Part shown: piece after piece, positions 1 to 64,000 of the stretch
How positions within the stretch are numbered: the stretch's first letter is position 1
How the letters are laid out: each line of letters starts with the position of its first letter
Origin: a virus
Virus record (IMG/VR): IMGVR_UViG_3300004151_000007
Location: 18,099 to 82,098 of that record
Reading direction: 5' to 3' (one strand)
DNA: 64,000 bases
The notes under the pieces: model-generated
Seen by the model: only the letters and a program-made list of their open reading frames with translations
Told to the model about the DNA's origin: nothing
Databases searched by the model: none
Program-made: the position numbers and the translations under genes

Positions 1-264
1 CCCGCAATAACCGGCCCTATTCCGGCGAGCGTTGAATTTGGGTTCTCTTGTGATGGTGCTCCGAACGCTAGAAATGCGGATTCATTTATTTGTTCATCTG
101 ATAACATTAATTGCTCCACGGCAATCTTCCTTTATGGCGTTGTGTCAGCATCTCCGATCAGCGCCGCTCCAAGCCGGAGGCGGCGCGACCGATTTCGAGG
201 GTGAGATAGTCGCGGGAAGTCGCTGAAAGTAAATAGGCATTCCCCTATGCTAACAACGCAGTTC
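1..264. other. Non-coding left end of window
   Basis: No convincing gene is visible here; the short frames lack ribosome sites and family features. It holds a GCGCCGC/GCGGCGC hairpin (161-186) without a T-tract and an ATAGG/CCTAT inverted repeat (233-248). A TCCTACG half-site (263-269) runs into the end of the partition gene and resembles the CGTAGGA operators found elsewhere. The region is the 3' flank of the leftward par operon. Confidence 0.4.
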
Positions 265-561
265 CTACGGCTCGATCCCCAAGCGGCATAGTTCGCGTTC
301 CACATACTCGCGAAGCGCGCGCTCGATAACCGCCTTCTTCGTAGATTTACTGCTATTGGAAAGCCATTCAATCTGCATCATGAGCCGTTCTGGCATGGTG
401 ACGTTGGTTTGTTTTCCTAAGTCGTTGCGAACTCCCGGGCGCTGCCACGGGTAGACTTCTTTGCCGGAAGCGCCGGCAATGAACGCCGTTGCCGCAGTGT
501 CGTCGTTTCTGTTGTCTACCGCAGGTTCGCGGCGCGGCACGCCGCCTTTAGGAACGGCCAT
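265..561 (-). CDS. parG: Ribbon-helix-helix centromere-binding protein (ParG-like)
   Basis: A 98-residue protein. Residues about 50-98 fit a ribbon-helix-helix fold: a TNVTMPERL strand, then two helices ending in REYVERELCRLG. The N-terminal half is a basic, disordered tail typical of partner proteins of small ParA ATPases. The ATG at 561 lies inside the end of parA in another frame (14-bp overlap), so the two are translationally coupled. In type Ib partition systems such proteins bind the centromere, repress the par promoter and stimulate ParA. The family is inferred from fold pattern and context; CopG-like regulator is the alternative. Confidence 0.7.
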   Translation of the reverse strand: MAVPKGGVPRREPAVDNRNDDTAATAFIAGASGKEVYPWQRPGVRNDLGKQTNVTMPERLMMQIEWLSNSSKSTKKAVIERALREYVERELCRLGIEP

Positions 562-1252
562 GGACCACATCCTCCTCTTGCTGGGCGAGCGATTGGAAAA
601 CCGCACGATAAAGACGCCGCATCTCGGTGACAGCCTTGGTGTCTCTCTTTTGGACCTCGTGCACAGCGAGGCCTTCGGCCGCGGCGCGGCCATAGGCGGC
701 CCGACCGACCGTCGACACGACATGGTCGAGAGGTAGCCCGGGCACATGCTCACGCATCCAGTCCATGACCTCCCCGGGCGCGGACGCGATGTTCTGGAAC
801 GGGATCCGGTTGATGACGATGACGGGCCGGAGCTTGGGATTGAGCATCCGGGCCGCCTCATACAGCGCTTCCAACTTCGGAAGTTCCCACAGCTCCAGCG
901 GATCAGCCGGCGTGGGAATCAGCAGCGTGTCAGCCAGGGTCACGGCGGCTCGAAGCTCCGGCGAATCCTGAGCGCCGGTGTCGATGATCAGGAGTTCATA
1001 GCGCTTGGCTTGGTCACGCAACTCCGGTCGGATGTCCTTCCCCGTCAGCGCGACGCAAGGGATGGTCGGTGCTTCAGGGTGAAAGTCTTTCCGGGCGCCC
1101 ACAAGCTTCGACACGCTTTCTTGGCGAGGATCAGCGTCCAGAAGCAGAACATCGCGCCCGGCTGTCACCGCTTGTGCGGCCAAATTGAAGGCGTTTGTGG
1201 TTTTACCCGCACCACCTTTCTCGTTCCCAACGACTACAATTTCTGCGGCCAC
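548..1252 (-). CDS. parA: ParA-type partition ATPase
   Basis: A 234-residue deviant-Walker ATPase. The P-loop KGGAGKT is at residues 12-18, the A-prime motif LLLDADPRQ about residue 36 and the Walker-B-like LLIIDTG about residue 80. The GTG start at 1252 was chosen because GGAGGAGG lies just upstream and the P-loop then sits at the usual place; upstream codons add only an atypical extension. The short length without an N-terminal HTH is that of type Ib ParA proteins, which pair with ribbon-helix-helix partners such as the gene that follows. Role: segregation of the plasmid prophage at cell division. It diverges from repA across a regulatory region. Confidence 0.88.
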   Translation of the reverse strand: MAAEIVVVGNEKGGAGKTTNAFNLAAQAVTAGRDVLLLDADPRQESVSKLVGARKDFHPEAPTIPCVALTGKDIRPELRDQAKRYELLIIDTGAQDSPELRAAVTLADTLLIPTPADPLELWELPKLEALYEAARMLNPKLRPVIVINRIPFQNIASAPGEVMDWMREHVPGLPLDHVVSTVGRAAYGRAAAEGLAVHEVQKRDTKAVTEMRRLYRAVFQSLAQQEEDVVHGRS

Positions 1253-1283
1253 TATCAGACCTCCTCCAGTTGAACCCACACGA

Positions 1284-1326
1284 TACCTCATTATGACCAT
1301 AGAGGTAAATAGCTAGGTAGGTAGGT
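1284..1326. promoter_or_regulatory. parA/repA intergenic repeats: inverted repeat plus TAGGTA array
   Basis: TACCTC (1284-1289) and GAGGTA (1302-1307) form an inverted repeat. It is followed by a tetranucleotide array TAGCTAGGTAGGTAGGT (1310-1326). This lies just upstream of parA and is one of seven such arrays in the window. Ribbon-helix-helix partition proteins bind short tandem repeats near their own promoter, so this is a candidate parG operator or centromere. No binding data exist. Confidence 0.5.
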
Positions 1327-1365
1327 GTCGCATCGCATGAGGAGCTTGCGACCGGAAGGACAGAG

Positions 1366-1445
1366 TCGGTATAACGCGAACCTGAGGTCGGAACATCACG
1401 AACCTATTCCCGCCCCGCGCTGCGGAGTCGGTACATCGCGAACTT
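1366..1445 (+). repeat. Three degenerate iterons upstream of repA
   Basis: Three 18-bp copies (1366-1383, 1388-1405, 1428-1445) match the canonical iteron TCGGTATTTCGCGAACCT of the downstream origin with 2-6 differences each. They lie directly before the repA start codon. Weak iterons at an initiator promoter usually mediate autorepression by the initiator. Confidence 0.75.
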
Positions 1446-1459
1446 CAGCGGAGTGGAGC

Positions 1460-2320
1460 ATGACTACGGAACAGCAGGTGGACCTCTTTCTGGACAGCGT
1501 GGTCAACACGCCGTTGCGACAGGATCGCGCTCTGTTGGAGTTCCCGTTCTTCAGCTTGGAGAAGCGACCGCGAATGACGCCGATGGAGTTCTGTGACGGC
1601 AAGGTCTCTATCCGCATCGAGCCTGGAGCCAAGGGCGTCGCGACGATATGGGACAAGGACGTGATGATCTACGTCGTCAGCCTCCTCAATGACCGCCTGG
1701 AGCGTGGTGCGCCAGTCGACAGGAAAGTCCAATTCGCGGCGCATGATCTGCTGAAAGTCACGGGCCGTGGCACCGGCAAGCGGGCCTATGAACTGCTGTT
1801 GGACGCGCTGGACAGGCTGCGAAGCACGCATATCAAGACGACGATCGAAGCCGCAGATCAGCGCGAGCGCCGAGGCTTCGGTTGGATCGAAACCTACCGG
1901 GTGGTGGAGCGGGACACTCGGGTCGGCAAGCGGGTCATGACTGCTATTGAAGTTACCCTCAACGAGTGGATGTTCAGGGCTCTGGTGGAAGAGCGTCGCA
2001 TCCTGGCTATCAGCCGCGATTATTTCGGCCTCACTGGCGGCCTGGAACGGCGGCTGTACGAGCTGGCGCGTAAACACCTCGGCAACCAGCAAGAATGGAC
2101 CATTGGGCTCGGCAAACTGGCCGACAAGGTCGGCACCGCGCGACCGTTGAAGCTCTTCGCGAGCGACCTGCGCCGGATCATCGAAGCCGACAACCTGCCG
2201 ACATACCGAATCAGCCTTATCACTCCGATCGGCCGACGCAACATCCTAGACCGCGCGACAGTCCTGTTCGAGCCGCGCGTCGCTAGAGAACCGCATACGC
2301 ACGTACGTCAAGTGAAGTAG
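1460..2320 (+). CDS. repA: Replication initiator protein, RepA/RPA family
   Basis: A 286-residue plasmid-type initiator. The pattern FPFFSLEKRPR (about residue 28), a region on growth conditions of the first winged helix (MIYVVSLLNDRL, about 70) and RDYFGLTGGLERRLYELARKH (about 180) are typical of the RPA replication initiator family of alphaproteobacterial plasmids and phage-plasmids. ATG 1460 was chosen because GGAGTGGAG precedes it; the frame is open further upstream, but that stretch is occupied by iterons. It is flanked by three weak iterons (5') and four perfect ones (3'), so it should bind both, initiating replication and limiting its own expression. Confidence 0.82.
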   Translation: MTTEQQVDLFLDSVVNTPLRQDRALLEFPFFSLEKRPRMTPMEFCDGKVSIRIEPGAKGVATIWDKDVMIYVVSLLNDRLERGAPVDRKVQFAAHDLLKVTGRGTGKRAYELLLDALDRLRSTHIKTTIEAADQRERRGFGWIETYRVVERDTRVGKRVMTAIEVTLNEWMFRALVEERRILAISRDYFGLTGGLERRLYELARKHLGNQQEWTIGLGKLADKVGTARPLKLFASDLRRIIEADNLPTYRISLITPIGRRNILDRATVLFEPRVAREPHTHVRQVK

Positions 2321-2362
2321 TTCACACATCAGATTTCTAAACAGCGACAAGCCGTCCTGCTC

Positions 2363-2379
2363 TGTGGATATGTGGATTA
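2363..2379 (+). promoter_or_regulatory. Pair of DnaA boxes
   Basis: TGTGGATAT (2363-2371) and TGTGGATTA (2371-2379) each match the DnaA box complement TGTGGATAA at 8 of 9 bases. They abut the iteron array, as in iteron-controlled plasmid origins. Confidence 0.6.
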
Positions 2380-2381
2380 GA

Positions 2382-2467
2382 TCGGTATTTCGCGAACCTA
2401 CCGTCGGTATTTCGCGAACCTCAAGGATCGGTATTTCGCGAACCTACCGTCGGTATTTCGCGAACCT
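2382..2467 (+). repeat. Origin iterons (four perfect 18-bp direct repeats)
   Basis: TCGGTATTTCGCGAACCT occurs without mismatch at 2382-2399, 2404-2421, 2428-2445 and 2450-2467. The starts are 22, 24 and 22 bp apart, about two helical turns, which places initiator monomers on one face. This is the likely origin of replication, bound by the RepA encoded immediately upstream. Confidence 0.88.
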
Positions 2468-2768
2468 CAAACCATCATAACATGCTGGAAATATGGATGT
2501 TTTCAGCCCTGTAACTTTCTAACAAGAGAATCTAACTTTCTAACGCCTGCCGCTCCATTGTTGCGTGGATTACATTCCTGTAATAACTTAGGCACCTAAG
2601 GATGTGCTGCTGTGTCGCAGGGCATTGCGATACGCGGGTGGGGTGAACCCGATGCACGCGTCGGATTTCGCAACACATTTTAACTATGACGAAACAACCT
2701 GCCGCCTATAGGATAATCCCACGCATCCCAATGGGTCAGATTGGACATCAAGGCGGTGGGGGTATCGG
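2468..2768. other. AT-rich non-coding part of the origin
   Basis: No gene is evident. The first 130 bp are notably AT-rich against a GC-rich background and contain a direct repeat TAACTTTCTAAC (2512-2523 and 2533-2544). This suits a DNA unwinding element next to the iterons. The remainder (2600-2768) shows nothing distinctive. Confidence 0.5.
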
Positions 2769-3098
2769 GTGGTGGTCGAGCGGCTGTGGGACAAGTGGAA
2801 GATATTGCAGGCGCGCACCGATGCGCTGGCCAGCGTGGTTCAGGTGCCAGCAGAAGACTCTGCACACCACGACAAAGTGTTCATGGAACTCGTAGAGATT
2901 GAAGAGGAACTCGAATCCCACCTTCAGTCATGCCCGGATGGACGACTGACCGCTTGCATACGCATATCAATCGCCCTGCGCCACGCTCGCGTAGCAGGCG
3001 AGGAAAGCGAGCGACATTGGCTGCTCGTGGCTGATGCTCTCGTCGATCTGTCACGGCCTGAAATTGATCCCGGCAAGGCGCAGGCCGGTTCAATCTAA
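2769..3098 (+). CDS. Hypothetical protein
   Basis: A predicted 109-residue, helix-rich acidic protein with a charged EIEEELESHL stretch about residue 45. No family recognised. The start is uncertain: GTG codons at 2769-2774 follow a GGCGGTGGGGG stretch but no clear ribosome site. It converges on the AlpA-like gene with a 4-bp tail overlap. It follows the origin and could be a copy-control or maintenance protein, but nothing in the sequence proves this. Confidence 0.5.
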   Translation: MVVERLWDKWKILQARTDALASVVQVPAEDSAHHDKVFMELVEIEEELESHLQSCPDGRLTACIRISIALRHARVAGEESERHWLLVADALVDLSRPEIDPGKAQAGSI

Positions 3099-3289
3099 TC
3101 GCCCGTGTGCGGCGCCTTCCTCTCTTCCATCCACGCATCCAGGTCCGCAACATCATACCGCTTGCTGCGTCCAATCTTGGCGCTGAGAGGCCCCTCACCA
3201 CGGGTCTCCAGGTGGCGCAGATGCCGCTCCGATAGGCCGATGTACCTCGCGGCCTCGCGCTGATTGAGATACCTGGGCTTGGCCATCAT
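3095..3289 (-). CDS. AlpA/excisionase-like HTH protein
   Basis: A 64-residue winged-HTH protein of the AlpA/MerR-like class. LNQREAARYIGLSERHLRHLE (residues about 8-28) is the recognition helix region, followed by the wing KIGRSKRYDVADLDAWM. Such proteins act as small transcription factors or recombination directionality factors. The array of TAGCTAGGT/ACCTAGC repeats 30-60 bp upstream of the start is a possible autoregulatory site. A second protein of the same class is encoded at 16702-16911. Confidence 0.75.
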   Translation of the reverse strand: MMAKPRYLNQREAARYIGLSERHLRHLETRGEGPLSAKIGRSKRYDVADLDAWMEERKAPHTGD

Positions 3290-3315
3290 AGATCCTTCGA
3301 ACTGATAGGATTGCA

Positions 3316-3350
3316 GGTAACTAGCTAGGTCGCTACCAACCTACCTAGCG
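3316..3350. repeat. TAGGTA-type array with inverted repeat
   Basis: The array contains GCTAGGT (3324-3330) and its reverse complement ACCTAGC (3343-3349). They lie in a run of TAG[CG]TA/TACC[TA] units upstream of the leftward HTH gene. It is the second of seven dispersed arrays. Confidence 0.55.
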
Positions 3351-3386
3351 GACTGGACGGCATCAGCCCTGTTGGTAAACGTGGCG

Positions 3387-4055
3387 TCAGCTTTCGTGCT
3401 GAATTTCTTCAGACAATTCTATTGAGGCCGATCCATAAGGACAAAGATCAAAGTATATCTCTGCTATTGATTTGTCATTTGGAAAGCTCCAGCGCAAGTT
3501 AGGGTCTTCCGCAACAACTTTTTCACGCGGAACCTTCTTCGCTTCGACAATTTTCCCATGCAGATATTCTCTATCCTGCCGTCTCAGGTAGTAATTAGCG
3601 ATAATCACATGGCGACCCACCGGACAGGCTTTGCCGCTGAAACGCGCGGCATATGCATATCGGAGCACGCGTCGCGTGCCGTCGCGGATTGCGGCCAGCT
3701 CGCCGGGTGTAGCATTCAGCGTCAACGCCCCCCAATCTGCGTCTGGATAGTGGCGACGTAAAATGTCGACCACCTTCAGGACCACCTGCTTTTGGACCTC
3801 GGCGAAGGAGCCATTCTCGATCAACCCGCCACGGTGCCCTTCCACGTCAGTCAACGTGGCGACCCACACCCCACGAGCCCCCTGGACCTCCCTGACAATC
3901 CGGCCACAGGGGCGGCCGTCGAGCGTAATGTCGGGAGAGGCAACCGAAATACCGAGGCGAGCCGACACCGTGCGGGTGTTGATCGGGCCAATCGGCAGGG
4001 TGCCAGTCTTGACCGCAGCACCTGATTCCGTGGGAGTCGGTACGGTTGCCAGCAT
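3387..4055 (-). CDS. Hypothetical protein in the leftward lysogeny operon
   Basis: A 222-residue soluble protein; no family recognised. The central part (ALTLNATPGELAAIRDG, ARRFSGK-like basic patches) and C-terminal acidic LSEEIQHES carry no motif I can assign. The ATG at 4055 is preceded by AAAGGAAAG. The large palindromic operator at 4111-4147 lies about 55 bp upstream, so transcription is probably under the phage repressor. The gene sits between two DNA-binding regulators, suggesting a role in the lysogenic state. Confidence 0.6.
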   Translation of the reverse strand: MLATVPTPTESGAAVKTGTLPIGPINTRTVSARLGISVASPDITLDGRPCGRIVREVQGARGVWVATLTDVEGHRGGLIENGSFAEVQKQVVLKVVDILRRHYPDADWGALTLNATPGELAAIRDGTRRVLRYAYAARFSGKACPVGRHVIIANYYLRRQDREYLHGKIVEAKKVPREKVVAEDPNLRWSFPNDKSIAEIYFDLCPYGSASIELSEEIQHES

Positions 4056-4110
4056 TGTCTTTCCTTTGTCTGGCGTGGGCGATTTCTAGCCCGACAGACT
4101 ACGAGGAAGG

Positions 4111-4147
4111 CGTAGGATCAACAATAGTGATATTGTAAAATCCTACG
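4111..4147. promoter_or_regulatory. Repressor operator, long inverted repeat
   Basis: CGTAGGAT (4111-4118) and ATCCTACG (4140-4147) are perfect complements. Inside them is a second pair, ACAATA (4121-4126) and TATTGT (4131-4136). TAAAAT (4136-4141) is a good -10 element reading rightwards and would place +1 at 4148, the first base of an ATG. The same half-sites occur at 5041, 17258, 17413 and 29214, so this is the best candidate for the main CI-like operator. Confidence 0.65.
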
Positions 4148-4300
4148 ATGATGGCCGAAAGAAAACGCCTGGGGGGTCAGCCTGGGGTTAACAACATTGT
4201 GAAAATGTCGCGGCAGATGGTGGAACAGAAACAGAACGACAGAAAATTTCTACGCAAGAGTGACAGCCAGTACCTTGCAGATCTCCACCGAATCGCGTGA
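4148..4300 (+). CDS. Small basic ORF at the main operator, possibly leaderless
   Basis: A predicted 50-residue, Lys/Arg-rich protein (begins MMAERKRLGGQPG, ends DLHRIA). It has no Shine-Dalgarno sequence, but TAAAAT at 4136-4141 would start an mRNA at or next to its ATG. It overlaps the 3' end of the repressor gene on the other strand by 51 bp. The position, opposite the repressor and beside its operator, is where a Cro-like or antirepressor peptide would be expected. No homology is recognised, and it may be fortuitous. Confidence 0.35.
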   Translation: MMAERKRLGGQPGVNNIVKMSRQMVEQKQNDRKFLRKSDSQYLADLHRIA

Positions 4301-4918
4301 GAAGTCCTCCGGATCGCGCCCGCTCTCAGCGAGCACAGAGGCGGTTCCGTTAGTCAACCCGACCAGATCGCCAATGGCCGCAATCCGCTTGTCCTTCAGC
4401 ACAACAACGATGTCGCCAGGTCGCGGCGGCTGAGACAAGCTGATGTACGCAAGGTCGCCAGGGCGTAGGCGGCCCGAGTGGCGGGTGATCCACACCGCGA
4501 CCAGAGGTCCAGCGGCTGGCAGATGGGTCGGCCGTAGAGCGGCCTCCCTCGCCATGGCAGGCTCAATCTGGTCGGTTTCACGAAACAGGGGAACATCGCG
4601 CGGGGCTTCCTCCAGGTGGGTCGGCCGGTTCGCAATCCCAAAGGTTCGTGTCCGCGCCAGTGAGGTCCGCGCGCTCATCAACGCCGGGGGAGGGGCTGGC
4701 TCGTCCGGAAACCGCAGAACCTCCTCCCGTACACCAAGCACAACGGCCAGCGCCTCGCGGGTATCTCTTGGCAGGTAACGCGGTGTCTTTCGGTGAACGA
4801 ACTGGTGCAGATAGGCGGCGTTGCGACCGATCGCTCGGCTAACCCCATTGAGAGTAAGGCCCAGCTCCTGCACGCGGTCGAGCACGAGCTGACGCTGGGG
4901 CTCCAGCGGCTGCGACAT
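4250..4918 (-). CDS. CI-like phage repressor (XRE HTH, S24-like C-terminus)
   Basis: A 222-residue repressor. Residues about 8-60 form an XRE-type HTH (LTLNGVSRAIGRNAAYLHQF). Residues about 130-215 look like the LexA/S24 fold (LRPGDLAYISL, RPGDIVVVLKDKR). The usual GDSM serine box is not visible; TRHSGRLRPGD stands in its place, so RecA-stimulated self-cleavage may be lost. The start at 4918 follows AGGA at 8 nt; a longer in-frame start is less likely. Operators with CGTAGGA half-sites flank the gene (4111-4147, 5041-5050). Role: maintenance of lysogeny. Confidence 0.78.
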   Translation of the reverse strand: MSQPLEPQRQLVLDRVQELGLTLNGVSRAIGRNAAYLHQFVHRKTPRYLPRDTREALAVVLGVREEVLRFPDEPAPPPALMSARTSLARTRTFGIANRPTHLEEAPRDVPLFRETDQIEPAMAREAALRPTHLPAAGPLVAVWITRHSGRLRPGDLAYISLSQPPRPGDIVVVLKDKRIAAIGDLVGLTNGTASVLAESGRDPEDFSRDSVEICKVLAVTLA

Positions 4919-5015
4919 TCGTTCATCCTGTCTGTTTGGCCCCTGTAGGAGCGTCTCAATACATGGTTCCGAAGGTATTTCCAATCGAGGGTCGCCGCAA
5001 CCCATAGGAACGGGC

Positions 5016-5050
5016 TTGTCGGCACGCCTAGCGTGGGGTAATCCTACGAT
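5016..5050 (+). promoter_or_regulatory. Early rightward promoter with repressor half-site
   Basis: TTGTCG (5016-5021), a 17-bp spacer and TAATCC (5039-5044) form a sigma70-like promoter. ATCCTACGAT (5041-5050) overlaps the -10 and matches the CGTAGGAT operator half-site, so repressor binding would block it. The start codon at 5053 is at most a few bases from +1, giving a nearly leaderless early mRNA. Confidence 0.55.
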
Positions 5051-5052
5051 CC

Positions 5053-5454
5053 ATGACGAACCTATGCAAAAGAGTTGAGGTGTTCCTACGGGAGTACCCT
5101 ATGTCCCCGACGAAATTCGGAAGGTTGGCCCTCAAGGATCCGGCCTTCGTCTTCCAACTCCGCACCGGTCGGAAGCTGCGCGCGGCGACCGAAGCGGCGG
5201 TGCTGGCATGGATGGACAAATACGAGCGGCAGGCACGCGAGACGCCGGCGCGAGCCGTCGTTGATGACGCCACCCGCATTCTGGTGGTGCAGCCGAACGG
5301 CACCACCCCACCTTCATTGTGCGTCTATGGCGATCGCGAGCCGCAGGTTGTCCTGCTGACGCCTTACCGCGCGCTGGAACTGGCTGGAGACCTGATGCAG
5401 GCCGCGGTGTCGGTGCTGACGCTAAGGACGGTTGGAACGGAGGCGGTGGGATGA
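5053..5454 (+). CDS. Cro-like small DNA-binding protein, first early gene
   Basis: A 133-residue protein. The N-terminal 50 residues (VEVFLREYPMSPTKFGRLAL then DPAFVFQLRTGRKLR) match a small HTH family common in alphaproteobacteria and their phages. The C-terminal half (VVQPNGTTPPSLCVYGD) is of unknown role. It is the first gene of the rightward early operon, divergent from the repressor and directly behind a repressor-controlled promoter, the position of a Cro protein. It overlaps the next gene by 4 bp (ATGA). Confidence 0.6.
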   Translation: MTNLCKRVEVFLREYPMSPTKFGRLALKDPAFVFQLRTGRKLRAATEAAVLAWMDKYERQARETPARAVVDDATRILVVQPNGTTPPSLCVYGDREPQVVLLTPYRALELAGDLMQAAVSVLTLRTVGTEAVG

Positions 5455-5831
5455 TCCGCTTCGAGCTGGACGAGCCTACACCACTTCTGAATGTCGTGCT
5501 CCGCATGCACTGGTCGAAGCGCCGGAAACTTGCCGCGCGCTTTGCGTGGTTGATCCGGGCCGCGACCTCCGGACAGCGGCCGGAGAAACCGTACGGTCGC
5601 GCGAAGGTGCGGATCGAGCGGCATTCGACCCGCACGCCTGACTATGACGGCATGGTTGGCGGCGCTAAGCAAGTCATCGACTGCCTACTTCCGCTCTCCG
5701 TTCGGCACCCGCACGGTCTCGGCCTCGTTGCCGACGACAGCCCCTCCTGCCTGGAGCTGGAGGTGGTGGCGGTGAAGGCCGCGGACCGGCGCGCGCAGAA
5801 GACCGTGATCGTCATCGAGGAGGTGGCCTGA
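5451..5831 (+). CDS. RusA-like Holliday junction resolvase
   Basis: A 126-residue protein with the RusA layout. A conserved acidic cluster TPDYDGMVGGAKQVIDCLLP lies about residues 63-82 and a late VADDSP about residue 97. These are the acidic residues that bind Mg in RusA-type endodeoxyribonucleases. Phage RusA proteins resolve Holliday junctions and replication intermediates before packaging. ATG 5451 overlaps the previous stop. The first conserved positions are slightly unusual (DYDG rather than DxDN), so activity is likely but not certain. Confidence 0.65.
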   Translation: MIRFELDEPTPLLNVVLRMHWSKRRKLAARFAWLIRAATSGQRPEKPYGRAKVRIERHSTRTPDYDGMVGGAKQVIDCLLPLSVRHPHGLGLVADDSPSCLELEVVAVKAADRRAQKTVIVIEEVA

Positions 5832-5893
5832 AGCGGTCTCTCCAGCGCTGGCAATCCCAGTGCTCATATCAACTTTGATGCCAGGAAAACGTT

Positions 5894-6997
5894 ATGAGCC
5901 GCGCTCAACCCATTGCTGTTGTCTCGGTTTCGGGCGGAAAAGACAGCACCGCGACGGCCCTCCGCGCCATTGAAGAATATGGTCAAGAACGCTGCCGCTT
6001 CGTTTTTGCGGATACTGGACATGAACATGAAATAACGCTTGATTACCTGTTAAATTACCTGCCGCTCTGGTTGAACGCTCGGATCGACGTGGTGAAGGCC
6101 GACTTCGCCAACGACATCGCCCGCAAGCGCGTCTATGTCGCCGAGAAATGGCCCGGCAAGCTGGTCAACGGCAAGTCGGGCAAGTGGGTGCGTCTGGGGG
6201 CGGTCGAGGAAGACGATCTGGAGCCGCCGCCCCCGGTCAACCCCTATCTTGGCTCCGTGATAGGGGGGTGGGTCTGGTCGGCGGCCCTCCGGCCGATGTC
6301 GGCCGACGAAGCTGCGGAGGTCGTGGCTCGCGCCCTGGAGGTTCTGCACCCGACGGGCGTCCCCTTCCTCGATCTTTGCCTTTGGAAGGGCCGCTTCCCG
6401 TCGCGGAAGGCTCAATTCTGCACGCAGCACCTCAAGCGCTACCCGCTTGACGACTACATGGTCGACCTGATCCGGCAGGGTCATCGACTGGAGAGCTGGC
6501 AGGGTGTTCGCCGAGACGAAAGCGAGGCGAGGCGCAACGCCGCCGCGCGCGAATGGACACCCGAGGGATGGGAGATCGTCCGGCCGATCGTCGACTGGAC
6601 CGCTCAACAGACGGTCGATTTCATCCGGGCGCGCGGGGTCAAGCTGAACCGCCTGTATTCGCTGGGGTGTTCCAGGGTCGGCTGTATGCTCTGCATCAAT
6701 TCAGGCAAGGGCGAAATCGCCAACGCGGCCGCTCGCTGGCCTGAACACATCGACCGCATCCGCAAAATGGAGCGGCTGGTCGGGCAGGCCAGCAAGCGGG
6801 GCTTCTCGACCCTGCTCCACCACGCTGATGGCGAAGGCGGCGACGCTGCCCACGCGTACCGCTATTGCAACATCGACGCGATGGTCGATTGGGCGCTGAC
6901 CAGCCGGGGGGGGGCGCCAGTACGACCTGCTGAAGGCAGCTCCACCTCCGACATGCTCAAGCGTCTATGGGCTCTGCGAGTGAGGGACCAGGCATGA
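5894..6997 (+). CDS. PP-loop ATPase, PAPS-reductase-like
   Basis: A 367-residue protein of the adenine nucleotide alpha-hydrolase superfamily. The PP-loop SGGKDST is at residues 14-20, followed by FVFADTGHEHEITLDYL. The C-terminal part has a Cys cluster (LGCSRVGCMLCINSGKG) that could bind Fe-S or zinc. Phage members of the phosphoadenosine phosphosulfate reductase family are common; some resemble DndC, the sulfur-activating enzyme of DNA phosphorothioation. The gene is coupled by ATGA to a DNA methyltransferase, which suits a role in DNA modification, but sulfur assimilation cannot be excluded. Confidence 0.75.
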   Translation: MSRAQPIAVVSVSGGKDSTATALRAIEEYGQERCRFVFADTGHEHEITLDYLLNYLPLWLNARIDVVKADFANDIARKRVYVAEKWPGKLVNGKSGKWVRLGAVEEDDLEPPPPVNPYLGSVIGGWVWSAALRPMSADEAAEVVARALEVLHPTGVPFLDLCLWKGRFPSRKAQFCTQHLKRYPLDDYMVDLIRQGHRLESWQGVRRDESEARRNAAAREWTPEGWEIVRPIVDWTAQQTVDFIRARGVKLNRLYSLGCSRVGCMLCINSGKGEIANAAARWPEHIDRIRKMERLVGQASKRGFSTLLHHADGEGGDAAHAYRYCNIDAMVDWALTSRGGAPVRPAEGSSTSDMLKRLWALRVRDQA

Positions 6998-8316
6998 CCG
7001 ATTCCGTTCCAAGCCAAGCCGCCATGAGGGCCCGTGCCCGCCGGGTCCGTCGCGGTGAAACCGTCGAAGCCGAAGCCCGAAAGCGCACGAGCAAGGCGTC
7101 GCTTCAGGGCATGTTGCAACTCCCACTCCTGGAAACGCTGGAGGACGCCGGCGACAAAGCCCGGCCCCGCGACCTCTACCACCAACTCGCCGAGCGCTTG
7201 GGCGTGCCGGTTGATCTCCGCCAGGAGCGCCGGACCTGCGGCGATGGCCAGAGCTATGTCGTGTTCGAGCAGCAGGTTCGTTGGGCGCGTCAGACTGCCG
7301 TGATGGAAGGGCTGATCGCCGACGGCACGCGCGGGATCTGGGAACTGGCCGATCCCGGTCACGCGAAGCTGCTGCGCGCCCGGCGCGGCGTCACGCTGCT
7401 GATCTACTCGACCGACCTCGGGGTGGCTCTATGGGCGCATGCCGAGGACGCCGCGTCGGTGATAGAGCGGGAGTCGGTCAACCTCATCCTGACCAGCCCG
7501 CCTTATCCTGTGGTCTCGCGCGATTACGGTCGCGTGGATGTTCCGGCATGGCTGGACTGGATGAAACGCCTGACACTGCTGTGGCGCGACCTGCTGACCG
7601 ACACCGGCACGCTGGCCCTGAACTTGGGCGATGTCCATGTGCCGGGCAGTCCGGCGCTCAGCCCCTATGTCGAGCGCTACGTGCTGAACGCGATCGACGA
7701 CTGCGGCTTCCACCTCGCCGGCAGGATGCCGTGGTTCTCCCCAACCAAGGTCGGCAACATCCAGTGGACCGCCGCGAAGAAGGTTCGGCCGAAGAACCAG
7801 GTCGAGCATGTCGTCCTGCTCTCGAAGACGGCGAATCCATCCTGGGACATCACGCGGTTGCCGCCGGTCCCGTTCAGTCCCAGCACGCAGCGTTGGTGGG
7901 CAAAGGCCAAGCGGGAAAAGGGAATGCGCCCCTCCGGTTACGACATTCGCGAGGCAGCGTTCGAACCGAAGGGCGATGGCGCCCTCCCCGGCAACCTGAT
8001 CGTCGCCGCCGGCGCCCCTGGCTCGGACACTTACAGCCGCCGGTGCCGTGCCGCGGGCCTGCCGGTGCACAGCGCTCGGTTCCCGGCAGAGGTGCCGCGG
8101 TCGATCATCTTGACCTGCACGGCGCCTGGGGAGCTGGTCTACGATCCGATGGCCGGGAGCAACGTGACTGGTATGGTCGCGGAAGAACTCGGGCGTCGTC
8201 ATCTCTCGTCTGAGGTGATGCTGAGATCCGTGCAGGGTGCCGCTCTTCGCTTCGAGGGGCGACCGCAGTTCGCCATGCACGTTAACGGCGCTCGCTTCGA
8301 TGGTGCCGGACCATGA
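6994..8316 (+). CDS. Site-specific DNA methyltransferase with N-terminal winged helix
   Basis: A 440-residue enzyme. Residues about 40-130 resemble an Mrr-N-type winged helix. The catalytic motif TSPPYP is about residue 169, and the AdoMet-binding motif DPMAGSNVTG follows near residue 387, so the order is the beta class. TSPPY is typical of N4-cytosine methyltransferases, but N6-adenine cannot be excluded. No restriction enzyme lies next to it, so it is an orphan enzyme likely protecting phage DNA. It is one of four methyltransferases in the window. ATG 6994 overlaps the preceding stop. Confidence 0.85.
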   Translation: MTDSVPSQAAMRARARRVRRGETVEAEARKRTSKASLQGMLQLPLLETLEDAGDKARPRDLYHQLAERLGVPVDLRQERRTCGDGQSYVVFEQQVRWARQTAVMEGLIADGTRGIWELADPGHAKLLRARRGVTLLIYSTDLGVALWAHAEDAASVIERESVNLILTSPPYPVVSRDYGRVDVPAWLDWMKRLTLLWRDLLTDTGTLALNLGDVHVPGSPALSPYVERYVLNAIDDCGFHLAGRMPWFSPTKVGNIQWTAAKKVRPKNQVEHVVLLSKTANPSWDITRLPPVPFSPSTQRWWAKAKREKGMRPSGYDIREAAFEPKGDGALPGNLIVAAGAPGSDTYSRRCRAAGLPVHSARFPAEVPRSIILTCTAPGELVYDPMAGSNVTGMVAEELGRRHLSSEVMLRSVQGAALRFEGRPQFAMHVNGARFDGAGP

Positions 8317-9296
8317 CCGACCCGCTGGCGTCCATCAAATGGAAGCACGATGACCTCGCGGCCGATCTGGCGGCGCATCTGGACGGGCCCGAGCGGCTGG
8401 TGTGGACCAACATGCAACTCGGCCCCAGCGGGTCGCCGCGGCCTGACGTCTACACGATTCCCAGGACCTACAGCCTGTTCGCGCCACTCGCCTATGAGGT
8501 GAAGGTCAGCGTCCCGGATTTTCGTTCGGACGTCACGTCTGGAAAATGGCAGAGCTACCTGTCCTACGCATGTGCCGTCGTTTTCGCCGTGCCGGCTGGG
8601 CTGGTTGGAAAGGGCGACATCCCTCATGGCTGTGGGCTGATGGCGCGGGGCCCTGCCGGCTGGCGGATGGTGAAGGCCCCAACGCTAAAGGTGATGGAGA
8701 ATCTGCCGCTGCCCGCGTGGCAGAAGCTGATGTGGGACGGTCTGGAGCGGCAGGAGAAGCGGCGGGCGATTGAGCCGCGCAACATCAACCGCTGGCGTTC
8801 CGCAGATACAGTATCCAGGCAGATCGGCGGCGACATCGCTGATCTGTTCCAAAACGCGGACACTGTGCGTAAGGCCGCTGCGGAGCTGCTGGGGCTCATC
8901 GGTCGGCCGGACAAGGAGGATGGCAGCTACGCGCTCACACGGGCTATCCAAAACCTGTCCTACAACGGACGGCGGGTGCAGAAGACATGGGCGGCGCTTG
9001 CCGCTGTGCTGGGCATGGAAGCGGACAAATGGCCCGACTGGCAGGCCATGGAGGAGGCGCATCGGCGCATCGGCCGATTGAAGCCCGGCGCCGATGCGGA
9101 AGAGGTGCGGGACCGGATCAATCTCCTCCGGCACCAACTCGACCGCATGGAGCATGATTTGATCGGCGCTCCACCTGCCACCACGCGTGAGCCGCGCGTG
9201 AATGACGCGTCGCCCACGAGTGGCGATGGCGTGCCGGACGGTTCCGACACGCCTCTGTTCGCCACGCTCGACGCGCCGGAAGGGGGCTGCTGCTGA
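8313..9296 (+). CDS. MmcB-like PD-(D/E)XK nuclease-domain protein
   Basis: A 327-residue protein. The first 110 residues contain the PD-(D/E)XK core: PDVYTI, then YEVKVS (E/K pair), then DFRSDVTSGKWQSYLSYA, as in the MmcB DNA-repair family. The rest is helical and charged, with a probable coiled coil near residues 250-285 and a disordered tail. MmcB-type proteins act in mutagenic DNA repair in alphaproteobacteria; here a role in phage recombination or host DNA degradation is equally plausible. ATG 8313 overlaps the previous stop; its stop overlaps the next start. Confidence 0.72.
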   Translation: MTDPLASIKWKHDDLAADLAAHLDGPERLVWTNMQLGPSGSPRPDVYTIPRTYSLFAPLAYEVKVSVPDFRSDVTSGKWQSYLSYACAVVFAVPAGLVGKGDIPHGCGLMARGPAGWRMVKAPTLKVMENLPLPAWQKLMWDGLERQEKRRAIEPRNINRWRSADTVSRQIGGDIADLFQNADTVRKAAAELLGLIGRPDKEDGSYALTRAIQNLSYNGRRVQKTWAALAAVLGMEADKWPDWQAMEEAHRRIGRLKPGADAEEVRDRINLLRHQLDRMEHDLIGAPPATTREPRVNDASPTSGDGVPDGSDTPLFATLDAPEGGCC

Positions 9297-10171
9297 TGGC
9301 CCGTATCCGCTCGATCAAGCCCGACTTCTTCACCAGCGAGGACGTCGTTTCGCTCCACCCACTCGCCCGGATTCTGTTCATCGCCACCTGGTGCGAGGCC
9401 GACCGCGAAGGCCGGATGCGGTGGCGCCCCATGACCCTGAAGATGCGGTACCTCCCCGCTGACAACTGCGACATCGAAGAGCTGTGCGGACAGTTGATCC
9501 GGCAAAAGCTCATTGTTCTCTATGAGGTTAGAGACATTACCTACGCCTATATCCCGACCTTTACGACGCACCAGGTCATCAACAACCGCGAAGCGGCGTC
9601 GAAATTGCCGTCTCCGCCCGTCGCCGTCCAGTCGCCGTCCGATGACGACGCGTGCGGCACGCGTGATCCACGCGTCGGGCACGCGCCGGACACCCCCCTT
9701 CCGGGAAGGGAAGGGAAGGGAAGGGAAGGGAAGGAACGTGGTGGTGAAGCGCGCGCGCCCGAACCAACGCCCCTGACCCCTCCAGGATTGCATTCGGCTT
9801 CTCCGCCTGCCGGTGACGCCTTCCGTGTGGGGAAGGAGGTCGCGACAATCTTGGGCGTGGCCGATAACCCGAACTGGTTCGGTGACTACACTCGCATCAC
9901 GACCTGGCTCAACCAAGGCGCGGACGAGGAACTGATCCTCCGCGTGGTCCGCCGGGTGATGCGGGACCGCGCCGATCCAGCCCCTCCCGACAGCCTGAAG
10001 TATTTCGACAAGCCGATCCTGCGAGCGATTGCGGAACGCAACGCCCCCATGCCCGAGGTGAAGACCGATGCCCGACCTGACGCCCGCCGTTTCACGTCCG
10101 ACGACGCCCTCCTTGCCGGCTTCGGTGCAGCCGCTGATGACCGGACGCCCGGGTCGCAGCCGGTTCAGTGA
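9296..10171 (+). CDS. Phage replication initiator-like protein
   Basis: A 291-residue protein starting MARIRSIKPDFFTSEDVV, a signature of phage replication proteins with an N-terminal winged helix (residues about 1-95). A low-complexity linker (residues about 110-160) follows, encoded in part by six tandem GGGAA units (about 9703-9735) giving REGKGREGKE. The C-terminal part (RVGKEVATILG to FDKPILRAIAE) resembles the helicase-loader-binding region of DnaD/lambda-O-type proteins. It would start lytic DNA replication, separate from RepA plasmid replication. It overlaps the next gene by about 100 bp. Confidence 0.72.
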   Translation: MARIRSIKPDFFTSEDVVSLHPLARILFIATWCEADREGRMRWRPMTLKMRYLPADNCDIEELCGQLIRQKLIVLYEVRDITYAYIPTFTTHQVINNREAASKLPSPPVAVQSPSDDDACGTRDPRVGHAPDTPLPGREGKGREGKERGGEARAPEPTPLTPPGLHSASPPAGDAFRVGKEVATILGVADNPNWFGDYTRITTWLNQGADEELILRVVRRVMRDRADPAPPDSLKYFDKPILRAIAERNAPMPEVKTDARPDARRFTSDDALLAGFGAAADDRTPGSQPVQ

Positions 10172-10655
10172 CGATGGGGAATACTTGGGGACCGTCGAAG
10201 ACTGGCGACCGCCGCCGACGCTGCCTGTGGCGGTGCTGGAGGACTGCCGGTCGGCTTTGGCGGTCTACGAACGGGCGCTCGTCCCCATGGAGCCGCATGC
10301 GCTGTCCGGACGCGTCGCCAGCATGCTCAAGCACTATTACCAACCGACCGTGGCCAGCCGGGCGGAACAGGCGGTCCAGCTCCAGCGCGTGGTTGCACAC
10401 GACTGGCACGAAGCGCTGGGCGAGTTTCCCGATTGGGTGGTCACGGACGCCTGTCGGCGCTGGATCAACCGCGAGGAAAAGCGACCGACCCCGGCGGGCA
10501 TCCGGGCGGAATGCCAGCGGCTGTGCGCCGAACAGTTCAAAACCCGCGACCGGCTCCGCGTGATCGTGGAGGCCAGCGCCCCCTCGCACGAGCGGTCGGC
10601 GAACGTCGTCCAGCTTCCAAATCTGCGGCGCGTCCAAGACGCCGGCCGAGAATGA
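10068..10655 (+). CDS. Hypothetical replication-associated protein
   Basis: A predicted 195-residue helical protein. The middle (LKHYYQPTVASRAEQAVQL, WVVTDACRRWINREEKR) recurs in phage proteins encoded after replication initiators. A helicase-loader role is possible by position only. ATG 10068 has a good ribosome site (GAGGTGA) but overlaps the previous gene by 104 bp; ATG 10137 is the shorter alternative. The stop overlaps the next start (ATGA). Confidence 0.6.
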   Translation: MPDLTPAVSRPTTPSLPASVQPLMTGRPGRSRFSDDGEYLGTVEDWRPPPTLPVAVLEDCRSALAVYERALVPMEPHALSGRVASMLKHYYQPTVASRAEQAVQLQRVVAHDWHEALGEFPDWVVTDACRRWINREEKRPTPAGIRAECQRLCAEQFKTRDRLRVIVEASAPSHERSANVVQLPNLRRVQDAGRE

Positions 10656-10957
10656 GAAAGGAAATGGGAAAAATGGGAAGTGTTCGGGAAAATGGGAGAG
10701 AAACGGGAAATTTCTCGGAAAAACAATGCATAAGCGGCCATTTTGGGGGCGACTGGCCCCGTCTTGCCGCTGATCTGGCGTCGGCGCTGGATGATACCTG
10801 GATCTTCCTGTTCATCGCGGCATCGACGGCCGCCAACCAGTGCCGCGCGCCGCTCCACCGGACCCACGCCGAGATGCTGGCGCGGGTGCATCGCGTTATG
10901 ACGGAGCGCACGCCGCCGGTTTGCTGTCAGCGGTACCCACCTCCCGGTTGCCGATGA
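10652..10957 (+). CDS. Small hypothetical protein
   Basis: A predicted 101-residue protein; no family recognised. The N-terminus is rich in Lys, Met and Gly because the DNA is a run of GGGAAAATG-like units. The middle (WPRLAADLASALDDTWIFLF) is hydrophobic and helical. ATG 10652 overlaps the stop of the preceding gene, and its own stop overlaps an ATG at 10954. Coupled translation supports the call. Confidence 0.5.
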   Translation: MRKEMGKMGSVRENGRETGNFSEKQCISGHFGGDWPRLAADLASALDDTWIFLFIAASTAANQCRAPLHRTHAEMLARVHRVMTERTPPVCCQRYPPPGCR

Positions 10958-11034
10958 TCTTGGCCGAGCACGGCTATGACCTGGACGGCCTCCTCGCCCT
11001 CACACCGAACCAGAAGGGACAACCCCATGGGTGA
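10954..11034 (+). CDS. Possible 26-residue coupling peptide
   Basis: ATG 10954 overlaps the previous stop (ATGA). The frame encodes 26 residues (begins MILAEHGYDLDGLL) and stops 8 bp inside the DUF5131 gene. It may simply carry ribosomes from the upstream gene to the ATG at 11027. A functional peptide cannot be shown. Confidence 0.3.
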   Translation: MILAEHGYDLDGLLALTPNQKGQPHG

Positions 11035-12238
11035 CAAAACCGGAATCGAGTGGACCGATGCGACCTGGAATCCGCTGGCTGGCTGTTCCTTGGTCTCGCC
11101 CGGTTGCACCAACTGCTACGCCATGAAGGAGGCCGCCCGGCTGGAGCGGATGGGCGGAAAGGGCGGGGCGAAATATGCCGGGCTGACCAAGGCGAGCAAG
11201 GCGGGCCCGGTCTGGACAGGAGAGGTTCGGCTGCATTCGCCGTCGCTGTCCCAGCCGCTGCGTTGGGGCCGGGCTCGGCGCATCTTCGTGAACTCCATGT
11301 CCGACCTGTTCCACGAGTCCGTGCCCGATGAGGCGATTGACCGCGTGTTCGTCGTGATGGCGCTCGCGGCTCGGCACACATTCCAGGTTTTGACCAAGCG
11401 ATCGGCTCGCATGCGGGCCTACATCGCCGGGTTCTCGTGGGAGCGTGCGATTGCGAGTTGCACCGGTCCTGACGGCGTCTCGGTGATCCCGCGCCACTCG
11501 GTTGACGATCTGCGGGGCGCCTTCGGGTTACGGCCGCGGCGCCCGAGCGAAGCCGACCGCTCGGCATGGCCGGTTCCGAACGTCTGGTTGGGCGTGTCGG
11601 TGGAGGACCAGCCGCGCGCCGATGAGCGTATCCCGGACCTGTTGCGCACGCTGGCGGCTGTGCGATTTGTCAGCATGGAGCCTTTGTTGAGACTGGTTGA
11701 CCTTACCAGGGTCGTGTTGAAGCCGTCGGATGCGCCGGAGCGTGGGAAGCCGCCGGTGACGATGAATGCCTTGCGAGGGTGGCACGGCGGCGCCGACGGC
11801 CTGACTCGACTGGATTGGGTGATCGTCGGCGGAGAGAACGGGCCGCGCCCGATGCATCCCGATTGGGTGCGGGCGGTTCGTGATGCCTGCGCGCGTGCCG
11901 GCGTCGCCTTCCTGTTCAAGCAGTGGGGGAGCTGGGGCTTGTACGGGCCGCGCGACAAAGATGGCGCACTGAAGCCGATCGAGGCCTTCGCGCTGGCCAA
12001 CGACGGCGCGCTCTACCGCTTGACGGACCTTGCCTACCCCGACGGCCCGCGCCGCAGTGAGGCCATCCGCTCCAACCACGACAGTGCAGCGTTGCACACG
12101 GTCTATCGAGTGGGGAAGAGGCTCGCCGGCCAGGAATTGGATGGTCGCACCCACGACGAAATGCCTCCGGTTTACTTCGTCGCGGAAGTTGCACGCATAG
12201 GGACGCAGTCCTCTGTGCCGACGCTGGCCAGCGGGTGA
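11027..12238 (+). CDS. DUF5131 (phage Gp37/Gp68) family protein
   Basis: A 403-residue protein beginning MGDKTGIEWTDATWNP, the signature of the DUF5131 family, with the cysteine cluster CSLVSPGCTNCYA (residues about 20-32). The spacing resembles a radical-SAM Fe-S site. Later blocks RIFVNSMSDLFHE, FQVLTKRSARM, WLGVSVEDQ and WVIVGGENGPRPMHPDWVR are conserved family segments. The biochemical activity is unknown to me. ATG 11027 follows AGAAGGGA. A truncated, frameshifted copy of its 5' end lies at 14592-14846. Confidence 0.88.
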   Translation: MGDKTGIEWTDATWNPLAGCSLVSPGCTNCYAMKEAARLERMGGKGGAKYAGLTKASKAGPVWTGEVRLHSPSLSQPLRWGRARRIFVNSMSDLFHESVPDEAIDRVFVVMALAARHTFQVLTKRSARMRAYIAGFSWERAIASCTGPDGVSVIPRHSVDDLRGAFGLRPRRPSEADRSAWPVPNVWLGVSVEDQPRADERIPDLLRTLAAVRFVSMEPLLRLVDLTRVVLKPSDAPERGKPPVTMNALRGWHGGADGLTRLDWVIVGGENGPRPMHPDWVRAVRDACARAGVAFLFKQWGSWGLYGPRDKDGALKPIEAFALANDGALYRLTDLAYPDGPRRSEAIRSNHDSAALHTVYRVGKRLAGQELDGRTHDEMPPVYFVAEVARIGTQSSVPTLASG

Positions 12239-12440
12239 CGGAGGGGCGGCGAGACACCCCACCCCCAAGATATGGTGGCTGATTATAGTCCTATCTTCAA
12301 CCGACCTTCATAATCTCTGGACCCCTTGTAAACCCTGGTTTTCTGCCGCCGAGCAAAAACGTCTAATATGATATATGGAAAATCGGCACTTTTCCAAGGC
12401 GGACAACTGTCCTTTACCCATTCCTAACGGGAATTGACCC
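12239..12440. other. Intergenic region upstream of the second early block
   Basis: About 200 bp without a gene. It contains AT-rich sequence (TAATATGATATATGG about 12365) that could hold a -10 element, and an ATTCC/GGAAT inverted repeat just before the next start. It separates the DUF5131 gene from 12441 and probably carries a promoter, but no clear -35 is visible. Confidence 0.35.
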
Positions 12441-13157
12441 ATGAAGCATATCAACCTCGCCCCCACCGGCACCATAAGCGTGCCCGACGTCGGCGATCCG
12501 CAAGCGCTCCAGCGCTTCAGTGACCTCGCCTGCGGCATGGTTGAGCGCTCCTTCTTAGCCCGGGGTGCTGCCGATCTGGCCGTGGCCGAGCATCTGACCG
12601 CTGGGCCGTCTGGGCCGCCTGCCGCCGTGCAAGTTCTGGAGGGCATGACCATGATGGCCATTTCGGCTGATTTGGTCGCGCGGATCGAGAAGGCGCTGCC
12701 GGCCCGGCTGGCGTGGGAGCTGGCCAAGGCTATTGCCACGGATCCCGTCACCGACCGCGAGTTCATCGAGGAGGTGCTGGCCAACCTCGAAGGCGCATGG
12801 TCCGCGCCCTTCATGGGGCTGCCGGAGGAGGCATGGCGGCCTGAACTGGACCGGGCGCAGAACATCGTTTTGGGTGGCTTTGTCGGCCGGACGATCGTTA
12901 CCCCGCTCCACTTGGTGGCCTTGCTTAACCAGGACCTCCTCGACAGCCGGGTTTGGACCTATCCGGATAACGGTGGGTACGACCTTGGCTACAACACGCT
13001 TGTGCGCCGCCTCCTCGATGACGGCGAAGCCCATGGCGACCACAACAACACCCTCATCGACCGCTGCGGGGCCACAGCACGCAAGCACGCCCGCCGGGCG
13101 CGCCAACGGCTGGCGGCCGCCGGGTTCTATCTCACCCCCCTTTGGAGTGCCGCTTGA
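12441..13157 (+). CDS. Hypothetical protein
   Basis: A predicted 238-residue, mostly helical soluble protein without recognised family. A basic C-terminal stretch (ARKHARRARQRLAAAG, about residues 213-228) could bind nucleic acid. It is the first gene after an intergenic gap, and its stop overlaps the next start (TGATG). Confidence 0.6.
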   Translation: MKHINLAPTGTISVPDVGDPQALQRFSDLACGMVERSFLARGAADLAVAEHLTAGPSGPPAAVQVLEGMTMMAISADLVARIEKALPARLAWELAKAIATDPVTDREFIEEVLANLEGAWSAPFMGLPEEAWRPELDRAQNIVLGGFVGRTIVTPLHLVALLNQDLLDSRVWTYPDNGGYDLGYNTLVRRLLDDGEAHGDHNNTLIDRCGATARKHARRARQRLAAAGFYLTPLWSAA

Positions 13158-14599
13158 TGACCGCCGTCCCCTCTGCCGCCCCTTCCGTGGCGCCCGTCGC
13201 GGACGCCCCCGCGCGGAAGACTTTCGACGCTTTCCAGCGCTGGTACATCAACCCGGCGAAGCGCCGGCGAAACGAGTGGCCGGAGGATCTGACGGAATCC
13301 GACCTGGAGGAGATAGCGGCGCTCGTCCCCCGCTTCCTCCACCCCGACGTGAGCGGGCTCGTGCTGGCGAATGCGTTGGGGGTGCTGCTGGCGCATCTGG
13401 CGAAGGAGCGGAGGGCCCATGCCGGTTGTGTCGACGCGATGCGTGAGGCGAGCAATCGGCAGGTCCAGCGTCGGCAGGTCCTGGAGCGGACCATCACCGA
13501 CCTCCGGATCGACCTGGGGGCCGCAGAGGCTGCATTGGGCCGCCGCACCATGGAATTGGAGGATGCGCGGTTGTGCGAGATGTACCGTCGGCGCCGGGCG
13601 GAGGCGCGGGCCGACGACCTGACGGCGTCCTTCGATCTGCGCCAACGGGCGGACGTGCGGGCCATTGAGCGTTGGCAGGCTGCCACGGGCCGGGCCATGG
13701 AATGGCCCGACCATGCCGACCTGGTGGTCTGGTTGCTGGAGCGCCTGGAGGCGGCCGAAGGGCGGGCGACCGAGCTGGAGCGGCAGGCCGGCGACCGGGT
13801 GACGGTCATGCATGCCGCTGCTGACGAGCTGGAGCGCCTGTGGGTCGAGCACGGCGACGGGGATGCGTCTCCGAAGCTGGTGATGCGTCTGCGCGAGGAG
13901 CTGGGCGGGTGCTATCCCGGCCGCTGTCGAGCCTTCAAAGTGGTGGCGGAGGCGAAGCACAAGGAGCGTCTGGAACTGCTGGAGCGATGGGTGGTGCTGC
14001 GCTGCGTGGACGCGGAGGCAGAGCGCGACCTGTTGCTCGTGCGTGTCGCGGGGATGGAGCGCGCGGTGGAAGCGCTGAAAGCACCTACCGCAGCCTTTAT
14101 CAAGGGTCCGGTGAAGCCCAACGACATCGAGATGCTAACCATTGAGGAGGACGCGGGGCAGTTCCAGGTGCCGATGGTGTGGAGTGCACCTGCCGTCGAC
14201 GTGGTCCAGGCCATGGAGGCAATTGATCCTTTCGTGCGGCACGCGCGACGCCTCCTGGTGGGCTGGGCGAAGGAGCCGGAAGGGTTTGCGTCGGGTGCGA
14301 TGAAAGTCACCTTCTCCGACCTTCGGCGGATCATCGCACTGTGGGACTCGCTGAAGGCTTCGCCTGCGGCGGCCGGCGGACAGCATCTGACGCTGGAAGA
14401 CCTGTCCGAGCTGGCCAACGCGCCGGACTTGCCGCTGGACGAGGCCCTGGCCCGCATTGTCTTTGCAGCACTCGATTCCCCGGAGCGCGCGGTGCGCCAA
14501 GCGGCGGCCGTGGTGCCGATGACTCTGGATCAAGAAAAGAACCGTTGGGTGGTGGCCCTGCCGACGGACGCCGAGCCGAAGGAGAAGACCCATGGGTGA
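13157..14599 (+). CDS. Hypothetical coiled-coil protein
   Basis: A predicted 480-residue protein dominated by Arg/Glu-rich coiled coil (residues about 85-310: RRQVLERTITDLRIDLG, LLERLEAAEGRATELERQAG). The C-terminal half is more globular. No family recognised. ATG 13157 overlaps the preceding stop. The last codons overlap the start of the degenerate DUF5131 copy, whose insertion may have replaced the original 3' flank. Confidence 0.65.
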   Translation: MTAVPSAAPSVAPVADAPARKTFDAFQRWYINPAKRRRNEWPEDLTESDLEEIAALVPRFLHPDVSGLVLANALGVLLAHLAKERRAHAGCVDAMREASNRQVQRRQVLERTITDLRIDLGAAEAALGRRTMELEDARLCEMYRRRRAEARADDLTASFDLRQRADVRAIERWQAATGRAMEWPDHADLVVWLLERLEAAEGRATELERQAGDRVTVMHAAADELERLWVEHGDGDASPKLVMRLREELGGCYPGRCRAFKVVAEAKHKERLELLERWVVLRCVDAEAERDLLLVRVAGMERAVEALKAPTAAFIKGPVKPNDIEMLTIEEDAGQFQVPMVWSAPAVDVVQAMEAIDPFVRHARRLLVGWAKEPEGFASGAMKVTFSDLRRIIALWDSLKASPAAAGGQHLTLEDLSELANAPDLPLDEALARIVFAALDSPERAVRQAAAVVPMTLDQEKNRWVVALPTDAEPKEKTHG

Positions 14600-14846
14600 C
14601 AAGACCGGGATCGAGTGGGCCGATGCGACCTGGAACCCGCTGGCCGGCTGTTCTGTGGTCTCGTTCGGCTGCACCAACTGCTATGCCATGGGCGAGGCCG
14701 CGCGCCTTGAGCGTATGGGCGGAAAGGGCGGCGCCGAAGTATGTCGGGCTGACCAAGGCGGGCCAGGCCGTCCGCTTGTGGACGAGAAAGATCGGCTGTC
14801 GGAGAAACTGTGGTGGGCGTATGGGAGGGAGCGGGGTAATGGCTAA
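14592..14846 (+). pseudogene. Truncated, frameshifted copy of the DUF5131 gene
   Basis: The first 50 codons closely match 11027-11180 (MGDKTGIEWADATWNP, CTNCYAMGEAARLERMGGKGG). One extra base within GGCGCCGAAG (about 14728-14740), compared with GGGGCGAAA in the intact gene, shifts the frame. The homologous YVGLTKAG continues in the +1 frame, and the similarity ends soon after. It is a relic of an internal duplication or of recombination with a related phage. The 84-residue product is unlikely to be active, since only the Cys cluster remains. Confidence 0.8.
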
Positions 14847-15450
14847 CCCAAACATTCCCGGCCTTCTGCCGGACGTTCATGATCCGGGTGGGCGCTCGTT
14901 CCCGCTGGCGCCCGATGTCGAGGGAACGGCCGTCTTCGGTGGGGAGCGGGACTGCTACCGCTATCTCCTCACCCGTGAATGGTCGCTCGGCGGCCTGACC
15001 GCCATGTTCGTGATGATGAACCCGAGCTGTGCTGACCCGCTGCGCGACGATATGACGATCAAGGGCATCACGAGGAAGGTGCGGAGCTGGCCCTGGAAGG
15101 GCCTCCCGCGGGCCTTTGGTCGGCTGGTGGTCGCCAATACCTTCGCCTACCGCGCCAAGGATCAGGCGCGCTTGGCGGAGGTGGAGGACCCGATCGGGCC
15201 GGACAACGATACCCACATTTTGACGGCTGCGGCGCGAGCCGACCTAGTGGTGATGGCCTACGGGAAGCCAAAGGTCGCCGCCCTCCGCCAGCGCGGATGG
15301 GCGGTCGCCGGCATGCTCCAGGCAGCCGGCCATGACCTGTACACCATCGCGGAATCGCACGATGGAGTGCCGAGGCACCCGCTCTATGTCGCGGACAGCA
15401 TCGTACCGCGGCTGTGGCGGTCCTGGTCGGAGGAGCGAACTCATGCATGA
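14839..15450 (+). CDS. DUF1643 domain protein
   Basis: A 203-residue protein with the DUF1643 pattern: RYLLTREW (about residue 42), FVMMNPSCADPLRDD (about 56-70), then VVANTFAYRAKD and a C-terminal LVVMAYGKPK. Found in phages and mobile elements; function unknown. ATG 14839 follows GGAGCGGGG and overlaps the end of the DUF5131 remnant. The stop overlaps the next start. Confidence 0.8.
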   Translation: MANPNIPGLLPDVHDPGGRSFPLAPDVEGTAVFGGERDCYRYLLTREWSLGGLTAMFVMMNPSCADPLRDDMTIKGITRKVRSWPWKGLPRAFGRLVVANTFAYRAKDQARLAEVEDPIGPDNDTHILTAAARADLVVMAYGKPKVAALRQRGWAVAGMLQAAGHDLYTIAESHDGVPRHPLYVADSIVPRLWRSWSEERTHA

Positions 15451-16030
15451 CCACCCCACGGTGCCAACGCGGATCGTCCATATGGCCGCCGCTGTCAACG
15501 GTGCTGGAGGCGTTTCAGCGGCGTGCTTCGTCAAACCGCGCGCCGTTGATCTGGTCCGTGCGACATGGACACTCAGGCCCGACGCTGTGACCTGTCCGAG
15601 ATGCCGCCGCACCCTTGTCATGGGGGGGCTGGAGACCGGCCAGCCCCAACGCCTCCAACTTTCCCGTCGGCGCGGTGCCCGGCTGCCGCCCGGAACCGTC
15701 AAGGTCGACCGCACGAACAAGCTATTGGGGAATCCGTTCCGGCCGATCGACCCCAAGAACCCGGAGCACGTCGCGGCCGCAGTCGCCTACTATGACCGAT
15801 ACCTGAGCAACCCGGGCGGCGAGACCTTCGCGTGCGGCCCGGAGACGGGGGTGGTGCTGGCCTTCGTGCCGGCTCCCGATCATGCCCGACGTGTCCTCGA
15901 CGCCCTGCCCCAGCTCCGCGGGCGCAATTTGGGCTGCTGGTGTCGCTTGGGCTCCCCCTGCCACGGGGACATCCTTCTGCGCCGGGCCAACGCTGATGAT
16001 GGCGCTGGGCCGGTCGTGACGACCTTCTGA
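15443..16030 (+). CDS. DUF4326 protein with zinc-ribbon-like N-terminus
   Basis: A 195-residue protein. The N-terminal 60 residues include a CPRCRR pair that may be half a zinc ribbon. Residues about 85-185 match DUF4326 (VKVDRTNKLLGNPFRP, then LRGRNLGCWCRLGSPCHGD). The CWC...PCHGD signature suggests metal or thiol chemistry, but the function is unknown. The last codons contain the phage promoter-like motif GTCGTGACG (16013-16021). ATG 15443 overlaps the preceding gene by 8 bp. Confidence 0.78.
   Translation: MHDHPTVPTRIVHMAAAVNGAGGVSAACFVKPRAVDLVRATWTLRPDAVTCPRCRRTLVMGGLETGQPQRLQLSRRRGARLPPGTVKVDRTNKLLGNPFRPIDPKNPEHVAAAVAYYDRYLSNPGGETFACGPETGVVLAFVPAPDHARRVLDALPQLRGRNLGCWCRLGSPCHGDILLRRANADDGAGPVVTTF
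16013..16029 (+). promoter_or_regulatory. GTCGTGACG promoter motif, copy 1
   Basis: GTCGTGACG with the conserved T at position 16 and G at 17; position 12 is C instead of A. It lies in the last codons of the DUF4326 gene. The predicted start, 22 nt after the motif start, is 16035, the first base of a perfect hairpin in a non-coding stretch that ends in a terminator. Confidence 0.45.
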
Positions 16031-16034
16031 TCTG

Positions 16035-16200
16035 GCTCCCATGGGAGCGGTCAGGGCCTGAGAGGAGATCCTGGGTGGCGTGCCGGCGCCGCGGCGAACA
16101 AAGAGACCATCGAGCCCTCTCAGGGGTAGATGCGCGCTTGCGGGAAATGGTCTCGACCGTGCCATAGGGCCGCCCCAACCGGGCGGCCCTATGCTTTTCT
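16035..16200 (+). ncRNA. Candidate phage small RNA (about 165 nt)
   Basis: There is no reading frame between the promoter-like motif at 16013 and the terminator at 16163-16200. The stretch is rich in exact complements. GCTCC-CATG-GGAGC is at 16035-16048. CCTGAGAGG (16057-16065) pairs with CCTCTCAGG (16116-16124), and GAGACCAT (16103-16110) pairs with ATGGTCTC (16147-16154). The last two stems interlock, which would form a pseudoknot or two alternative states. Promoter, folded body and terminator together suggest a stand-alone RNA. Not a tRNA. Expression is unproven. Confidence 0.5.
16163..16200 (+). terminator. Strong intrinsic terminator
   Basis: A 13-bp perfect stem CATAGGGCCGCCC/GGGCGGCCCTATG (16163-16175/16181-16193) has a 5-nt loop and is followed by CTTTTCT. 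It ends the early block and the candidate small RNA. Confidence 0.9.
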
Positions 16201-16208
16201 GGCCAGCG

Positions 16209-16225
16209 GTCGTGACGCGAAGCTG
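16209..16225 (+). promoter_or_regulatory. GTCGTGACG promoter motif, copy 2
   Basis: Full 9-bp motif with A at position 12 and TG at 16-17. The predicted +1 is 16231, giving a 59-nt leader with an AAGGAGG ribosome site for the gene at 16290. It lies right behind the terminator. Confidence 0.6.
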
Positions 16226-16289
16226 ATGGTCCTCAAGATCGAGGCATTGCACCCACGCACCATCGCAGCCCCAAGGAGGGGCCATCATC

Positions 16290-16520
16290 ATGACCGTTCG
16301 GGCCAAATTCCGCTGCTTCTATGTCTATCGGTCCCAGGACGGGAAGACCGAAACCGCCCAGCTCCACGCGGTCTACTCCAGCGACCCGGCCGACCCGAAT
16401 TACACCTGGTCGACCGCGACGCCCGGCGGCAACCTGACCATGACGATCAGCAACCCCGCCGCCTTCGGCCTGTTCGAGCAGGGCAAGGAGTACTTCCTGG
16501 ATTTCACCCCCGCCACCTGA
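16290..16520 (+). CDS. Small beta-rich hypothetical protein
   Basis: A 76-residue protein with alternating polar and hydrophobic residues and a terminal FGLFEQGKEYFLDFTPA. No family recognised with certainty; similar small phage proteins are usually of unknown function. It is a one-gene transcription unit: promoter motif at 16209, strong AAGGAGG ribosome site, and its own intrinsic terminator at 16539. This isolation suggests high expression. Confidence 0.75.
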   Translation: MTVRAKFRCFYVYRSQDGKTETAQLHAVYSSDPADPNYTWSTATPGGNLTMTISNPAAFGLFEQGKEYFLDFTPAT

Positions 16521-16538
16521 CTGGCGGCGCGGTGTTGG

Positions 16539-16572
16539 AAAGGGGGTGTACGGCTGGTACACCCCCTTTTCC
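16539..16572 (+). terminator. Intrinsic terminator
   Basis: AAAGGGGGTGTAC (16539-16551) and GTACACCCCCTTT (16557-16569) form a 13-bp perfect stem with a 5-nt loop, with T's continuing after it. It closes the single-gene unit at 16290. Confidence 0.9.
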
Positions 16573-16580
16573 ATGTCCAC

Positions 16581-16614
16581 AACTCGGTACAAAAGATACA
16601 TTTCGTACTGAGTT
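16581..16614. promoter_or_regulatory. Operator-like inverted repeat AACTC-type, copy 1
   Basis: AACTCGGTAC (16581-16590), a 14-bp AT-rich spacer and GTACTGAGTT (16605-16614) form a near-perfect dyad. The same dyad with the same 14-bp spacing recurs at 25826-25859. It precedes the AlpA-like regulator gene, suggesting a dimeric regulator binds here. Confidence 0.6.
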
Positions 16615-16653
16615 CGGTAGCAAGTGGGCCGCGACGGCGCTATTCCGCGATGG

Positions 16654-16670
16654 GTCGTGACGGAAGCCTG
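16654..16670 (+). promoter_or_regulatory. GTCGTGACG promoter motif, copy 3
   Basis: Motif with A12, T16 and G17. The predicted +1 is 16676, 26 nt before the AlpA-like gene, which has no clear Shine-Dalgarno sequence. Confidence 0.5.
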
Positions 16671-16701
16671 TGGGTCATAATCGGCCACGACATGACACGC
16701 C

Positions 16702-16911
16702 ATGACCACCGAGACAATCGCGTCCCCTTTGAAACTGCTGTCGCAGGACGAGGCCGCCGCATCGCTCCGCATCAGCCGTCGGACCCTCCAGCGCCTTCGC
16801 GCATCCGAAGCTGGTGGCCCGCCCTTCGTCCGCATCGGCGAGCGCCGCATCTGCTATCGCGCGTCCGACCTGGATACATGGCTGGCCGCGCAGCAGGAGG
16901 CCCGCTCGTGA
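16702..16911 (+). CDS. AlpA/excisionase-like HTH regulator
   Basis: A 69-residue MerR/AlpA-class winged helix. LSQDEAAASLRISRRTLQRLR (residues about 13-33) forms the HTH and FVRIGERRICYRASDLDTWL the wing. It may act as a directionality factor for the tyrosine recombinase at 26295, because both genes lie behind copies of the same AACTC-N14 dyad, or as a late regulator. It overlaps the next gene (GTGA). Confidence 0.75.
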   Translation: MTTETIASPLKLLSQDEAAASLRISRRTLQRLRASEAGGPPFVRIGERRICYRASDLDTWLAAQQEARS

Positions 16912-17093
16912 CGTGGCAGCCCAACAAGCATGCCGGGTTGGCGGCGGAGCTGGAGCGGAAGCGCATCGAACGCATGCAGAAGCTGCGAGACCTGAACGCG
17001 CGCCATTACCGCTTCCCGGCGGCGGAGAAGCCGGTTGCGGATGAGCCGGAGAAGGCTCGCCGTCGCTGTGCCGTCCGGGCGCCTGAAGAGTGA
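16908..17093 (+). CDS. Small basic hypothetical protein
   Basis: A 61-residue, strongly basic, helical protein (AGLAAELERKRIERMQKLRDL) that probably forms a short coiled coil or binds nucleic acid. The GTG start at 16908 overlaps the previous stop. The stop overlaps the next GTG start, so translation is coupled. Confidence 0.55.
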   Translation: MTWQPNKHAGLAAELERKRIERMQKLRDLNARHYRFPAAEKPVADEPEKARRRCAVRAPEE

Positions 17094-17275
17094 ACGAGGC
17101 CGCCGTCGCCGTCGCGGCCCGACAGGCTGGGCTCCTACGGGCGGCGAACCCCTATCTGGATGGCACGGCCGAACATGACCGCTGGGACTTGGCGTGGCTG
17201 TTTGCCGATACGGCGTCGGCTGGCGATTCTCCTGACGGCGACCACGGAATGATTGTGCGTAGGAAAGTTCCGTAA
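17090..17275 (+). CDS. RMF/CrpP-like small protein
   Basis: A 61-residue protein. Residues about 10-40 (ARQAGLLRAANPYLDGTAEHDRWDLAW) carry the A-NPY-G-W spacing seen in ribosome modulation factor and CrpP-like proteins, with a DLAW in place of the usual GW. RMF dimerises and inactivates 70S ribosomes in stationary phase; a phage copy could modulate host translation. The assignment rests on this short pattern only. The GTG start overlaps the preceding stop. An operator-like CGTAGGA site begins within the final codons. Confidence 0.5.
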   Translation: MNEAAVAVAARQAGLLRAANPYLDGTAEHDRWDLAWLFADTASAGDSPDGDHGMIVRRKVP

Positions 17276-17284
17276 TATCCTATG
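17258..17284. promoter_or_regulatory. CGTAGGA/TCCTATG operator-like dyad
   Basis: CGTAGGA (17258-17264) and TCCTATG (17278-17284) form an inverted repeat like the repressor operators at 4111 and 29214. It lies at the end of the RMF-like gene and upstream of a terminator. Confidence 0.45.
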
Positions 17285-17325
17285 TATCGCGGTCGCATCC
17301 TCGATCGTTCTCCCACACCTCCAGG

Positions 17326-17358
17326 CCGGGGCGGCGCATGCCACCCGGTCATTTTTTT
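17326..17358 (+). terminator. Intrinsic terminator
   Basis: CCGGG...GGC-GCAT-GCC...CCCGG stem (17326-17348) with a small internal loop, followed by TCATTTTTTT. It ends the AlpA-like operon before the next promoter. Confidence 0.75.
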
Positions 17359-17408
17359 GTCTATATACGCACCTCTAAGCGGAATCTTCCACGATTGTGC
17401 AACCGCCC

Positions 17409-17472
17409 TTGACGTAGGAAATGAGCATAGGCATTGTGGGCAAACACAATGGCGAGCGCCATTATTCCTATG
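17409..17472 (+). promoter_or_regulatory. Repressor-controlled promoter of the central operon
   Basis: TTGACG (17409-17414), 17 bp, then CATTGT (17432-17437) form a plausible sigma70 promoter. CGTAGGA (17413-17419) overlaps the -35, and TCCTATG (17466-17472) lies downstream; both match the repressor half-sites. An exact dyad CATTGTG-N6-CACAATG (17432-17451) covers the -10 and start region. The arrangement predicts tight repression in the lysogen of the genes from 17560 on. Confidence 0.6.
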
Positions 17473-17559
17473 GAGTAGGTGCTCGCGCAAGCCGGAGGAG
17501 ACCCGCCGTGGTCTTCGCCTATCGCCACGGGCCTTGGCCCCCACCGGAGCGCGTTCTCC

Positions 17560-17925
17560 ATGTCCTTAACCCCCGCTGACGAGGCCAGCCGGTCCTTTGC
17601 CTCGTTGATCGCCACCCTTGAGGATGGCGATCTGTCCAATGATCTGTCCGACCAGGTGCGCGAAATTGTCGCCGCCCTGAATGACGCCGTCGCCAATCAG
17701 GGCGGAAAGCCGAAGGGAACGCTGGTCCTGAAGCTTGATTTCGTCCTGGACAGCGGCGTCATCGAAACGAAGGCCGACGTCAAGGTGACAAAGCCCAAGC
17801 AGTACCGTCGCAAGACGGTCATGTACGCCACCCCGGGCAACCACCTGTCCCGGAAGAACCCCAAGCAGCAGGAACTGCCCTTCCGCGACGTGAACGCCCG
17901 CGAAACCGACGTGCGCGCCGTCTAA
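17560..17925 (+). CDS. Conserved phage hypothetical protein
   Basis: A 121-residue protein. The first half is acidic and helical (LIATLEDGDLSNDLSDQVREIVAALND). The second is basic (DVKVTKPKQYRRKTVMY, then LSRKNPKQQELPF). The form recurs in alphaproteobacterial phages next to DUF2303 genes, as here; function unknown. ATG 17560 is preceded by GGAGC. It is the first gene of the repressor-controlled central operon. Confidence 0.7.
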   Translation: MSLTPADEASRSFASLIATLEDGDLSNDLSDQVREIVAALNDAVANQGGKPKGTLVLKLDFVLDSGVIETKADVKVTKPKQYRRKTVMYATPGNHLSRKNPKQQELPFRDVNARETDVRAV

Positions 17926-17981
17926 TCGCCGGCGCCGTCCGGCGCTGGTCTGCCCTGTCACCTTCATCAGCGAGACAAATT

Positions 17982-18983
17982 ATGGTTCCCACCGAAAGCA
18001 ACCTCGCCGGTCTCGGCCAATTTCTTCTTCAGCATATGTCCGAAGGCGCGGCTCTCCAGCGCGTCGGCTTTGTCGCCGGGCACGAGGAGCAGGTCGAGAT
18101 CATGCTCGTGCCCAAGGGGCTTGAGGCCAAGTCGGTCCGGCCCTTCCTGGAGGAATACCGTCAGCGCCCGGATCGCCGCGAAGGCACGGCTGTGATGCAG
18201 GACCTGGACTCCTTCATCGCTCTGACGAACCGCTTCAAGGACGACAACACGGCCCTGTTCGCCGATGCGAACGCCCCCAGCCCGTCGCTGTTGGCCGTGC
18301 TCGACTATCACGAGCGTGTCAACGTCCCGCCTGCCCCCGACGACACCGAAGGCCTGACAGATTTCCGCCCCGATGCCCTGCCCCGGTTCGGCCGGCACCG
18401 CGTCCTGTACGAGTTCCCGCTGGCGGACGAGTGGAAGGCCTGGACGACGAACAACGGTCGGAAGATGACGCAGACCGAGTTCGCGAGCTTTCTGGAGGAT
18501 CGTGGCATCGACATTTTGCCGCCCCCGACCTTCGAGGGGCAGATTTCGGAGGCCGATGCTCATCTCCAGCGCCTCGCCACGCTGATCAACGGCCGGTTTG
18601 CGGGCCCCGAGCGCCTGATGGACCTGTCCCGCAGTCTGGCGGTCCACGAGAACGCCAAGGTGGTCGCGGCGACGAACCTCTCCAGCGGTGAAGGCAACAT
18701 CACCTTCGAGACGGAGCACACCGACTCCGCCGGTCAGAAGCTGGATGTGCCGAACCTCTTCTGCATCGCCATCCCGGTCTTCGAGCATGGCGCCCGGTAC
18801 CGCGTCGTGGTCCGGCTGCGCTACCGGAAAGTCGGCCCGACCCTGAACTGGTTCTATGAACTCTACCGTGCCGACATGGTGTCCAATGACGCGCTGCGGC
18901 AGGCCTGCGCGAAGGCCCGCGAGGAGACCGGCCTGCCGCTGTTCCTCGGCAGGCCGGAGACCCCGCGTTCCGGCCGCGACTAA
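17982..18983 (+). CDS. DUF2303 family protein
   Basis: A 333-residue protein of the DUF2303 family. The features that fit are TAVMQDLDSFIALTNRF (about residues 68-84), LAVLDYHE, and the MTQTEFASFLEDRGIDI block (about 165-181). Members sit in early regions of phages of proteobacteria; their biochemical function is unknown. It pairs with the small gene upstream, a common arrangement. The 3' flank has an ACCGGC/GCCGGT hairpin without a T-tract. Confidence 0.82.
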   Translation: MVPTESNLAGLGQFLLQHMSEGAALQRVGFVAGHEEQVEIMLVPKGLEAKSVRPFLEEYRQRPDRREGTAVMQDLDSFIALTNRFKDDNTALFADANAPSPSLLAVLDYHERVNVPPAPDDTEGLTDFRPDALPRFGRHRVLYEFPLADEWKAWTTNNGRKMTQTEFASFLEDRGIDILPPPTFEGQISEADAHLQRLATLINGRFAGPERLMDLSRSLAVHENAKVVAATNLSSGEGNITFETEHTDSAGQKLDVPNLFCIAIPVFEHGARYRVVVRLRYRKVGPTLNWFYELYRADMVSNDALRQACAKAREETGLPLFLGRPETPRSGRD

Positions 18984-19032
18984 AGTCCAAACGGCGACCG
19001 GCTCGCACCCTCCCTGTGGGCCGGTTAAACCA

Positions 19033-19057
19033 TATATACCTAGCTACCTACCTACTA
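19033..19057. repeat. TAGGTA-type array upstream of XRE regulator
   Basis: TATATACCTAGCTACCTACCTACTA, written here as a TACC/TAGC tetranucleotide run, ends 12 bp before the ATG of the XRE gene. It is the third of seven dispersed arrays and a possible autoregulatory site. Confidence 0.55.
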
Positions 19058-19068
19058 AGGATTGCGCC

Positions 19069-19473
19069 ATGTCCCGTGCCCTGAAATGCCCAGCCGCTGC
19101 GGTCGCCAACCAGCACATTGCGAACCGGTTGCGCGAGCTGCGCGAGCTGCGCGGTGTCAGCCAACAGAAGCTTGGCGCCGAAGTTGGTGTTTCGTTCCAG
19201 CAGATGCAGAAGTACGAGCGTGGCGGCAACCGCATCAGTGCTGGCGCGCTGGTCCAGCTCGCCCGCGCCCTCGATGTTCCAATCTCCTACTTCTACGACG
19301 GGTTGGATGGCGTGCACCAGGGCGACGACACCCTGGCCACGACCGACCGGGCGGCTCGGAAGCTCGCGCATCAGTGGTCGTTGATCCAGGACGACGGCGC
19401 CCGCACCGCGATCTTCAACCTCTGCCGCGCCATGGCCCCCAGCGCCGTCGCGGGCGAACCGCAGAAGGCGTGA
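19069..19473 (+). CDS. XRE-family transcriptional regulator
   Basis: A 134-residue regulator. Residues about 15-80 form a classic XRE HTH (LRELRELRGVSQQKLGAEVG then FQQMQKYERGGNRIS), like small alphaproteobacterial regulators of the SinR/PraR type. The C-terminal half is helical and probably dimerises. No sensor domain is visible. The TAGGTA array directly upstream is a candidate operator. It opens a run of small genes (19069-20419) before the methyltransferases. Confidence 0.82.
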   Translation: MSRALKCPAAAVANQHIANRLRELRELRGVSQQKLGAEVGVSFQQMQKYERGGNRISAGALVQLARALDVPISYFYDGLDGVHQGDDTLATTDRAARKLAHQWSLIQDDGARTAIFNLCRAMAPSAVAGEPQKA

Positions 19474-19475
19474 CC

Positions 19476-19961
19476 ATGCCGAGGCTGCGCAAGGCCTATG
19501 CGGTGATCGTGCGTGGGTACGATGGTTGCGAAACAGTCTTCGCGCCCACGTCCGCCCAGGCAAAGGCCGCCACGCTACGGGTCATGCATGACGTGGGCGC
19601 GCATGACGCAAGGAAGTCCCATATGCGCGCCTGCCGCGCCCCCGACAGCGACGTTCTCCTGCCCGACGAACACCGCCTCGTTGCCGATCTGACCCCGAAA
19701 GAACGCCACATCATCGCGCATGCCTATGGCTCCGATGTCCCTATGGGGAAAGAGGGCTATCGGAACCACTTTTGCACCGATCCGTCGTCCTCCGACGGTC
19801 GCCGGTTGCTCCGCTTGTCGTGGGAGTTCGGGCTGTTCAGCGGGCCGCATGGCGAGAAGGCCTATGGCAACACCGGCATGTGGTGCGGCGCCTTCTTCTT
19901 CCTGACCGAGCTTGGCCGCGAAGTCGCCCGCTCGCTGCTGTCCACATACGGGAGACATTGA
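19476..19961 (+). CDS. Hypothetical protein
   Basis: A 161-residue protein; no family recognised with confidence. The N-terminus (YAVIVRGYDGCETVFAPTSAQAKAATL) resembles small phage proteins with an alpha-beta fold. The C-terminal part (GNTGMWCGAFFFLTELGREVA) resembles a winged-helix end. ATG 19476 lies 2 bp after the XRE stop, so it is co-transcribed with it. Confidence 0.6.
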   Translation: MPRLRKAYAVIVRGYDGCETVFAPTSAQAKAATLRVMHDVGAHDARKSHMRACRAPDSDVLLPDEHRLVADLTPKERHIIAHAYGSDVPMGKEGYRNHFCTDPSSSDGRRLLRLSWEFGLFSGPHGEKAYGNTGMWCGAFFFLTELGREVARSLLSTYGRH

Positions 19962-19963
19962 CC

Positions 19964-20419
19964 ATGAACGTGCTCGACACCTCCAAGCCCGTGCGGACCC
20001 GTTGCGGTTATCCCGCCCGGATCATTTGCGCCGATCGCCTGGGCCTGTACCCGATCATCGCCCTGTACCTTCACGACACGGGCCGCGAGCGGACGGTCCA
20101 CACCATGGCCGATGGCAATGCGGGCACCGATGAACACCCGCTCGACTTGGTCAACGTCCCGGAGAGCGAGGCCATCTATCCCGTGAACCCGCTCCTCCAG
20201 CTCCTGGCCGATCCGAGCCCGGAGGAGTTCCGTCGCGTGGCGTCCCGCGTCGAGGAGGCCATCGCCAACTCCACCACGCCGGTGGACGACGCCGGCGTGG
20301 CCCTCGCGATCATGATGGGGATGATGCAGGAGGTCCGCTCCAGGGTCTCCCTGCCGCTGGTATTCGAAGGCGCCGTGACCGAACTGGCGCGGCTGCGCGC
20401 TGGAGCGAGCTCTCAGTGA
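19964..20419 (+). CDS. Hypothetical protein
   Basis: A 151-residue protein. The N-terminal half (RCGYPARIICADRLGLYPIIALYL, DLVNVPESE) is beta-rich, and the C-terminal half is a helical LARL-type region. No family recognised. The start follows the previous stop by 2 bp, and its stop overlaps the GTG start of the C5-methyltransferase. Confidence 0.6.
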   Translation: MNVLDTSKPVRTRCGYPARIICADRLGLYPIIALYLHDTGRERTVHTMADGNAGTDEHPLDLVNVPESEAIYPVNPLLQLLADPSPEEFRRVASRVEEAIANSTTPVDDAGVALAIMMGMMQEVRSRVSLPLVFEGAVTELARLRAGASSQ

Positions 20420-22143
20420 CCAGTCGCGCCTACTACAACGAATACGATCCTTTCGCAGCACGTTGGCTTCGGAATCTGATCGCGGCAAACCTAATCGCAC
20501 CCGGTGACGTGGATGAGCGCTCAATTGTCGATGTTCGGGCCGACGACCTCGTCGGATACACCCAGCACCACTTCTTCGCCGGGGTTGGGGGGTGGTCGCT
20601 CGCCCTCCGTTCCGCCGGGTGGCCCGACGACAGGCCAATCTGGACCGGCTCCTGCCCGTGTCAGCCGCTTTCGGGCGCGGGACAACGAAAAGGCCATGAA
20701 GACGAGCGACACCTCTGGCCCGCTTTTTTCGACCTTATCGCCGAGCGCGGTCCTTCAACGATCGCTGGAGAGCAGGTTGCGAGCGCGGATGGGCGCGAGT
20801 GGTACTCTGCTGTACAAGCTGACCTGGAAACAATGGGATATGCCTGCGGGGCCGCCGATCTGTGCTCTCCGGGCGTCGGCCTGGAGTGGCAAGCCACAGC
20901 GGCAGCACAATGGCTGGACTGGGCCATTCTGCATTGTCCAGATCCCAACCTCGCCTCCGAAATGCGTCATTTTGCCGATTGGGCTGGCCGAGAAATTGTC
21001 GCAGGCGCTCCAAACATTCGCCAGCGCCTGTACTGGGTGGCCAACCGCGCGGGCGACCGATGGGGAGAAGAATACCAGGACCCTGGAAGGCGCCTTAACC
21101 GAAATCAGCAGAAAGGGGAGCCCTCAGGATCTCTGCCAGGCGGCCCTGATTTCGTCCTGGCCAACGCCACAAGCTCGGGATCATTACCCGGCACACTCCG
21201 CAGAGTATGTGGCGCTCAAGAAGGGGCAGGGGCATGGCATGGCCAATCTCAACGACGTCACGATGTTGGCGGCGTGGCCCACCCCCCAAGCGCAAGACGG
21301 ATCGGGCGGGGGGCAAGCCAAGCGAGCGGCGGGATCGGAGCGACACGGTGCGAATCTGAACGACTTCGCCATGCTGACGGGTTGGCCAACTCCGACGGTC
21401 GGGAATGCCACAGGCAACCAGGCGGCCAAGCATGCCAGTTCAACGGGGAGGCGGCCGGACGGAAGCAAAGCGACGGTCAGCCTGAATGCGGTTGCCCAGA
21501 TTGCCGGTTGGCCAACGCCCATGGCGGGGACGCCTGCACAGAAGGGGTACAACGCGGCGGGGAACACGGACAGCAGCCGGAAGACGGTGGAATTGGCAGG
21601 GTGGAGCACGCCGACTGCGAGGGACGGGACGCGGGGCAGCCTGCCGCCGAGGCCGACGGACACCGGGGTGCCTCTGGATCAGATGGCGGCGTTGAGCGGG
21701 TGGGCAACGCCCAGCGCGACGGACGGGGAGCGCGGCGGGACGATCACCGAGAACATGACGGGATCGTCCACGGCGCAGCAAGCTCGCTTGGTGGGCTGGG
21801 CGACACCGGCAGCAAGAGACTTCCGCCACGCGAACGCGACGCCGTTTGCAGATCGTGGGGGAGGGACGAAGGGGGAACAACTGAACAATCAAGCGGTCCA
21901 TCTTCTAACGTTGCGGCGCACGAAGATGGACGGCCCGGCACGCGTCACGGTGGATGGGGAACTGTTGACTGGCTCTTCTGCACAGATGAGTGCTGGCGGC
22001 CAGTTGCACCCAGCACATTCCCTTTGGCTTCAGGGATACCCCATCGTGTGGGCCTCCTACGCGGCGCCGGAAACGCGATCAACCCGGAACTTGCAGCCGA
22101 GTTCATGAGGGCTGTGATGGATGTCGTGGATCATGACGTCTGA
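20416..22143 (+). CDS. C5-cytosine DNA methyltransferase with long variable insert
   Basis: A 575-residue enzyme. Motif I HHFFAGVGGWSLAL is at residues about 51-64, the catalytic motif IV GSCPCQPLSGAGQ about 78-90, and the final motif GLLRGAGNAINPELAAEF about 547-564. Between them (about residues 235-510) lies a Gly/Arg/Asp-rich segment with repeated LANA/DGG/QQPEDGG units, far longer than usual for this family. It is exactly the part overlapped by a second long frame. GTG 20416 overlaps the previous stop (GTGA). No cognate nuclease is nearby, so protection of phage DNA is likely. Confidence 0.82.
   Translation: MTSRAYYNEYDPFAARWLRNLIAANLIAPGDVDERSIVDVRADDLVGYTQHHFFAGVGGWSLALRSAGWPDDRPIWTGSCPCQPLSGAGQRKGHEDERHLWPAFFDLIAERGPSTIAGEQVASADGREWYSAVQADLETMGYACGAADLCSPGVGLEWQATAAAQWLDWAILHCPDPNLASEMRHFADWAGREIVAGAPNIRQRLYWVANRAGDRWGEEYQDPGRRLNRNQQKGEPSGSLPGGPDFVLANATSSGSLPGTLRRVCGAQEGAGAWHGQSQRRHDVGGVAHPPSARRIGRGASQASGGIGATRCESERLRHADGLANSDGRECHRQPGGQACQFNGEAAGRKQSDGQPECGCPDCRLANAHGGDACTEGVQRGGEHGQQPEDGGIGRVEHADCEGRDAGQPAAEADGHRGASGSDGGVERVGNAQRDGRGARRDDHREHDGIVHGAASSLGGLGDTGSKRLPPRERDAVCRSWGRDEGGTTEQSSGPSSNVAAHEDGRPGTRHGGWGTVDWLFCTDECWRPVAPSTFPLASGIPHRVGLLRGAGNAINPELAAEFMRAVMDVVDHDV
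20504..22108 (+). CDS. Long alternative-frame protein with eight W-[PSA]-T repeats
   Basis: A 534-residue frame wholly inside the methyltransferase gene, same strand, different phase. It shows LESRLRARMGASG, LTWKQWDM and GPPICALRAS near residues 90-125. Eight W-[PSA]-T units follow, seven of them W-[PSA]-TP (e.g. SWPTPQARD, GWATPAARD), and it ends with LHPAHSLWLQGYP. I recall proteins with this repeat and a GxLNPAHSRWLMGYP ending from many phages and methyltransferase loci, so the frame seems conserved, but this is memory, not a search. Whether it is translated, or only mirrors conservation of the overlapping enzyme, is open. The start is uncertain. Confidence 0.45.
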   Translation: MTWMSAQLSMFGPTTSSDTPSTTSSPGLGGGRSPSVPPGGPTTGQSGPAPARVSRFRARDNEKAMKTSDTSGPLFSTLSPSAVLQRSLESRLRARMGASGTLLYKLTWKQWDMPAGPPICALRASAWSGKPQRQHNGWTGPFCIVQIPTSPPKCVILPIGLAEKLSQALQTFASACTGWPTARATDGEKNTRTLEGALTEISRKGSPQDLCQAALISSWPTPQARDHYPAHSAEYVALKKGQGHGMANLNDVTMLAAWPTPQAQDGSGGGQAKRAAGSERHGANLNDFAMLTGWPTPTVGNATGNQAAKHASSTGRRPDGSKATVSLNAVAQIAGWPTPMAGTPAQKGYNAAGNTDSSRKTVELAGWSTPTARDGTRGSLPPRPTDTGVPLDQMAALSGWATPSATDGERGGTITENMTGSSTAQQARLVGWATPAARDFRHANATPFADRGGGTKGEQLNNQAVHLLTLRRTKMDGPARVTVDGELLTGSSAQMSAGGQLHPAHSLWLQGYPIVWASYAAPETRSTRNLQPSS

Positions 22144-22729
22144 CGTTTCAATGCAACCTCACCCTCCTCCATTCGCCGACCTACCTGCTGGCAAGCGTTA
22201 CCCCGTGATTTATGCCGATCCGGCATGGTGGTGGAAGTCGTACAGCGTGAAGGGTGCGGGCCGGAGTCCGGATCGGCATTACCGATGCATGTCGCTGGAG
22301 CAGATCAAAGCCCTGCCGGTCGCCAGCTTGGCGGCCGATGACTGCGTGCTGCTGATGTGGGCGACTGACCCGCTGCTGGACAAGGCGTTCGAGGTCATAC
22401 GGTCCTGGGGCTTTACGTACAAAACTGTCGGCTTCTACTGGACCAAGGAGAATGCCGACGGCTCGGATTTCATGGGGGCAGGGTACTGGACGCGGGCGAA
22501 TCCGGAACAATGCCTGTTGGCCACACGCGGCAGGCCCAAGCGTCTGAACGCGGATGTTCGCAGATGGGTCAGCTCTCGGCGGCGGGGGCACAGCCGCAAG
22601 CCTGATGAGATCTATGGCCGGATCGAGCGGCTGGTTGGTGGGCCGTACCTGGAACTGTTCTGCCGCTCCGGCGCGCCCGGATGGGATACATGGGGCGATG
22701 AGGTTGGGAAATACAAGGTCGGAACCTAG
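22133..22729 (+). CDS. MT-A70 family adenine methyltransferase
   Basis: A 198-residue enzyme of the MT-A70/Ime4-like class. The catalytic motif is YADPAWWW (DPPW variant, about residues 26-33). It is followed by MSLEQIKALPV, CVLLMWATDPLLDKAFEVI and WTRANPEQCLLATRG, then KPDEIYGRIERLVGGPYLELF, all typical of phage N6-adenine methyltransferases. ATG 22133 overlaps the end of the C5-methyltransferase. It is the third orphan methyltransferase of this phage. Confidence 0.88.
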   Translation: MTSDVSMQPHPPPFADLPAGKRYPVIYADPAWWWKSYSVKGAGRSPDRHYRCMSLEQIKALPVASLAADDCVLLMWATDPLLDKAFEVIRSWGFTYKTVGFYWTKENADGSDFMGAGYWTRANPEQCLLATRGRPKRLNADVRRWVSSRRRGHSRKPDEIYGRIERLVGGPYLELFCRSGAPGWDTWGDEVGKYKVGT

Positions 22730-22794
22730 CCGACTAAGACGCGAGTCCAGGGCGTTTTGCGACGTGGCGCAATCACCTCTTGAGAGAAAATGCA

Positions 22795-23256
22795 ATGAAA
22801 TCAGATTTCACCGGGTCCGATTACGGCCATGCCATTCCGGCTATGGAGCATGTGCTTATCGAGGTCGCCATCAACCAAGACGCGCCAGTTCGTTGCGCGG
22901 AATGCGGATGGTGCGGTCACGGGGGCGATCTCGGTCCCAAAGGTGAATGCGGTAGCGGCGAAGAATGCCAGGGCCGACCAGCGGAAATCATCGACCAGCT
23001 CGACATGATCCAGGCTTGGGCGGACACCGACGGCGTGGTCTGTGGCCCGCAGCTTGTCGCCTTGGGGCTTCTTGAGCCAATCCCAGGGACTGAAAAGGAG
23101 GCCCGTGAAGAGTGGGGAGCCGAAACGCTTTGGGACTTGACCGTCGAGGGTGAGGCTATCCTCCGCGACGCCCGCGAACAGGCCAAGCTGCGGGATGAGT
23201 TCGACGCGCTGAAAGAAGGCACGCTGCCCCGCCAGACCGATGGGGATCGGTCATGA
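22795..23256 (+). CDS. Hypothetical zinc-ribbon-like protein
   Basis: A predicted 153-residue protein with an N-terminal cysteine pair CAECGWCGHGG (about residues 34-44) and GECGSGEEC after it, suggesting one zinc site. The C-terminal half is acidic and helical. No family recognised. ATG 22795 is chosen over an upstream TTG. The stop overlaps the next start. Confidence 0.55.
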   Translation: MKSDFTGSDYGHAIPAMEHVLIEVAINQDAPVRCAECGWCGHGGDLGPKGECGSGEECQGRPAEIIDQLDMIQAWADTDGVVCGPQLVALGLLEPIPGTEKEAREEWGAETLWDLTVEGEAILRDAREQAKLRDEFDALKEGTLPRQTDGDRS

Positions 23257-23618
23257 CCCGAAATGACGCGCGCGCACTCTGGACATCCAGCGGACTGACC
23301 TACGAAGTCCTGACCCCGGCGACCGCGCGCCGCCTCATCAGCCTGATCGACGCCGAAATGCGGGCATCCGGATTGATGGACCGGACTTATCGGATGCGCC
23401 GCAAATGGGCTGATCGTGGATGCGTGGCCCTCCGATGCAAAGCTTTCTATTTCGACGACCGGGAGGCCGTGACCTTCAATCCGGATGGGTTCGTCGGCTT
23501 CGCCGGTTGGGCAGACGATGAAAATGTCGCTCCGGTGCTGACCGGCTTTCAACGCTGGATTCTCGAACTCACCGCCATGCAATCCAAAGGAGCGCCGAGA
23601 TGGACGACAACACGATGA
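23253..23618 (+). CDS. Hypothetical protein
   Basis: A 121-residue alpha-beta protein of unknown family (VLTPATARRLISLIDAEM, then ALRCKAFYFDDREAVTFN). It belongs to a tightly packed run of small early genes with ATGA-type overlaps. The 3' end overlaps the next gene by 19 bp. Confidence 0.55.
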   Translation: MTRNDARALWTSSGLTYEVLTPATARRLISLIDAEMRASGLMDRTYRMRRKWADRGCVALRCKAFYFDDREAVTFNPDGFVGFAGWADDENVAPVLTGFQRWILELTAMQSKGAPRWTTTR

Positions 23619-24199
23619 CGCTGTACGCGGCAACCAAGCATTTGGATGAACAGCTTTGCCGCTGCATGTTTGATCCGAAAGATGAATCCGCTATCCGTTC
23701 GGTTCTGGATGCGCTCAATCACCCCCAAGGCGTGACGGCCCCCCACGACGCCCTGGAGCACGACCGCGAGGTGGTGCAGGAAGGTTGGGCGCTGGTGCCG
23801 GTCGAGCCAAATCCCGAAATGTGGACGGCAGGGGCTGTGGAACTCGAAAGGTGGCGCAGCGAGACGGGTTACGCCAGCAAGGGCGATGCCGCCGTTCTCT
23901 GCCACCGCGCCATGCTTGCCGCCGCCCCGCCCGCGCCGTCGCCGTGGCGTCCGATCGGTGAAGCCCGCAAAGACGGATCGACTATCTGGGCTATGATGCG
24001 GCGCGACATGCCCGGCAATTTTGCGGGAATTCAGTTGCCTTTGCGTCACCCCGGATTGGCTGACGACGGGTTCGATGTTGGATGGAACATCGCGGCCCCA
24101 GTCGGTCATGGGGGATTCTCTGACGAATGGATTGCCGGGTGGATTTCCCTCCCCACCCCTCCCGTCGCGGAGAAGGCCGGTGAAGGCGCGGAGGGGTGA
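23600..24199 (+). CDS. Hypothetical protein with DUF551-like C-terminus
   Basis: A 199-residue protein. The N-terminal 100 residues are helical. The C-terminal part (WRPIGEARKDGSTIWAMM ... WIAGWISLP) resembles the W-x-P-I short phage domain DUF551 and relatives, which are of unknown function. It is inside the run of coupled small genes. Confidence 0.55.
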   Translation: MDDNTMTLYAATKHLDEQLCRCMFDPKDESAIRSVLDALNHPQGVTAPHDALEHDREVVQEGWALVPVEPNPEMWTAGAVELERWRSETGYASKGDAAVLCHRAMLAAAPPAPSPWRPIGEARKDGSTIWAMMRRDMPGNFAGIQLPLRHPGLADDGFDVGWNIAAPVGHGGFSDEWIAGWISLPTPPVAEKAGEGAEG

Positions 24200-24203
24200 C
24201 GCC

Positions 24204-24308
24204 ATGGAAGCCGCGCTTGCCTACCTAGGAATTTTCATATTGGCCGGTCTTTTTGCTGCGTTCATCGCCGCAGGGCCAACCAATCGTGACGAAAAGGACC
24301 AGCCATGA
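24204..24308 (+). CDS. Small single-span membrane protein
   Basis: A predicted 34-residue protein with one transmembrane helix (LAYLGIFILAGLFAAFIAA, residues about 5-23) and a charged tail NRDEKDQP. GGAGGGG precedes the ATG, and the stop overlaps the next start, supporting translation. A membrane-acting regulator or superinfection factor is conceivable, but nothing specific is visible. Confidence 0.5.
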   Translation: MEAALAYLGIFILAGLFAAFIAAGPTNRDEKDQP

Positions 24309-24778
24309 CCAACCCCACCCCCGAAACGCCCGCTGCGACCCAGGGCGACGACACCCCGGAGAGCGTGATGGCTAGGCTGCCTATGCACCCCAGCCAAAGG
24401 AGGGAATCCGTGGATGACCACCTGACTGCCGGTCACGTCGTGGACATGTGTCGCGTGATCGTCCGTGGCCCGGTTGACCGTGAAGTGCTTCTCGCCGTAT
24501 GCGCCAAGGAGCCGGACCCGGAAGCCGTATTGGCCGCGTGTGTGAACGACATGAAGGCTCGCGGACTGCGGTTCAATGGCGAGACCTCCCGAGAGGCGGA
24601 AGTCATGCGCGACCTGCTTGACGCCCTGAATGAGATCAACCGGGTGACAATGGGAAGTCGCGGCCCACAGTCTTCCCGCGATTCTCTTCATGCCGCGCGC
24701 CGACGTCTGAGCGCGGCAGACCCTATTATGCGTGAGGCCGCGCGGATGCTTAATAAGGCGAGGCGAGGTGATGCATGA
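24305..24778 (+). CDS. Hypothetical protein
   Basis: A 157-residue, mostly helical and charged protein. It includes VDMCRVIVRGPVDREVLLAVC and a C-terminal REAARMLNKARRG. No family recognised. ATGA overlaps at both ends place it in the same coupled transcription unit. Confidence 0.55.
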   Translation: MTNPTPETPAATQGDDTPESVMARLPMHPSQRRESVDDHLTAGHVVDMCRVIVRGPVDREVLLAVCAKEPDPEAVLAACVNDMKARGLRFNGETSREAEVMRDLLDALNEINRVTMGSRGPQSSRDSLHAARRRLSAADPIMREAARMLNKARRGDA

Positions 24779-25200
24779 ATGATGCTTTCCGCAACTATGT
24801 GTTCGGGCGCTCTTTCAGAATTGATCTATCTGAGCGTCATGTTGAAACGTTAGCGAGTCTGTGTAAAGGCGATGCAATCGCATCCTACGGCTTCGGTGGA
24901 ACCCAAATGCATGGGCTTCTCAGGCGTGGTCTCGTTGAACATTACGCAGACGACGTAAATCACACGCGATATCGTCCTACCAAAGCTGGCATTCTGGTCT
25001 ATCAGCTTCTGGTCGAGGCTGGAGAGTATAGCGCGCTGGAGGCCAAGCGACAGGAGGTGCTGGAGAGGGAGAGCGAGCTGCACCGTCGGGAATGGGAGGA
25101 GCGTCATGCCAACGTTTCGGTCCGCCTCAAGGACCGGTATCGCAAGGATGGTGCCGAACCGTTGCTGACGGCTCCCGGTGGTGTCGAAGGATCGGTCTGA
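24775..25200 (+). CDS. Possible winged-helix protein
   Basis: A 141-residue protein. Residues about 20-80 (ASLCKGDAIASYGFGGTQMHGLLRRGLVEHY, then YRPTKAGILVYQLL) fit a winged-helix fold of the type with a wing ending TxAG. The C-terminal half is a highly charged helix. It could be a small regulator; the target is unknown. Its codon use is less GC-rich at the 5' end than its neighbours. Confidence 0.55.
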   Translation: MNDAFRNYVFGRSFRIDLSERHVETLASLCKGDAIASYGFGGTQMHGLLRRGLVEHYADDVNHTRYRPTKAGILVYQLLVEAGEYSALEAKRQEVLERESELHRREWEERHANVSVRLKDRYRKDGAEPLLTAPGGVEGSV

Positions 25201-25538
25201 TGCCGGTTGATGATGACCAACTCCCTGGCAATGTCCTCGTTCTGCCGGTCAAGCGGAAGGAGCCACCCGGTGCCGACGCGCCGTTCCTGGTGGTCGAGAG
25301 CCTGGGCGAGTGCTCGCACTTCGGGCCCTTCGTCGTCAATGAGAAGGAGGACACCGTCACCTGCAAGCAATGCGGGACGCGGCTGAATCCGATGTACGTC
25401 CTGAAGCGTCTGGCGCTGGAGGAAACGCGCTGGCACCAGACGCGGGCGAAGTATCAGGACGAGATGCGGCGGTTGATGGAGCGCAGCCGGACCAAGTGCC
25501 ACCACTGCGGCAAAATGACTCCGATCAGCCGGGGTTGA
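25200..25538 (+). CDS. Double zinc-ribbon hypothetical protein
   Basis: A 112-residue protein with two cysteine pairs: CKQCG (about residue 56) preceded by CSHF, and a C-terminal CHHCGK. A charged helix of about 35 residues separates them. The layout suggests a zinc-stabilised protein that binds nucleic acid or a partner. The ATG at 25200 overlaps the last base of the preceding stop. Confidence 0.6.
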   Translation: MPVDDDQLPGNVLVLPVKRKEPPGADAPFLVVESLGECSHFGPFVVNEKEDTVTCKQCGTRLNPMYVLKRLALEETRWHQTRAKYQDEMRRLMERSRTKCHHCGKMTPISRG

Positions 25539-25548
25539 GGAGGAGCGC

Positions 25549-25794
25549 ATGCTGCCGAAAAGAGGGTGGAGGTGGATCAAGATAAAGGGTGGGGTCGGTG
25601 TGTGGCTCGCTCGATCAAGCGACGGCCTTTGGAGCTGCGGCGGGGAACCTCTTCCGCGCCTCGTCATGGGGCATGAGCGGCTGGCCAGCGGTCGCCACGT
25701 TTTTCGGATCGTGTGCGGCGAGTTCGCTGGCGCCGTGATCTTCGACCACGGGCGATTCAAGTCAGGAGGGGAGCGCGATCAGCCTGCAACGTGA
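25549..25794 (+). CDS. Small beta-rich hypothetical protein
   Basis: An 81-residue protein rich in Gly, Trp and aromatic residues (GWRWIKIKGGVGVWLARSSDGLWSCGG), likely a small beta barrel. No family recognised. A GAGGAG ribosome site precedes the ATG. It is the last gene before a regulatory gap. Confidence 0.5.
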   Translation: MLPKRGWRWIKIKGGVGVWLARSSDGLWSCGGEPLPRLVMGHERLASGRHVFRIVCGEFAGAVIFDHGRFKSGGERDQPAT

Positions 25795-25825
25795 CAGGAG
25801 ATGACAAGGAGCGACGTCTGGCGTA

Positions 25826-25859
25826 AACTCAGGACATAATCTGTATTTTGTACTGAGTT
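25826..25859. promoter_or_regulatory. Operator-like inverted repeat AACTC-type, copy 2
   Basis: AACTCAGGAC (25826-25835), a 14-bp spacer and GTACTGAGTT (25850-25859). The right arm is identical to that at 16605-16614 and the spacing is the same. It precedes the unit containing the tyrosine recombinase. Confidence 0.6.
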
Positions 25860-25975
25860 GAGCCGGGCGTGATCCTGGTCAAAAGTCCAGGGTTTCCAAG
25901 GCTTTCATCTTCTAAGGGCTATTCAACGTCCCGGCGGGAAACGAGCCGACAGGACTACAGTCACAGGATGAACGC

Positions 25976-26305
25976 ATGGTGAGCTTTTTGAAGACAGTTA
26001 AAAGGCATGGCTCCACGCGGTCGCGTGTAGAGGATGTCGAGCGAGACAAAGCGCATGGGGAAGCATCGGACCTTTGCGCCAAACTGCGCGAGCGGGGCGA
26101 TCCTGTCAGTTTGGACGCTGCGGCGATGATTGAAGGCACGCTCGACGCGTTCACGGGCTTGGTGTCGGCTATGCAGGATCTGCGGAAGCTGGCTGAGAAT
26201 CTGGAACGCAATCTCCACGACACTCAGGCACTATTCGCGCGCGTGCCGGCGGAACACCGGCTGCGCGCAGCGGGCCTGACGGAGGACATGCGTCATGGCT
26301 GGTAA
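25976..26305 (+). CDS. Hypothetical protein preceding recombinase
   Basis: A 109-residue, almost fully helical protein (TVKRHGSTRSRVEDVERDKAH, LRKLAENLERNLHDTQALF) with coiled-coil potential. No family recognised. It overlaps the recombinase start by 11 bp and is co-transcribed with it downstream of the AACTC dyad. An accessory role in recombination is possible, by position only. Confidence 0.55.
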   Translation: MVSFLKTVKRHGSTRSRVEDVERDKAHGEASDLCAKLRERGDPVSLDAAAMIEGTLDAFTGLVSAMQDLRKLAENLERNLHDTQALFARVPAEHRLRAAGLTEDMRHGW

Positions 26306-26915
26306 GCAAGCGAAAATCCTCTCTGATGCACAGGTCGAGCGGATGCTGGCCTGGTGCGAGACCGCGCGCTACCCGCTGCGCAACAAGGTGGTGGTGCTGC
26401 TGTCGGTGAAGGCCGGGCTCCGCGCGATGGAGATTGCCGGCCTCTGCCGCTATCACGTCACCGACGCGCTGGGCGCCGTCGATGATGTGATCCACCTGGA
26501 GAACCGGATCTGTAAAAAGGGCTCCGGCCGTTTGGTGCCGATGCACCCGCTCCTCCGGGATGCGATTGCGGAGCTGCTGGGTGAGGACGATGCGTCGCCG
26601 GCATGGCCGCTCGTGCGGTCGGAGCGGGCGGTGCGGGAGGACCCGCACGAGCCCGGCACGGCATGCGTTCAATCCATGACGCCCCGTTCAATCGTCCAGC
26701 TTTTCCAGGCGATGTACCGGGCCTTGGGCTTCCATGGGTGTTCCAGTCACTCCGGTCGGCGGACCTTCATCACCCGGGCCGCACGGCAGATCAGCAAGGC
26801 GGGCGGCTCGCTGCGCGACGTGCAGCAACTGGCCGGGCACTCCAACCTCACCACCACACAGCGGTACATCGAGGGCGATTCCGATGCCAAGCGGCGAGTC
26901 GTGGCGCTGATTTAA
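26295..26915 (+). CDS. Short tyrosine recombinase (XerC/D-like catalytic domain only)
   Basis: A 206-residue protein. It shows the catalytic Arg in AGLRAMEIAGL (about residues 40-50), HSGRRTFITR (about 153-162), LAGHSNLTTTQRY (His and nucleophile Tyr, about 182-194), and a beta-hairpin Lys region. The N-terminal arm-binding and SAM-like core-binding domains of integrases are missing, and no att-like tRNA gene or repeat adjoins it. Because the element has plasmid replication and partition genes, resolution of prophage dimers fits better than chromosomal integration. Use of a host partner is also possible. Confidence 0.8.
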   Translation: MAGKQAKILSDAQVERMLAWCETARYPLRNKVVVLLSVKAGLRAMEIAGLCRYHVTDALGAVDDVIHLENRICKKGSGRLVPMHPLLRDAIAELLGEDDASPAWPLVRSERAVREDPHEPGTACVQSMTPRSIVQLFQAMYRALGFHGCSSHSGRRTFITRAARQISKAGGSLRDVQQLAGHSNLTTTQRYIEGDSDAKRRVVALI

Positions 26916-26965
26916 GATAGCTAGGTAAGTAGCTATCTAGGTATATAGGTATATAGGTTGCTATT
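26916..26965. repeat. Largest TAGGTA-type array
   Basis: It starts with a perfect dyad GATAGCTA-N6-TAGCTATC (26916-26937) and continues with ATAGGTAT units to 26965. It lies directly behind the recombinase stop and ahead of the lysis cassette. It could be a recombination site as well as an operator. Confidence 0.55.
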
Positions 26966-27033
26966 CTCCCACTGGCGGAGCTGGATCGCGTGGTCGCCGC
27001 GAAGGACCTGTGCAAGATGGCGTTCTCGTTCGG

Positions 27034-27050
27034 GTCGTGACGGCCTCATG
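27034..27050 (+). promoter_or_regulatory. GTCGTGACG promoter motif, copy 4
   Basis: Motif with T16 and G17; position 12 is C. The predicted +1 near 27056 leaves a short leader with GGAGG before the ATG at 27079. Confidence 0.55.
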
Positions 27051-27078
27051 GAGGGGTAACTCTTCCTTGGAGGCCACC

Positions 27079-27666
27079 ATGTTCCCCAAAATCCTCGCGT
27101 TCCTCTTCAGCGTCGATTGGCTGCTGCTGGCCCGTGACCTGCTCGGCGCCTTCGTCGTCGGCGCCATCCTCTATCGCATCCGCGGCGGCTGGTTGGGCCG
27201 CTACATCCCCGGCGGCACCCTGCCAGCCCGACTGATTTGGGCCATACCGACGGGCGTTTTGGTCGGCTTCCAGCTCGACCATGTCGCTGTTGGCGTCCTG
27301 ACGGCTGCGCTTGCCTTTCTGATGCTCCTGAACACCCATGGCCGCTGGATGGACATCGCCCATATCGACGGTCGGCTTTCGGACGATCTGCACGCCATGT
27401 CCGCCGTCGGTGTCGAGCGGCTGTATGGGATGCTCCTCCCCATCGGCTTCGTGATCCACCCGGCGGCGCTGCTGCTGGTGCTGGCCGGGTTCCTTCAGGG
27501 ACCGCTCTACTGGTTGGCGTGGAAACTGCCCGTCCTGGATTCCTGGCGTGCGGCCGGCGACAAGGCGCCCGTCGACGCGGAAACAGCCTGGGGCGAACTG
27601 CTGTGGGGCGGGGTGCAGTGGTGCGCGCTGCTGCTGGCCTGCCGAGCAGCCTCCAGCGCCCTATAG
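27079..27666 (+). CDS. Phage membrane protein at the head of the lysis cassette
   Basis: A 195-residue protein with four to five hydrophobic segments (about residues 14-32, 55-85, 112-135 and 175-193). A conserved RIRGGWLGRYIPGG loop follows the first. Proteins of this shape lie beside endolysins in many phages of alphaproteobacteria; a holin or spanin-like role is likely but not shown. ATG 27079 has GGAGG at the proper distance. It is preceded by promoter motif copy 4 and followed by copy 5. Confidence 0.65.
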   Translation: MFPKILAFLFSVDWLLLARDLLGAFVVGAILYRIRGGWLGRYIPGGTLPARLIWAIPTGVLVGFQLDHVAVGVLTAALAFLMLLNTHGRWMDIAHIDGRLSDDLHAMSAVGVERLYGMLLPIGFVIHPAALLLVLAGFLQGPLYWLAWKLPVLDSWRAAGDKAPVDAETAWGELLWGGVQWCALLLACRAASSAL

Positions 27667-27669
27667 GCG

Positions 27670-27686
27670 GTCGTGACGCGACACTC
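27670..27686 (+). promoter_or_regulatory. GTCGTGACG promoter motif, copy 5
   Basis: Motif with A12 and T16. The predicted +1 is about 27692, giving a 26-nt leader with ACGAGG before the muramidase ATG at 27718. Confidence 0.6.
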
Positions 27687-27717
27687 GTGGGGTACCCATC
27701 TCCCTCACGAGGCTGCT

Positions 27718-28581
27718 ATGCCCCTCCCCTTCTCCGGCGCCGCCCGCCCGCTTGGCGCTGCCGACATGCAGTATGTTGCGACGCTGTTGGGCTGCGATCT
27801 TCCCGCCGTGCAAGCCGTCCTGACCGTCGAGACCGGCGGCTGTGGCGGCTTCCTTTCCGACGGCTCCGGCCGCCCGCGCATCCTGTTTGAGGCGCACAAG
27901 TTCTCGGCCGCGACCGAAGGTCGGCATGACGAGACCCACCCGGGCATCTCCTCGCCGTCCTGGAACCGCAAGCTCTACAAGGGCGGGGCCGGGGAATACC
28001 TCCGGCTGGAGGAGGCTGTCGGCCTCGATCGCGCCGCGGCGCTGAAATCCGCGTCCTGGGGCATGTTCCAGGTTTTGGGGGCGAACTGTCGCGCCTGCGG
28101 ATTCGCCGATGTCGAGGAATTCGTCGCGGCCATGGCAGAATCTGAGTTCGCCCAACTCCAGGCATTCGGCGTGTTTGTGCTGCACGCTGGGCTTGCGCCA
28201 GTGCTTCGCGTTCATGATTGGGCAGCCTTCGCCGAGGGCTACAACGGTGCTCGGTACCGTGAGAACCAGTACGACAGCAAGTTGGCCGTCGCTTACGCTG
28301 AAGCCGTCGAGCGGGCGGGTGCGACGGCCGCTCGACAGGTTCAGGCCATCCCGACGTCGTCGGTGTCCGCCGTTGCGATGCTGCGCATCGGCGCGCGTGG
28401 CCCGGCGGTCAAACGACTGCAATCCGCGCTCAATCGGCACGGTGCGGACTTGGCCCTTGATGGAGCATTTGGTCGCGCCACCGAAATCGCAGTCGAAAAA
28501 TTCCAGATCGACCATCGTCTTGTTGCGGACGGTGTCGTCGGGCCGAAGACGGTCGCCGCGTTTGATGGCGACCTGGACTGA
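27718..28581 (+). CDS. Endolysin: N-acetylmuramidase with peptidoglycan-binding domain
   Basis: A 287-residue lysin. Residues about 15-195 match the N-acetylmuramidase domain (DUF3380 type): AVLTVETGGCGGFL with the likely catalytic Glu about 41, ILFEAHKFS, and a conserved SWGMFQVLGANC. Residues about 215-283 are a PG-binding-1 domain (LRIGARGPAVKRLQ, DGAFGRATEIAVEKFQ, VVGPKT). No signal peptide is visible, so export depends on a holin. Its own promoter motif (copy 5) suggests late expression. Confidence 0.88.
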   Translation: MPLPFSGAARPLGAADMQYVATLLGCDLPAVQAVLTVETGGCGGFLSDGSGRPRILFEAHKFSAATEGRHDETHPGISSPSWNRKLYKGGAGEYLRLEEAVGLDRAAALKSASWGMFQVLGANCRACGFADVEEFVAAMAESEFAQLQAFGVFVLHAGLAPVLRVHDWAAFAEGYNGARYRENQYDSKLAVAYAEAVERAGATAARQVQAIPTSSVSAVAMLRIGARGPAVKRLQSALNRHGADLALDGAFGRATEIAVEKFQIDHRLVADGVVGPKTVAAFDGDLD

Positions 28582-28639
28582 AATCCGAAGGCCTCTGCGG
28601 AGGTCGGTCACAACATGCACCTGACAATGTGAGGTCATC

Positions 28640-29218
28640 ATGCTCGGTTTTCTCATGGCGTTGCTGCCGCTAATCCCAAATCTGATCGGCTTGGCCGATG
28701 AAAAAGCCGGTAAAGTCGCGGGGGCCTTGGTGCCGGCCGTGCAAGCGCTCACCGGCCAAACGGAACCGGAGGCGGCTGTCGCCGCGCTCAAAGCCGATCC
28801 CACCCTCCTACTTCAGGCGCAGAAGATTGCGAGCGACGCGCTACTGGCTGTCGAGCGTGAGGACACCGAGCGCTTACGGATCGTCAATGAGACCATCCGC
28901 GCGGAGGCCAACAGCGCTGACGAATACGTGCGGCGCTGGCGACCGTATTGGGGCTACTGGTCGGCCCGAGCATGGGTGGCGCAGACGTTTGCTGTCTGTA
29001 TCTCTGTCGTCGGCGCCACCATCGCCGGTATGATGGGGCATGCGACGGAGGCGCGAGAAATTCTGGCCGGGATCGCCTCTCTGGTCGACGCCATGACCAT
29101 CCCGTGGGTGACGTCGCTCGCGGTGCTGGGCGTGTCGGTGGTGCAGCGAAGCAAGGACAAGAACGGCGGCAGTCCTCTCGACTTGCTGGGCATGCTTGGG
29201 CGAAAAGGCAAGCCATAG
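28640..29218 (+). CDS. Holin of the GTA 3TM type
   Basis: A 192-residue protein. An N-terminal hydrophobic helix (FLMALLPLIPNLIGLA) is followed by an amphipathic segment. RWRPYWGYWSARAWVAQTFAVCI and a final hydrophobic hairpin (about residues 115-170) then match the 3TM holin family found in gene transfer agents and related phages. It would form the pores that release the muramidase encoded just upstream. GAGG precedes the ATG. A repressor-like palindrome overlaps the stop codon. Confidence 0.8.
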   Translation: MLGFLMALLPLIPNLIGLADEKAGKVAGALVPAVQALTGQTEPEAAVAALKADPTLLLQAQKIASDALLAVEREDTERLRIVNETIRAEANSADEYVRRWRPYWGYWSARAWVAQTFAVCISVVGATIAGMMGHATEAREILAGIASLVDAMTIPWVTSLAVLGVSVVQRSKDKNGGSPLDLLGMLGRKGKP

Positions 29219-29303
29219 GATTTTCCTATGCAATCATTCATAACAGCTTGACAAAAATAGAGTGGCGCATTGCGTCACCCTATGTCCGAGTGATATTCCT
29301 ATG
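29214..29303. promoter_or_regulatory. Repressor-like palindromes before the packaging genes
   Basis: A perfect dyad CATAGGA-TTT-TCCTATG (29214-29230) overlaps the holin stop, and a second TCCTATG is at 29297-29303. TTGACA (29248-29253) lies between them, but no convincing -10 is seen at 17 bp. The half-sites match the CI-like operator family, so packaging genes may also be silenced in the lysogen. Confidence 0.5.
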
Positions 29304-29321
29304 CCCTACGGAGTTACACCG

Positions 29322-29876
29322 ATGGGGCAAACCATGGAACTGGAGCTGTTCCGCTGCGACCGGCGCGCACTGAGCCTCACCAAGGTGAGCTGCGCTGCGT
29401 CTTGGCAAGCGGCGGAGCGCAAGCGTCCGGAGCCGTGGGAAGGTCGTTGGCACTGTCGGACCTGCCCCATCGGGGCAGCCCATGCTGGCAAGCCGCTACC
29501 GGCGACTGCGGCCACCGTAGAATCACTCCAGTGTCTGTGCCCTCGCTGCCAGAGGCAGGCCTCGCGTCTCATCAACGGGCGCCTGTGCGTCTCCTGCTAC
29601 AACCGTGAGCGCGAGGCACTGCGGGGGCGGAACGCAAAAGGCGGCGTGCCGCGGCTCACCGCCATTCTGCATGACGACAAGGTCCTGATCGTCCGTGACG
29701 GCATACTGCGCCTCCATGTCGTGCGCCGCGTCACCAATGCGGCGGAGAGCATGCTGGTGCTGGGCAGGGCGGCGACCGGATCGGGATCTCTGGCGTTCAG
29801 TCGGCCAGCGGCGCCGCTGGTCCGCCACCCACGGGTGGCGGCTGCCGCTGCGGTCCAGTTGGAGTTGGGCCTGTGA
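29322..29876 (+). CDS. Conserved phage zinc-finger protein
   Basis: A 184-residue protein. RRALSLTKVSCAASW (about residues 13-27), WEGRWHCRTCPIGAAHAG (about 38-55) and two more Cys pairs (CLCPRCQ, CVSCYNRE) give four to five Cys pairs, hence at least two zinc sites. This layout recurs upstream of terminase genes in proteobacterial phages; function unknown. ATG 29322 has CGGAG 8 nt upstream; ATG 29301 is a weaker option. It overlaps the next gene (GTGA). Confidence 0.65.
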   Translation: MGQTMELELFRCDRRALSLTKVSCAASWQAAERKRPEPWEGRWHCRTCPIGAAHAGKPLPATAATVESLQCLCPRCQRQASRLINGRLCVSCYNREREALRGRNAKGGVPRLTAILHDDKVLIVRDGILRLHVVRRVTNAAESMLVLGRAATGSGSLAFSRPAAPLVRHPRVAAAAAVQLELGL

Positions 29877-30169
29877 GGGACAGCGGCTGGACACTCACCC
29901 CGCACTGTTGTCGGCACTGCGGGATCGGGCGTGTGCTGGAGCGGGATGGCACCTTCCGATGCTCGCTCTGCGGCGTCGAGGCCAAAGGGCGCGTCGCCGC
30001 GCTGTGCGCCTGTGGCGTGCCCGGATACCGCTGTGCGCCGAATCCCATGCGCACGGCGGCCAATCCCTACGAAATCCTTGCCCAAATGGTCGAGGAGACG
30101 GCGGCGGACAAGTTGACGCGCAAGGCAAGGGGGCCTGTTGCCGTGGATGGAGGTCTGTTCGGTGGATGA
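29873..30169 (+). CDS. Zinc-ribbon hypothetical protein
   Basis: A 98-residue protein with Cys pairs CRHCG, CSLCG and a CACG/C-type pair, in the form of one or two zinc ribbons within the first 55 residues. The C-terminal part is helical and basic. The GTG start at 29873 overlaps the previous stop. It may bind DNA or packaging proteins; no direct evidence. Confidence 0.6.
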   Translation: MRDSGWTLTPHCCRHCGIGRVLERDGTFRCSLCGVEAKGRVAALCACGVPGYRCAPNPMRTAANPYEILAQMVEETAADKLTRKARGPVAVDGGLFGG

Positions 30170-30695
30170 GGAGCTGCCGCCCGAGGAGTTGTTCGAACTG
30201 CCGACTGACGGTCAGGACGAGCCGCGCGAGATTGCCGCGCGCTTGGTCGCCGATCTGCCGGAGTTCGTGTTTCTGCGCGAAGGAGAGGCGCGGTTGCTGT
30301 TCCTCATCCGGTGCGAGCCGAAGGTGCGCCAAGGACGCATGATCCTGGGCGAATGCTGGCGGCCCGTCTTCCAAGGATCGACCAAGCCGTTCTGCACCTG
30401 GATGCTGGCGTGCATGTTCCAGGGAGTGCCGGACTATATCATCACCCTTGATAAGGGGTGGTGGAGCGTCGCCACGCCGCGCCAGCGCGAAATCCTGGTC
30501 TATCACGAGCTGTCGCATTGCACCGTGGCCCTCGATAAAGAAGGCGAACCCAAATTTCGGGATGACGGTCGGCCCGTGTGGGCCATCGCCGGACACGACA
30601 TGGAGGAGTTCAATGCGGTCGTGAAGCGCTATGGCGCGTGGGCTCCCGACATTCGCAGCTTCATCGACGCTCTTCGGCAAGGTGGGGCAATCTGA
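30162..30695 (+). CDS. Putative phage metallopeptidase
   Basis: A 177-residue protein. YHELSHC near residue 114 is an HExxH zinc motif. The downstream GHDMEEFNAVVKRYGAW (about residues 145-161) supplies a conserved His/Glu block, as in the putative phage metallopeptidase family often found just before terminase genes. The exact substrate is unknown. The GTG start at 30162 follows GGAGG; the stop overlaps the terminase small subunit start. Confidence 0.75.
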   Translation: MDEELPPEELFELPTDGQDEPREIAARLVADLPEFVFLREGEARLLFLIRCEPKVRQGRMILGECWRPVFQGSTKPFCTWMLACMFQGVPDYIITLDKGWWSVATPRQREILVYHELSHCTVALDKEGEPKFRDDGRPVWAIAGHDMEEFNAVVKRYGAWAPDIRSFIDALRQGGAI

Positions 30696-31303
30696 TGGCG
30701 CGGAAGGAAGATCGGGCAGAGTTCGAAGCGCGAGCGCTGAAGCTGATCGAGCAATACGGCGATCAATTCGACCGGGCTGGCTTGGTCGGCGAGTTCAAAT
30801 CCCGAGGGATCGGGCAGAGCACCCTCTATCGCTGGCTGGACGCTCTGGAGAAGAGCGGCCGCGCTGGCGCCCACCTCGGCAAGGTGGTGCAGCGGGAGGC
30901 CGAGGCGCGGGCGCAGCGGACGGCGGACCCCGCCGCCGATGCGGCGCGGGAGGCGGTCGAGGTCCTGCCGCCGATGCCGGATGTCTCCACACTGGTCGAG
31001 ACCGGCGGGGTGGTGTCGGTGGTCGACAAGCTGCGGCAGTGCATCGCTATCGCCGAGGAGCTCATGGCTCACTCGCGGACTGAAGAAGGGAAGCTGCGGA
31101 ACGTGAAGCTGCTGCTGGCGGCGTCGGAACACCTGCGGCGCTCGGCACAGACCGTGGTCCAGCTCCAAGAGGCCATGCTGGCGGTGGTGCATGTGGAGCG
31201 ATTCCATGAAGCGATTTTCCAGGTGCTGCGTGAGGAGGACCCGGCCCTGGTCGAGCGCATTTTGATGAAGTTCCGGCAGGTCAACGCGCAATTCGGAATG
31301 TAA
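30695..31303 (+). CDS. Terminase small subunit (probable)
   Basis: A 202-residue protein. The first 45 residues form an HTH (LVGEFKSRGIGQSTLYRWLDAL), and the rest is long charged helices, as in small terminase subunits and their DNA-binding relatives. Its place directly before the large terminase gene (4-bp gap) supports the role of recognising the packaging site. The family is inferred from position and layout. Confidence 0.7.
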   Translation: MARKEDRAEFEARALKLIEQYGDQFDRAGLVGEFKSRGIGQSTLYRWLDALEKSGRAGAHLGKVVQREAEARAQRTADPAADAAREAVEVLPPMPDVSTLVETGGVVSVVDKLRQCIAIAEELMAHSRTEEGKLRNVKLLLAASEHLRRSAQTVVQLQEAMLAVVHVERFHEAIFQVLREEDPALVERILMKFRQVNAQFGM

Positions 31304-31307
31304 CGAC

Positions 31308-33353
31308 ATGGCGGTCGGGCGGCAGAACCCTCTGGAGACATCACGGGCGGCGCAAAACCGCATGATCGCGGCTCTGGAGCGCGAACTGAACCTGACCACC
31401 GGTGCCCTCAAGAGCCCGATCCCGCCCGGCATGACGTTCCGGCAGTGGGTCGAGAAGCTGGGGGACGAGGGGATGAAGGTCGACGGGAAGGCCTTCAAGC
31501 TGGATGACCGCCCGGCCATGGCCTGGATTTATGACCAGGTCCCCAGCACGGAGGACGAGGCCTATCGTTTCGTGCTGGTCCTCCAGAAGTGCGCGCAGGT
31601 CGGATTTACCGTCATGGAGATGTTGGCCACCATCTACCTGGGCCTCCGGTTCGGCCCGGCCACCGTGGGCATGTTCTTGCCCGACATGAACCTCGCCGGG
31701 GTGAAGTCGACCGAGCGCTTCATGCCGATCGTCCGGTCGGTCCCCTCCGTCCATGCCTTGATGACGCATGAGGCGCAGGATGGCAGCGGCCGCAAGGCGG
31801 GCGAAGGCAACGTGACCCGTCGGCGCGTTGGTGAGGCGTTGTTCATCTTCTCGTGGACCTCCGGCCGGGCGACCACGGAGTCGATCCCGATGGATGTCCT
31901 CTCCTTCGATGAAGTCCAGGAAATGAGCCTGGAACAGATGGAGAAGACGCTGGAACGTCTGTCGGCTTCCCCGATCCGCTTCGTGCTGATGGGCTCGACG
32001 GCCAACTGGCCAGATTCCGATATTAACCACTGGTACAAGCGAGGGTCGCAATACCGGTTCCACACCGAATGCCCGGAGTGCGGCCGGCGCAAACCTCTGG
32101 ACGATTATTTCCCAGCCTGCATCAAATGGGACCCGATCCGACACGCTGATCGGTATGTGTGCGAGGCTGGTCACTGGATCGATGATCCGCAGCGGGGGGC
32201 CTGGATCGCGGACAATCCAGACGCAGACCAGCCGATCGACTACGCGATTCCGAAGAAGGATCGGCCGCTCCGCATCCGCAGCATCCATTTCCCGCAGTTC
32301 CTCTCCCCGACAATTTCCGCCGGCGAAATCCTGTATGCCTACAACTCTGCCACGGACCTGAAGAATTTTTACAATCGAAAGCTGGGCAAGCCATACCTCG
32401 ATCCCAGCCAAGTCCCGGTGACGCTGGAGCATTTGGCCGCGTGCGAGAAGACCGGCATTGCCGCCGGGCTTGTCTGGAAGACGCGGGCGCAAGGCACGTT
32501 CATGGGCATCGACCAGATGGGCAATTTCAACTGCGTGATCATCAAAGAGCGCCTGCCCGACGGTCGGCAGGCGGTGATCCATGTTGAGGAGGTCTACAGT
32601 GAAAATCCCTTCGCCCGCTGCTCGGAGCTGATGGAGACCTATGGCGTCGCGGCGTGCGTGGTCGAAATCAACCCGAACTACAACGACGCCAAGCGCTTCG
32701 CCAACCGCCACAAGGGCAAGGTCTTCATCTGCGATTCTTACGGGTCGCTGAAGGAGGGCATGATCCAGTGGGGGGATGCACCACGGCTCGATGTGTCCGA
32801 GCGCCGCACCGCCGAGGCCGAGCGCGACCGCTATACCGTCCGGCTCGACCAGTACAAGTGCATGCAGGTCGCCATGGCCCGCCTCACGCAGACCATCTGC
32901 CTCTTCCCCGACCGTCAGGGGCTTGTGCAGGAGGTGCGGGAGAAGGGGGTGCGGCAGACGGTGCCGGTCCTGCCGCGCGCATTCCTCCACTTCACCAAGA
33001 CGGCGCTGGTGGCGGAGAAGGATGACGAGACCAACGCCTTCCGCCGGTCGGTCAAGAAGGTGGGGATCGACCCGCACTTTTCATACGCGAATATGCTGTG
33101 CGATGTCGCCTGGGCGCGCGCACACGGCACGAACACCTTCATCATGCCCGACGTGAGGCCACAGGCGGCCGTGGCTCAGAAACTGGTGGAGGCCATGCCG
33201 GGCCTGCCGGCCAACGTCGTCAAGCTGATTGACGATCTGCCGGCCGGGGTGTGCGGGCGATGCACCGCCTTCGTTGATGGGCAGTGCACCGAGCGTCATT
33301 TCTCGGTGGCGCCGAAGGACCCGGCGTGCGTCGTGTTCATTCCACGCGAGTAG
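31308..33353 (+). CDS. terL: Terminase large subunit, GpA type
   Basis: A 681-residue packaging motor. The deviant Walker A QKCAQVGFT (residues 93-101) has its lysine at the front, as in lambda gpA. Walker B is MDVLSFDEVQEM (about 195-206), and a zinc-finger-like CPECGRRKPLDDYFPAC follows about residue 250. The C-terminal nuclease half begins about residue 400 with GIDQMGNF. A C-terminal Cys cluster (VCGRCTAFVDGQC, near 655) is an extra feature. It cleaves and translocates phage DNA into proheads. The TAGGTA array and a promoter motif follow directly. Confidence 0.88.
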   Translation: MAVGRQNPLETSRAAQNRMIAALERELNLTTGALKSPIPPGMTFRQWVEKLGDEGMKVDGKAFKLDDRPAMAWIYDQVPSTEDEAYRFVLVLQKCAQVGFTVMEMLATIYLGLRFGPATVGMFLPDMNLAGVKSTERFMPIVRSVPSVHALMTHEAQDGSGRKAGEGNVTRRRVGEALFIFSWTSGRATTESIPMDVLSFDEVQEMSLEQMEKTLERLSASPIRFVLMGSTANWPDSDINHWYKRGSQYRFHTECPECGRRKPLDDYFPACIKWDPIRHADRYVCEAGHWIDDPQRGAWIADNPDADQPIDYAIPKKDRPLRIRSIHFPQFLSPTISAGEILYAYNSATDLKNFYNRKLGKPYLDPSQVPVTLEHLAACEKTGIAAGLVWKTRAQGTFMGIDQMGNFNCVIIKERLPDGRQAVIHVEEVYSENPFARCSELMETYGVAACVVEINPNYNDAKRFANRHKGKVFICDSYGSLKEGMIQWGDAPRLDVSERRTAEAERDRYTVRLDQYKCMQVAMARLTQTICLFPDRQGLVQEVREKGVRQTVPVLPRAFLHFTKTALVAEKDDETNAFRRSVKKVGIDPHFSYANMLCDVAWARAHGTNTFIMPDVRPQAAVAQKLVEAMPGLPANVVKLIDDLPAGVCGRCTAFVDGQCTERHFSVAPKDPACVVFIPRE

Positions 33354-33378
33354 CTAAGTAGGTAGGTAGCAACCTACC
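33351..33378. repeat. TAGGTA-type array between terminase and portal
   Basis: TAGCTAAGTAGGTAGGTAGC followed by ACCTACC. GGTAGGT (33361-33367) and ACCTACC (33372-33378) form a perfect dyad with a 4-nt loop. It overlaps the terminase stop codon. Confidence 0.55.
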
Positions 33379-33401
33379 AGCGCAGGTGCGCGCCCGGTCC
33401 G

Positions 33402-33418
33402 GTCGTGACGCTACCCTG
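33402..33418 (+). promoter_or_regulatory. GTCGTGACG promoter motif, copy 6 (leaderless portal gene)
   Basis: Motif with A12, T16 and G17. The portal ATG at 33424 lies exactly 22 nt after the motif start and there is no Shine-Dalgarno sequence, so the A of the ATG should be +1. Confidence 0.7.
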
Positions 33419-33423
33419 TCATC

Positions 33424-35190
33424 ATGACCGATGATGCCCGCCAGATTGCGTTCGATTCCGCCGCTCCGGCTGCCGAGCGCTATGACGCCAATGCCGAGCT
33501 GCAACAGGCGCATCGGCCAACCGCGTCCGACCTGATCCCCGCTGACCATATGCGGCCGGTGATCGACTTCATCGCCGCCTCTTTCGAGGAACAGGGCCTG
33601 CTGGCGAAAGCGCGCGGGCAAGCCGTCGAGTTTCCCGGTCGGACGCGACCGCCTCCGGCGCGCGGCATGCAGTCGGTACAACTCGACAACCTGCAAATCC
33701 AGGCCTACGGCGACTATTGGGAGAAGCCGTCGCCGCTCGGCTTCGACGGTTTGCGGGCCATGGTCGACCAGACCCCGGTGCTGAACGCCGTCGTGTTGAC
33801 CCGCATCCGACAGGTGAGCCGCTTCACCCAAATCAGCGAGGACGGCGGCCCTGGTTTCGAGATCCGGCACGTCGACAAGACGCACAAGCTGACGCCGGAT
33901 GAGAAGGAGAGCACGCAACTCTTGGCGAAGTTCTTCGCCAACTGCGGATGGGAGTTCAACCCGCGCAAGCGCAAGCTGCTGCGGCGCGACAATTTCAGCC
34001 AGTTCATGGCGAAGATGGTCCGCGACAGCCTGACCATGGACAGCGCGCCGATCGAGACGGAGTTCAAGCGCGACCGCACGCTGGGCATGGACGGCTTCTA
34101 TGCGGTCGACGGCGCGACCATCCGCCTGTGCGCGGAGGACGACTACCAGGGCGACGACGAAATCTACGCCCTCCAGGTGGTGCAAGGTCGCATCGCCACC
34201 GCCTACACCCGCGACCAGCTCATCTACGAGCCCCGGAATCCGCGGTCCGATGTGCGACTGGCCGGCTACGGCCTGGGCGAGACGGAGCTGCTGATCCGCA
34301 CCGTCACCGGGTTCCTGAACGCCATGAACTACAACATCGCCGGGTTCGACCAAAACGCGATTCCGAAGGGCCTCCTCCATCTGACCGGCGACTATGGGCA
34401 GGAGGACCTGAACGCCTTCAAGCGTTACTGGAACGCCATGGTGAAGGGCGTCAACAACGCGTGGGCCTTGCCTGTCATGGTGTCGAAGGATCAAGAGAGT
34501 AAGGCGTCTTTTGAGCGTTTCGGCATCGAGTACAATGAAATGTACTTCGCGAAATGGATGACGTTCCTGACGTCGATCATCTGCGCGATCTACGGCATGT
34601 CGCCGGATGAAATCAATTTCGAATCATTCAGCGCGCAAAAATCAAGTCTTTCAGGGTCCGATACGGCTGAAAAACTGGCCGATAGCAAGGACAAAGGGCT
34701 GAGGCCTCTGCTGTCCTATTTCGAGTCAGTGTTCTCGGACTTCATCGTTTCGGAGTTCAGCGACAAGTATTGCTTCCGCTGGTTGGGCCTCGACGTGAAG
34801 GACGAAGCGCGGGATTGGGAGAACAAAAAGCTGGTGCTGACCGTGGACGAGCTGCGGGCGGAGATGGGCTATGAGGCGCATCCGGACGATAAGCTCGGAG
34901 CGGCCCCGCTGAACCCCTCGCTGATCGGGCCATGGATGCAGATGCAGCAGCCGGCGCAGCAGGGCCGAGACTTTGGCGGCGGCGCTGGCGTGGATTTTGG
35001 CGCGGCGCCCGACGATGCTGGAGGCGATGGCCAGGATGAGCCCGACCAGGGCGATGTCGATGGGCAGGACGAGCCGGATAGGAACGTCGGTGCCGATCCG
35101 GCTGGTGGCGAGTTCGGGGGCGGGAACGGCGGCGGCGATTTCGGCAAGGCGTTGGCGGCGTCGACCGTGATCTACACGGTGGGCGAATGA
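33424..35190 (+). CDS. Portal protein
   Basis: A 588-residue protein with portal features: VDQTPVLNAVVLTRIRQVSRF (about residue 117), DRTLGMDGFYAVDGATI, LIYEPRNPRSDVRLAGYGLGE (about 266-286) and FSAQKSSLSGSDTAEKLADS (about 400-420). A Gly/Asp-rich disordered tail (about residues 500-575) ends in FGKALAASTVIYTVGE, which weakly resembles the C-terminal KAL...ILFL motif of the cargo-like proteins. It forms the dodecameric vertex for DNA entry. The start is leaderless at promoter motif copy 6. Confidence 0.85.
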   Translation: MTDDARQIAFDSAAPAAERYDANAELQQAHRPTASDLIPADHMRPVIDFIAASFEEQGLLAKARGQAVEFPGRTRPPPARGMQSVQLDNLQIQAYGDYWEKPSPLGFDGLRAMVDQTPVLNAVVLTRIRQVSRFTQISEDGGPGFEIRHVDKTHKLTPDEKESTQLLAKFFANCGWEFNPRKRKLLRRDNFSQFMAKMVRDSLTMDSAPIETEFKRDRTLGMDGFYAVDGATIRLCAEDDYQGDDEIYALQVVQGRIATAYTRDQLIYEPRNPRSDVRLAGYGLGETELLIRTVTGFLNAMNYNIAGFDQNAIPKGLLHLTGDYGQEDLNAFKRYWNAMVKGVNNAWALPVMVSKDQESKASFERFGIEYNEMYFAKWMTFLTSIICAIYGMSPDEINFESFSAQKSSLSGSDTAEKLADSKDKGLRPLLSYFESVFSDFIVSEFSDKYCFRWLGLDVKDEARDWENKKLVLTVDELRAEMGYEAHPDDKLGAAPLNPSLIGPWMQMQQPAQQGRDFGGGAGVDFGAAPDDAGGDGQDEPDQGDVDGQDEPDRNVGADPAGGEFGGGNGGGDFGKALAASTVIYTVGE

Positions 35191-36947
35191 GCAAGCGGCC
35201 GCAGCGGCCGGACGTCGAGCCCGGCGATGAGGTCTATGTGCGGCATCCACAGCATGGGCCGATGGCCGTGAAGGTGGTTGCGCATGGCAAGGACGGCATG
35301 ACGGCCCGTTGCGACCGAGGAAAATCCCATCAGTTGCACTGGGACGCATACCTCGGTCATAAGACGCGCATGACTCAACGGATGCGGATTATCGACCAGG
35401 GGGCTGACGGCGCCCTGCTGGAGGATGACAAGGGGTGCCGCCGCTTCGTCACTGGCGCGCTGCCGGACACTACCGACGCCCCGGTGCCGACGGTACCGGG
35501 GCGGGACGATCCGTTGTTGGGCGGGCTCGACCGCCTCCAAAAGAGCATGACTAATGAGGCGACCATGATTCCTGATACCCGCATCCTGTTCCTGAAGGCG
35601 GCTCCGATCGCCCAGCGCGCAGGCTTGGCGCTGAAGGACGTCACCGACAAGGCGGGGCATCAGACGAAGCGCTGGACCCGCACGGTTCAAGAGGAGCCGG
35701 CCAACGACAAGGGTCCGACGCCAATGAAGCATGGCGACGTCGTCCCGTTCCGGCACGGTGATGTCCAGGGTGAAGGGAAGATCGTTGCCAGCGGTACGGA
35801 CGGAGTCACCTTGCAGGATCATACCGGGCGGGAACACCAAGTCCGCCACGAGCACCTCCTTAGCCCCTCCGCCGGCGATGCCGGCGATGCCACGCCCGAC
35901 AAGCAGGACAAGGCGGCAGATAACAATGTAGAGGCCAAGCCGTCCGCCGGCGGCGGCGGTGATGGCGGTGGTGATGGCACAATTCCGCCGGACAAGTTCA
36001 CCGCGGCGGACTACTTCACGAAGACCAACGACCCGAACGCGACCGTCGATGACATTCTAAAGGGTTTCCCAGCGGACACTGCGGAGAAGATTGCCGATGT
36101 GCAAAAGCGCATTGCCGCCCTGCCGGAGACCATCAAGCAACACAAGGTCAACGGCCGGTGGACCGAGGAGCGGCGGGCGTTGCATGGCAAAATCTTTGAG
36201 CACTTCCTGAACCAGGCAGCCGTGGAGGCGGCCACGCCAGGGGACGGACAGTCACCGACATTCACGGTGCTCGGCGGCCGTGGCGGTTCTGGCAAGAGCT
36301 GGTTTAAAGGGAAGGTCTACGATCCGAAGAAGGTCATCGTTCTGGATGCCGATGAAATCAAAGGCATGCTGCCGGAGTATCAGGGCTGGAACGCTTTTCA
36401 GGTTCACGAAGAGTCTGGTGAACTGTTCGATGAAATCACGCTGGCAGCAATGGATCTTGGCTTGAACATCGTCCACGACGCCACCATGAAAACAAAGGAG
36501 AAGGCGGTCAAGAACGTGAAGGGCTTCCAGGCCGCCGGCTATCGGGTGGAGGCACATTATATGCATCTGCCGCGCCAGGAAGCCGCCAAGCGTGCAATCG
36601 AGCGCTTCCTTGGGCCTACCGGCCGGTTCGTACCGCCTGAGGTGGTATTGGGCAACACCGGGAACGAAGCGTCTTTCGACGCTGTTAAATCTCTGGTGGA
36701 CGTTTGGAGCTTTAGGGACAATAATGTTGACAAGGGCCAACCGCCCAAGCTGATTTCGGAGATGGGCAATGACCAAGCTGACGCCGGAGCAGATGGAGAA
36801 GATGGACTCGATGGACAGCCGCCCGCTGGCCAACCGGACGTCGATCGAGCGCCCGGACTGGCTGAAAAAGATGGTCGCGGCGAAGGCCTCCAGAAAGCCC
36901 TACCCGCAGGCGGCCGAATAATCTTCTTCCTGCGTAAGGGGCGGTGA
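35187..36947 (+). CDS. Zeta-toxin-like kinase with virion-protein N-terminus
   Basis: A 586-residue protein. Two small beta-rich repeats lie at about residues 8-105 and 170-225 (GDEVYVRHPQHGPMAVKV; GDVVPFRHGDVQGEGKIV). A Gly/Asp-rich linker follows. The C-terminal kinase has Walker A GGRGGSGKS about 363-371, VIVLDADEIKGMLP, IVHDATMKTKEK and an AERFLGPTGRFVP-like block, as in zeta-type kinases. RILFLKA occurs about residue 132 and RIIFFLRKGR at the very end. Zeta kinases phosphorylate UDP-N-acetylglucosamine or other metabolites; one among head genes suggests an injected effector. It may once have been two genes, since an internal ATG precedes RILFLKA. Confidence 0.7.
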   Translation: MSKRPQRPDVEPGDEVYVRHPQHGPMAVKVVAHGKDGMTARCDRGKSHQLHWDAYLGHKTRMTQRMRIIDQGADGALLEDDKGCRRFVTGALPDTTDAPVPTVPGRDDPLLGGLDRLQKSMTNEATMIPDTRILFLKAAPIAQRAGLALKDVTDKAGHQTKRWTRTVQEEPANDKGPTPMKHGDVVPFRHGDVQGEGKIVASGTDGVTLQDHTGREHQVRHEHLLSPSAGDAGDATPDKQDKAADNNVEAKPSAGGGGDGGGDGTIPPDKFTAADYFTKTNDPNATVDDILKGFPADTAEKIADVQKRIAALPETIKQHKVNGRWTEERRALHGKIFEHFLNQAAVEAATPGDGQSPTFTVLGGRGGSGKSWFKGKVYDPKKVIVLDADEIKGMLPEYQGWNAFQVHEESGELFDEITLAAMDLGLNIVHDATMKTKEKAVKNVKGFQAAGYRVEAHYMHLPRQEAAKRAIERFLGPTGRFVPPEVVLGNTGNEASFDAVKSLVDVWSFRDNNVDKGQPPKLISEMGNDQADAGADGEDGLDGQPPAGQPDVDRAPGLAEKDGRGEGLQKALPAGGRIIFFLRKGR

Positions 36948-36948
36948 C

Positions 36949-38139
36949 ATGCCGCCCCTCTTGATTGATATAGGGGCCGTTCCGGCCTGCCATTGCGACC
37001 ATCATCTTGACCAGCTCTATAAAGCGTTGTCGGAGAATCCCTCCGGCGACGCTGATGGTGTTTGGGCCAGACACGACAACCCATACATCACGGAGCACGT
37101 CGAGGATGTGACGCGCCGGCTCCAACGCCTCCTCCAGGCGCTCCAGGACGCGCTGGCGAAAGCGCTGACCGGGGAGCCGATCGGCGAGTTGGCCAAGTCC
37201 CTGCCGCCCTGGCTGCGCTGGGACGAGACGCGATTCCAGGAAGTCCGGATGCGGCTGGAGGCCAAGCCTCCATCCAGCTACACGCTGGAGGACTGGATGC
37301 TGCTGGTCGATTACCTGGTGCAGCGCTACCTGCCCGATGAGGTGATCCAGACGGAGGCCGAATACCTGACGGTGCGGGCGGCCATGGCCGGCAAGGTCCA
37401 GGCCGTCATGGAGGCCCATCAGCCGGACCACGCGACCATCCACGCGCTGGCGGAGATGCTGCCCACGCGGTTCGCCCATGTTCCGCCGCGCGTGCTGACC
37501 CCGACGGAGCACGCCATCCTGATCTTCGCGAAGGAACGCGCGGCGCAGCATATTTCCGACGTCACAGAGGGCGCGCGGTCGCGCATGAAGCGGATCGTGC
37601 GGGAAAACCTCCAGGCGATGGTGCTGGGCCAGAAGGAGGGCACCACCGGCGCGCTGCGGCAGGAACTGTTCGACACGTTCGGGATCCTGAACCGGGACTT
37701 CCGCCGGATCGCGGTGACGGAGGCGGGGGAATGCACCTGCCAGGGCTTCATCGCCGCGCAGACGCCGGGCCAGCGCGTCAAGCGGATGGAGGCCTATCGC
37801 GGCGCGTGCGACTTTTGCAAGTCGATCAACGGTCTGGTGCTGACCGTCGTGTCGGCGGACAAGCCGGACAAGGACGGCTGGAAAGAGGTGTGGGTCGGCA
37901 AGACGAACGTCGGCCGGTCGGCGGCACCGCGCAAGCGTGAGGGCGGGGAGTTGGTGGAGCGGGAGCCGGAGGAGATGTGGTGGCCGGCCGCCGGCGTCCA
38001 GCATCCGCATTGTCGCGGGACCTGGACGCCGGTCAGCGAGCGGCCGCCCGAGGTGTCGCCGGAGTTCGAGTCCTGGCTGAAGGGCAAGATCGCGGAATCC
38101 AAGCGCCAGCAATTCGAGGCGGCCGCAGCCAAGAGGTGA
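36949..38139 (+). CDS. MuF-like minor head protein
   Basis: A 396-residue protein. Residues about 180-365 match the phage Mu gpF-type head morphogenesis domain: a long helical part, GECTCQGF, GACDFCKSINGLVL (about 283-296) and the closing WWPAAGVQHPHCRGTWTPV (about 343-361). It probably binds the portal inside the head and helps DNA injection. No extra C-terminal toxin domain is present. It starts 2 bp after the zeta-like gene. Confidence 0.82.
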   Translation: MPPLLIDIGAVPACHCDHHLDQLYKALSENPSGDADGVWARHDNPYITEHVEDVTRRLQRLLQALQDALAKALTGEPIGELAKSLPPWLRWDETRFQEVRMRLEAKPPSSYTLEDWMLLVDYLVQRYLPDEVIQTEAEYLTVRAAMAGKVQAVMEAHQPDHATIHALAEMLPTRFAHVPPRVLTPTEHAILIFAKERAAQHISDVTEGARSRMKRIVRENLQAMVLGQKEGTTGALRQELFDTFGILNRDFRRIAVTEAGECTCQGFIAAQTPGQRVKRMEAYRGACDFCKSINGLVLTVVSADKPDKDGWKEVWVGKTNVGRSAAPRKREGGELVEREPEEMWWPAAGVQHPHCRGTWTPVSERPPEVSPEFESWLKGKIAESKRQQFEAAAAKR

Positions 38140-38145
38140 TCCGCC

Positions 38146-38162
38146 GTCGTGACGGCACACTG
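38146..38162 (+). promoter_or_regulatory. GTCGTGACG promoter motif, copy 7 (leaderless)
   Basis: GTCGTGACGGCACACTG; A12, T16 and G17 all present. ATG 38168 lies 22 nt after the motif start, without a Shine-Dalgarno sequence. Confidence 0.72.
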
Positions 38163-38167
38163 CCGGC

Positions 38168-38848
38168 ATGACGATCCTCCTCCTCTGCAAATCCGACATC
38201 GAGGCCCGCTATCAGCGGCTCCTCGCACGCCGCACCGGCGGCGATCCTGTCGCGATGGCGGCGGAGGATCGCGCCATCTCCCTCCGCGTTCACGCGGCAT
38301 CGCGCGACGTCGACCACGCTCCGACGTCAGCGCAGCTCGACGCTGGGAACTACCGCAAGCACCGTCTCCAGTTCCAGGGCCTCGACATCACGATCGAGAA
38401 CCCACGGGGCTCCATCCGACGGGGTGTGGACTGCGGTGGCCACGAGTGGGCCATCTCCATGCAGCACCATTACGGCTATATCCGGGGCACGCTCGGCATC
38501 GACGGCGACCATTTCGACTGTCTGGTGGGGCCGAACCCGGACGCGCCGACTGTCTACGTCGTGACCACGATGGCGCCGCCCGCCTTCATCGTGAAGGACG
38601 AGCAGAAGGCCCTGCTGGGCTTCAACACCGAGGAGGAGGCCAGGGCGGCGTTCGCCGGTATGTACGACGACCCACGGTTTTTCGGCAGTGTCGCCGAAAT
38701 GCCAGTTGTGGAGTTCAAGCGGCAGGTCCTGACCACTCGGGATGCGCCGCGCCTTCTCAAGGCCGGCTCGATTCTGTTCCTGCGGGCCATGGTGCAAGCG
38801 CATGACGGAGCACGCCACCGCGCGCAGCCTCGCTATCGCGACCGATGA
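38168..38848 (+). CDS. Inorganic-pyrophosphatase-like cargo protein
   Basis: A 226-residue protein. DGDHFDC at residues 112-118 matches the pyrophosphatase signature D-x-D-x-x-D. The surrounding blocks GNYRKHRLQFQGLDITIENPRG (two parts) and HHYGYIRGTLG fit the InPase domain found in phage and polymorphic toxin proteins. Lys and Tyr positions are plausible for phosphate binding. The C-terminal part carries SILFLRAM (about residues 201-208), one of the ILFLK-type motifs. The role may be virion-associated phosphohydrolysis or ADP-ribose/NAD chemistry after entry. Leaderless start. Confidence 0.72.
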   Translation: MTILLLCKSDIEARYQRLLARRTGGDPVAMAAEDRAISLRVHAASRDVDHAPTSAQLDAGNYRKHRLQFQGLDITIENPRGSIRRGVDCGGHEWAISMQHHYGYIRGTLGIDGDHFDCLVGPNPDAPTVYVVTTMAPPAFIVKDEQKALLGFNTEEEARAAFAGMYDDPRFFGSVAEMPVVEFKRQVLTTRDAPRLLKAGSILFLRAMVQAHDGARHRAQPRYRDR

Positions 38849-38899
38849 GCGCCGGGAGACGGCGCAGCAGGACCTGTTCGCCTGGGGCGCCTCGAATCC

Positions 38900-38916
38900 G
38901 TCGTGACAGCACACTC
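38900..38916 (+). promoter_or_regulatory. GTCGTGACA promoter motif, copy 8
   Basis: One mismatch at position 9 (A for G); A12 and T16 are present. The ATG exactly 22 nt after the motif start (38922) opens a 9-codon leader peptide rather than the main gene. Confidence 0.65.
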
Positions 38917-38921
38917 CGCGC

Positions 38922-38951
38922 ATGGCCATCACGCGCGGGACTGTCCAGTGA
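38922..38951 (+). CDS. Nine-residue leader peptide coupled to the giant gene
   Basis: ATG 38922 reads MAITRGTVQ and stops at TGA 38949-38951, which overlaps the GTG 38948 of the methyltransferase-helicase as GTGA. The ATG sits exactly where the promoter motif predicts the mRNA 5' end. A leaderless ribosome would therefore translate the peptide and re-initiate on the giant gene, which has no convincing Shine-Dalgarno sequence of its own. Confidence 0.5.
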   Translation: MAITRGTVQ

Positions 38952-41900
38952 TTATCCTTCTCAAGGCTGCCATCCCCGGAGGCGCCTCCTCCGACCTGTT
39001 CGCCACACCTGTCGACGTCACCGGCTATACGACCAAGCGGGGGACCTATGTGGCGCCCCACCGCGGCGTCCGGCACAAACGGCAGGCGTCGGCGGTTGGT
39101 CCGGCACAGGCCTCTCTCTTCGACTCTCCCAAGCCGACCGCAGTGCAGCCGACCCTGTTCGGTGACGCTGCCCCTGCCCCCGCCAGGAAACCGTCCGACG
39201 CTGTCGCTCCGGTCGGCGACGGCTTGCGGAAGCTGGCCGAGTTCATCACCGCGCACGCCGGGAAGGATGCGCTGACGGCGAAGCTGAAGGCCGCCAAGCC
39301 GATGGAGCGCGCGCGGGCGGTGCAGCTCATGGCGCAGATCGGGGGACTCCACATCCACCAAGTGGAGGCGCTGCTGGGCCTCCGTGCGCCGGCTGATGGC
39401 GGAAGTGATCCCATGCCCGCGCCCGAACCCGCTCCAGACGTTCCGCATGAGGGGGAGGAACTGGAGAACGTAGACGGTCTCCCGGTGGGCGCGCGTCTGT
39501 ACCAGGACGGGCGCGGCCTCGCCGCTGGGAAATGGCGTGTGAAGGACGCCGCTGGCGAGCCGCTGGGCAACTTCCAAGCCACGCGGGAGGCGGCGGTCGC
39601 TGAAGCGCGACAGTGGCACAGCAACCGCCTGCATTCGGCGAAACAGGCGGAGACGTCGGCCCGCCACAAAGCGGACATTCGCGAACGTCTTCTGGCAGGT
39701 CAGGAGTTGAGCGACGCGGACCTCAAACTGCTCAACCTGAATCCGCGAAGCGCCCGCTTCGAATGGTTGTCTCCAGCGGTTCAGGATGTGCTTGGCATTC
39801 CGAAGCACAAGGTCCGGGAGGCCATGGGCAATGCCTTGCATCAAGGCACCACTGACATGGGCCGGAAGGTCTGGTTCGCCAATGCACGCAAGGCCCTGGC
39901 CAACGCTGCGGCATGGTCGAAGGAGAATGCGGCGCCATCTGCATCCCCCACAAACGAGGGTGCCAGCGCAGAAGCAAAGCCGCTCCAGTGGGGTGTCCCC
40001 ACCGGCACGACCAAGAAGGCACGGAAGGCGGCGAACGCACGGGCGCTGGCGATTCTGAAGGACAAAACCGATGACCAGATGACGGCAGAGGACCGCGCCG
40101 TCCTGGCGCAGTATACCGGCCGCGGTGGCGTCGGCGATTCCTTGAACGAGTTCTACACCGATCCGGCCGTCGCCGGGGCCATGTGGTCGATGCTGACCAA
40201 CCTGGGCTTCACCGGCGGGGAGGTCCTGGAGCCGTCCAGCGCCACCGGTGCTTTCCTCCACACCGCCCCGGCCGGGGCGCGCGTGACGGCGGTGGAGATG
40301 GACCCCATCTCCAGCCGCATCGCCCGCATCCTCCACACCCAGGCCGGTCACGAGGTCCACACCGCGTCCCTGGAGCGGTTTGCAACACAGGATGGCCGGC
40401 AATACGACGCCGTGATCGGCAACGTGCCGTTTGGCCTGCGCGGATCGGTGGTGAAAGACGACAAGCCGGACTTGGCCACGGCAGAGGCGTATTTCGTGGA
40501 CACCGCTCTCGACAAATGCCGCGATGGCGGGCTGGTCGCGCTGATTGTGCCCACCGGCCTGATGGACTCGCAGAATGGCCGCGCTGTGCGCGAGCGCCTG
40601 ATGCGTAAAGGAGAGTTCCTGGGCGCTCATCGACTCCCGAACACCGCCTTCTCCGCCGCACACACGGCAGTCACCAGCGACATCGTGATCTTCCGGAAGC
40701 GTCCACAGGATGTGGCCGGCGCGCTTTCCACCCTGACGCAGGACCAACTTCAAGCGCTGGGCGTGTGGGACGCTGACATGCTGGGCGGCACGTACTTCAG
40801 CGATGGCCGCGGCGCTGGCCACGTCATGGGCCGCCTGGAGGAAGGGTGGCGGGCCAAGGCCGGCATCGGTCAGGACATCACCGTCAGCGGCTCAATGGAG
40901 GGGGTGCCGGAGGCGCTGGCCGCGTGGCGGCCGGAGGACATGGGCGGCACGTCGCCAACTGTAACGCAGATTTTGAAACACCTGGGCGATGACACCGCAG
41001 CCAAGCGGCGCGCGGTCAACGCGGCGCTGAAGAACCCCTACCAGGTCGCCAAGCCGGGTGACGTCAAGGTGGTGAACGGGGAGCGTTACATCCTCCAGGG
41101 CGACCCGCCGCGCTGGCATCGGACGGAGGAGGAAACTCCCGCAGCGGTCGAAGATGCGCACCGCATCGCGGAACTGCTGGAGGACTTGGCGGACGGCCGG
41201 GCCAAGGACCCGCGGTTCGCCCGCGCCCAACTCGCCGAACTGCTGGACGACTATGTGGCGACGCACGGCGCGCCGCACCGAAACAAGGACCTCCGGCAGT
41301 GGCTTCAGGCACCTATCCTCCTGCGGGAAAAGGGGCGGAGCGACGAAGACCATGCCTATGACGTTGATCGGGCCCGTCGGCGCGTCGCGCGCCTGCTGGG
41401 CGCCGTGCATGACGACGGCACCTATTCCGACCTCGTCACCGGCCGAACCCGCGAGGCTGGCGGAGCCGACCTCGACACCATCGCGACGAAGATCGCGCTG
41501 GAGTCCGGCGGCTTCACGGTAGACCAGCTCGCCGCGGCCTGGGGGCATGGCGACCGGGAGGCTGTGCTCGACCACCTGTTCGCGTCACCAGCCTTTGCTG
41601 TGGATCCGGACGGGCAGACCTGGACGACGATGGATGCTTACCTCTCGGGGGACCTGTGGCAGCGGTACGACGCGGCTAAGGCTGCCCTGGCGCATGAGGG
41701 CCTGTCCGATGCCTACCGTGGGAAGTACCAGCGACAGGTGGCGGCGCTGGAGGAGGCGATTGCGCCGCAGTCGTTGGAGGACGTGGAAATCTCCCTCAAC
41801 AGCGGCTTCATCAAGCCGACGGTGTTGACGGCGTGGTTCGCTGCGCGCCGGGCGACTTTCATGGAGAAGCATCCGGGCGCGTCCTGGGCGCCGGGCGCGG

Positions 41901-44900
41901 TCGACGTCAGCTATGATGATGGCCTCTATAGGCTTCGCCCCGATGGTTTCAACCACGACGCGGAGCTGGTGGAGAAGTTCCTGAACCGCGCTGGCGTGCG
42001 GAAGGATGATCGGGATAAGGTCGCGCGGCTGCAAAAGGAGTTCCGCGACTGGCTGCTGGGCTCAGAATGGCGCGACCAAGTCGAGGAGGCGTATAATCGC
42101 ACCTATCGCGGCTTCGTGCCGAAGGCCTACAGCGACGCGCCGATAGCGATTCCCGGCCTGAACCCCGCCCTTGACGTCAACGGCTACCACTTTGCTGGTC
42201 TGCGCTGGGCGCTGGAGGCCGGCAAGGGGATCATCGCCGCCGATGTTGGTCTGGGAAAGACCGGTCGAGGGCTGATGCTGGCGAAGCTGGCGAAGGTCAC
42301 TGGGCAGGCGAAGCGCCCGACCTTCGTGGTGCCGAAGTCGGTGCTGGCGAATTGGGTGAAGGAGGCGGAGTTCTGGTTTCCCGGCTCCAAGGTCCTGGTG
42401 ATCGGCGAAACCTACTCGCGCGACAAAGTCGGCAACCTCGTCTCGAAATCAGACAATGAAGAGACACGCCGACGCAAGTATCACGAGTTGCAGCAGAACG
42501 AATATGATTTCGTGTTCATCTCGCAACCGGCCTGGAATGATCTGGATGTCGACCCGATCACCAAGGGGCAGTATGCGAACGACGATTTCTGGACCAAGCG
42601 TGGCGACAAGCTGGGCAATGCCGGTGACAAGCGGCTGAACCAGATCAGGACAGCGCACGAACAGGCGCTGGCGAAGCGCGAGTTCGGCAAGCGGGAGGGG
42701 ACGGTCTATTTCAACGACCTCGGCATCGACATGCTGCTGATGGACGAGGGGCAGGCATACAAGAACCTCTATGCGGCGCGGAATCGCTTCGGCGAGTCGC
42801 CGAAGTTCCTGGGCGGTTCCGGGTTATCGAACCGGGCGCAGGACACTTATTTCAAGTCGCGCTCGTTGCGGGACGCCAACGGCGGCAAGGGCATCTACAT
42901 GCTGACCGCCACCCCGACCAAGAACAGCCCGCTCGAAATCTATTCGATGCTGTCGCACATCGCGCCGGAAGCTTTCGAGCGCATGGGCATCAAAAACAGC
43001 GAGGATTTCCTGGACCGCTTCTGCGAGTTCAAGGAGGACACGATTCTGACCGTCGACGGCCAAGTCGAGGAAGCGTTGGTGACGGCTGGCTTCAAGAACC
43101 TCGGCGAGCTACGGGAGGTGATGCGCCGCTTCATCGACCGGAAGACGGCGGCCGACGTCGGCCTCCAGCTTCCCGCGCGCCAGGACCACCAGCACCTGAT
43201 CGACATGACCTCGGAACAGGAGGCGGTCTATCAGGAACTGCGCCAAGCGGCTGCGGATAAGGCCAGCGGTGACGATACCGGCGATGCCCATATTTTCTCC
43301 ATCATGGACAAGATGGGGAAGGCGTCGCTCGACCTGGAGCTGTTGGGCCCGCAGCACAAGGGCGCGCGCTCGCCGAAGATCGAGGCTGTGGCGGCGAACG
43401 TCGCCAAGCTCTCGACCGATGGCGGGCAGGTGGTGTTCTGCGAAGCTGTCGCCGCGCACGAGAAGATCGCCACGGCCCTGGTGGCGGCGGGCATCCCGCG
43501 CGACCAGATCGGCATCATCAACGCCAAGGCCGCTTCCACCTCTGCCGCGCGGCAGAGGATTTCCGACGACTTCAACAGTGGCAAACTGAAGGTGGTGATT
43601 GGCAACAAGACGATGGAGGAGGGCGTCAACCTCCAGAAGATGACGACGGACCTTCATCACTGCGATCTGCCCTGGGAGCCTTCGACCCTGCAACAACGCA
43701 ACGGTCGAGGGCTTCGGCAAGGGAACACCCGCGAGGCGGTCCGCATCCACACGTATATGGCCAAAGGGTCGTTCGATGGCTACCGGTACCAGACGATCCT
43801 GTCCAAGAAGGACTGGCAGGACCTGCTGTGGAACGGCGGCGATCGGGTGGAGAACCTGGCGCGCGAGGGGGCGTTTTCCCGCCAGGACATGCTCATCATG
43901 CTTGCGGCGCACCCGGAGGAGGCGCGGGCAAAATACGAGGCGGACAAGGCCGCCGCGGCGGAGCGGAAGACGGCGGAGGAGAGGGGCCGCGCGGTTGACA
44001 TGTTCGGTCGCTTCCAAGAGATGACGGCCAGTCTCAAAAAACTGAATGCTTCTGGCGCAAAGGGGAGGGCAGCCGATCGTCTCGCCGTCAAAATGGCCTT
44101 GCTGCGCGAGGCTCTGCGCGATAGCCGCTACTTCAACCACAAGGACCTTCTGGATGGTGGCGAGCCAGCCCTGATCGAGCCGGTGACGAACCACGCCTGG
44201 GCGAAGAACAGAGCTTTCGAGATGGTCGGAGGCTCGGAAGCGCCGGTGAATTGGAGCAGCACCCCGTCGAAGTGGGTGGTCACGAGCGTCGACCTGGAGG
44301 ATGGCAAGCTGCACTGCCGTCAATGGGGGCGGGCGGACGGCCACACCTTGGATATTCCGATCGGGAAAATGAAGTCGGGAGTGACGCCGTTCGGCTATGA
44401 CGAGGACGCGGAGGCTGCGGAGATTCAGGTGGCGGCTGAAGCTAAGGCGGTATCCGGCGTCGGCACCGCCACGACACCGGCGGCCCTGAAGCATCTGCCG
44501 AAAGACATGCTGGAGCGAATGGCTCCCACGCTCCAGTTCCAACTCAAGGATGCGATCCGAAATTATCGCGATCATGGGCACAGCGGTCCGTATGGCATGA
44601 TCGATGCGGCAGGAAACCCTGTGGCGTACGCCAGTTTCGACGGTCGCAGGATGATTGGGACACACGACCTGATCGTGCCGACGGATGAAGGGCGGAGGCT
44701 GGCGATTGAGGGCTATGTGCGGGCTGCGCTCAAGCGGAAGATTAAAACGCGGTATGCGGAAGGTCGGCGCACCACGTATGGAGGCGCGAAGGCGGTTGGG
44801 ATCGAGCCGGCATATCCAGGCTTCGAATATGGAGCCGATCGAGGGAATCCGTGGGCGTCGATCATGCACAACCTGTTCGACCCGTCGGCGCGAGCCGAAG

Positions 44901-45283
44901 CGGACCAGGAAGTGCATCGCCGGGCGCTGGCCAACATCGAGGACTCGCCGACCTTCCACGACGCCGTACGGTCAGCGCTGCCAACCCTTGACCTGTCGCG
45001 CCCCGCCAATGGCGCTCTGGAGGACAAGGCGTGGCCGGAGGAAACAGCGCGGGCCCTTGCGCGCAAGGCCAAGGCGCTAGGCGTTCTGGATCATCCCATT
45101 AAGGAGGTGGTGCCGCTGTCCAGCTTCAACGACGATAAGGTGCATCCGGAGGTGTTCCGGGTGGCCAAGCGCGGGAACGCCTACCGCACCACGGATAGCG
45201 GGGTTTCTGTGCGCGACTTCCTGTTGAACGCGATGCGCACCGATGAGGCGGCTGCCGCTCTGCATGAGGAGCTGTCGAAATGA
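38948..45283 (+). CDS. Giant DNA methyltransferase-Snf2 helicase (DarB-like)
   Basis: A 2,111-residue protein. It begins IILLKAAIPGG and GYTTKRGTYVAPHRG (virion-cargo-like). Residues about 410-560 form an N6-type methyltransferase (EPSSATGAFL about 427; IGNVPFG about 490). Residues about 1080-1640 form a Snf2/strawberry-notch-like helicase: Walker A VGLGKTGRG about 1101, MDEGQ about 1265, LTATPTKN about 1319, QQRNGRGLRQGN about 1581. Similar fusions (P1 DarB type) are packaged in capsids and protect incoming DNA from restriction. The start is taken as GTG 38948, coupled to a leader peptide. It fills a tenth of the window. Confidence 0.85.
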   Translation: MIILLKAAIPGGASSDLFATPVDVTGYTTKRGTYVAPHRGVRHKRQASAVGPAQASLFDSPKPTAVQPTLFGDAAPAPARKPSDAVAPVGDGLRKLAEFITAHAGKDALTAKLKAAKPMERARAVQLMAQIGGLHIHQVEALLGLRAPADGGSDPMPAPEPAPDVPHEGEELENVDGLPVGARLYQDGRGLAAGKWRVKDAAGEPLGNFQATREAAVAEARQWHSNRLHSAKQAETSARHKADIRERLLAGQELSDADLKLLNLNPRSARFEWLSPAVQDVLGIPKHKVREAMGNALHQGTTDMGRKVWFANARKALANAAAWSKENAAPSASPTNEGASAEAKPLQWGVPTGTTKKARKAANARALAILKDKTDDQMTAEDRAVLAQYTGRGGVGDSLNEFYTDPAVAGAMWSMLTNLGFTGGEVLEPSSATGAFLHTAPAGARVTAVEMDPISSRIARILHTQAGHEVHTASLERFATQDGRQYDAVIGNVPFGLRGSVVKDDKPDLATAEAYFVDTALDKCRDGGLVALIVPTGLMDSQNGRAVRERLMRKGEFLGAHRLPNTAFSAAHTAVTSDIVIFRKRPQDVAGALSTLTQDQLQALGVWDADMLGGTYFSDGRGAGHVMGRLEEGWRAKAGIGQDITVSGSMEGVPEALAAWRPEDMGGTSPTVTQILKHLGDDTAAKRRAVNAALKNPYQVAKPGDVKVVNGERYILQGDPPRWHRTEEETPAAVEDAHRIAELLEDLADGRAKDPRFARAQLAELLDDYVATHGAPHRNKDLRQWLQAPILLREKGRSDEDHAYDVDRARRRVARLLGAVHDDGTYSDLVTGRTREAGGADLDTIATKIALESGGFTVDQLAAAWGHGDREAVLDHLFASPAFAVDPDGQTWTTMDAYLSGDLWQRYDAAKAALAHEGLSDAYRGKYQRQVAALEEAIAPQSLEDVEISLNSGFIKPTVLTAWFAARRATFMEKHPGASWAPGAVDVSYDDGLYRLRPDGFNHDAELVEKFLNRAGVRKDDRDKVARLQKEFRDWLLGSEWRDQVEEAYNRTYRGFVPKAYSDAPIAIPGLNPALDVNGYHFAGLRWALEAGKGIIAADVGLGKTGRGLMLAKLAKVTGQAKRPTFVVPKSVLANWVKEAEFWFPGSKVLVIGETYSRDKVGNLVSKSDNEETRRRKYHELQQNEYDFVFISQPAWNDLDVDPITKGQYANDDFWTKRGDKLGNAGDKRLNQIRTAHEQALAKREFGKREGTVYFNDLGIDMLLMDEGQAYKNLYAARNRFGESPKFLGGSGLSNRAQDTYFKSRSLRDANGGKGIYMLTATPTKNSPLEIYSMLSHIAPEAFERMGIKNSEDFLDRFCEFKEDTILTVDGQVEEALVTAGFKNLGELREVMRRFIDRKTAADVGLQLPARQDHQHLIDMTSEQEAVYQELRQAAADKASGDDTGDAHIFSIMDKMGKASLDLELLGPQHKGARSPKIEAVAANVAKLSTDGGQVVFCEAVAAHEKIATALVAAGIPRDQIGIINAKAASTSAARQRISDDFNSGKLKVVIGNKTMEEGVNLQKMTTDLHHCDLPWEPSTLQQRNGRGLRQGNTREAVRIHTYMAKGSFDGYRYQTILSKKDWQDLLWNGGDRVENLAREGAFSRQDMLIMLAAHPEEARAKYEADKAAAAERKTAEERGRAVDMFGRFQEMTASLKKLNASGAKGRAADRLAVKMALLREALRDSRYFNHKDLLDGGEPALIEPVTNHAWAKNRAFEMVGGSEAPVNWSSTPSKWVVTSVDLEDGKLHCRQWGRADGHTLDIPIGKMKSGVTPFGYDEDAEAAEIQVAAEAKAVSGVGTATTPAALKHLPKDMLERMAPTLQFQLKDAIRNYRDHGHSGPYGMIDAAGNPVAYASFDGRRMIGTHDLIVPTDEGRRLAIEGYVRAALKRKIKTRYAEGRRTTYGGAKAVGIEPAYPGFEYGADRGNPWASIMHNLFDPSARAEADQEVHRRALANIEDSPTFHDAVRSALPTLDLSRPANGALEDKAWPEETARALARKAKALGVLDHPIKEVVPLSSFNDDKVHPEVFRVAKRGNAYRTTDSGVSVRDFLLNAMRTDEAAAALHEELSK

Positions 45284-45618
45284 GCCAGACACTGATGATG
45301 GATGTCCACGCAGCGCTGCGGAACGTGCTCTCCCAACTCCAGATCGAGCCGCAACGGTACAAGCTGTTCGGGGTCTACTGGTGGCCGGTCAAGGCGCTCC
45401 TAAAGCGTGCCGGGTATGGCCCGGACCAGCTTGGCATGCTGGGCAACTATCAGGATCCGGAAACGGCGGCCATGGTGCCGCCGGCGGGGTTGGAGGAGAC
45501 CTTGCGTGCGGCGTTTCTGGAATATCAGGCGAACGCGCGTTTTCCCCACCCGGACAGGCGGGTGGAGAATCCCGACGGGGAATTGGTGTCGATCATCGAC
45601 CCTGACGCGGGGGCCTAA
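45280..45618 (+). CDS. Hypothetical protein
   Basis: A 112-residue protein without recognised family. The N-terminal half contains the aromatic block KLFGVYWWPVKALLKRAGYG; the C-terminal half is acidic. The ATG overlaps the stop of the giant helicase (ATGA), so it is made with it and could be a small partner. It converges on a leftward gene with a 4-bp tail overlap. Confidence 0.65.
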   Translation: MSQTLMMDVHAALRNVLSQLQIEPQRYKLFGVYWWPVKALLKRAGYGPDQLGMLGNYQDPETAAMVPPAGLEETLRAAFLEYQANARFPHPDRRVENPDGELVSIIDPDAGA

Positions 45619-45926
45619 CGTCGAGGAAGGGCGCGCCACCCGCACCAGCCGTGCGCCCATGACAGGGCCTGATCAGGCGTGACGTCCCGACGGGTCCACA
45701 GGTCCTCGATCATCTGCCGCTCGATCGCGATGGCGGTTTTGTTGTCCGCCGGCGGCCGGTCCAGCTCGGCCAAGCGCGATTCCTTCGTGAATCCTCGATC
45801 CCGCTCAACTGCATACCCATAGGCGGACTGAGCGTAATAGGAGCATGGCATCGGCGGGTAGAGCGTCTGCGCCGCAGCAGTTCCGGCCATGAACATGGCG
45901 ACGGCGGCGACGACGATGGTGTGCAT
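45615..45926 (-). CDS. Exported small protein, leftward (lysogenic-conversion candidate)
   Basis: A 103-residue protein on the opposite strand to all neighbours. It has a clear signal peptide (IVVAAVAMFMAGTAAAQ, cleavage likely after AAA at residue 19). The mature part is acidic, with cysteines in PPMPCSYYAQS and HGWCGW. AGGAGG lies 6 nt before the ATG. No family recognised. An independently transcribed exported protein inside the late operon is typical of a moron gene that changes the lysogen's envelope or blocks superinfection. Its ribosome site overlaps promoter motif copy 9 of the rightward gene. Confidence 0.7.
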   Translation of the reverse strand: MHTIVVAAVAMFMAGTAAAQTLYPPMPCSYYAQSAYGYAVERDRGFTKESRLAELDRPPADNKTAIAIERQMIEDLWTRRDVTPDQALSWAHGWCGWRALPRR

Positions 45927-45938
45927 GAGGGGCCTCCT

Positions 45939-45955
45939 GTCGTGACGCCATCATG
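45939..45955 (+). promoter_or_regulatory. GTCGTGACG promoter motif, copy 9 (leaderless)
   Basis: GTCGTGACGCCATCATG; A12, T16 and G17 present. ATG 45961 is 22 nt after the motif start, with no Shine-Dalgarno sequence. Confidence 0.72.
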
Positions 45956-45960
45956 GCGTC

Positions 45961-48900
45961 ATGACGCAGACCTCCGCCATCCTCTTCCTCAACCTTTCCG
46001 CACGCCTAGCGAAGGCGCTCGGCCATGGCCAGCGCTGGATCACCGTCCACCCGAACGGGAGGGACGAGAAAGGCGTGCCTGTGCTGATCCAGCAAAACCC
46101 CGACGGCTCGGCCCGGGTGGTCGGCGGCGCCGGCGGCAAGCTCAACTACCTCAAGCTGAACGGCGTGCGGTCCGAGGCCGAATACAAAGAAGACGCCCGC
46201 AAGCGCTCGGAAGGTCGCCGCGCGCTGAAGAAGGTCAAGCAGGAAGAGGACCGGAAGGCCGGGTTGACCAAGTCGAAGAAGGCGGCGAAGGACGCGATCA
46301 AGTCTCAGGTGCGCCAGCATCAGCAGGAGTTCGTGCGCACCGTCGCGGAAGCCCTGGGCTGGAAACAGGAGGAACTGGAGCTGCCGCCGACGAAGCTGGC
46401 GAACCTCTCGGAGACCGCGCAGAAGAAGGCGGTCGCGAAGCACCAGCGCGAGGTGTTCCACCGCGCGCAAGAGGCCGTCGAGACGCAGCGGCAGATGCTG
46501 GTGGCCGACGCTGAAGCACGGGATGCGGCAGGGCTCGGGGAGGTCAAGCTGACCACCGACAACCCGGAGGAAATCACCGTCCAGGACCTGGCGCCCGCCG
46601 GGGAGACCGGCAAAGGGCTGGGGTACACCACCGACTACGGCAAGCGCGCGGAAGCGGCGGGCCTGACCGAACAGGACCTGAAGGAGGAGGCCGCGGCCGC
46701 CAAGCCGCTGCCGAAGAACCAGCCGAAGGCAGGGGAACCATCCGCCAGCGAGAAGCGGAAGGCCACGGGAGCGAAGATCGCGGCGGAACTGGAGACCGTT
46801 CGGGATACCGCGCCGAAGGTCGACCCGCGCCAGACGGTGGAGGCGAAGAAGGCTGTCGAGCTGATGCAGGCGGCCAAGAAGCTGAAGGCGGTGCAGAAGG
46901 CGGCGGCAGAACAGAATCGCAAGGTCGATGACGCGAAGGAGCCGGTGGAGCCGAACGCCTATGTGCTGGAGGTCGGCAACAGCGCGGTCGAATCCGACGT
47001 CGTCAAGGATCTGGAGAACGACCTGCGCACGCTGCGCACGCGGGCCTTCCTGGAGGAGGTCGGCCGGATGACCGGGCCGAACCAGGAATCGCTGGGGCGC
47101 CATATCGGCGTTGGAGCGTACAACTCCATCAACTCGCTGGCGCTGGCTGCCGGTGGCTCCAGCATGGTCGACCGCAGTGTGGTGGATGTGCTCGGCGTGG
47201 CCGGTGCTTCCCAGGTCCTCGCCCGTCGCCTCGCGGCTGATTTGACGCCGGACGAGCTGGAGCATGTCCGGCAGGCGATGGGGGCCTATCACGTCGACCA
47301 CTACATGCGCCTGTCCGACGAATCCCTCCGGGAAGCGCGGCAGTGGCACGAGATGGCGCACGAAATCGAGGTCGGGGAGGCATCGAACGGCGCGGAGCTG
47401 ACCGTCGCCCAGGAACTGAACGCCAAGCGGCGCGATTTCATCGGCCATGCCCAGCGGGTGCTGGGGACCTCGCTCGGCGAAATGGAAGCCAACGCGGCGC
47501 TCGTGGTCGCGCTGGAACAGCCGAAGAAGGACAAGATCACCGTCAGCCTGGGGACGACGACGGTAGAGGATGCCATCCGGCAGGCCCGTGCGATCGGCCT
47601 GGAGCGCGGCGAGTATCAGGTGGAGAAGGTGGGTGCCTCCACCATGCTGACCGTCCATGGGGCTGGCATGGACAAACTGGCGCAGCCTGTGGCCAAGGCG
47701 GACCTGCTGCGCACCAAGGGCGCCATGGACATCATCAACGGTCATGCCGATGAAGATGACTGGCTGCCCCATGGTGTCGCCCGGCGGCCGGACATGGCCA
47801 TGCAGGTCAAGCCCGGCACCGCTCTGCGACTGGCCCAGCCGTTCCCCGATCAGCCGTCCGACCTGGAGGGCGCGATCCGCAGCTACATCGGCGGGCGCAC
47901 CGCGGACGGCGATGCGCCGGCGGACATCATGTCGGACCTCTTGTCGGAGGAGACGCTGCGCAAGGCCAGCGACCGCGACGCCTTCATGGCGGCGCTGGAG
48001 CGCGTGGCGCCGCTGCGCGGCGGCGACGGGAAGATGATCCGGGCGGAAGCCTACCAGGGCGATTTCGAGCGCCTGGCGGACGACTATGTGCAGCAGCTCG
48101 GCGGGGATCGCTCGCCGCTCCACCGCCAGAAATTCGACGTCGACCAGGTCGCGGTTGACGCGCTGCACCGGGCGCTGGCGGAGCATCCTGACGGGGTCGC
48201 GGCGTTCAAGCCAATCGGGGAGCTGACGCCACAGGATCAGCGTGCGCTGCGCGAGACCTTCGCGCGAGAATACGGCAAGTCCGATCCGGAAGCGGAATCT
48301 CTGCGGGCAGAGCTTGAGAAGATGGACGCCAGCGAGCCGGAGCGGGAGGTGGACGACATGTTCGGCCGGGGCACCAACCCGGCCTGGACCGAATGGCAGG
48401 GCAAGCGGAACGAGCTGGCGGAGCGCGTCAACAAGGCGACCATGAACTGGCAGAGGTATCTGGCCGTCATGGGTTCGCCGGCGAACGCCTATGCGGCGAT
48501 GCAGGACGTGGTCAAGTCGAAGGTGCTGCGCTCCTTCGCCGATCACCACAACCGCCTCCGCCCAGGCCAGCCGCTGAAGACTGGCCGGACGGTGATCGCG
48601 CACGATCTGCATCACCTCGACGCCCTTGACGCCGATGCGCGCGAGCGTCGACTGGCGCAGCATCGCAATCTGGTCGATTCCCTCCGCAACCGCGTCGCCG
48701 GCAAGTATGCCAGCGGCGCCGTCGCCGATAAGATCCAAGTATCTCGGGCGGCGCGCCTCGCCGAAGAACAGGCGCAGATGGGATTCTTCGGCGCGACGGA
48801 GACCCCAGCGCCGACGGCAGAGGACGAGGTGCCGACGGAGCGGCCGTTGGAGCTGGGGGAGCGGCACACCATCGGGCATGCGGCGGAGCGTCAGGTCGCC

Positions 48901-50574
48901 GGGATGATGCCCATCGTCGGGAAGAACTTCCGGCCCGGGCAGCCGGTGCACCTCTGGCAACCGACCATGTCGGGCGACTATGTCGGCCGCCAGCGCGCGG
49001 TGAAACTGATCGAGCACAACCAGCGGACCATGCTGGGGCTCGGCGTCGGCTCCGGCAAGACGTCCATCAGCCTCGCCGGGTACACGCACCTCCATGCGCA
49101 GGGCAAGGCCAAGCGGGGCCTGTTCGTGGTGCCGTCGGTGGTACAGGGGCAGTTCCATGGCGAGGCCCTGACGCTGCTGGAGCCGGGCAAGTACAACTGG
49201 CACTGCGACCCGGGCGCCGGCCGGGAGGAGCGGATCAAGGCCTACAAGGATCCGGACTGCCATTTCAATGTCGTCACCCACCAAGCCTTTCGCGACGACA
49301 TCCTCCACCTCGCCAGCCAGCGGGAGGGCACCACGCCGGAGGCGGTGGCGGAGAAGCTGGACGGTATGAAGCCGGCCGAGCGGAAGGTCTATATGAGCGA
49401 CCTGCTGTCGGCTGAAGGAATCGACCACGATTATCTCGCCATTGACGAGGGCCACAACCTGTTGAACCGGGCCGGCAAGGAGAACAGCCGCATGGCCAAC
49501 GTCATCGACGGCGTGGCCCATGGGATGCCCTACTACGTCAACATGACCGCCGATCCGGTGAAGAACGATTCGTCGGAAGCCTTCGACGTCCTGTCGAAGA
49601 TGGACCCGGAACGCTACCACGACCGCGAAGCCTTCATGCGCAAGTATGGCGTCAACACTGCCGCCAGCGCTGACGCGCTGCGCCACGAGATGGCGCGGCA
49701 CTTCTACACCGGCCGGATCGACCCTGGGGTGAAGGCCACCAATCGGGAGGTGACGGTTCAACTCGACCAAGCGCAGCACGCTCGGCTGAAGACGCTGGAC
49801 GATGCCGTTGCGCGGGCGCGGCTGGCCCGGATGAAGGGCGGGGTGGACCTGGAGGCGGTCAAGACGCTCTCCCCCTCCTCTTTTGAGGACGTGCCGGAGG
49901 CCCAGCATGAAGCGGTTGCGCGGGAACTCCAGAAGAACATCGGGATCGTTCACAACACCGCGATCCACCACGCGATTAACGGCGGGGCGAAGACCGAGGC
50001 GCTGGCCAAGGTGGCTGCGGAACGGAAGGGCAAGCCGGGCGTCGTCTTCGTCCATTCCCTCGACCGCGTGAACGAGGTCGCAGATCGGCTGCGCAAGGAA
50101 GGGCACAAGGTCGCCACCCTCACCGGGGCCCATTCGTCACAGGAAAAGGATCGGATCAAGCGCGGGTTCCAGTCCGGGCAGCACGACATCATCATCCTGT
50201 CCGACGCCGGCGCCGTTGGGGCCAATCTCCAGCGCGGGCAATGGCTGGTGCAGTACGACACGCCAATGACCGCCATGGTGCATGCCCAGAGGCGGGGGCG
50301 CATCCATCGCGTCGGGCAGAAGAACGACGTCGAGCTGCTGGACTTGGTCGCCGATCATCCGGCGGAGCGTCGAGCGCGGAAACGCCTGACGGAGAAGTAC
50401 GAGCTGCGCGACATCATGACGAGCCCGCTTGAAGGGCTCGATGACCGCGGCGTGGCCGGCTATCTCAACCGGGCCCGCGCTGGCCAGCTTGACGCGGAAC
50501 AACCGCATTTCGTGCCGGCCGGAGATGCTGACGTGCCGGACCTGGAGGAGGAGGAGCAGACGAGCCTATTTTAG
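45961..50574 (+). CDS. Large Snf2-type helicase, virion-associated candidate
   Basis: A 1,537-residue protein. The N-terminus has AILFLNLSARLAKALGHG and a W-rich hairpin. Residues about 70-330 are Lys/Glu/Ala-rich coiled coil. The helicase occupies about 980-1510: Walker A GVGSGKTS about 1028, AIDEGHNLL about 1161, FVHSLDRVNEVADRL, and motif VI HAQRRGRIHRVGQ about 1441. It lacks a visible methyltransferase motif, unlike its larger neighbour. The pairing with that gene, the shared N-terminal motif and the leaderless late promoter suggest both are packaged and act on DNA at entry or during packaging. Confidence 0.8.
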   Translation: MTQTSAILFLNLSARLAKALGHGQRWITVHPNGRDEKGVPVLIQQNPDGSARVVGGAGGKLNYLKLNGVRSEAEYKEDARKRSEGRRALKKVKQEEDRKAGLTKSKKAAKDAIKSQVRQHQQEFVRTVAEALGWKQEELELPPTKLANLSETAQKKAVAKHQREVFHRAQEAVETQRQMLVADAEARDAAGLGEVKLTTDNPEEITVQDLAPAGETGKGLGYTTDYGKRAEAAGLTEQDLKEEAAAAKPLPKNQPKAGEPSASEKRKATGAKIAAELETVRDTAPKVDPRQTVEAKKAVELMQAAKKLKAVQKAAAEQNRKVDDAKEPVEPNAYVLEVGNSAVESDVVKDLENDLRTLRTRAFLEEVGRMTGPNQESLGRHIGVGAYNSINSLALAAGGSSMVDRSVVDVLGVAGASQVLARRLAADLTPDELEHVRQAMGAYHVDHYMRLSDESLREARQWHEMAHEIEVGEASNGAELTVAQELNAKRRDFIGHAQRVLGTSLGEMEANAALVVALEQPKKDKITVSLGTTTVEDAIRQARAIGLERGEYQVEKVGASTMLTVHGAGMDKLAQPVAKADLLRTKGAMDIINGHADEDDWLPHGVARRPDMAMQVKPGTALRLAQPFPDQPSDLEGAIRSYIGGRTADGDAPADIMSDLLSEETLRKASDRDAFMAALERVAPLRGGDGKMIRAEAYQGDFERLADDYVQQLGGDRSPLHRQKFDVDQVAVDALHRALAEHPDGVAAFKPIGELTPQDQRALRETFAREYGKSDPEAESLRAELEKMDASEPEREVDDMFGRGTNPAWTEWQGKRNELAERVNKATMNWQRYLAVMGSPANAYAAMQDVVKSKVLRSFADHHNRLRPGQPLKTGRTVIAHDLHHLDALDADARERRLAQHRNLVDSLRNRVAGKYASGAVADKIQVSRAARLAEEQAQMGFFGATETPAPTAEDEVPTERPLELGERHTIGHAAERQVAGMMPIVGKNFRPGQPVHLWQPTMSGDYVGRQRAVKLIEHNQRTMLGLGVGSGKTSISLAGYTHLHAQGKAKRGLFVVPSVVQGQFHGEALTLLEPGKYNWHCDPGAGREERIKAYKDPDCHFNVVTHQAFRDDILHLASQREGTTPEAVAEKLDGMKPAERKVYMSDLLSAEGIDHDYLAIDEGHNLLNRAGKENSRMANVIDGVAHGMPYYVNMTADPVKNDSSEAFDVLSKMDPERYHDREAFMRKYGVNTAASADALRHEMARHFYTGRIDPGVKATNREVTVQLDQAQHARLKTLDDAVARARLARMKGGVDLEAVKTLSPSSFEDVPEAQHEAVARELQKNIGIVHNTAIHHAINGGAKTEALAKVAAERKGKPGVVFVHSLDRVNEVADRLRKEGHKVATLTGAHSSQEKDRIKRGFQSGQHDIIILSDAGAVGANLQRGQWLVQYDTPMTAMVHAQRRGRIHRVGQKNDVELLDLVADHPAERRARKRLTEKYELRDIMTSPLEGLDDRGVAGYLNRARAGQLDAEQPHFVPAGDADVPDLEEEEQTSLF

Positions 50575-50610
50575 GAACTCTGCTCTCCATGAACGAGGGT
50601 TGATGAATTA

Positions 50611-50943
50611 TCAGACAGCATCGGCGATTGCGGCCGTGCTGGCGAGTTGGGCGCGTTCGTCATCGGAAGGGTCGGGAAGGAGACGGAGCAGGCAAGCCGC
50701 CGCCATCTGTCGGGCTCTTCCGGCAGTTGGCGCCTCCCCCCAGTCGCGTGCCGGCCCGCTGGCGTGACGCTGCGGTGCCCATACCGTCCATTCCCACCGG
50801 CCTGCGGCTTGCCACTCGATGATGGCATACCAACCTGACCACCATTCTCCGGCGTAGGGGTCGGCCGGTTTGGGATCTCCCGCGCGGACGTCCAGCAGCA
50901 GGCGGCGGCTATTCGGGGCAGGTTTCCATGCGAGCGAAGCCAT
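50611..50943 (-). CDS. Hypothetical protein, leftward
   Basis: A 110-residue protein with a Trp-rich centre (GEWWSGWYAIIEWQAAGRWEW, in part) of beta-strand character and a helical C-terminus (RARQMAAACLLRLLP). No family recognised. GAGGACC precedes the ATG. It is the last of three leftward genes (51684-50611) that interrupt the late region. Confidence 0.6.
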   Translation of the reverse strand: MASLAWKPAPNSRRLLLDVRAGDPKPADPYAGEWWSGWYAIIEWQAAGRWEWTVWAPQRHASGPARDWGEAPTAGRARQMAAACLLRLLPDPSDDERAQLASTAAIADAV

Positions 50944-50982
50944 GGGGCAGGTCCTCGTATAGGTTCGGGGGCGGATAGACGG

Positions 50983-51180
50983 TTAGGGCAGCAGCGGAAG
51001 CTGCGGAGCCTTGCCTGTGGCGACAAGACCCTCGTATTCGGCGAGCCGCTCGTCATCGGTCTTCCAGGCGCCAGCACCGACCGGCGAGCGATAGACATGC
51101 TCGTTCAGCAGCATGTTGCGGGCGATCCGGATGTTGCCTTTATCGATCTGCCGCTGCACGGCTACGGGGTAGGCCATCAT
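50983..51180 (-). CDS. Small hypothetical protein, leftward
   Basis: A predicted 65-residue helical protein (VQRQIDKGNIRIARNMLLNEHVY; DDERLAEYEGLV). AAAGGAG lies 8 nt before the ATG at 51180. No family recognised. It lies between the HD-domain gene and 50943 in the same leftward unit. Confidence 0.6.
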   Translation of the reverse strand: MMAYPVAVQRQIDKGNIRIARNMLLNEHVYRSPVGAGAWKTDDERLAEYEGLVATGKAPQLPLLP

Positions 51181-51207
51181 CCTCTCCACTCCTTTCGGAT
51201 TGCTTCG

Positions 51208-51684
51208 TTACAGCGCGCGTTCAAGGACTGCCCGGGCGGGCGCGTATTTCTCGGCGACCATCCGCGGCCCTGCGGCAATCGCCGCGACCCGGACAGGATC
51301 GCTGTTGTCCAGGTTGTCCGCCAGCTTCACCCGGATCGCCGAGACGTTGCCGCTCGCGGCGATCCGCCCGACCCACTCCAGGTAGCTCCCTTCCGGGTTC
51401 AGGTTCCGGCTGACGAGCTGGATGGCGACGATGGCGTCCTCCTCCACCCCCAGCGCCCGCAGACTTTCGGGCGTCATGCCCGCGTCCTCGATCGTGTCGT
51501 GCAGCAGCGCGGCCTGGACCTGGGCCTTCGTCGCATCGGGGAACCGCTCGACCAGCCGCCGGGCGACCCGCTCCAGGTGCGTCCAGTAGGGCGCCCCCGC
51601 CTTGTCGACCTGCCCGCTGTGCAGCCGCTGCGCCAATGCCAGCGTCTCCCGGTACCACCCCGCGCTCTCCAGCTTCATTCCCAT
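51208..51684 (-). CDS. HD-domain (SpoT/MESH1-like) phosphohydrolase
   Basis: A 158-residue single-domain HD hydrolase. It shows AGAPYWTHLERVARRL (first His), ALLHDTIEDAG (HD-ED motif, about residues 65-75) and VKLADNLDN (SpoT-like, about 126-134). The size and motifs match small alarmone hydrolases that degrade (p)ppGpp or NADPH-like nucleotides. A phage copy could lower alarmone levels during stress or lysogeny. ATG 51684 has GAGAGGAG upstream. It is divergent from the ASCH gene across a triple operator, so it is separately regulated. Confidence 0.78.
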   Translation of the reverse strand: MGMKLESAGWYRETLALAQRLHSGQVDKAGAPYWTHLERVARRLVERFPDATKAQVQAALLHDTIEDAGMTPESLRALGVEEDAIVAIQLVSRNLNPEGSYLEWVGRIAASGNVSAIRVKLADNLDNSDPVRVAAIAAGPRMVAEKYAPARAVLERAL

Positions 51685-51715
51685 GACACGCACTCCTCTC
51701 TGACACCTCCGATGA

Positions 51716-51797
51716 TGCGCGCAACGCGCATTGAATGCAAGGTTGTTAATGCGCGCAACGCGCATTTTATGTTTGCCATCGGTGCGCGTGACGCGCA
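51716..51797. promoter_or_regulatory. Triple operator TGCGCG-N3-CGCGCA
   Basis: Three 15-bp palindromes (51716-51730, 51750-51764 and 51783-51797) have identical 6-bp arms and a 3-bp centre. They are spaced 34 and 33 bp apart, about three helical turns, so they lie on one face. They fill the gap between the leftward HD gene and the rightward ASCH/HTH genes. The 81-residue HTH protein at 52116 is a candidate binder. Confidence 0.75.
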
Positions 51798-51824
51798 TAG
51801 TTAAGCGTGACGCTGGAGGAAAAC

Positions 51825-52103
51825 ATGAAAGCCTTGTTCATTCCCCTCACCGGCCAATGGTACGACGCCTTCGACGCGGGGGCCAAAGAAGAGGAGTTCA
51901 GCCCCTATGGACCGCGCTGGAACGAGCGGACCTGTGCGGTCGGCCGTGCGGTGACGCTGTCCCGCGGCTATGGGAAGCATCACCGGCTGTCGGGCGAAGT
52001 CGTGGGCTTTCGCGTGGTCGGGCCGGAGGAGCACGACGCCATCCGCTCCATCTATCCGATGGGTGATCGCTTCGCCGCGATCAGAATCCGCGTCGCACGC
52101 TGA
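51825..52103 (+). CDS. ASCH-domain-like protein
   Basis: A 92-residue protein. MKALFIPLTGQWYDAFDAGAK, shown here in part as its first 10 residues MKALFIPLTG, leads into a beta-rich core with RWNERTCAVGRAVTLSRGYG and a closing FAAIRIRVAR. This is the layout of ASCH (PUA-like) domains, which bind RNA or modified bases and include some nucleases. Phage members are of unknown function. GGAGG precedes ATG 51825. It lies directly behind the triple operator. Confidence 0.6.
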   Translation: MKALFIPLTGQWYDAFDAGAKEEEFSPYGPRWNERTCAVGRAVTLSRGYGKHHRLSGEVVGFRVVGPEEHDAIRSIYPMGDRFAAIRIRVAR

Positions 52104-52115
52104 CCTGGAGGCCAC

Positions 52116-52361
52116 ATGGAACCCACTGCTTTCCGCGCCATGTTGACCGATGCCGGACTCCGGCAGAACCAGCTTGCGCGCCTGCTCGGCAAGTCCGTTG
52201 GCACCGTCAACCGGTGGTGCGTCGACCGCGACCGCGCCGATCACCTCGCGGCGCCACGCTATGCGGTGGCGTTCCTGGTGGCGTTCACGGCGTTGCCGAC
52301 CAAGCTACAGGCGGCCGTGCTGGCGCGGCTCCAGGAACCGGACGAGACCAAAGGGTCGTGA
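52116..52361 (+). CDS. Small HTH protein
   Basis: An 81-residue protein. Residues 3-40 form an HTH of XRE/YdaS-like form (FRAMLTDAGLRQNQLARLLG then KSVGTVNRWCVDR), followed by helices that could dimerise. It may be the regulator that binds the TGCGCG palindromes just upstream; that link rests on proximity alone. GGAGG precedes the ATG. Confidence 0.65.
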   Translation: MEPTAFRAMLTDAGLRQNQLARLLGKSVGTVNRWCVDRDRADHLAAPRYAVAFLVAFTALPTKLQAAVLARLQEPDETKGS

Positions 52362-52371
52362 CGGCAAGGTG
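52355..52371 (+). promoter_or_regulatory. GTCGTGACG promoter motif, copy 10
   Basis: Motif with A12, T16 and G17, overlapping the end of the HTH gene. ATG 52377 is exactly 22 nt after the motif start. AAGGTGA within the motif could also act as a ribosome site for a longer transcript. Confidence 0.65.
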
Positions 52372-52376
52372 ACACC

Positions 52377-52646
52377 ATGAAGCGCGCGAACATCGACAAA
52401 CACATCTCTGCTGCGAAGGGACGTCTCGTCCATCTACACGGCTTGGTTGCGAAGACGGACGAGACGGAGCGCCGCATCCTGGCGTCGGCAGAACAGCGGC
52501 TGACGGCGGTCTCCGGCGATCTGGATCGGCTGCGGCCGCGCGTGCACCTGGATCAGGACGCGGCCGGTCGGTACCAGAACCTGACGCTGGAGCGCGGGCA
52601 ATTGGAACTGGTGATCGCCAAGGCTCGCGAGGTGCTGGGATCGTGA
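52377..52646 (+). CDS. Hypothetical helical protein
   Basis: An 89-residue, all-helical charged protein (HISAAKGRLVHLHGLVAKTDE; LTLERGQLELVIAKAREVL) likely to form a coiled coil. No family recognised. It begins at promoter motif copy 10 and overlaps the next gene by 4 bp. Confidence 0.55.
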   Translation: MKRANIDKHISAAKGRLVHLHGLVAKTDETERRILASAEQRLTAVSGDLDRLRPRVHLDQDAAGRYQNLTLERGQLELVIAKAREVLGS

Positions 52647-52837
52647 AGTGCTCGCACTGCGGCGCGAATCTGGTCCACATCACCGAAAAGGGTGAACCCT
52701 TGGTGAAGAACCACGGGATCATTTTGAAGGCGGACGGCATTGCGTTGATCTGCCCGAAGTGCAAGGGCGATGTCTCCATGGGCCATGACTTGGCGAAAGC
52801 GCTCCAGTCCCGGCTGATCCTCTTTCTGAAGCGGTGA
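52643..52837 (+). CDS. Zinc-ribbon protein ending in the ILFLK motif
   Basis: A 64-residue protein with a CSHCG/CPKCKG zinc ribbon (residues 3-7 and 36-41). Its last 14 residues, LAKALQSRLILFLK plus R, match the end of the zeta-like protein (LQKALPAGGRIIFFLR). This is the clearest small carrier of the proposed packaging motif. It overlaps its neighbours at both ends. Confidence 0.65.
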   Translation: MKCSHCGANLVHITEKGEPLVKNHGIILKADGIALICPKCKGDVSMGHDLAKALQSRLILFLKR

Positions 52838-52839
52838 CC

Positions 52840-54183
52840 ATGTACCTCGTCTCCTTCTCCTCGCTCGAAAAAGCGTTCGTCCGCGGGCACCGGCGGACGT
52901 TGAACGATGGGCGGGTAATCGAGGTCCAGTCCTACACCACCAACACGCCGCAGCGGGCCGGCGGCGGACGCTCTGATTTCGCCCTGCCGAAGGTGCGCAA
53001 GATCCTGTTCATGCGCGGATCGACGCGACAGGGAGGCGCGGACACCACCGGCGACCTGTTCGCCCCGCGACCGGCGCCGGTGCCACAGCGGCCGGAGCAT
53101 ATCGGGGAGCTGACCATTGGTCAGCTTGTCGCGCGGGGGGCGAGGATTGCCGACGAGCTGGTGCCCGGCTTCGAGACCGCGTGGTCGCGCGCCGAACTGG
53201 AGGACAAGGAAACCCGACAGAAGCTGGAGGCGGAGCTTGGTGCGGTCGAGAAGCGGCGCCTGGAACATTTCAGCGAGGCCCTCAAGCCGCTCTATGAGCG
53301 CGCACAGAAGCGCTCGGCGGAAATCGCGGCGACGCTGCCGGAAGGCACGCCCGAGGATGTCTTGGTCGAGGCGTGCAACACCGATCCCGAATGTCACTCG
53401 ATCCGGGTTGCGGTTGATCGAGAGATGGCCGTGCGTCAGAGCCTCACCCAACGAGCCAAAGACTTGGCCCGTCAGCAGCAGGAAGGAGCGGCGACGGTCG
53501 GCCTCTGCACGCGCCTGCGGAAGGCGATGCAGCAGCGCGTGCAGGAGCGCGCCCGTGTCTACCTGTTGTCGGCGGCTGACGATGTCGCTGTCGGCAAGGC
53601 GAAGGAGCACAACGGGACCAAGTTTGGGCCGCTCAATGCCACCGAGAAGAAGGACATCCGGACGGCGATGAAGGACTATTTCACGACGCTCGGCATCGTG
53701 CCCACCGGGCCTGGAGGCCTGGAGCACATCGGGATCGTCGTGGATGACGCTGGCCAACCGTTCCAGCGGGCCCATGCCGGCCTCGCCACCGGCACGCTGA
53801 ACGTCGGCATGCATTTCGGTGCGGGCACCATCTGGCATGAACTGGGTCACTTCTACGAATATCACTACCCGGAGGCCTGCGCCGCCGCGCGCAACTTCCT
53901 GGCCGCCCGGCGAACGTCGACCGTTTCCAAGCCGATGGTGGAGCTGATGCCCAACATGCCGCCGGCCGCCTTCCACCCGTCGGAGTTGGCATTCGAGGAC
54001 CATTTTGTGCACGCCTATGTCGGCAAGGATTATGGCCCGAACAGCGTCACCGAAGTGATCAGCATGGGATTCGAGCGGTTCGCCACGTCGTCCTCGATGG
54101 CGGCCCTGTACCGCCAAGACCCGGAGCACTTTCTGTTCTGCTTGGCGGTCAACCACTGGCTGAAGGATCGACGCGATGTTTGA
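52840..54183 (+). CDS. Zinc metalloprotease-like virion protein
   Basis: A 447-residue protein. It begins MYLVSFSSLEKAF and a beta hairpin with GRVIEVQSYTTNTP, resembling the N-termini of the two giant helicases. Residues about 70-270 are helical. The C-terminal domain has HELGHFYEYH (zinc ligands about 333-337) and TEVISMGFERF (third-ligand Glu, about 404-414), the layout of a zincin. It may cleave phage or host proteins after entry, or process the head. ATG 52840 was chosen over an upstream GTG. Confidence 0.7.
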   Translation: MYLVSFSSLEKAFVRGHRRTLNDGRVIEVQSYTTNTPQRAGGGRSDFALPKVRKILFMRGSTRQGGADTTGDLFAPRPAPVPQRPEHIGELTIGQLVARGARIADELVPGFETAWSRAELEDKETRQKLEAELGAVEKRRLEHFSEALKPLYERAQKRSAEIAATLPEGTPEDVLVEACNTDPECHSIRVAVDREMAVRQSLTQRAKDLARQQQEGAATVGLCTRLRKAMQQRVQERARVYLLSAADDVAVGKAKEHNGTKFGPLNATEKKDIRTAMKDYFTTLGIVPTGPGGLEHIGIVVDDAGQPFQRAHAGLATGTLNVGMHFGAGTIWHELGHFYEYHYPEACAAARNFLAARRTSTVSKPMVELMPNMPPAAFHPSELAFEDHFVHAYVGKDYGPNSVTEVISMGFERFATSSSMAALYRQDPEHFLFCLAVNHWLKDRRDV

Positions 54184-54472
54184 GGCGAATCTGCTGGGCG
54201 GTCGTCTGGTCGTGCGCGCAGCCGGGCCGTGGGAACAGGTCGGGCCTGTCCAGGTGGAGGGCCACGATCTGCGCGCCCATGTGGACTTCCTGGATTGGCT
54301 GCACAATGAAGCGACCGGGCTGTTCGGCCACCTCATCGGGAACGGTGAGCGCGCCCGTCCATGCGATCTGGCGGTTGCGCTTCAAGCAGCAGCCGACCGC
54401 TGGAACCCGACCATCGTTCGAGCCGATGTGCTGCCGGGCCAGCAACGGCTTCCGTCCGGGGCTGTATCGTAA
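54176..54472 (+). CDS. Small hypothetical protein
   Basis: A 98-residue alpha-beta protein (NLLGGRLVVRAAGPWEQVG; HVDFLDWLHNEATGLFGHL). No family recognised. The ATG overlaps the end of the metalloprotease gene by 8 bp, so it may be an inhibitor or partner. A TAGGTA array overlaps the stop codon. Confidence 0.6.
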   Translation: MFEANLLGGRLVVRAAGPWEQVGPVQVEGHDLRAHVDFLDWLHNEATGLFGHLIGNGERARPCDLAVALQAAADRWNPTIVRADVLPGQQRLPSGAVS

Positions 54473-54502
54473 ATACCTATTTACCTAGGTAGCTATCTTT
54501 TA
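54471..54502. repeat. TAGGTA-type array before the capsid module
   Basis: Contains a perfect palindrome TACCTAGGTA (54482-54491) flanked by TACCTAT and TAGCTAT units. It is the sixth array and lies just before promoter motif copy 11. Confidence 0.55.
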
Positions 54503-54531
54503 GCCTACAAAAATCCACTTCGCACGCGATG

Positions 54532-54548
54532 GTCGTGACGGAACCGTA
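54532..54548 (+). promoter_or_regulatory. GTCGTGACG promoter motif, copy 11
   Basis: Motif with A12 and T16. The predicted +1 is 54554, leaving a 96-nt leader before the capsid protease gene. The leader contains a CCGGGACC/CGGCGC-rich stretch that could fold. Confidence 0.55.
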
Positions 54549-54649
54549 GGTCTTGCAACAAGGGCCTCCGGAATGACCGGGACCATAGGCCGCCCGGCGC
54601 ACTCCTCCGATGGTCGAGAGCGCGGCGGCCATTTTTGTTTGGGGCGGCG

Positions 54650-55525
54650 ATGCTGGATGTGGAGACCGAATACCTGAGCATCCCCGATATGCTCAAGGCG
54701 ACCCCCTCCGAAGAGGGCGGGGAGCGCATCCTGTATTTCGAGGCGTCGAACGAGGCCCGCGACCAACAGGGCGAAGTGGTGATGCAGAAGGCGCTGGCCG
54801 ACAGTGCCGACTTTTACCTGCGCTACGGCAACATCGACATCGACCACGTCACACAGGTCGGGGCAAAGCAAGGCATCCCGGATTATAATCTCTTCGAGAT
54901 TGGCCGTCCTGTCGATGTGCGACTGGACGGGCGCAACACCTTCGTCAAGTCGGTGATTTACCGTGGCGAAGGGCCGATGGCGGCCAAGGCCAATCAGGTC
55001 TGGTCGAGTCTCACCGACATTACCCCGCCGGCGCGCTGGTACCCCTCTGTCGGCGGCGCGATCCTGGAGCGTGTGCCGGATTTCGATCCGCTGACGCGCA
55101 CCACCCGCACGCTCATCAAGCGTGTCCGCTGGACCAACGTCGGGCTCTCCCGCACCCCGGTTAACCAGACGGTCCCGACCGTCTCCACCGTACCGTTCGG
55201 CGTCCTGGCCAAGAGTTGGGGCGCCAACGGTCTGTTGCTGGCGAAGGGCCTGGAGGCCGGGTACGGCTCGGACGCCGCCACCCTGACCGGCGGGGCCGCG
55301 CTGCGTGGCCAATCGCTGGACCGCAAGGTGCAGTCCTATTTCGACTTCCGCGACAAGCTGGCCGGCGACATCCGCAAGCGCCGTGTCCATCCCACGGCAG
55401 AGCGCATCGTCGCTCACGCCTCCTCCCACTACGGCCTGGATGGCTCCACAGCGGCCGAGTGGACCGAACGATTCCTCCGCGACCTGCATTCAGGTCTGTC
55501 CAAAACCAAGAGGACGAAGCAATGA
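54650..55525 (+). CDS. Prohead protease / head maturation protein
   Basis: A 291-residue protein. ILYFEASNEARDQQGEVVM (about residues 22-40) and IDIDHVTQVGAKQGIP (about 62-77) resemble the start and catalytic His region of head maturation proteases. VGLSRTPVNQTV, with a candidate Ser about 167, fits the S78/S14-like serine protease pattern. Residues about 201-225 (LEAGYGSDAATLTGGAALRG) nearly duplicate the N-terminus of the capsid protein. ATG 54650 is preferred over an upstream TTG. It cleaves scaffold and capsid during maturation. Confidence 0.75.
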   Translation: MLDVETEYLSIPDMLKATPSEEGGERILYFEASNEARDQQGEVVMQKALADSADFYLRYGNIDIDHVTQVGAKQGIPDYNLFEIGRPVDVRLDGRNTFVKSVIYRGEGPMAAKANQVWSSLTDITPPARWYPSVGGAILERVPDFDPLTRTTRTLIKRVRWTNVGLSRTPVNQTVPTVSTVPFGVLAKSWGANGLLLAKGLEAGYGSDAATLTGGAALRGQSLDRKVQSYFDFRDKLAGDIRKRRVHPTAERIVAHASSHYGLDGSTAAEWTERFLRDLHSGLSKTKRTKQ

Positions 55526-56172
55526 GCGATTTTCAGGCGCTGCTGGACGAGCTGGGCGCGCTTGCCAAGGCGCTGCCAGCACAGGGCGAAGACGACAAGA
55601 ACATCCAGGCAGCCGCCGGCGGCGCTGGCGGTGAAGGCGACGGCAAGGATGGCGACGGCACCGGCGGTGAAGGCGACGGCAAGGGCGGCAATCAGGAGGA
55701 GGAGGACGAGACGTTCGGCAAGTCGTTCCAGGTCACGCTGGATGACGGCACCACCGTCGATGCCTTCGACGGCACCGCCATGATGAAGGCCCTGAACAGC
55801 AAGGTGGCGCGGCTGGAGGCGAGCAATCAGGCGCTGGCCGCGGATCGTAACGCGTCCCTCCAGGTGGTGACGCAGTCCATCGAACTGATCAAGAGCCTCC
55901 AGGGCACCGTCACCAAGCTTCAGGCTGACGTCACCCGCCTCGCCGGCGCTGGCGCCGGTCGCCGCGCCGTCGTGAACGTCCTGGATAAGCCCGGCACGGG
56001 CCAGCAGCTCGCCAAGTCCGAAGGCCTGTCGGGCGGCGATCTGAGGGCGAAGGCGCTCGAAGCGCAGCGCGCCGGTCGGATCGGGGCGACCGAGGTCGCC
56101 CGTGTCGACTCCTACCTGGGCAAGTCCCTCCAGCTTCCCGCCGACCTTCTCCACGCCATCGGCGCCGTCTGA
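55522..56172 (+). CDS. Scaffolding protein
   Basis: A 216-residue protein. It has an acidic Gly-rich region (residues about 33-65) and then a coiled coil (SKVARLEASNQALAADRN; IELIKSLQGTVTKLQADV), typical of phage scaffolds. The C-terminal 60 residues (GDLRAKALEAQRAGRIGAT...) probably bind the capsid protein. It overlaps the protease gene by 4 bp and precedes the capsid gene, the standard order protease-scaffold-capsid. Confidence 0.75.
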   Translation: MSDFQALLDELGALAKALPAQGEDDKNIQAAAGGAGGEGDGKDGDGTGGEGDGKGGNQEEEDETFGKSFQVTLDDGTTVDAFDGTAMMKALNSKVARLEASNQALAADRNASLQVVTQSIELIKSLQGTVTKLQADVTRLAGAGAGRRAVVNVLDKPGTGQQLAKSEGLSGGDLRAKALEAQRAGRIGATEVARVDSYLGKSLQLPADLLHAIGAV

Positions 56173-56202
56173 TTCTCAACCGGCTTTTCTGAAGAGGCTT
56201 CT

Positions 56203-57654
56203 ATGGACCCGAAACTCCTCAATACCGGCACCCCGACGGGCGCTGTGCCGGACAACGAAGTCGCCGCGCTCCAGAAAGCGCTGGAGGCCGGTTACGGCAC
56301 CGATGCCGCCGGTCTGACCGGTGGTGCGGCGCTCCGCGTGCAGTCGCTGGACACCACCATGCAGGCGGTGATTCAGGAAAATCAGCACTTCCGGCTGTTC
56401 AACAAGCTTCCCAAGCCGAAGGCCGGCGCGACGGTCGATGAATGGACCGAGCAGAACGGCATCGGCGGTTTCTTGGGCGGCTCGACCAACACCGAAACCG
56501 GCACCATCGCCGACGCGACGGGCAGCTACAACCGCCGGGTCGGGATGACCAAGTACCTGATGACCCGTCGTCAGGTGTCGCTGGTCTCCACGCTCCAGAC
56601 CGCCATCGCCGATGCCGAATCCGTCGAGTACAACAACGGCGCGCTCCAGCTCCTGACCGACGCCGAGTTCCTGTGCTTCGAGGGCGACGATCGCGTGGTG
56701 CCGACTGAGTTCGCCGGCATCTATGCGCAGATGCAGGATGGCGTCGCCTCCGGCCAAGTCGACACCAACAACATCCTGGACTGCCGGGCTCAGTCGCTGA
56801 CCAGCGTCGATCTGGTCAACCGAGCGGCGGCGCAGATCAGCGGTTACGGCAACTTCGGCACCCCGACCGACCTGTTCCTGTCGCAGCTCTCCCAGGCCGA
56901 TTTTGACACCGGTCTCGACCCGGCGTTCCGCGTGCCGCTGACCGACGTTCCCAACGGCGGTATCTCTCTGGGCGCGCCGGTGGTCGGAATCCGCACCAGC
57001 CACGGCAACATCAAGAACAACCCCGACGTCTTCATCCGCGACGAATCCCAGCAGGTTCCGTTCGAGATGCGCTACCCGGCAGTCGCCGCCAAGCAGGTCG
57101 GCATCAAGCCGACGTCGGTCGCCGCCGCGGCCCCGTCGGCGGACGCGTCCAGCTATTTCGAGGCGGGACACGCCGGCAACTATTACTACCTGGTTGCCGG
57201 GGTGAACGCGGCCGGTCAGTCCGTCGGCCTCGCTTCGGCACAGGTCGCCGTGGCGGCCGGTCAGAAGGTCGTGCTGACGATCAGCGCGTCGGCCGCCAGC
57301 GAAGAGACCGGCTATGTGATCTACCGCTCGCGCAAGAACGGCTCCAATGCGGTGGCCGATTTCCGCGAGATGGTGAAGGTGCCGAAGGCGGGCCCCACCA
57401 CGGTCTACACGGATCTGAACCGCGACGTTCCCGGCACGTCGAAGGGCTACATTTTGAACATGGCGCCTGGCGCGACCGCCATCACCTGGCGGCAGCTCCT
57501 GCCGATGCTGAAGTTCCCGCTCTACCCGACTCATGCTGCGGTGATCCCTTGGGCGCAGATGCTGTTCGGCTACCTCCGGATCAGCAAGCGGCGCCATCAC
57601 GTCGTCATCAAGAACATCCTGCCGCACGGCGCGGCCTGGAAGCCGTTTGGCTAA
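56203..57654 (+). CDS. Major capsid protein with Ig-like insertion
   Basis: A 483-residue protein with a major-capsid layout. The N-terminal arm has LEAGYGTDAAGLTGGAALRV (about 27-46). RRVGMTKYLMTRRQVSLV, VEYNNGALQLLTDAEFLCFEG and a C-terminal MLFGYLRISKRRHHVVIKN follow. Residues about 307-410 form a beta-rich domain with GNYYYLVAGVNAAGQS and TGYVIYRSRKNG, like Ig or fibronectin-type domains on phage capsids. GAAGAGG precedes ATG 56203. It forms the head shell; the extra domain is likely exposed on the surface. Confidence 0.82.
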   Translation: MDPKLLNTGTPTGAVPDNEVAALQKALEAGYGTDAAGLTGGAALRVQSLDTTMQAVIQENQHFRLFNKLPKPKAGATVDEWTEQNGIGGFLGGSTNTETGTIADATGSYNRRVGMTKYLMTRRQVSLVSTLQTAIADAESVEYNNGALQLLTDAEFLCFEGDDRVVPTEFAGIYAQMQDGVASGQVDTNNILDCRAQSLTSVDLVNRAAAQISGYGNFGTPTDLFLSQLSQADFDTGLDPAFRVPLTDVPNGGISLGAPVVGIRTSHGNIKNNPDVFIRDESQQVPFEMRYPAVAAKQVGIKPTSVAAAAPSADASSYFEAGHAGNYYYLVAGVNAAGQSVGLASAQVAVAAGQKVVLTISASAASEETGYVIYRSRKNGSNAVADFREMVKVPKAGPTTVYTDLNRDVPGTSKGYILNMAPGATAITWRQLLPMLKFPLYPTHAAVIPWAQMLFGYLRISKRRHHVVIKNILPHGAAWKPFG

Positions 57655-57724
57655 GAATCGGACCGGGGCGACGGCGGTCGCCCCGCGCTTTCCTCCTCCC
57701 CTGCTCGTCCAAATGGAGCACAGC

Positions 57725-58066
57725 ATGCCTCGCGTTCTCTGCACCCTCCCCAACGCGTCAGCGCTCATCAACGGGGTCGCCTTCGTCGCCGATCGTGGCC
57801 AGATGATTTCGGAAGAGGTCTCGGAAGAGGTCGCCGCCGGGTTCAGCGCGATCCCCGGATACGAGGTCCTGCGCGCTCCCTCTCCTGCGTCGGCGGCGGC
57901 CCCGGTCGCCGATGCGGTCAAGGGCCGGGGCAGCTCGGCCCGTGCCGCAAAGGAGACCGCACCGTCGACCGATGCCCCGGCTGCCGAGGGCGAAGACGCC
58001 GCCAAGGCGACCGAAACCAGCGCCGCCGCCCAGGACGGCCCGGCTGGCGCCCTGCCCGGCGTCTGA
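57725..58066 (+). CDS. Small head protein, possible decoration or stabilising protein
   Basis: A 113-residue protein. A short folded part (RVLCTLPNASALINGVAFV ... SEEVSEEVAAGFSAIPGYEVL) is followed by a long Ala/Pro/acidic disordered tail. A small gene after the capsid gene with a short beta-rich core is often a head decoration or head-completion protein. GGAG lies 6 nt before ATG 57725. A terminator follows the gene. Confidence 0.55.
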   Translation: MPRVLCTLPNASALINGVAFVADRGQMISEEVSEEVAAGFSAIPGYEVLRAPSPASAAAPVADAVKGRGSSARAAKETAPSTDAPAAEGEDAAKATETSAAAQDGPAGALPGV

Positions 58067-58088
58067 CCGACGCGAAGCGGCGAGAAGC

Positions 58089-58122
58089 AAGGCCTCCAGG
58101 GAAATCTGGAGGCCTTTGTCTT
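58089..58122 (+). terminator. Intrinsic terminator after the capsid module
   Basis: GGCCTCCAG (58091-58099) pairs with CTGGAGGCC (58106-58114) with a 6-nt loop, followed by TTTGTCTT. It would partly insulate the highly expressed capsid genes from the connector genes. Confidence 0.88.
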
Positions 58123-58151
58123 GACGGCGCCATGCCCGTAAGGAGACCACG

Positions 58152-58916
58152 ATGAGCCTGTTCGAGAAAGTCGCCGCCGTCGCCGCTCTGCGCGCGGACC
58201 GCCTGACGCAGTTGGCCGCGCAGCAGCGGCCGGCGCAAACCACCAGCGATGATTACCTGTGGGGCAAGCTCCGAGCGGCTGAGGCCGATGCGGAGCGCCG
58301 CCTTCGCGTCTATCTAACCCCGACGGAAATCGTGCCCATGGGCACCCCGCAGTCTGAACTGGATGCGCTGGAGGCCGCTGGCGCGCGCATGGTCGAGGAA
58401 CCGGGGTACGATTATGACCCCGACCTGTTCCGCGGCAACTCCTGGGGCCTGATCGAGCTGCGGCAGAAGCCAATCATCAAGGTTCATTCCATCGTCTTCA
58501 ACTATCCGGAAATCACTTCACGAATCTGGACTGTGCCGAACGACTGGATTCGGCCCGACAAGAAGTACGGGCGGATCAACCTCGTCCCGACCAACGCGGT
58601 GATGACGGTGCCGCTCCAGTCCTACGTTCTCTCGGCGCTGGGCGGCGGCCGCTCAGTGCCGCTGATGATGCAGATCCGCTACGCGGCCGGCTTGGCGAAC
58701 GTCGAGCGCGACTATCCCGACCTGCTGGACCTGGTCAAGAAGATGGCGGTGCTGGCCGTCGTGGATGACAAGCTGATGCCGCAATCTGGCAGCGTGTCGG
58801 CTGACGGTCTCAGCCAGTCGATCAGCTTCGACGCGGACAAGTATCGCGACGCCATCGACAAGAAGGTGGAGGCGCTGCGGCAGAGCATCCATGGCATTCG
58901 CCTGATGGTGATGTGA
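58152..58916 (+). CDS. Head-tail adaptor protein
   Basis: A 254-residue protein. The helical N-terminus (VAAVAALRADRLTQLAA, ADAERRLRVYL) and a middle IVFNYPEITSRIWTVPNDWI fit adaptor proteins that dock under the portal. The last third is helical (VKKMAVLAVVDDKLMP). The identification rests on position after the capsid and on size. AAGGAGA precedes the ATG; the stop overlaps the next start. Confidence 0.65.
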   Translation: MSLFEKVAAVAALRADRLTQLAAQQRPAQTTSDDYLWGKLRAAEADAERRLRVYLTPTEIVPMGTPQSELDALEAAGARMVEEPGYDYDPDLFRGNSWGLIELRQKPIIKVHSIVFNYPEITSRIWTVPNDWIRPDKKYGRINLVPTNAVMTVPLQSYVLSALGGGRSVPLMMQIRYAAGLANVERDYPDLLDLVKKMAVLAVVDDKLMPQSGSVSADGLSQSISFDADKYRDAIDKKVEALRQSIHGIRLMVM

Positions 58917-59554
58917 TGCAGCTCGATCCTGAAGCATTCAACACCCTTCTCCTCGACATGGGGCAGGCGGTGTCGTGGCAGCGGGCGTCGCTCTGCCCGT
59001 GCCGCGACGAACACAGCGGCGCTGGCCGCCCGGGCTGCCCGGCTTGTAACGGCCGCGGCGTGCTGTGGGCTCCCTCGGTGGACGCGTGGCTGGGCCTAAC
59101 CAGCATGCGGCAGGCGCGCGAGTGGGCAGCCTTCGGGCAATGGCAGTCCGGCGACGTCGTCGTAACCTTGCCCGGCGACTCCCCCTGCTACGCCGCCGGC
59201 GAATATGACCGGTTGGTGATGGTCAACAGTTCGGAACCCTTCAGTGTGGCGCGCACGCGGGGCGATTCCGATACGCTGGCCTTTCCGGTGGTCAGCATCG
59301 AGCGGGTGTTCTGGTTGAGCCTTGGTGACGCTGCCGTGGTCGATGGTGGGATTCCGACCGTCGGCACCGATGGGGCGCTCTCGTGGGAGGACCCGGCGAC
59401 GGCTCCGGACCCGGCGATGCAGTACAGCATCACCGGCCGACGGCGACCGGAATACTTCGTGTTCAAGGAGCTGCCGCAGGACCGCGCGCATCATGGGGGC
59501 TTGGCGCTGCCGCGCCGCGTCGCCCTGCGGCGTTTCGACCTGTTCAGCCGGTAG
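58916..59554 (+). CDS. Head-closure / connector protein
   Basis: A 212-residue protein. An N-terminal Cys cluster (CPCRDEHSGAGRPGCPACNG, residues about 24-43) may bind zinc. The rest is beta-rich with FPVVSIERVFWLSLGDAAVV, typical of small barrel-shaped connector subunits that close the neck. ATG 58916 overlaps the last base of the previous stop. A TAGGTA array begins at its stop codon. Confidence 0.6.
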   Translation: MQLDPEAFNTLLLDMGQAVSWQRASLCPCRDEHSGAGRPGCPACNGRGVLWAPSVDAWLGLTSMRQAREWAAFGQWQSGDVVVTLPGDSPCYAAGEYDRLVMVNSSEPFSVARTRGDSDTLAFPVVSIERVFWLSLGDAAVVDGGIPTVGTDGALSWEDPATAPDPAMQYSITGRRRPEYFVFKELPQDRAHHGGLALPRRVALRRFDLFSR

Positions 59555-59591
59555 CAAGGTAAGTATCTATAAAGGTAGGTAGCTATGAAGG
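59552..59591. repeat. TAGGTA-type array at a tail-gene start
   Basis: TAGCAAGGTAAG and AAAGGTAGGTAGCTATG units run into the ATG at 59585. It is the seventh array and includes the ribosome binding region, so a protein bound here could also affect translation. Confidence 0.5.
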
Positions 59592-60460
59592 ATTTCCGCA
59601 TCGGTGTGGACGTGGGCCATCTGCTGAATGCGGACGTTCCGCAGATCAAGGCGCTGTTCCCGACCCTCTCCTACGCCGTCAAGACGCTGGCGGAGAGCGC
59701 GCATCAGCAGTGGGTGCGCTACGCCATGGGCGAGGCGCTGCCGTCCGGGCAGGTCATTGAGCCGCGGTCTGGCACCTATGCCCGGTCGATCCAGCTCCGC
59801 CAGGTCGGCGACTTCTCGGCGGAAGTTTACTCGATGCTGCCCTATGCCGTGTCGATCGAACAGGGCATGCCGGCGCGCGACCTGAAACGGATGCTCGACT
59901 ATTCGCTGAAGGTCCGGCTGACAAAGGACGGCCGACGCTACCTCATCATCCCGTTCCGCCACAACGCGCCGAACAGCGTGCTCGGCAATGCCATGCCGAA
60001 GGAGGTGCATGACTGGTGGCAGGATCCCGGCCGGGCCCGCTCCGCCATCATCGGCACCTATCGCCGGCAGAGCGGCACCGGCGCATACGACATCAAAACG
60101 CGGCAGCTCATCACCGTGCCCGGCCGGCATTATACCTGGGGCTCTCGCCTCACGAAGGATGACCTGGCGGGAATGGGGATCACCGGGCCCGAAGCGAAGC
60201 GGATGCAGGGCATGGTCAACTTCCGCAAGCCCAACGCCCGGGGTGGGGCCGCGCATAGCAAATACCTCACCTTCCGAGTGATGGTGGAGGGTTCGCCGGG
60301 CTGGAAGGCGAAGGCAGTGGAAGGGCGCTGGCCGGCCCGAACCGTCGCGGATCAGTTCGGCAAGATCGCGGAGGACGTTTTCCGCCGCGCCGCCGAGGAG
60401 GACATGCGGCGGGTTCTGGCGGCGGCACCGGCTTCCGGGGGCGCGCCACAGCCCCGCTGA
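59585..60460 (+). CDS. Neck/tail-completion-like structural protein
   Basis: A 291-residue protein. It includes LSYAVKTLAESAHQQWVRYA and an RSIQLRQVGDFSAEVYSMLPYAVSIEQG strand-turn-strand (in two blocks), as in HK97 gp10-like tail-completion proteins, though longer than usual. The C-terminus is basic and helical. No stronger assignment is possible. Its ATG lies in the TAGGTA array; promoter motif copy 12 follows its stop. Confidence 0.6.
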   Translation: MKDFRIGVDVGHLLNADVPQIKALFPTLSYAVKTLAESAHQQWVRYAMGEALPSGQVIEPRSGTYARSIQLRQVGDFSAEVYSMLPYAVSIEQGMPARDLKRMLDYSLKVRLTKDGRRYLIIPFRHNAPNSVLGNAMPKEVHDWWQDPGRARSAIIGTYRRQSGTGAYDIKTRQLITVPGRHYTWGSRLTKDDLAGMGITGPEAKRMQGMVNFRKPNARGGAAHSKYLTFRVMVEGSPGWKAKAVEGRWPARTVADQFGKIAEDVFRRAAEEDMRRVLAAAPASGGAPQPR

Positions 60461-60469
60461 CGCGCTGTG

Positions 60470-60486
60470 GTCGTGACGGCACCCTG
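60470..60486 (+). promoter_or_regulatory. GTCGTGACG promoter motif, copy 12 (leaderless)
   Basis: GTCGTGACGGCACCCTG, the best match to the consensus. ATG 60492 is 22 nt after the motif start, without a Shine-Dalgarno sequence. Confidence 0.72.
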
Positions 60487-60491
60487 CCTGC

Positions 60492-61346
60492 ATGACAATT
60501 TCACTCGTCCAACCCCTGCCGATCGGCAACGCACTTCGGCTGTTCATCACCCCGCCCCTGGGCGCGCTGTGGTGGCGCGTCCGTCGCCGCACCGTCGGGA
60601 CGGCTTTCACCGGGCCGGAGGACGGCGGCGCCGCGCTGGTGGTTGACCGGTGCGGCGACAATGTCGTTCTGGACGACACGGCTCTGGTCAACGACATCGC
60701 CTATTTCTACCGAGCCTACTACCACTTGCCGGGTGGCGCCTGGGCGGAATCCGACGTCGCCAGTGGTACGCCAAAGGCCAGTTACCAGGGCGACGATATC
60801 GACCCTCAGACGCTCGTTCGGGATCGTCTCATGGCGGGTTTGGCCGTCGAGGTGAAGCGCGGCGTGCTGAAGCCGCAGAGCGGCAAGATTCCTGTGCTCA
60901 CTGCACCGTTCTCGGCCTTCGACAAGGTCACGTTCCCGTGCGTGTCGGTGCATCTGGACAGCGACGGCGCCGCTGATCGCGCGCTGGGCGAAATGCTGTA
61001 CGCCGATCAGCATGAGGCGATTGGCGGTTGGACCGAGACCGAGGGATGGTTGTCCCGAACCCAGCTCAACATCGTGGGCGTCAGCCTGAACCCCGATGAG
61101 CGCATAGCGCTTCGTCAAGCAATTCAGCGGATCATGACCGGCAATCTGCCGGTATTCGATGCTCATGGGCTGGTTCAATGCGATTTCAGCCAGCGCGATA
61201 CGGAAGATTTCGAGGCGAGCAACGCGCCTCTCTTCCTGACGAGCGGCACATTCACCTGCATGGCCACCTCGTTCATCAGCGACACGGTTGGTGAAATCGC
61301 CGATGTCGCCTCGACGCTCACTTTCTTCGGTATGGAGCCCTCCTGA
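60492..61346 (+). CDS. Tail terminator-like structural protein
   Basis: A 284-residue protein. The first 85 residues are a beta-rich extra domain (WWRVRRRTVGTAFTGPEDGG, FYRAYYHLPGG). The remainder (LVRDRLMAGLAVEVKRG ... FPCVSVHLDSD ... RIALRQAIQRIM) resembles tail-terminator proteins that cap the tail tube. The place just before the sheath gene fits. Leaderless start at promoter copy 12. Confidence 0.6.
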   Translation: MTISLVQPLPIGNALRLFITPPLGALWWRVRRRTVGTAFTGPEDGGAALVVDRCGDNVVLDDTALVNDIAYFYRAYYHLPGGAWAESDVASGTPKASYQGDDIDPQTLVRDRLMAGLAVEVKRGVLKPQSGKIPVLTAPFSAFDKVTFPCVSVHLDSDGAADRALGEMLYADQHEAIGGWTETEGWLSRTQLNIVGVSLNPDERIALRQAIQRIMTGNLPVFDAHGLVQCDFSQRDTEDFEASNAPLFLTSGTFTCMATSFISDTVGEIADVASTLTFFGMEPS

Positions 61347-61347
61347 A

Positions 61348-61575
61348 ATGGCCAAGAGCGACACCCCACTGGACACCGCAGCGCCGCCGGATGCTGCGGC
61401 GGAGACCGAGTATCCCGTCACCCTGACCGAGTTCTGCCAGCGCCTGTCGGCGACCGATAAGCGCGTCGAGCTGATCGCGGCTTTCCACCATGACGAGGAC
61501 GCCGCCGGCCGACGCTCCGATCTGGAAGGCGCCTATCGCGCCCGGCTCGGCGCCTTCATCAACCGTCCCGTCTAA
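61348..61575 (+). CDS. Small tail-associated hypothetical protein
   Basis: A 75-residue protein. An acidic, disordered N-terminus is followed by LTEFCQRLSATDKRVELIAAF and a helix ending FINRPV, resembling small proteins encoded before tail sheath genes. No family name can be given. It starts just after the preceding stop and is followed by GGAGG and the sheath gene. Confidence 0.6.
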   Translation: MAKSDTPLDTAAPPDAAAETEYPVTLTEFCQRLSATDKRVELIAAFHHDEDAAGRRSDLEGAYRARLGAFINRPV

Positions 61576-61590
61576 CCGGAGGTCTCCTCA

Positions 61591-63309
61591 ATGGCGTCTC
61601 GCCTGTTCTTCAACGGTCGGCTGTGGACTACGCCGGCGACGATGTCCAACATCGACGATTCGGCCATGCAGCCGAAGGGACTGACCGTCGGCAACGTGCT
61701 GGCGTTGGTCGGCAAGTCCGATGGTGGCCAGCCCAACACCATCCTGAAGTTCGGAGCGCCCGAACAGGCCCGCGCCGTACTGCGCGCTGGCGAACTGCTG
61801 GACGCCGTGCTGAAGGCCTTCGACCCGTCGTCGGAGACCAATGCCCCCTCCACCGTCGTGGCGGTCCGCGTCGGGCAGGCGACGCAGGCTGCGCTGGCGC
61901 TGAAGGATGCCGACGACAACGCCGTCATCAACCTGCTGTCGGACGACTATGGCCTGGGCGCCAATCAGATCAAGGTGAAGGTCGAAGCGGGGTCGGCCAA
62001 GGGCAAGAAGGTCACGACGCAGATCGGCAACGACTACTACAGCGGCGACAACATTGCCCGCGACGCGCTGACCGTCCGCTACGCCGGTCCCGGAGCGGTT
62101 GCCACCGTCACCGTCACCAACGCGGCGGTGACGGTGACGGTGGACGGCACCTCCACCGTGATCGACCTGCTGACCTACGGGACGGTGGGCCAGCTCGTGG
62201 ACCGGATCAACGCCGTGCCCGGGTTCAGCGCCTTCGCCGTGGTCGGATCGGAAGACGCTCCGGCGCTGAACGGCCTGGACAGCGCGGCTGGGCAGGATGT
62301 CAAGGCCGCGACCTATACCGTCACCGCGAACCTCCAGGCGGTGATCGACTGGATCAACGGGACGGCGGAGGGCTATGTCACCGCCACCCGTTCGGTCGGC
62401 GCCGGCGCTGTGCCTGCGAACACCCCCTGGACGTATCTCGCCGACGGCACTGCGCCCACCCCGACAGTGTCGAACTGGACGGACGCGTTGACCACGCTCC
62501 AGTCGGCGGATGTCCAGTGGGTCGTGCCGCTGACCGGCGATCCGGCCATCCATGCCGCCACCGACGCGCACTGCGCCTATATGAGCAACATCGCTCGCAT
62601 GGAGCGCCGCTCTCTGGTCGGGCCAGCGGCCAACACCTCGCTCGCCGCAGTGCTGGCACTGCCGAAAGCTCTCAACAGCGACCGCACGTCGCTGGTCTGG
62701 CCGGGCCATTACGACTATGCCGCCGACGGCAAGCGCATTCTGCGGGCGCCCTACATGACCGCCGCCATCGTCGCCGCCGCATTCGCCGGGTCGAACCCCG
62801 GCACGCCCCTCACGAACAAGAGCCTGAAGATCCGTGGATTGGAGTTCCGGCCGCGGAATCCCACCGACACCGATGGTCTGATCCAAGCCGGCGTGCTGTG
62901 CCTGGAGGAGACGCCGTCGGGCTTCAAGGTGGTGCGGAGCATTGCGACCTGGCTGGTGAACGACAACTACAACCGGGTGGAGGTCTCCACCGGAGTCGCC
63001 ACCGACTTCGTCGCGCGCAATGTCCGCAACGCCCTCGATGTGCTGCGAGGCGCCAAGGGCTCACCGATCGTCCTGTCCAGGGCGATCTCGATTACCGAGA
63101 CCACGCTGCGCGAGCTGGCGCGGCCGGAACCGCAAGGGCCGGGCGTCATCGTCGGCGACGAAGCCAGTCCGGCCTACAAGGCCATCAGTGCGACGCTGGA
63201 TGGCGACGTGCTGCGCGTGTCCTTCCAATGCTCGCCAGTGATCCCTGTCAACTTCATACCCATCAGCATCGCCGTCGTGCCCTATGCCGGCTCGGCGACG
63301 GCCGCGTAA
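61591..63309 (+). CDS. Tail sheath protein
   Basis: A 572-residue contractile sheath subunit. The N-terminal region is SAMQPKGLTVGNVLALVG. A variable beta-rich insertion lies about residues 95-275 (VTVTNAAVTVTVDG). A conserved C-terminal part includes WPGHYDYAADGKRILRAPYMTAAIVAAAFAG (two blocks), KIRGLEFR and VRSIATWLVNDNYNRVEVSTG, the typical end of phage sheath proteins. This makes the phage a myovirus. GGAGG precedes the ATG. Confidence 0.88.
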   Translation: MASRLFFNGRLWTTPATMSNIDDSAMQPKGLTVGNVLALVGKSDGGQPNTILKFGAPEQARAVLRAGELLDAVLKAFDPSSETNAPSTVVAVRVGQATQAALALKDADDNAVINLLSDDYGLGANQIKVKVEAGSAKGKKVTTQIGNDYYSGDNIARDALTVRYAGPGAVATVTVTNAAVTVTVDGTSTVIDLLTYGTVGQLVDRINAVPGFSAFAVVGSEDAPALNGLDSAAGQDVKAATYTVTANLQAVIDWINGTAEGYVTATRSVGAGAVPANTPWTYLADGTAPTPTVSNWTDALTTLQSADVQWVVPLTGDPAIHAATDAHCAYMSNIARMERRSLVGPAANTSLAAVLALPKALNSDRTSLVWPGHYDYAADGKRILRAPYMTAAIVAAAFAGSNPGTPLTNKSLKIRGLEFRPRNPTDTDGLIQAGVLCLEETPSGFKVVRSIATWLVNDNYNRVEVSTGVATDFVARNVRNALDVLRGAKGSPIVLSRAISITETTLRELARPEPQGPGVIVGDEASPAYKAISATLDGDVLRVSFQCSPVIPVNFIPISIAVVPYAGSATAA

Positions 63310-63318
63310 GGAGCCATC

Positions 63319-63741
63319 ATGCGTCAGAATCTGAAGACCCATTCCGGCAACCGGATTGCTGTCGAGTTCGACGGCAAGACGATCGGGCTCGTGCAATCCG
63401 TCCGCGCGCAGGATTCCTACGGCTTGGAGGATGCCAGCGGGATCGGCGACATCCATGTTCAGGAACACGTCCCATCAAAAGCTGTTCATACTCTGTCCGT
63501 CAGCAACATGGCCATGTTCAAAAAGAACATGCGCGACGCCGGAATCGCGCCGCAAAATGGTGATGACGTCCTCCAGGGGCTGGTCTTCGACCTGTGCCTC
63601 TACAGTAAGGACACCGGCCAACTCCTGCGCAAATATATCGGTTGCTCCTACGATTCCGGCGATCTCGATGTATCCGCACATCGGATCATCATGCAATCTG
63701 GCCAGATCAAGGCCTTGGATGTCGTGGGGACTGACCTGTAA
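63319..63741 (+). CDS. Tail tube protein
   Basis: A 140-residue protein directly after the sheath gene. It includes IAVEFDGKTIGLVQSVRAQDSYG and a C-terminal GCSYDSGDLDVSAHRIIMQSGQ (in blocks), matching beta-barrel tube subunits of contractile phages. It forms the inner tail tube around which the sheath contracts. The stop overlaps the next ATG by one base. Confidence 0.8.
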   Translation: MRQNLKTHSGNRIAVEFDGKTIGLVQSVRAQDSYGLEDASGIGDIHVQEHVPSKAVHTLSVSNMAMFKKNMRDAGIAPQNGDDVLQGLVFDLCLYSKDTGQLLRKYIGCSYDSGDLDVSAHRIIMQSGQIKALDVVGTDL

Positions 63742-64000
63742 TGAGCGCCACCGACCGCACCTATCCGGTCAGCGTGGACGGCGTCGGAGATTTCATTTTC
63801 CGGCGCCGGATCATGCGAGACCAGTTCCGCATCCATGCCGACACCATGCGCATCCTCGGCGGCCCGGTCAGCGACGCCATGCTGTGGAACAGCGCAGCCG
63901 CTATGGCGACCATCGGCGTGCTGATGGTTTCCGGTCCCACCCGGGATTGGAACGTCGAAACGCTCGACCCGCTCGACGCCGACGACGTCGCCACCCTCTA
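63741..64000 (+). CDS. Tail protein, incomplete at window end (possible assembly chaperone)
   Basis: An 86-codon 5' part of a gene cut by the window edge. It reads SVDGVGDFIFRRRIMRDQFRI and later WNVETLDPLDADDV. A small protein after the tube gene with this type of start is often a tail assembly chaperone expressed with a programmed frameshift. The 3' end is not visible, so this cannot be tested here. Confidence 0.6.
   Translation, partial: MSATDRTYPVSVDGVGDFIFRRRIMRDQFRIHADTMRILGGPVSDAMLWNSAAAMATIGVLMVSGPTRDWNVETLDPLDADDVATL

Follow-up and report, generated by a model that had tools for sequence, protein, structure and literature searches.

A segment of the major capsid protein arm is repeated in the head maturation protease of SPO1-type phage head modules

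Introduction

The head maturation protease and the major capsid protein (MCP) of the virus studied here carry a nearly identical segment of 26 residues, and this sharing is no artefact but an ancient, conserved trait of the SPO1-type head module. Most likely, as judged from comparison of sequences, the copy present in the protease serves for recruitment of the enzyme by mimicry of the capsid protein arm. To our knowledge, entry of the prohead protease into the growing shell and its subsequent release have been clarified for few phages. Propeptides targeting proteins to the prohead are already known, and a copy of the MCP arm used as a targeting peptide would be a new variation of this principle. 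No published description of the shared segment was found in the full-text literature, the searched part of which is limited and leaves most subscription papers outside its scope. Since a defined peptide occurs in SPO1 and in the phage K family, protease recruitment becomes directly testable; if it is indeed a docking peptide, it would provide a ready-made tag for cargo loading and indicate that the prohead has a site for binding of the arm.

Shared segment in the protease and the capsid protein

The analysed window is a stretch of 64,000 nucleotides drawn from record IMGVR_UViG_3300004151_000007, which is 82,098 bases long and possibly incomplete. Genes of the protease, a scaffold-like protein and MCP are adjacent there in this order; the portal gene was not located in the window. 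The features used below are as follows (positions of the window).

54650..55525, plus strand: head maturation protease gene (291 aa; phrog_1028, E=1e-33; best Foldseek match T4 gp21, 5jbl, E=2e-4)
54698..55159, plus strand: catalytic domain of the protease (residues 17-170; AF2 pLDDT mostly >90)
55211..55213, plus strand: putative point of self-cleavage, Lys188 within LAK-S of the linker (invariant in alignments A4 and A6)
55244..55321, plus strand: protease segment resembling the capsid protein (residues 199-224; begins with candidate cleavage Lys199; low pLDDT in the AF2 model)
55331..55519, plus strand: C-terminal three-helix domain of the protease (residues 228-290; AF2 pLDDT ~96 over most of it)
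55525..56172, plus strand: scaffold-like protein between protease and MCP (six hydrophobic-x-Lys-[SAGT] motifs, 2.0 in shuffles)
56203..57654, plus strand: MCP gene (483 aa; phrog_752, E=1.6e-81; PDB 9vel, 5lii, 9row)
56203..56277, plus strand: predicted MCP propeptide (residues 1-25, the last being Lys25, invariant in alignment A5; 9row_B starts after the equivalent Lys)
56275..56352, plus strand: shared segment in MCP (residues 25-50; predicted mature start at Ala26)

The pattern KxLEAGYGxDAAxLTGGAALRxQSLD is common to residues 199-224 of the protease and 25-50 of MCP, with 22 of 26 residues being identical (21 of 24 in the stretch LEAGYG...QSLD). The best local alignment of the two proteins scored 113, while the maximum in 300 shuffles was 58. 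Profiles of the two PHROG families recognised the segment crosswise: that of the major head protein (phrog_752) matched protease residues 197-250 with E=0.0016, and that of the protease (phrog_1028) matched MCP residues 22-53 with E=0.0018. Thus, the near identity noticed in the preliminary description holds, and the starts given there (55250 and 56281) were exact. The remaining parts of the two proteins are unrelated, just as it had stated: the protease model resembles proteases of T4 (gp21) and herpesviruses, and the MCP model resembles capsid proteins of SPO1 and phi812.

Foldseek matches of the catalytic domain included T4 gp21 (5jbl, E=2e-4, probability 1.00) and pseudorabies virus protease (E=0.022). 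The catalytic domain has the fold of the T4 gp21/assemblin type, its likeness to the herpesvirus enzyme being weak. His66 and Ser133 are invariant in alignment A4, and the fold suggests their catalytic role. The protease is homologous to gp3.2 of SPO1 (phrog_1028 E=1e-33; E=5e-5 in tblastn against SPO1), and MCP to gp6.1 of SPO1 and MCP of phi812 (E=1.7e-35 with 9vel by sequence, 2.7e-30 by Foldseek). Behind the catalytic domain the protease model has a C-terminal extension on a linker, the flexibility of which is read from low pLDDT only: the low-confidence stretch spans residues from ~171 to 225, including the segment, and lies between two confident domains. The linker contains Lys188, a putative point of self-cleavage. 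In the monomer model of MCP the first ~44 residues are also of low confidence. Because of this low confidence in both proteins, the two segments look like peptides folding on a partner, low confidence alone being no proof of disorder. The C-terminal helices of the protease (window 55331-55519) weakly resemble the N-terminal helices of IHF (E about 0.05-0.65) and possibly form a helical dimerisation hairpin.

Two other genes were registered upstream of the protease. A 449-aa protein (window 52834-54183) weakly matches the profile of a minor head protein and contains in its C-terminal part HELGHFYEYHYP, which we take to be an HExxH zinc-peptidase-like motif. A helicase-like gene for 1,537 aa occupies positions 45961-50574, and helicase genes lie shortly upstream of the protease also in Bordetella PHB04, Morganella Mecenats66 and Thermus Cumys.

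Distribution of the segment among relatives

Local alignment of the protease with its own MCP, performed for 25 named phages and the window, placed the segment on the C-terminal side of the protease and at the MCP N-terminus in nearly all of them; it is degenerate in Thermus Lalka27b and weaker in Lactobacillus Lb338-1 and Morganella Mecenats66. A larger survey covered 214 loci, fetched by patterns lying outside the segment, plus the window. Both genes were detected by segment-free profiles in 206 of them and nine were without; after exclusion of L188, which was too short, the rest formed 116 groups at 90% identity of catalytic domains. In this survey of homologues, set beforehand as the refuting test, a profile built from MCP segments only revealed the segment in 112 of the 116 non-redundant proteases (110 at E<0.001), and its position was behind the catalytic domain. 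The carriers are Gram-negative ~90-kb phages, Herelleviridae of the SPO1/phage K type and Thermus phages; with the segment present in three phage groups, recent local duplication was rejected.

Four of the 116 groups gave no match: the segment is degenerate in L003, L039 is a distant group, and L170 and L209 have lost the segment while keeping the helical domain. Existence of two to four lineages devoid of it means that the segment is not indispensable, and all four count against its role in recruitment, as do the proteases of HK97 and T4, which show no such copy. L170 and L209, one of which is a Methylovulum prophage, represent natural tests of segment dispensability.

A third copy was not found among 10,567 open frames: further matches with E<0.2 were limited to proteases or MCPs of loci not belonging to the 206 pairs. 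Out of 15 whole phage records, 13 had exactly two matches (protease and MCP), one had MCP only, and phiMa had none, since its version of the segment is divergent; its own two copies are still closely alike. In the Thermus phages phiMa and Cumys (L009 and L025) both proteins contain TAGDPHALD...GLTGVPAIR or a near variant. Strong matches in eight bacterial genomes with such prophages were again the protease and MCP, with the MCP copy only in Methylovulum. For the pairs gp4/gp5 of HK97 and gp21/gp23 of T4 segment-type scores were within the range of shuffles, and the assumption that the segment is a general feature of prohead proteases was rejected on these two systems, the only ones tested.

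Conservation and co-variation of the two copies

Mean pairwise identity within the Gram-negative group was 0.64 for the segment, 0.55 for the catalytic domain, 0.45 for the linker and only 0.33 for the helical tail. The segment is therefore the most conserved part of the protease, even though modelling gives it no confident structure of its own. Among 112 phages, the protease segment shares 69% identity with the segment of its own MCP and 56% with foreign MCP segments (z=17 by permutation, with no correction for the tree). In the partial Mantel test r was 0.25 for the whole set, with a permutation maximum of 0.18, but within the 95 Gram-negative phages it was 0.093 with a permutation maximum of 0.219, which is not significant. 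Permutations were also exceeded by a control in which the protease tail was paired with the MCP body and correction was made just for the catalytic domain. Because distance-matrix tests were therefore equivocal, we relied on the tree-based test.

The tree was built from the catalytic domain and MCP body, leaving the segment out. Out of nine same-column states, seven were better described by models with correlated changes (likelihood ratio 11.3-20.8) and two gave ~3, while three of 40 mismatched column pairs reached 11.3; two of these three pair column 8 with column 23, and the states of both columns distinguish one and the same set of phages. The seven column states entered the second run for having signal in the first one, and for column 25, which gave 15.5 and 11.3 in two runs, the lower figure was used.

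Codons behaved differently: at identical residues their identity within the same phage was 1.13 times the expectation, against 1.065 (s.d. 0.023) across phages of like composition. A DNA-level element was rejected, because codons of the segment agree hardly more often than expected (1.045). Since columns co-vary along the tree and codons hardly do, selection appears to act on the peptide, mostly at this level, with some gene conversion possible. Frequent conversion is disfavoured because the copies keep protein-specific residues, aspartate-valine in MCP and aspartate-serine in the protease. In L081 and L090 codon identity between their own two segments is high (16/22 and 17/21), which may reflect recent gene conversion.

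It is highly improbable that the segment is an old duplication without function in the protease, the likeness of which has been preserved by gene conversion or drift. The codon ratio of own pairs, slightly above the cross-phage value and higher in L081 and L090, fits such an origin, but a functionless stretch should hardly be the best conserved part of the protease, kept in nearly all groups, or maintain its own signature at almost expected codon identity.

Cleavage lysine and mature N-terminus of the capsid protein

In PDB chain 9row_B, the mature MCP of a staphylococcal relative, the sequence begins with SFQTGYG, that is, with the first residue past the Lys preceding the segment. Hence in that relative the segment is the mature MCP N-terminus. 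An equivalent Lys precedes the protease copy too. For SPO1, chain 9vel_B has 445 residues, which by our own arithmetic is the remainder of gp6.1 (468 residues) cut after Lys23. No residue separates Lys from the segment in 108 of 112 MCPs and 104 of 112 proteases; in the other four MCPs and eight proteases a Lys is located slightly further upstream. Together with the presence of the segment in most proteases and co-variation of its copies, the mature N-terminus of the solved relative supports at the sequence level the earlier suggestion that the protease carries a mimic of the capsid arm.

The motif hydrophobic-x-Lys-[SAGT] presumably represents the cleavage site. Scaffolds of 26 phages contain 195 such motifs versus 60 in shuffles, but no segment, and in the scaffold-like protein of the window its absence is evident from an alignment score to MCP within the shuffles. 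Scaffolds are probably cut at these sites. As they are rich in the motif yet lack the segment, the two are separable, and cutting probably does not require the segment. The initial proposal of a cleavage element thus survives in part: a likely cleavage Lys does lie at the edge of the segment, but cutting as such seems to be served by motifs without it.

The same data bear on the idea that the segment is an extended substrate or exosite, recognised by the protease when it cuts MCP, so that its own copy would promote self-cutting likewise. Position of the segment directly behind Lys in most proteins of both kinds fits this idea. Against it speak the segment-free scaffolds and the AF2 model, in which the segment takes no ordered place on the catalytic domain, and ~24 residues on the primed side are long for a cleavage motif; we consider this role unlikely.

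Possible role in protease recruitment

From the segment itself, its spread, co-variation and Lys motifs we infer a scheme in which the C-terminal propeptide of the protease imitates the N-terminal arm of MCP, brings the enzyme into the prohead by this means and is cut off at Lys; the scheme has, in our estimation, an even chance of being right. In the protease, the catalytic domain would be followed by a flexible linker that offers one or two Lys for cleavage, then by the copied arm of MCP and finally by a small helical domain. While the prohead is being assembled, the copied arm would bind the site of MCP's own N-terminal segment, on neighbouring MCP or scaffold, and carry the protease inside. 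The active enzyme would then cut after Lys in hydrophobic-x-Lys-[Ser/Ala/Gly]: in the scaffold, in MCP just before the segment and in its own linker. The latter cut would free the catalytic domain, while the C-terminal fragment would be lost or stay bound.

Concerted changes of the two copies during evolution suggest a common docking site. The targeting role is proposed here by reference to gp245 of phage SPN3US. According to passages of two papers (PMC7411985, PMC10052503), this protease removes its own 64-residue C-terminal propeptide, and its truncated but active form is absent from proheads, which led the authors to propose a targeting function for the propeptide. Simple docking to the shell is opposed by data on T4, where the N-terminal regions of MCP are described as disordered in the prohead and folding onto the shell only on expansion (PMC9958956), so that no arm site would be available on the shell at the stage of recruitment. 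Docking to the scaffold is therefore conceivable, and so is a role of the copy in the mature shell.

Action in the mature shell corresponds to a rather improbable alternative, in which the self-cleaved C-terminal fragment of 92 residues stays in the shell permanently and fills arm sites having no partner, for instance at the portal vertex. Both copies begin at a candidate cleavage Lys, and such a fragment would start at or near the same residue as mature MCP. Virions of fRuSau02 were found to contain at least part of the protease (PMC5618024), and in fHe-Yen8-01 it is annotated as particle-associated; in mature T4 shells the 25 N-terminal residues are reported to form a fist touching four subunits (PMC9958956). 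Against this stand the eight proteases in which Lys is not directly at the segment. Slightly more doubtful still is the extension that the false arm and helical domain became a permanent part of the capsid, one peptide being used both for delivery of the enzyme and for marking of the vertex.

Another alternative is a pseudo-substrate: the protease copy may occupy its own active site until assembly, by analogy with T4 gp21, which is blocked by its own N-terminus (PMC9958956). We find autoinhibition very unlikely, as the AF2 model gives the segment low confidence and does not settle it in any ordered way on the catalytic domain, and conservation of as many as 26 residues would be left unexplained.

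Comparison with known systems

Proteases of the T4 gp21 and herpesvirus assemblin type are the best structural matches of the catalytic domain. In herpesviruses the C-terminal part of the protease is common to the scaffold and is not known to be shared with MCP. Unlike the pair studied here, T4 gp21 shares no segment with gp23, and the capsid targeting sequences of T4 differ from the protease segment in being N-terminal; they are described as core-binding, not as copies of MCP. With gp245 of SPN3US the protease has in common a C-terminal part behind the catalytic domain, self-removal being reported and targeting proposed, in the passages concerned, for gp245. Those passages give Glu as the residue after which gp245 is cut, in contrast to the candidate Lys of our protease, and do not describe likeness of the propeptide to a capsid protein.

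The closest relatives of the window virus are, unlike Herelleviridae, Gram-negative ~90-kb phages such as Bordetella PHB04, and with 82,098 bases in a record that may be incomplete, against the ~130-160 kb expected of Herelleviridae genomes, we did not file it as a member of this family. Nevertheless, its head module resembles that of Herelleviridae (gp3.2/gp3.3/gp6.1 of SPO1; phage K, phi812) in the order of protease, scaffold and MCP, in the homology of the protease and MCP, and in the segment that these two proteins share in Herelleviridae too.
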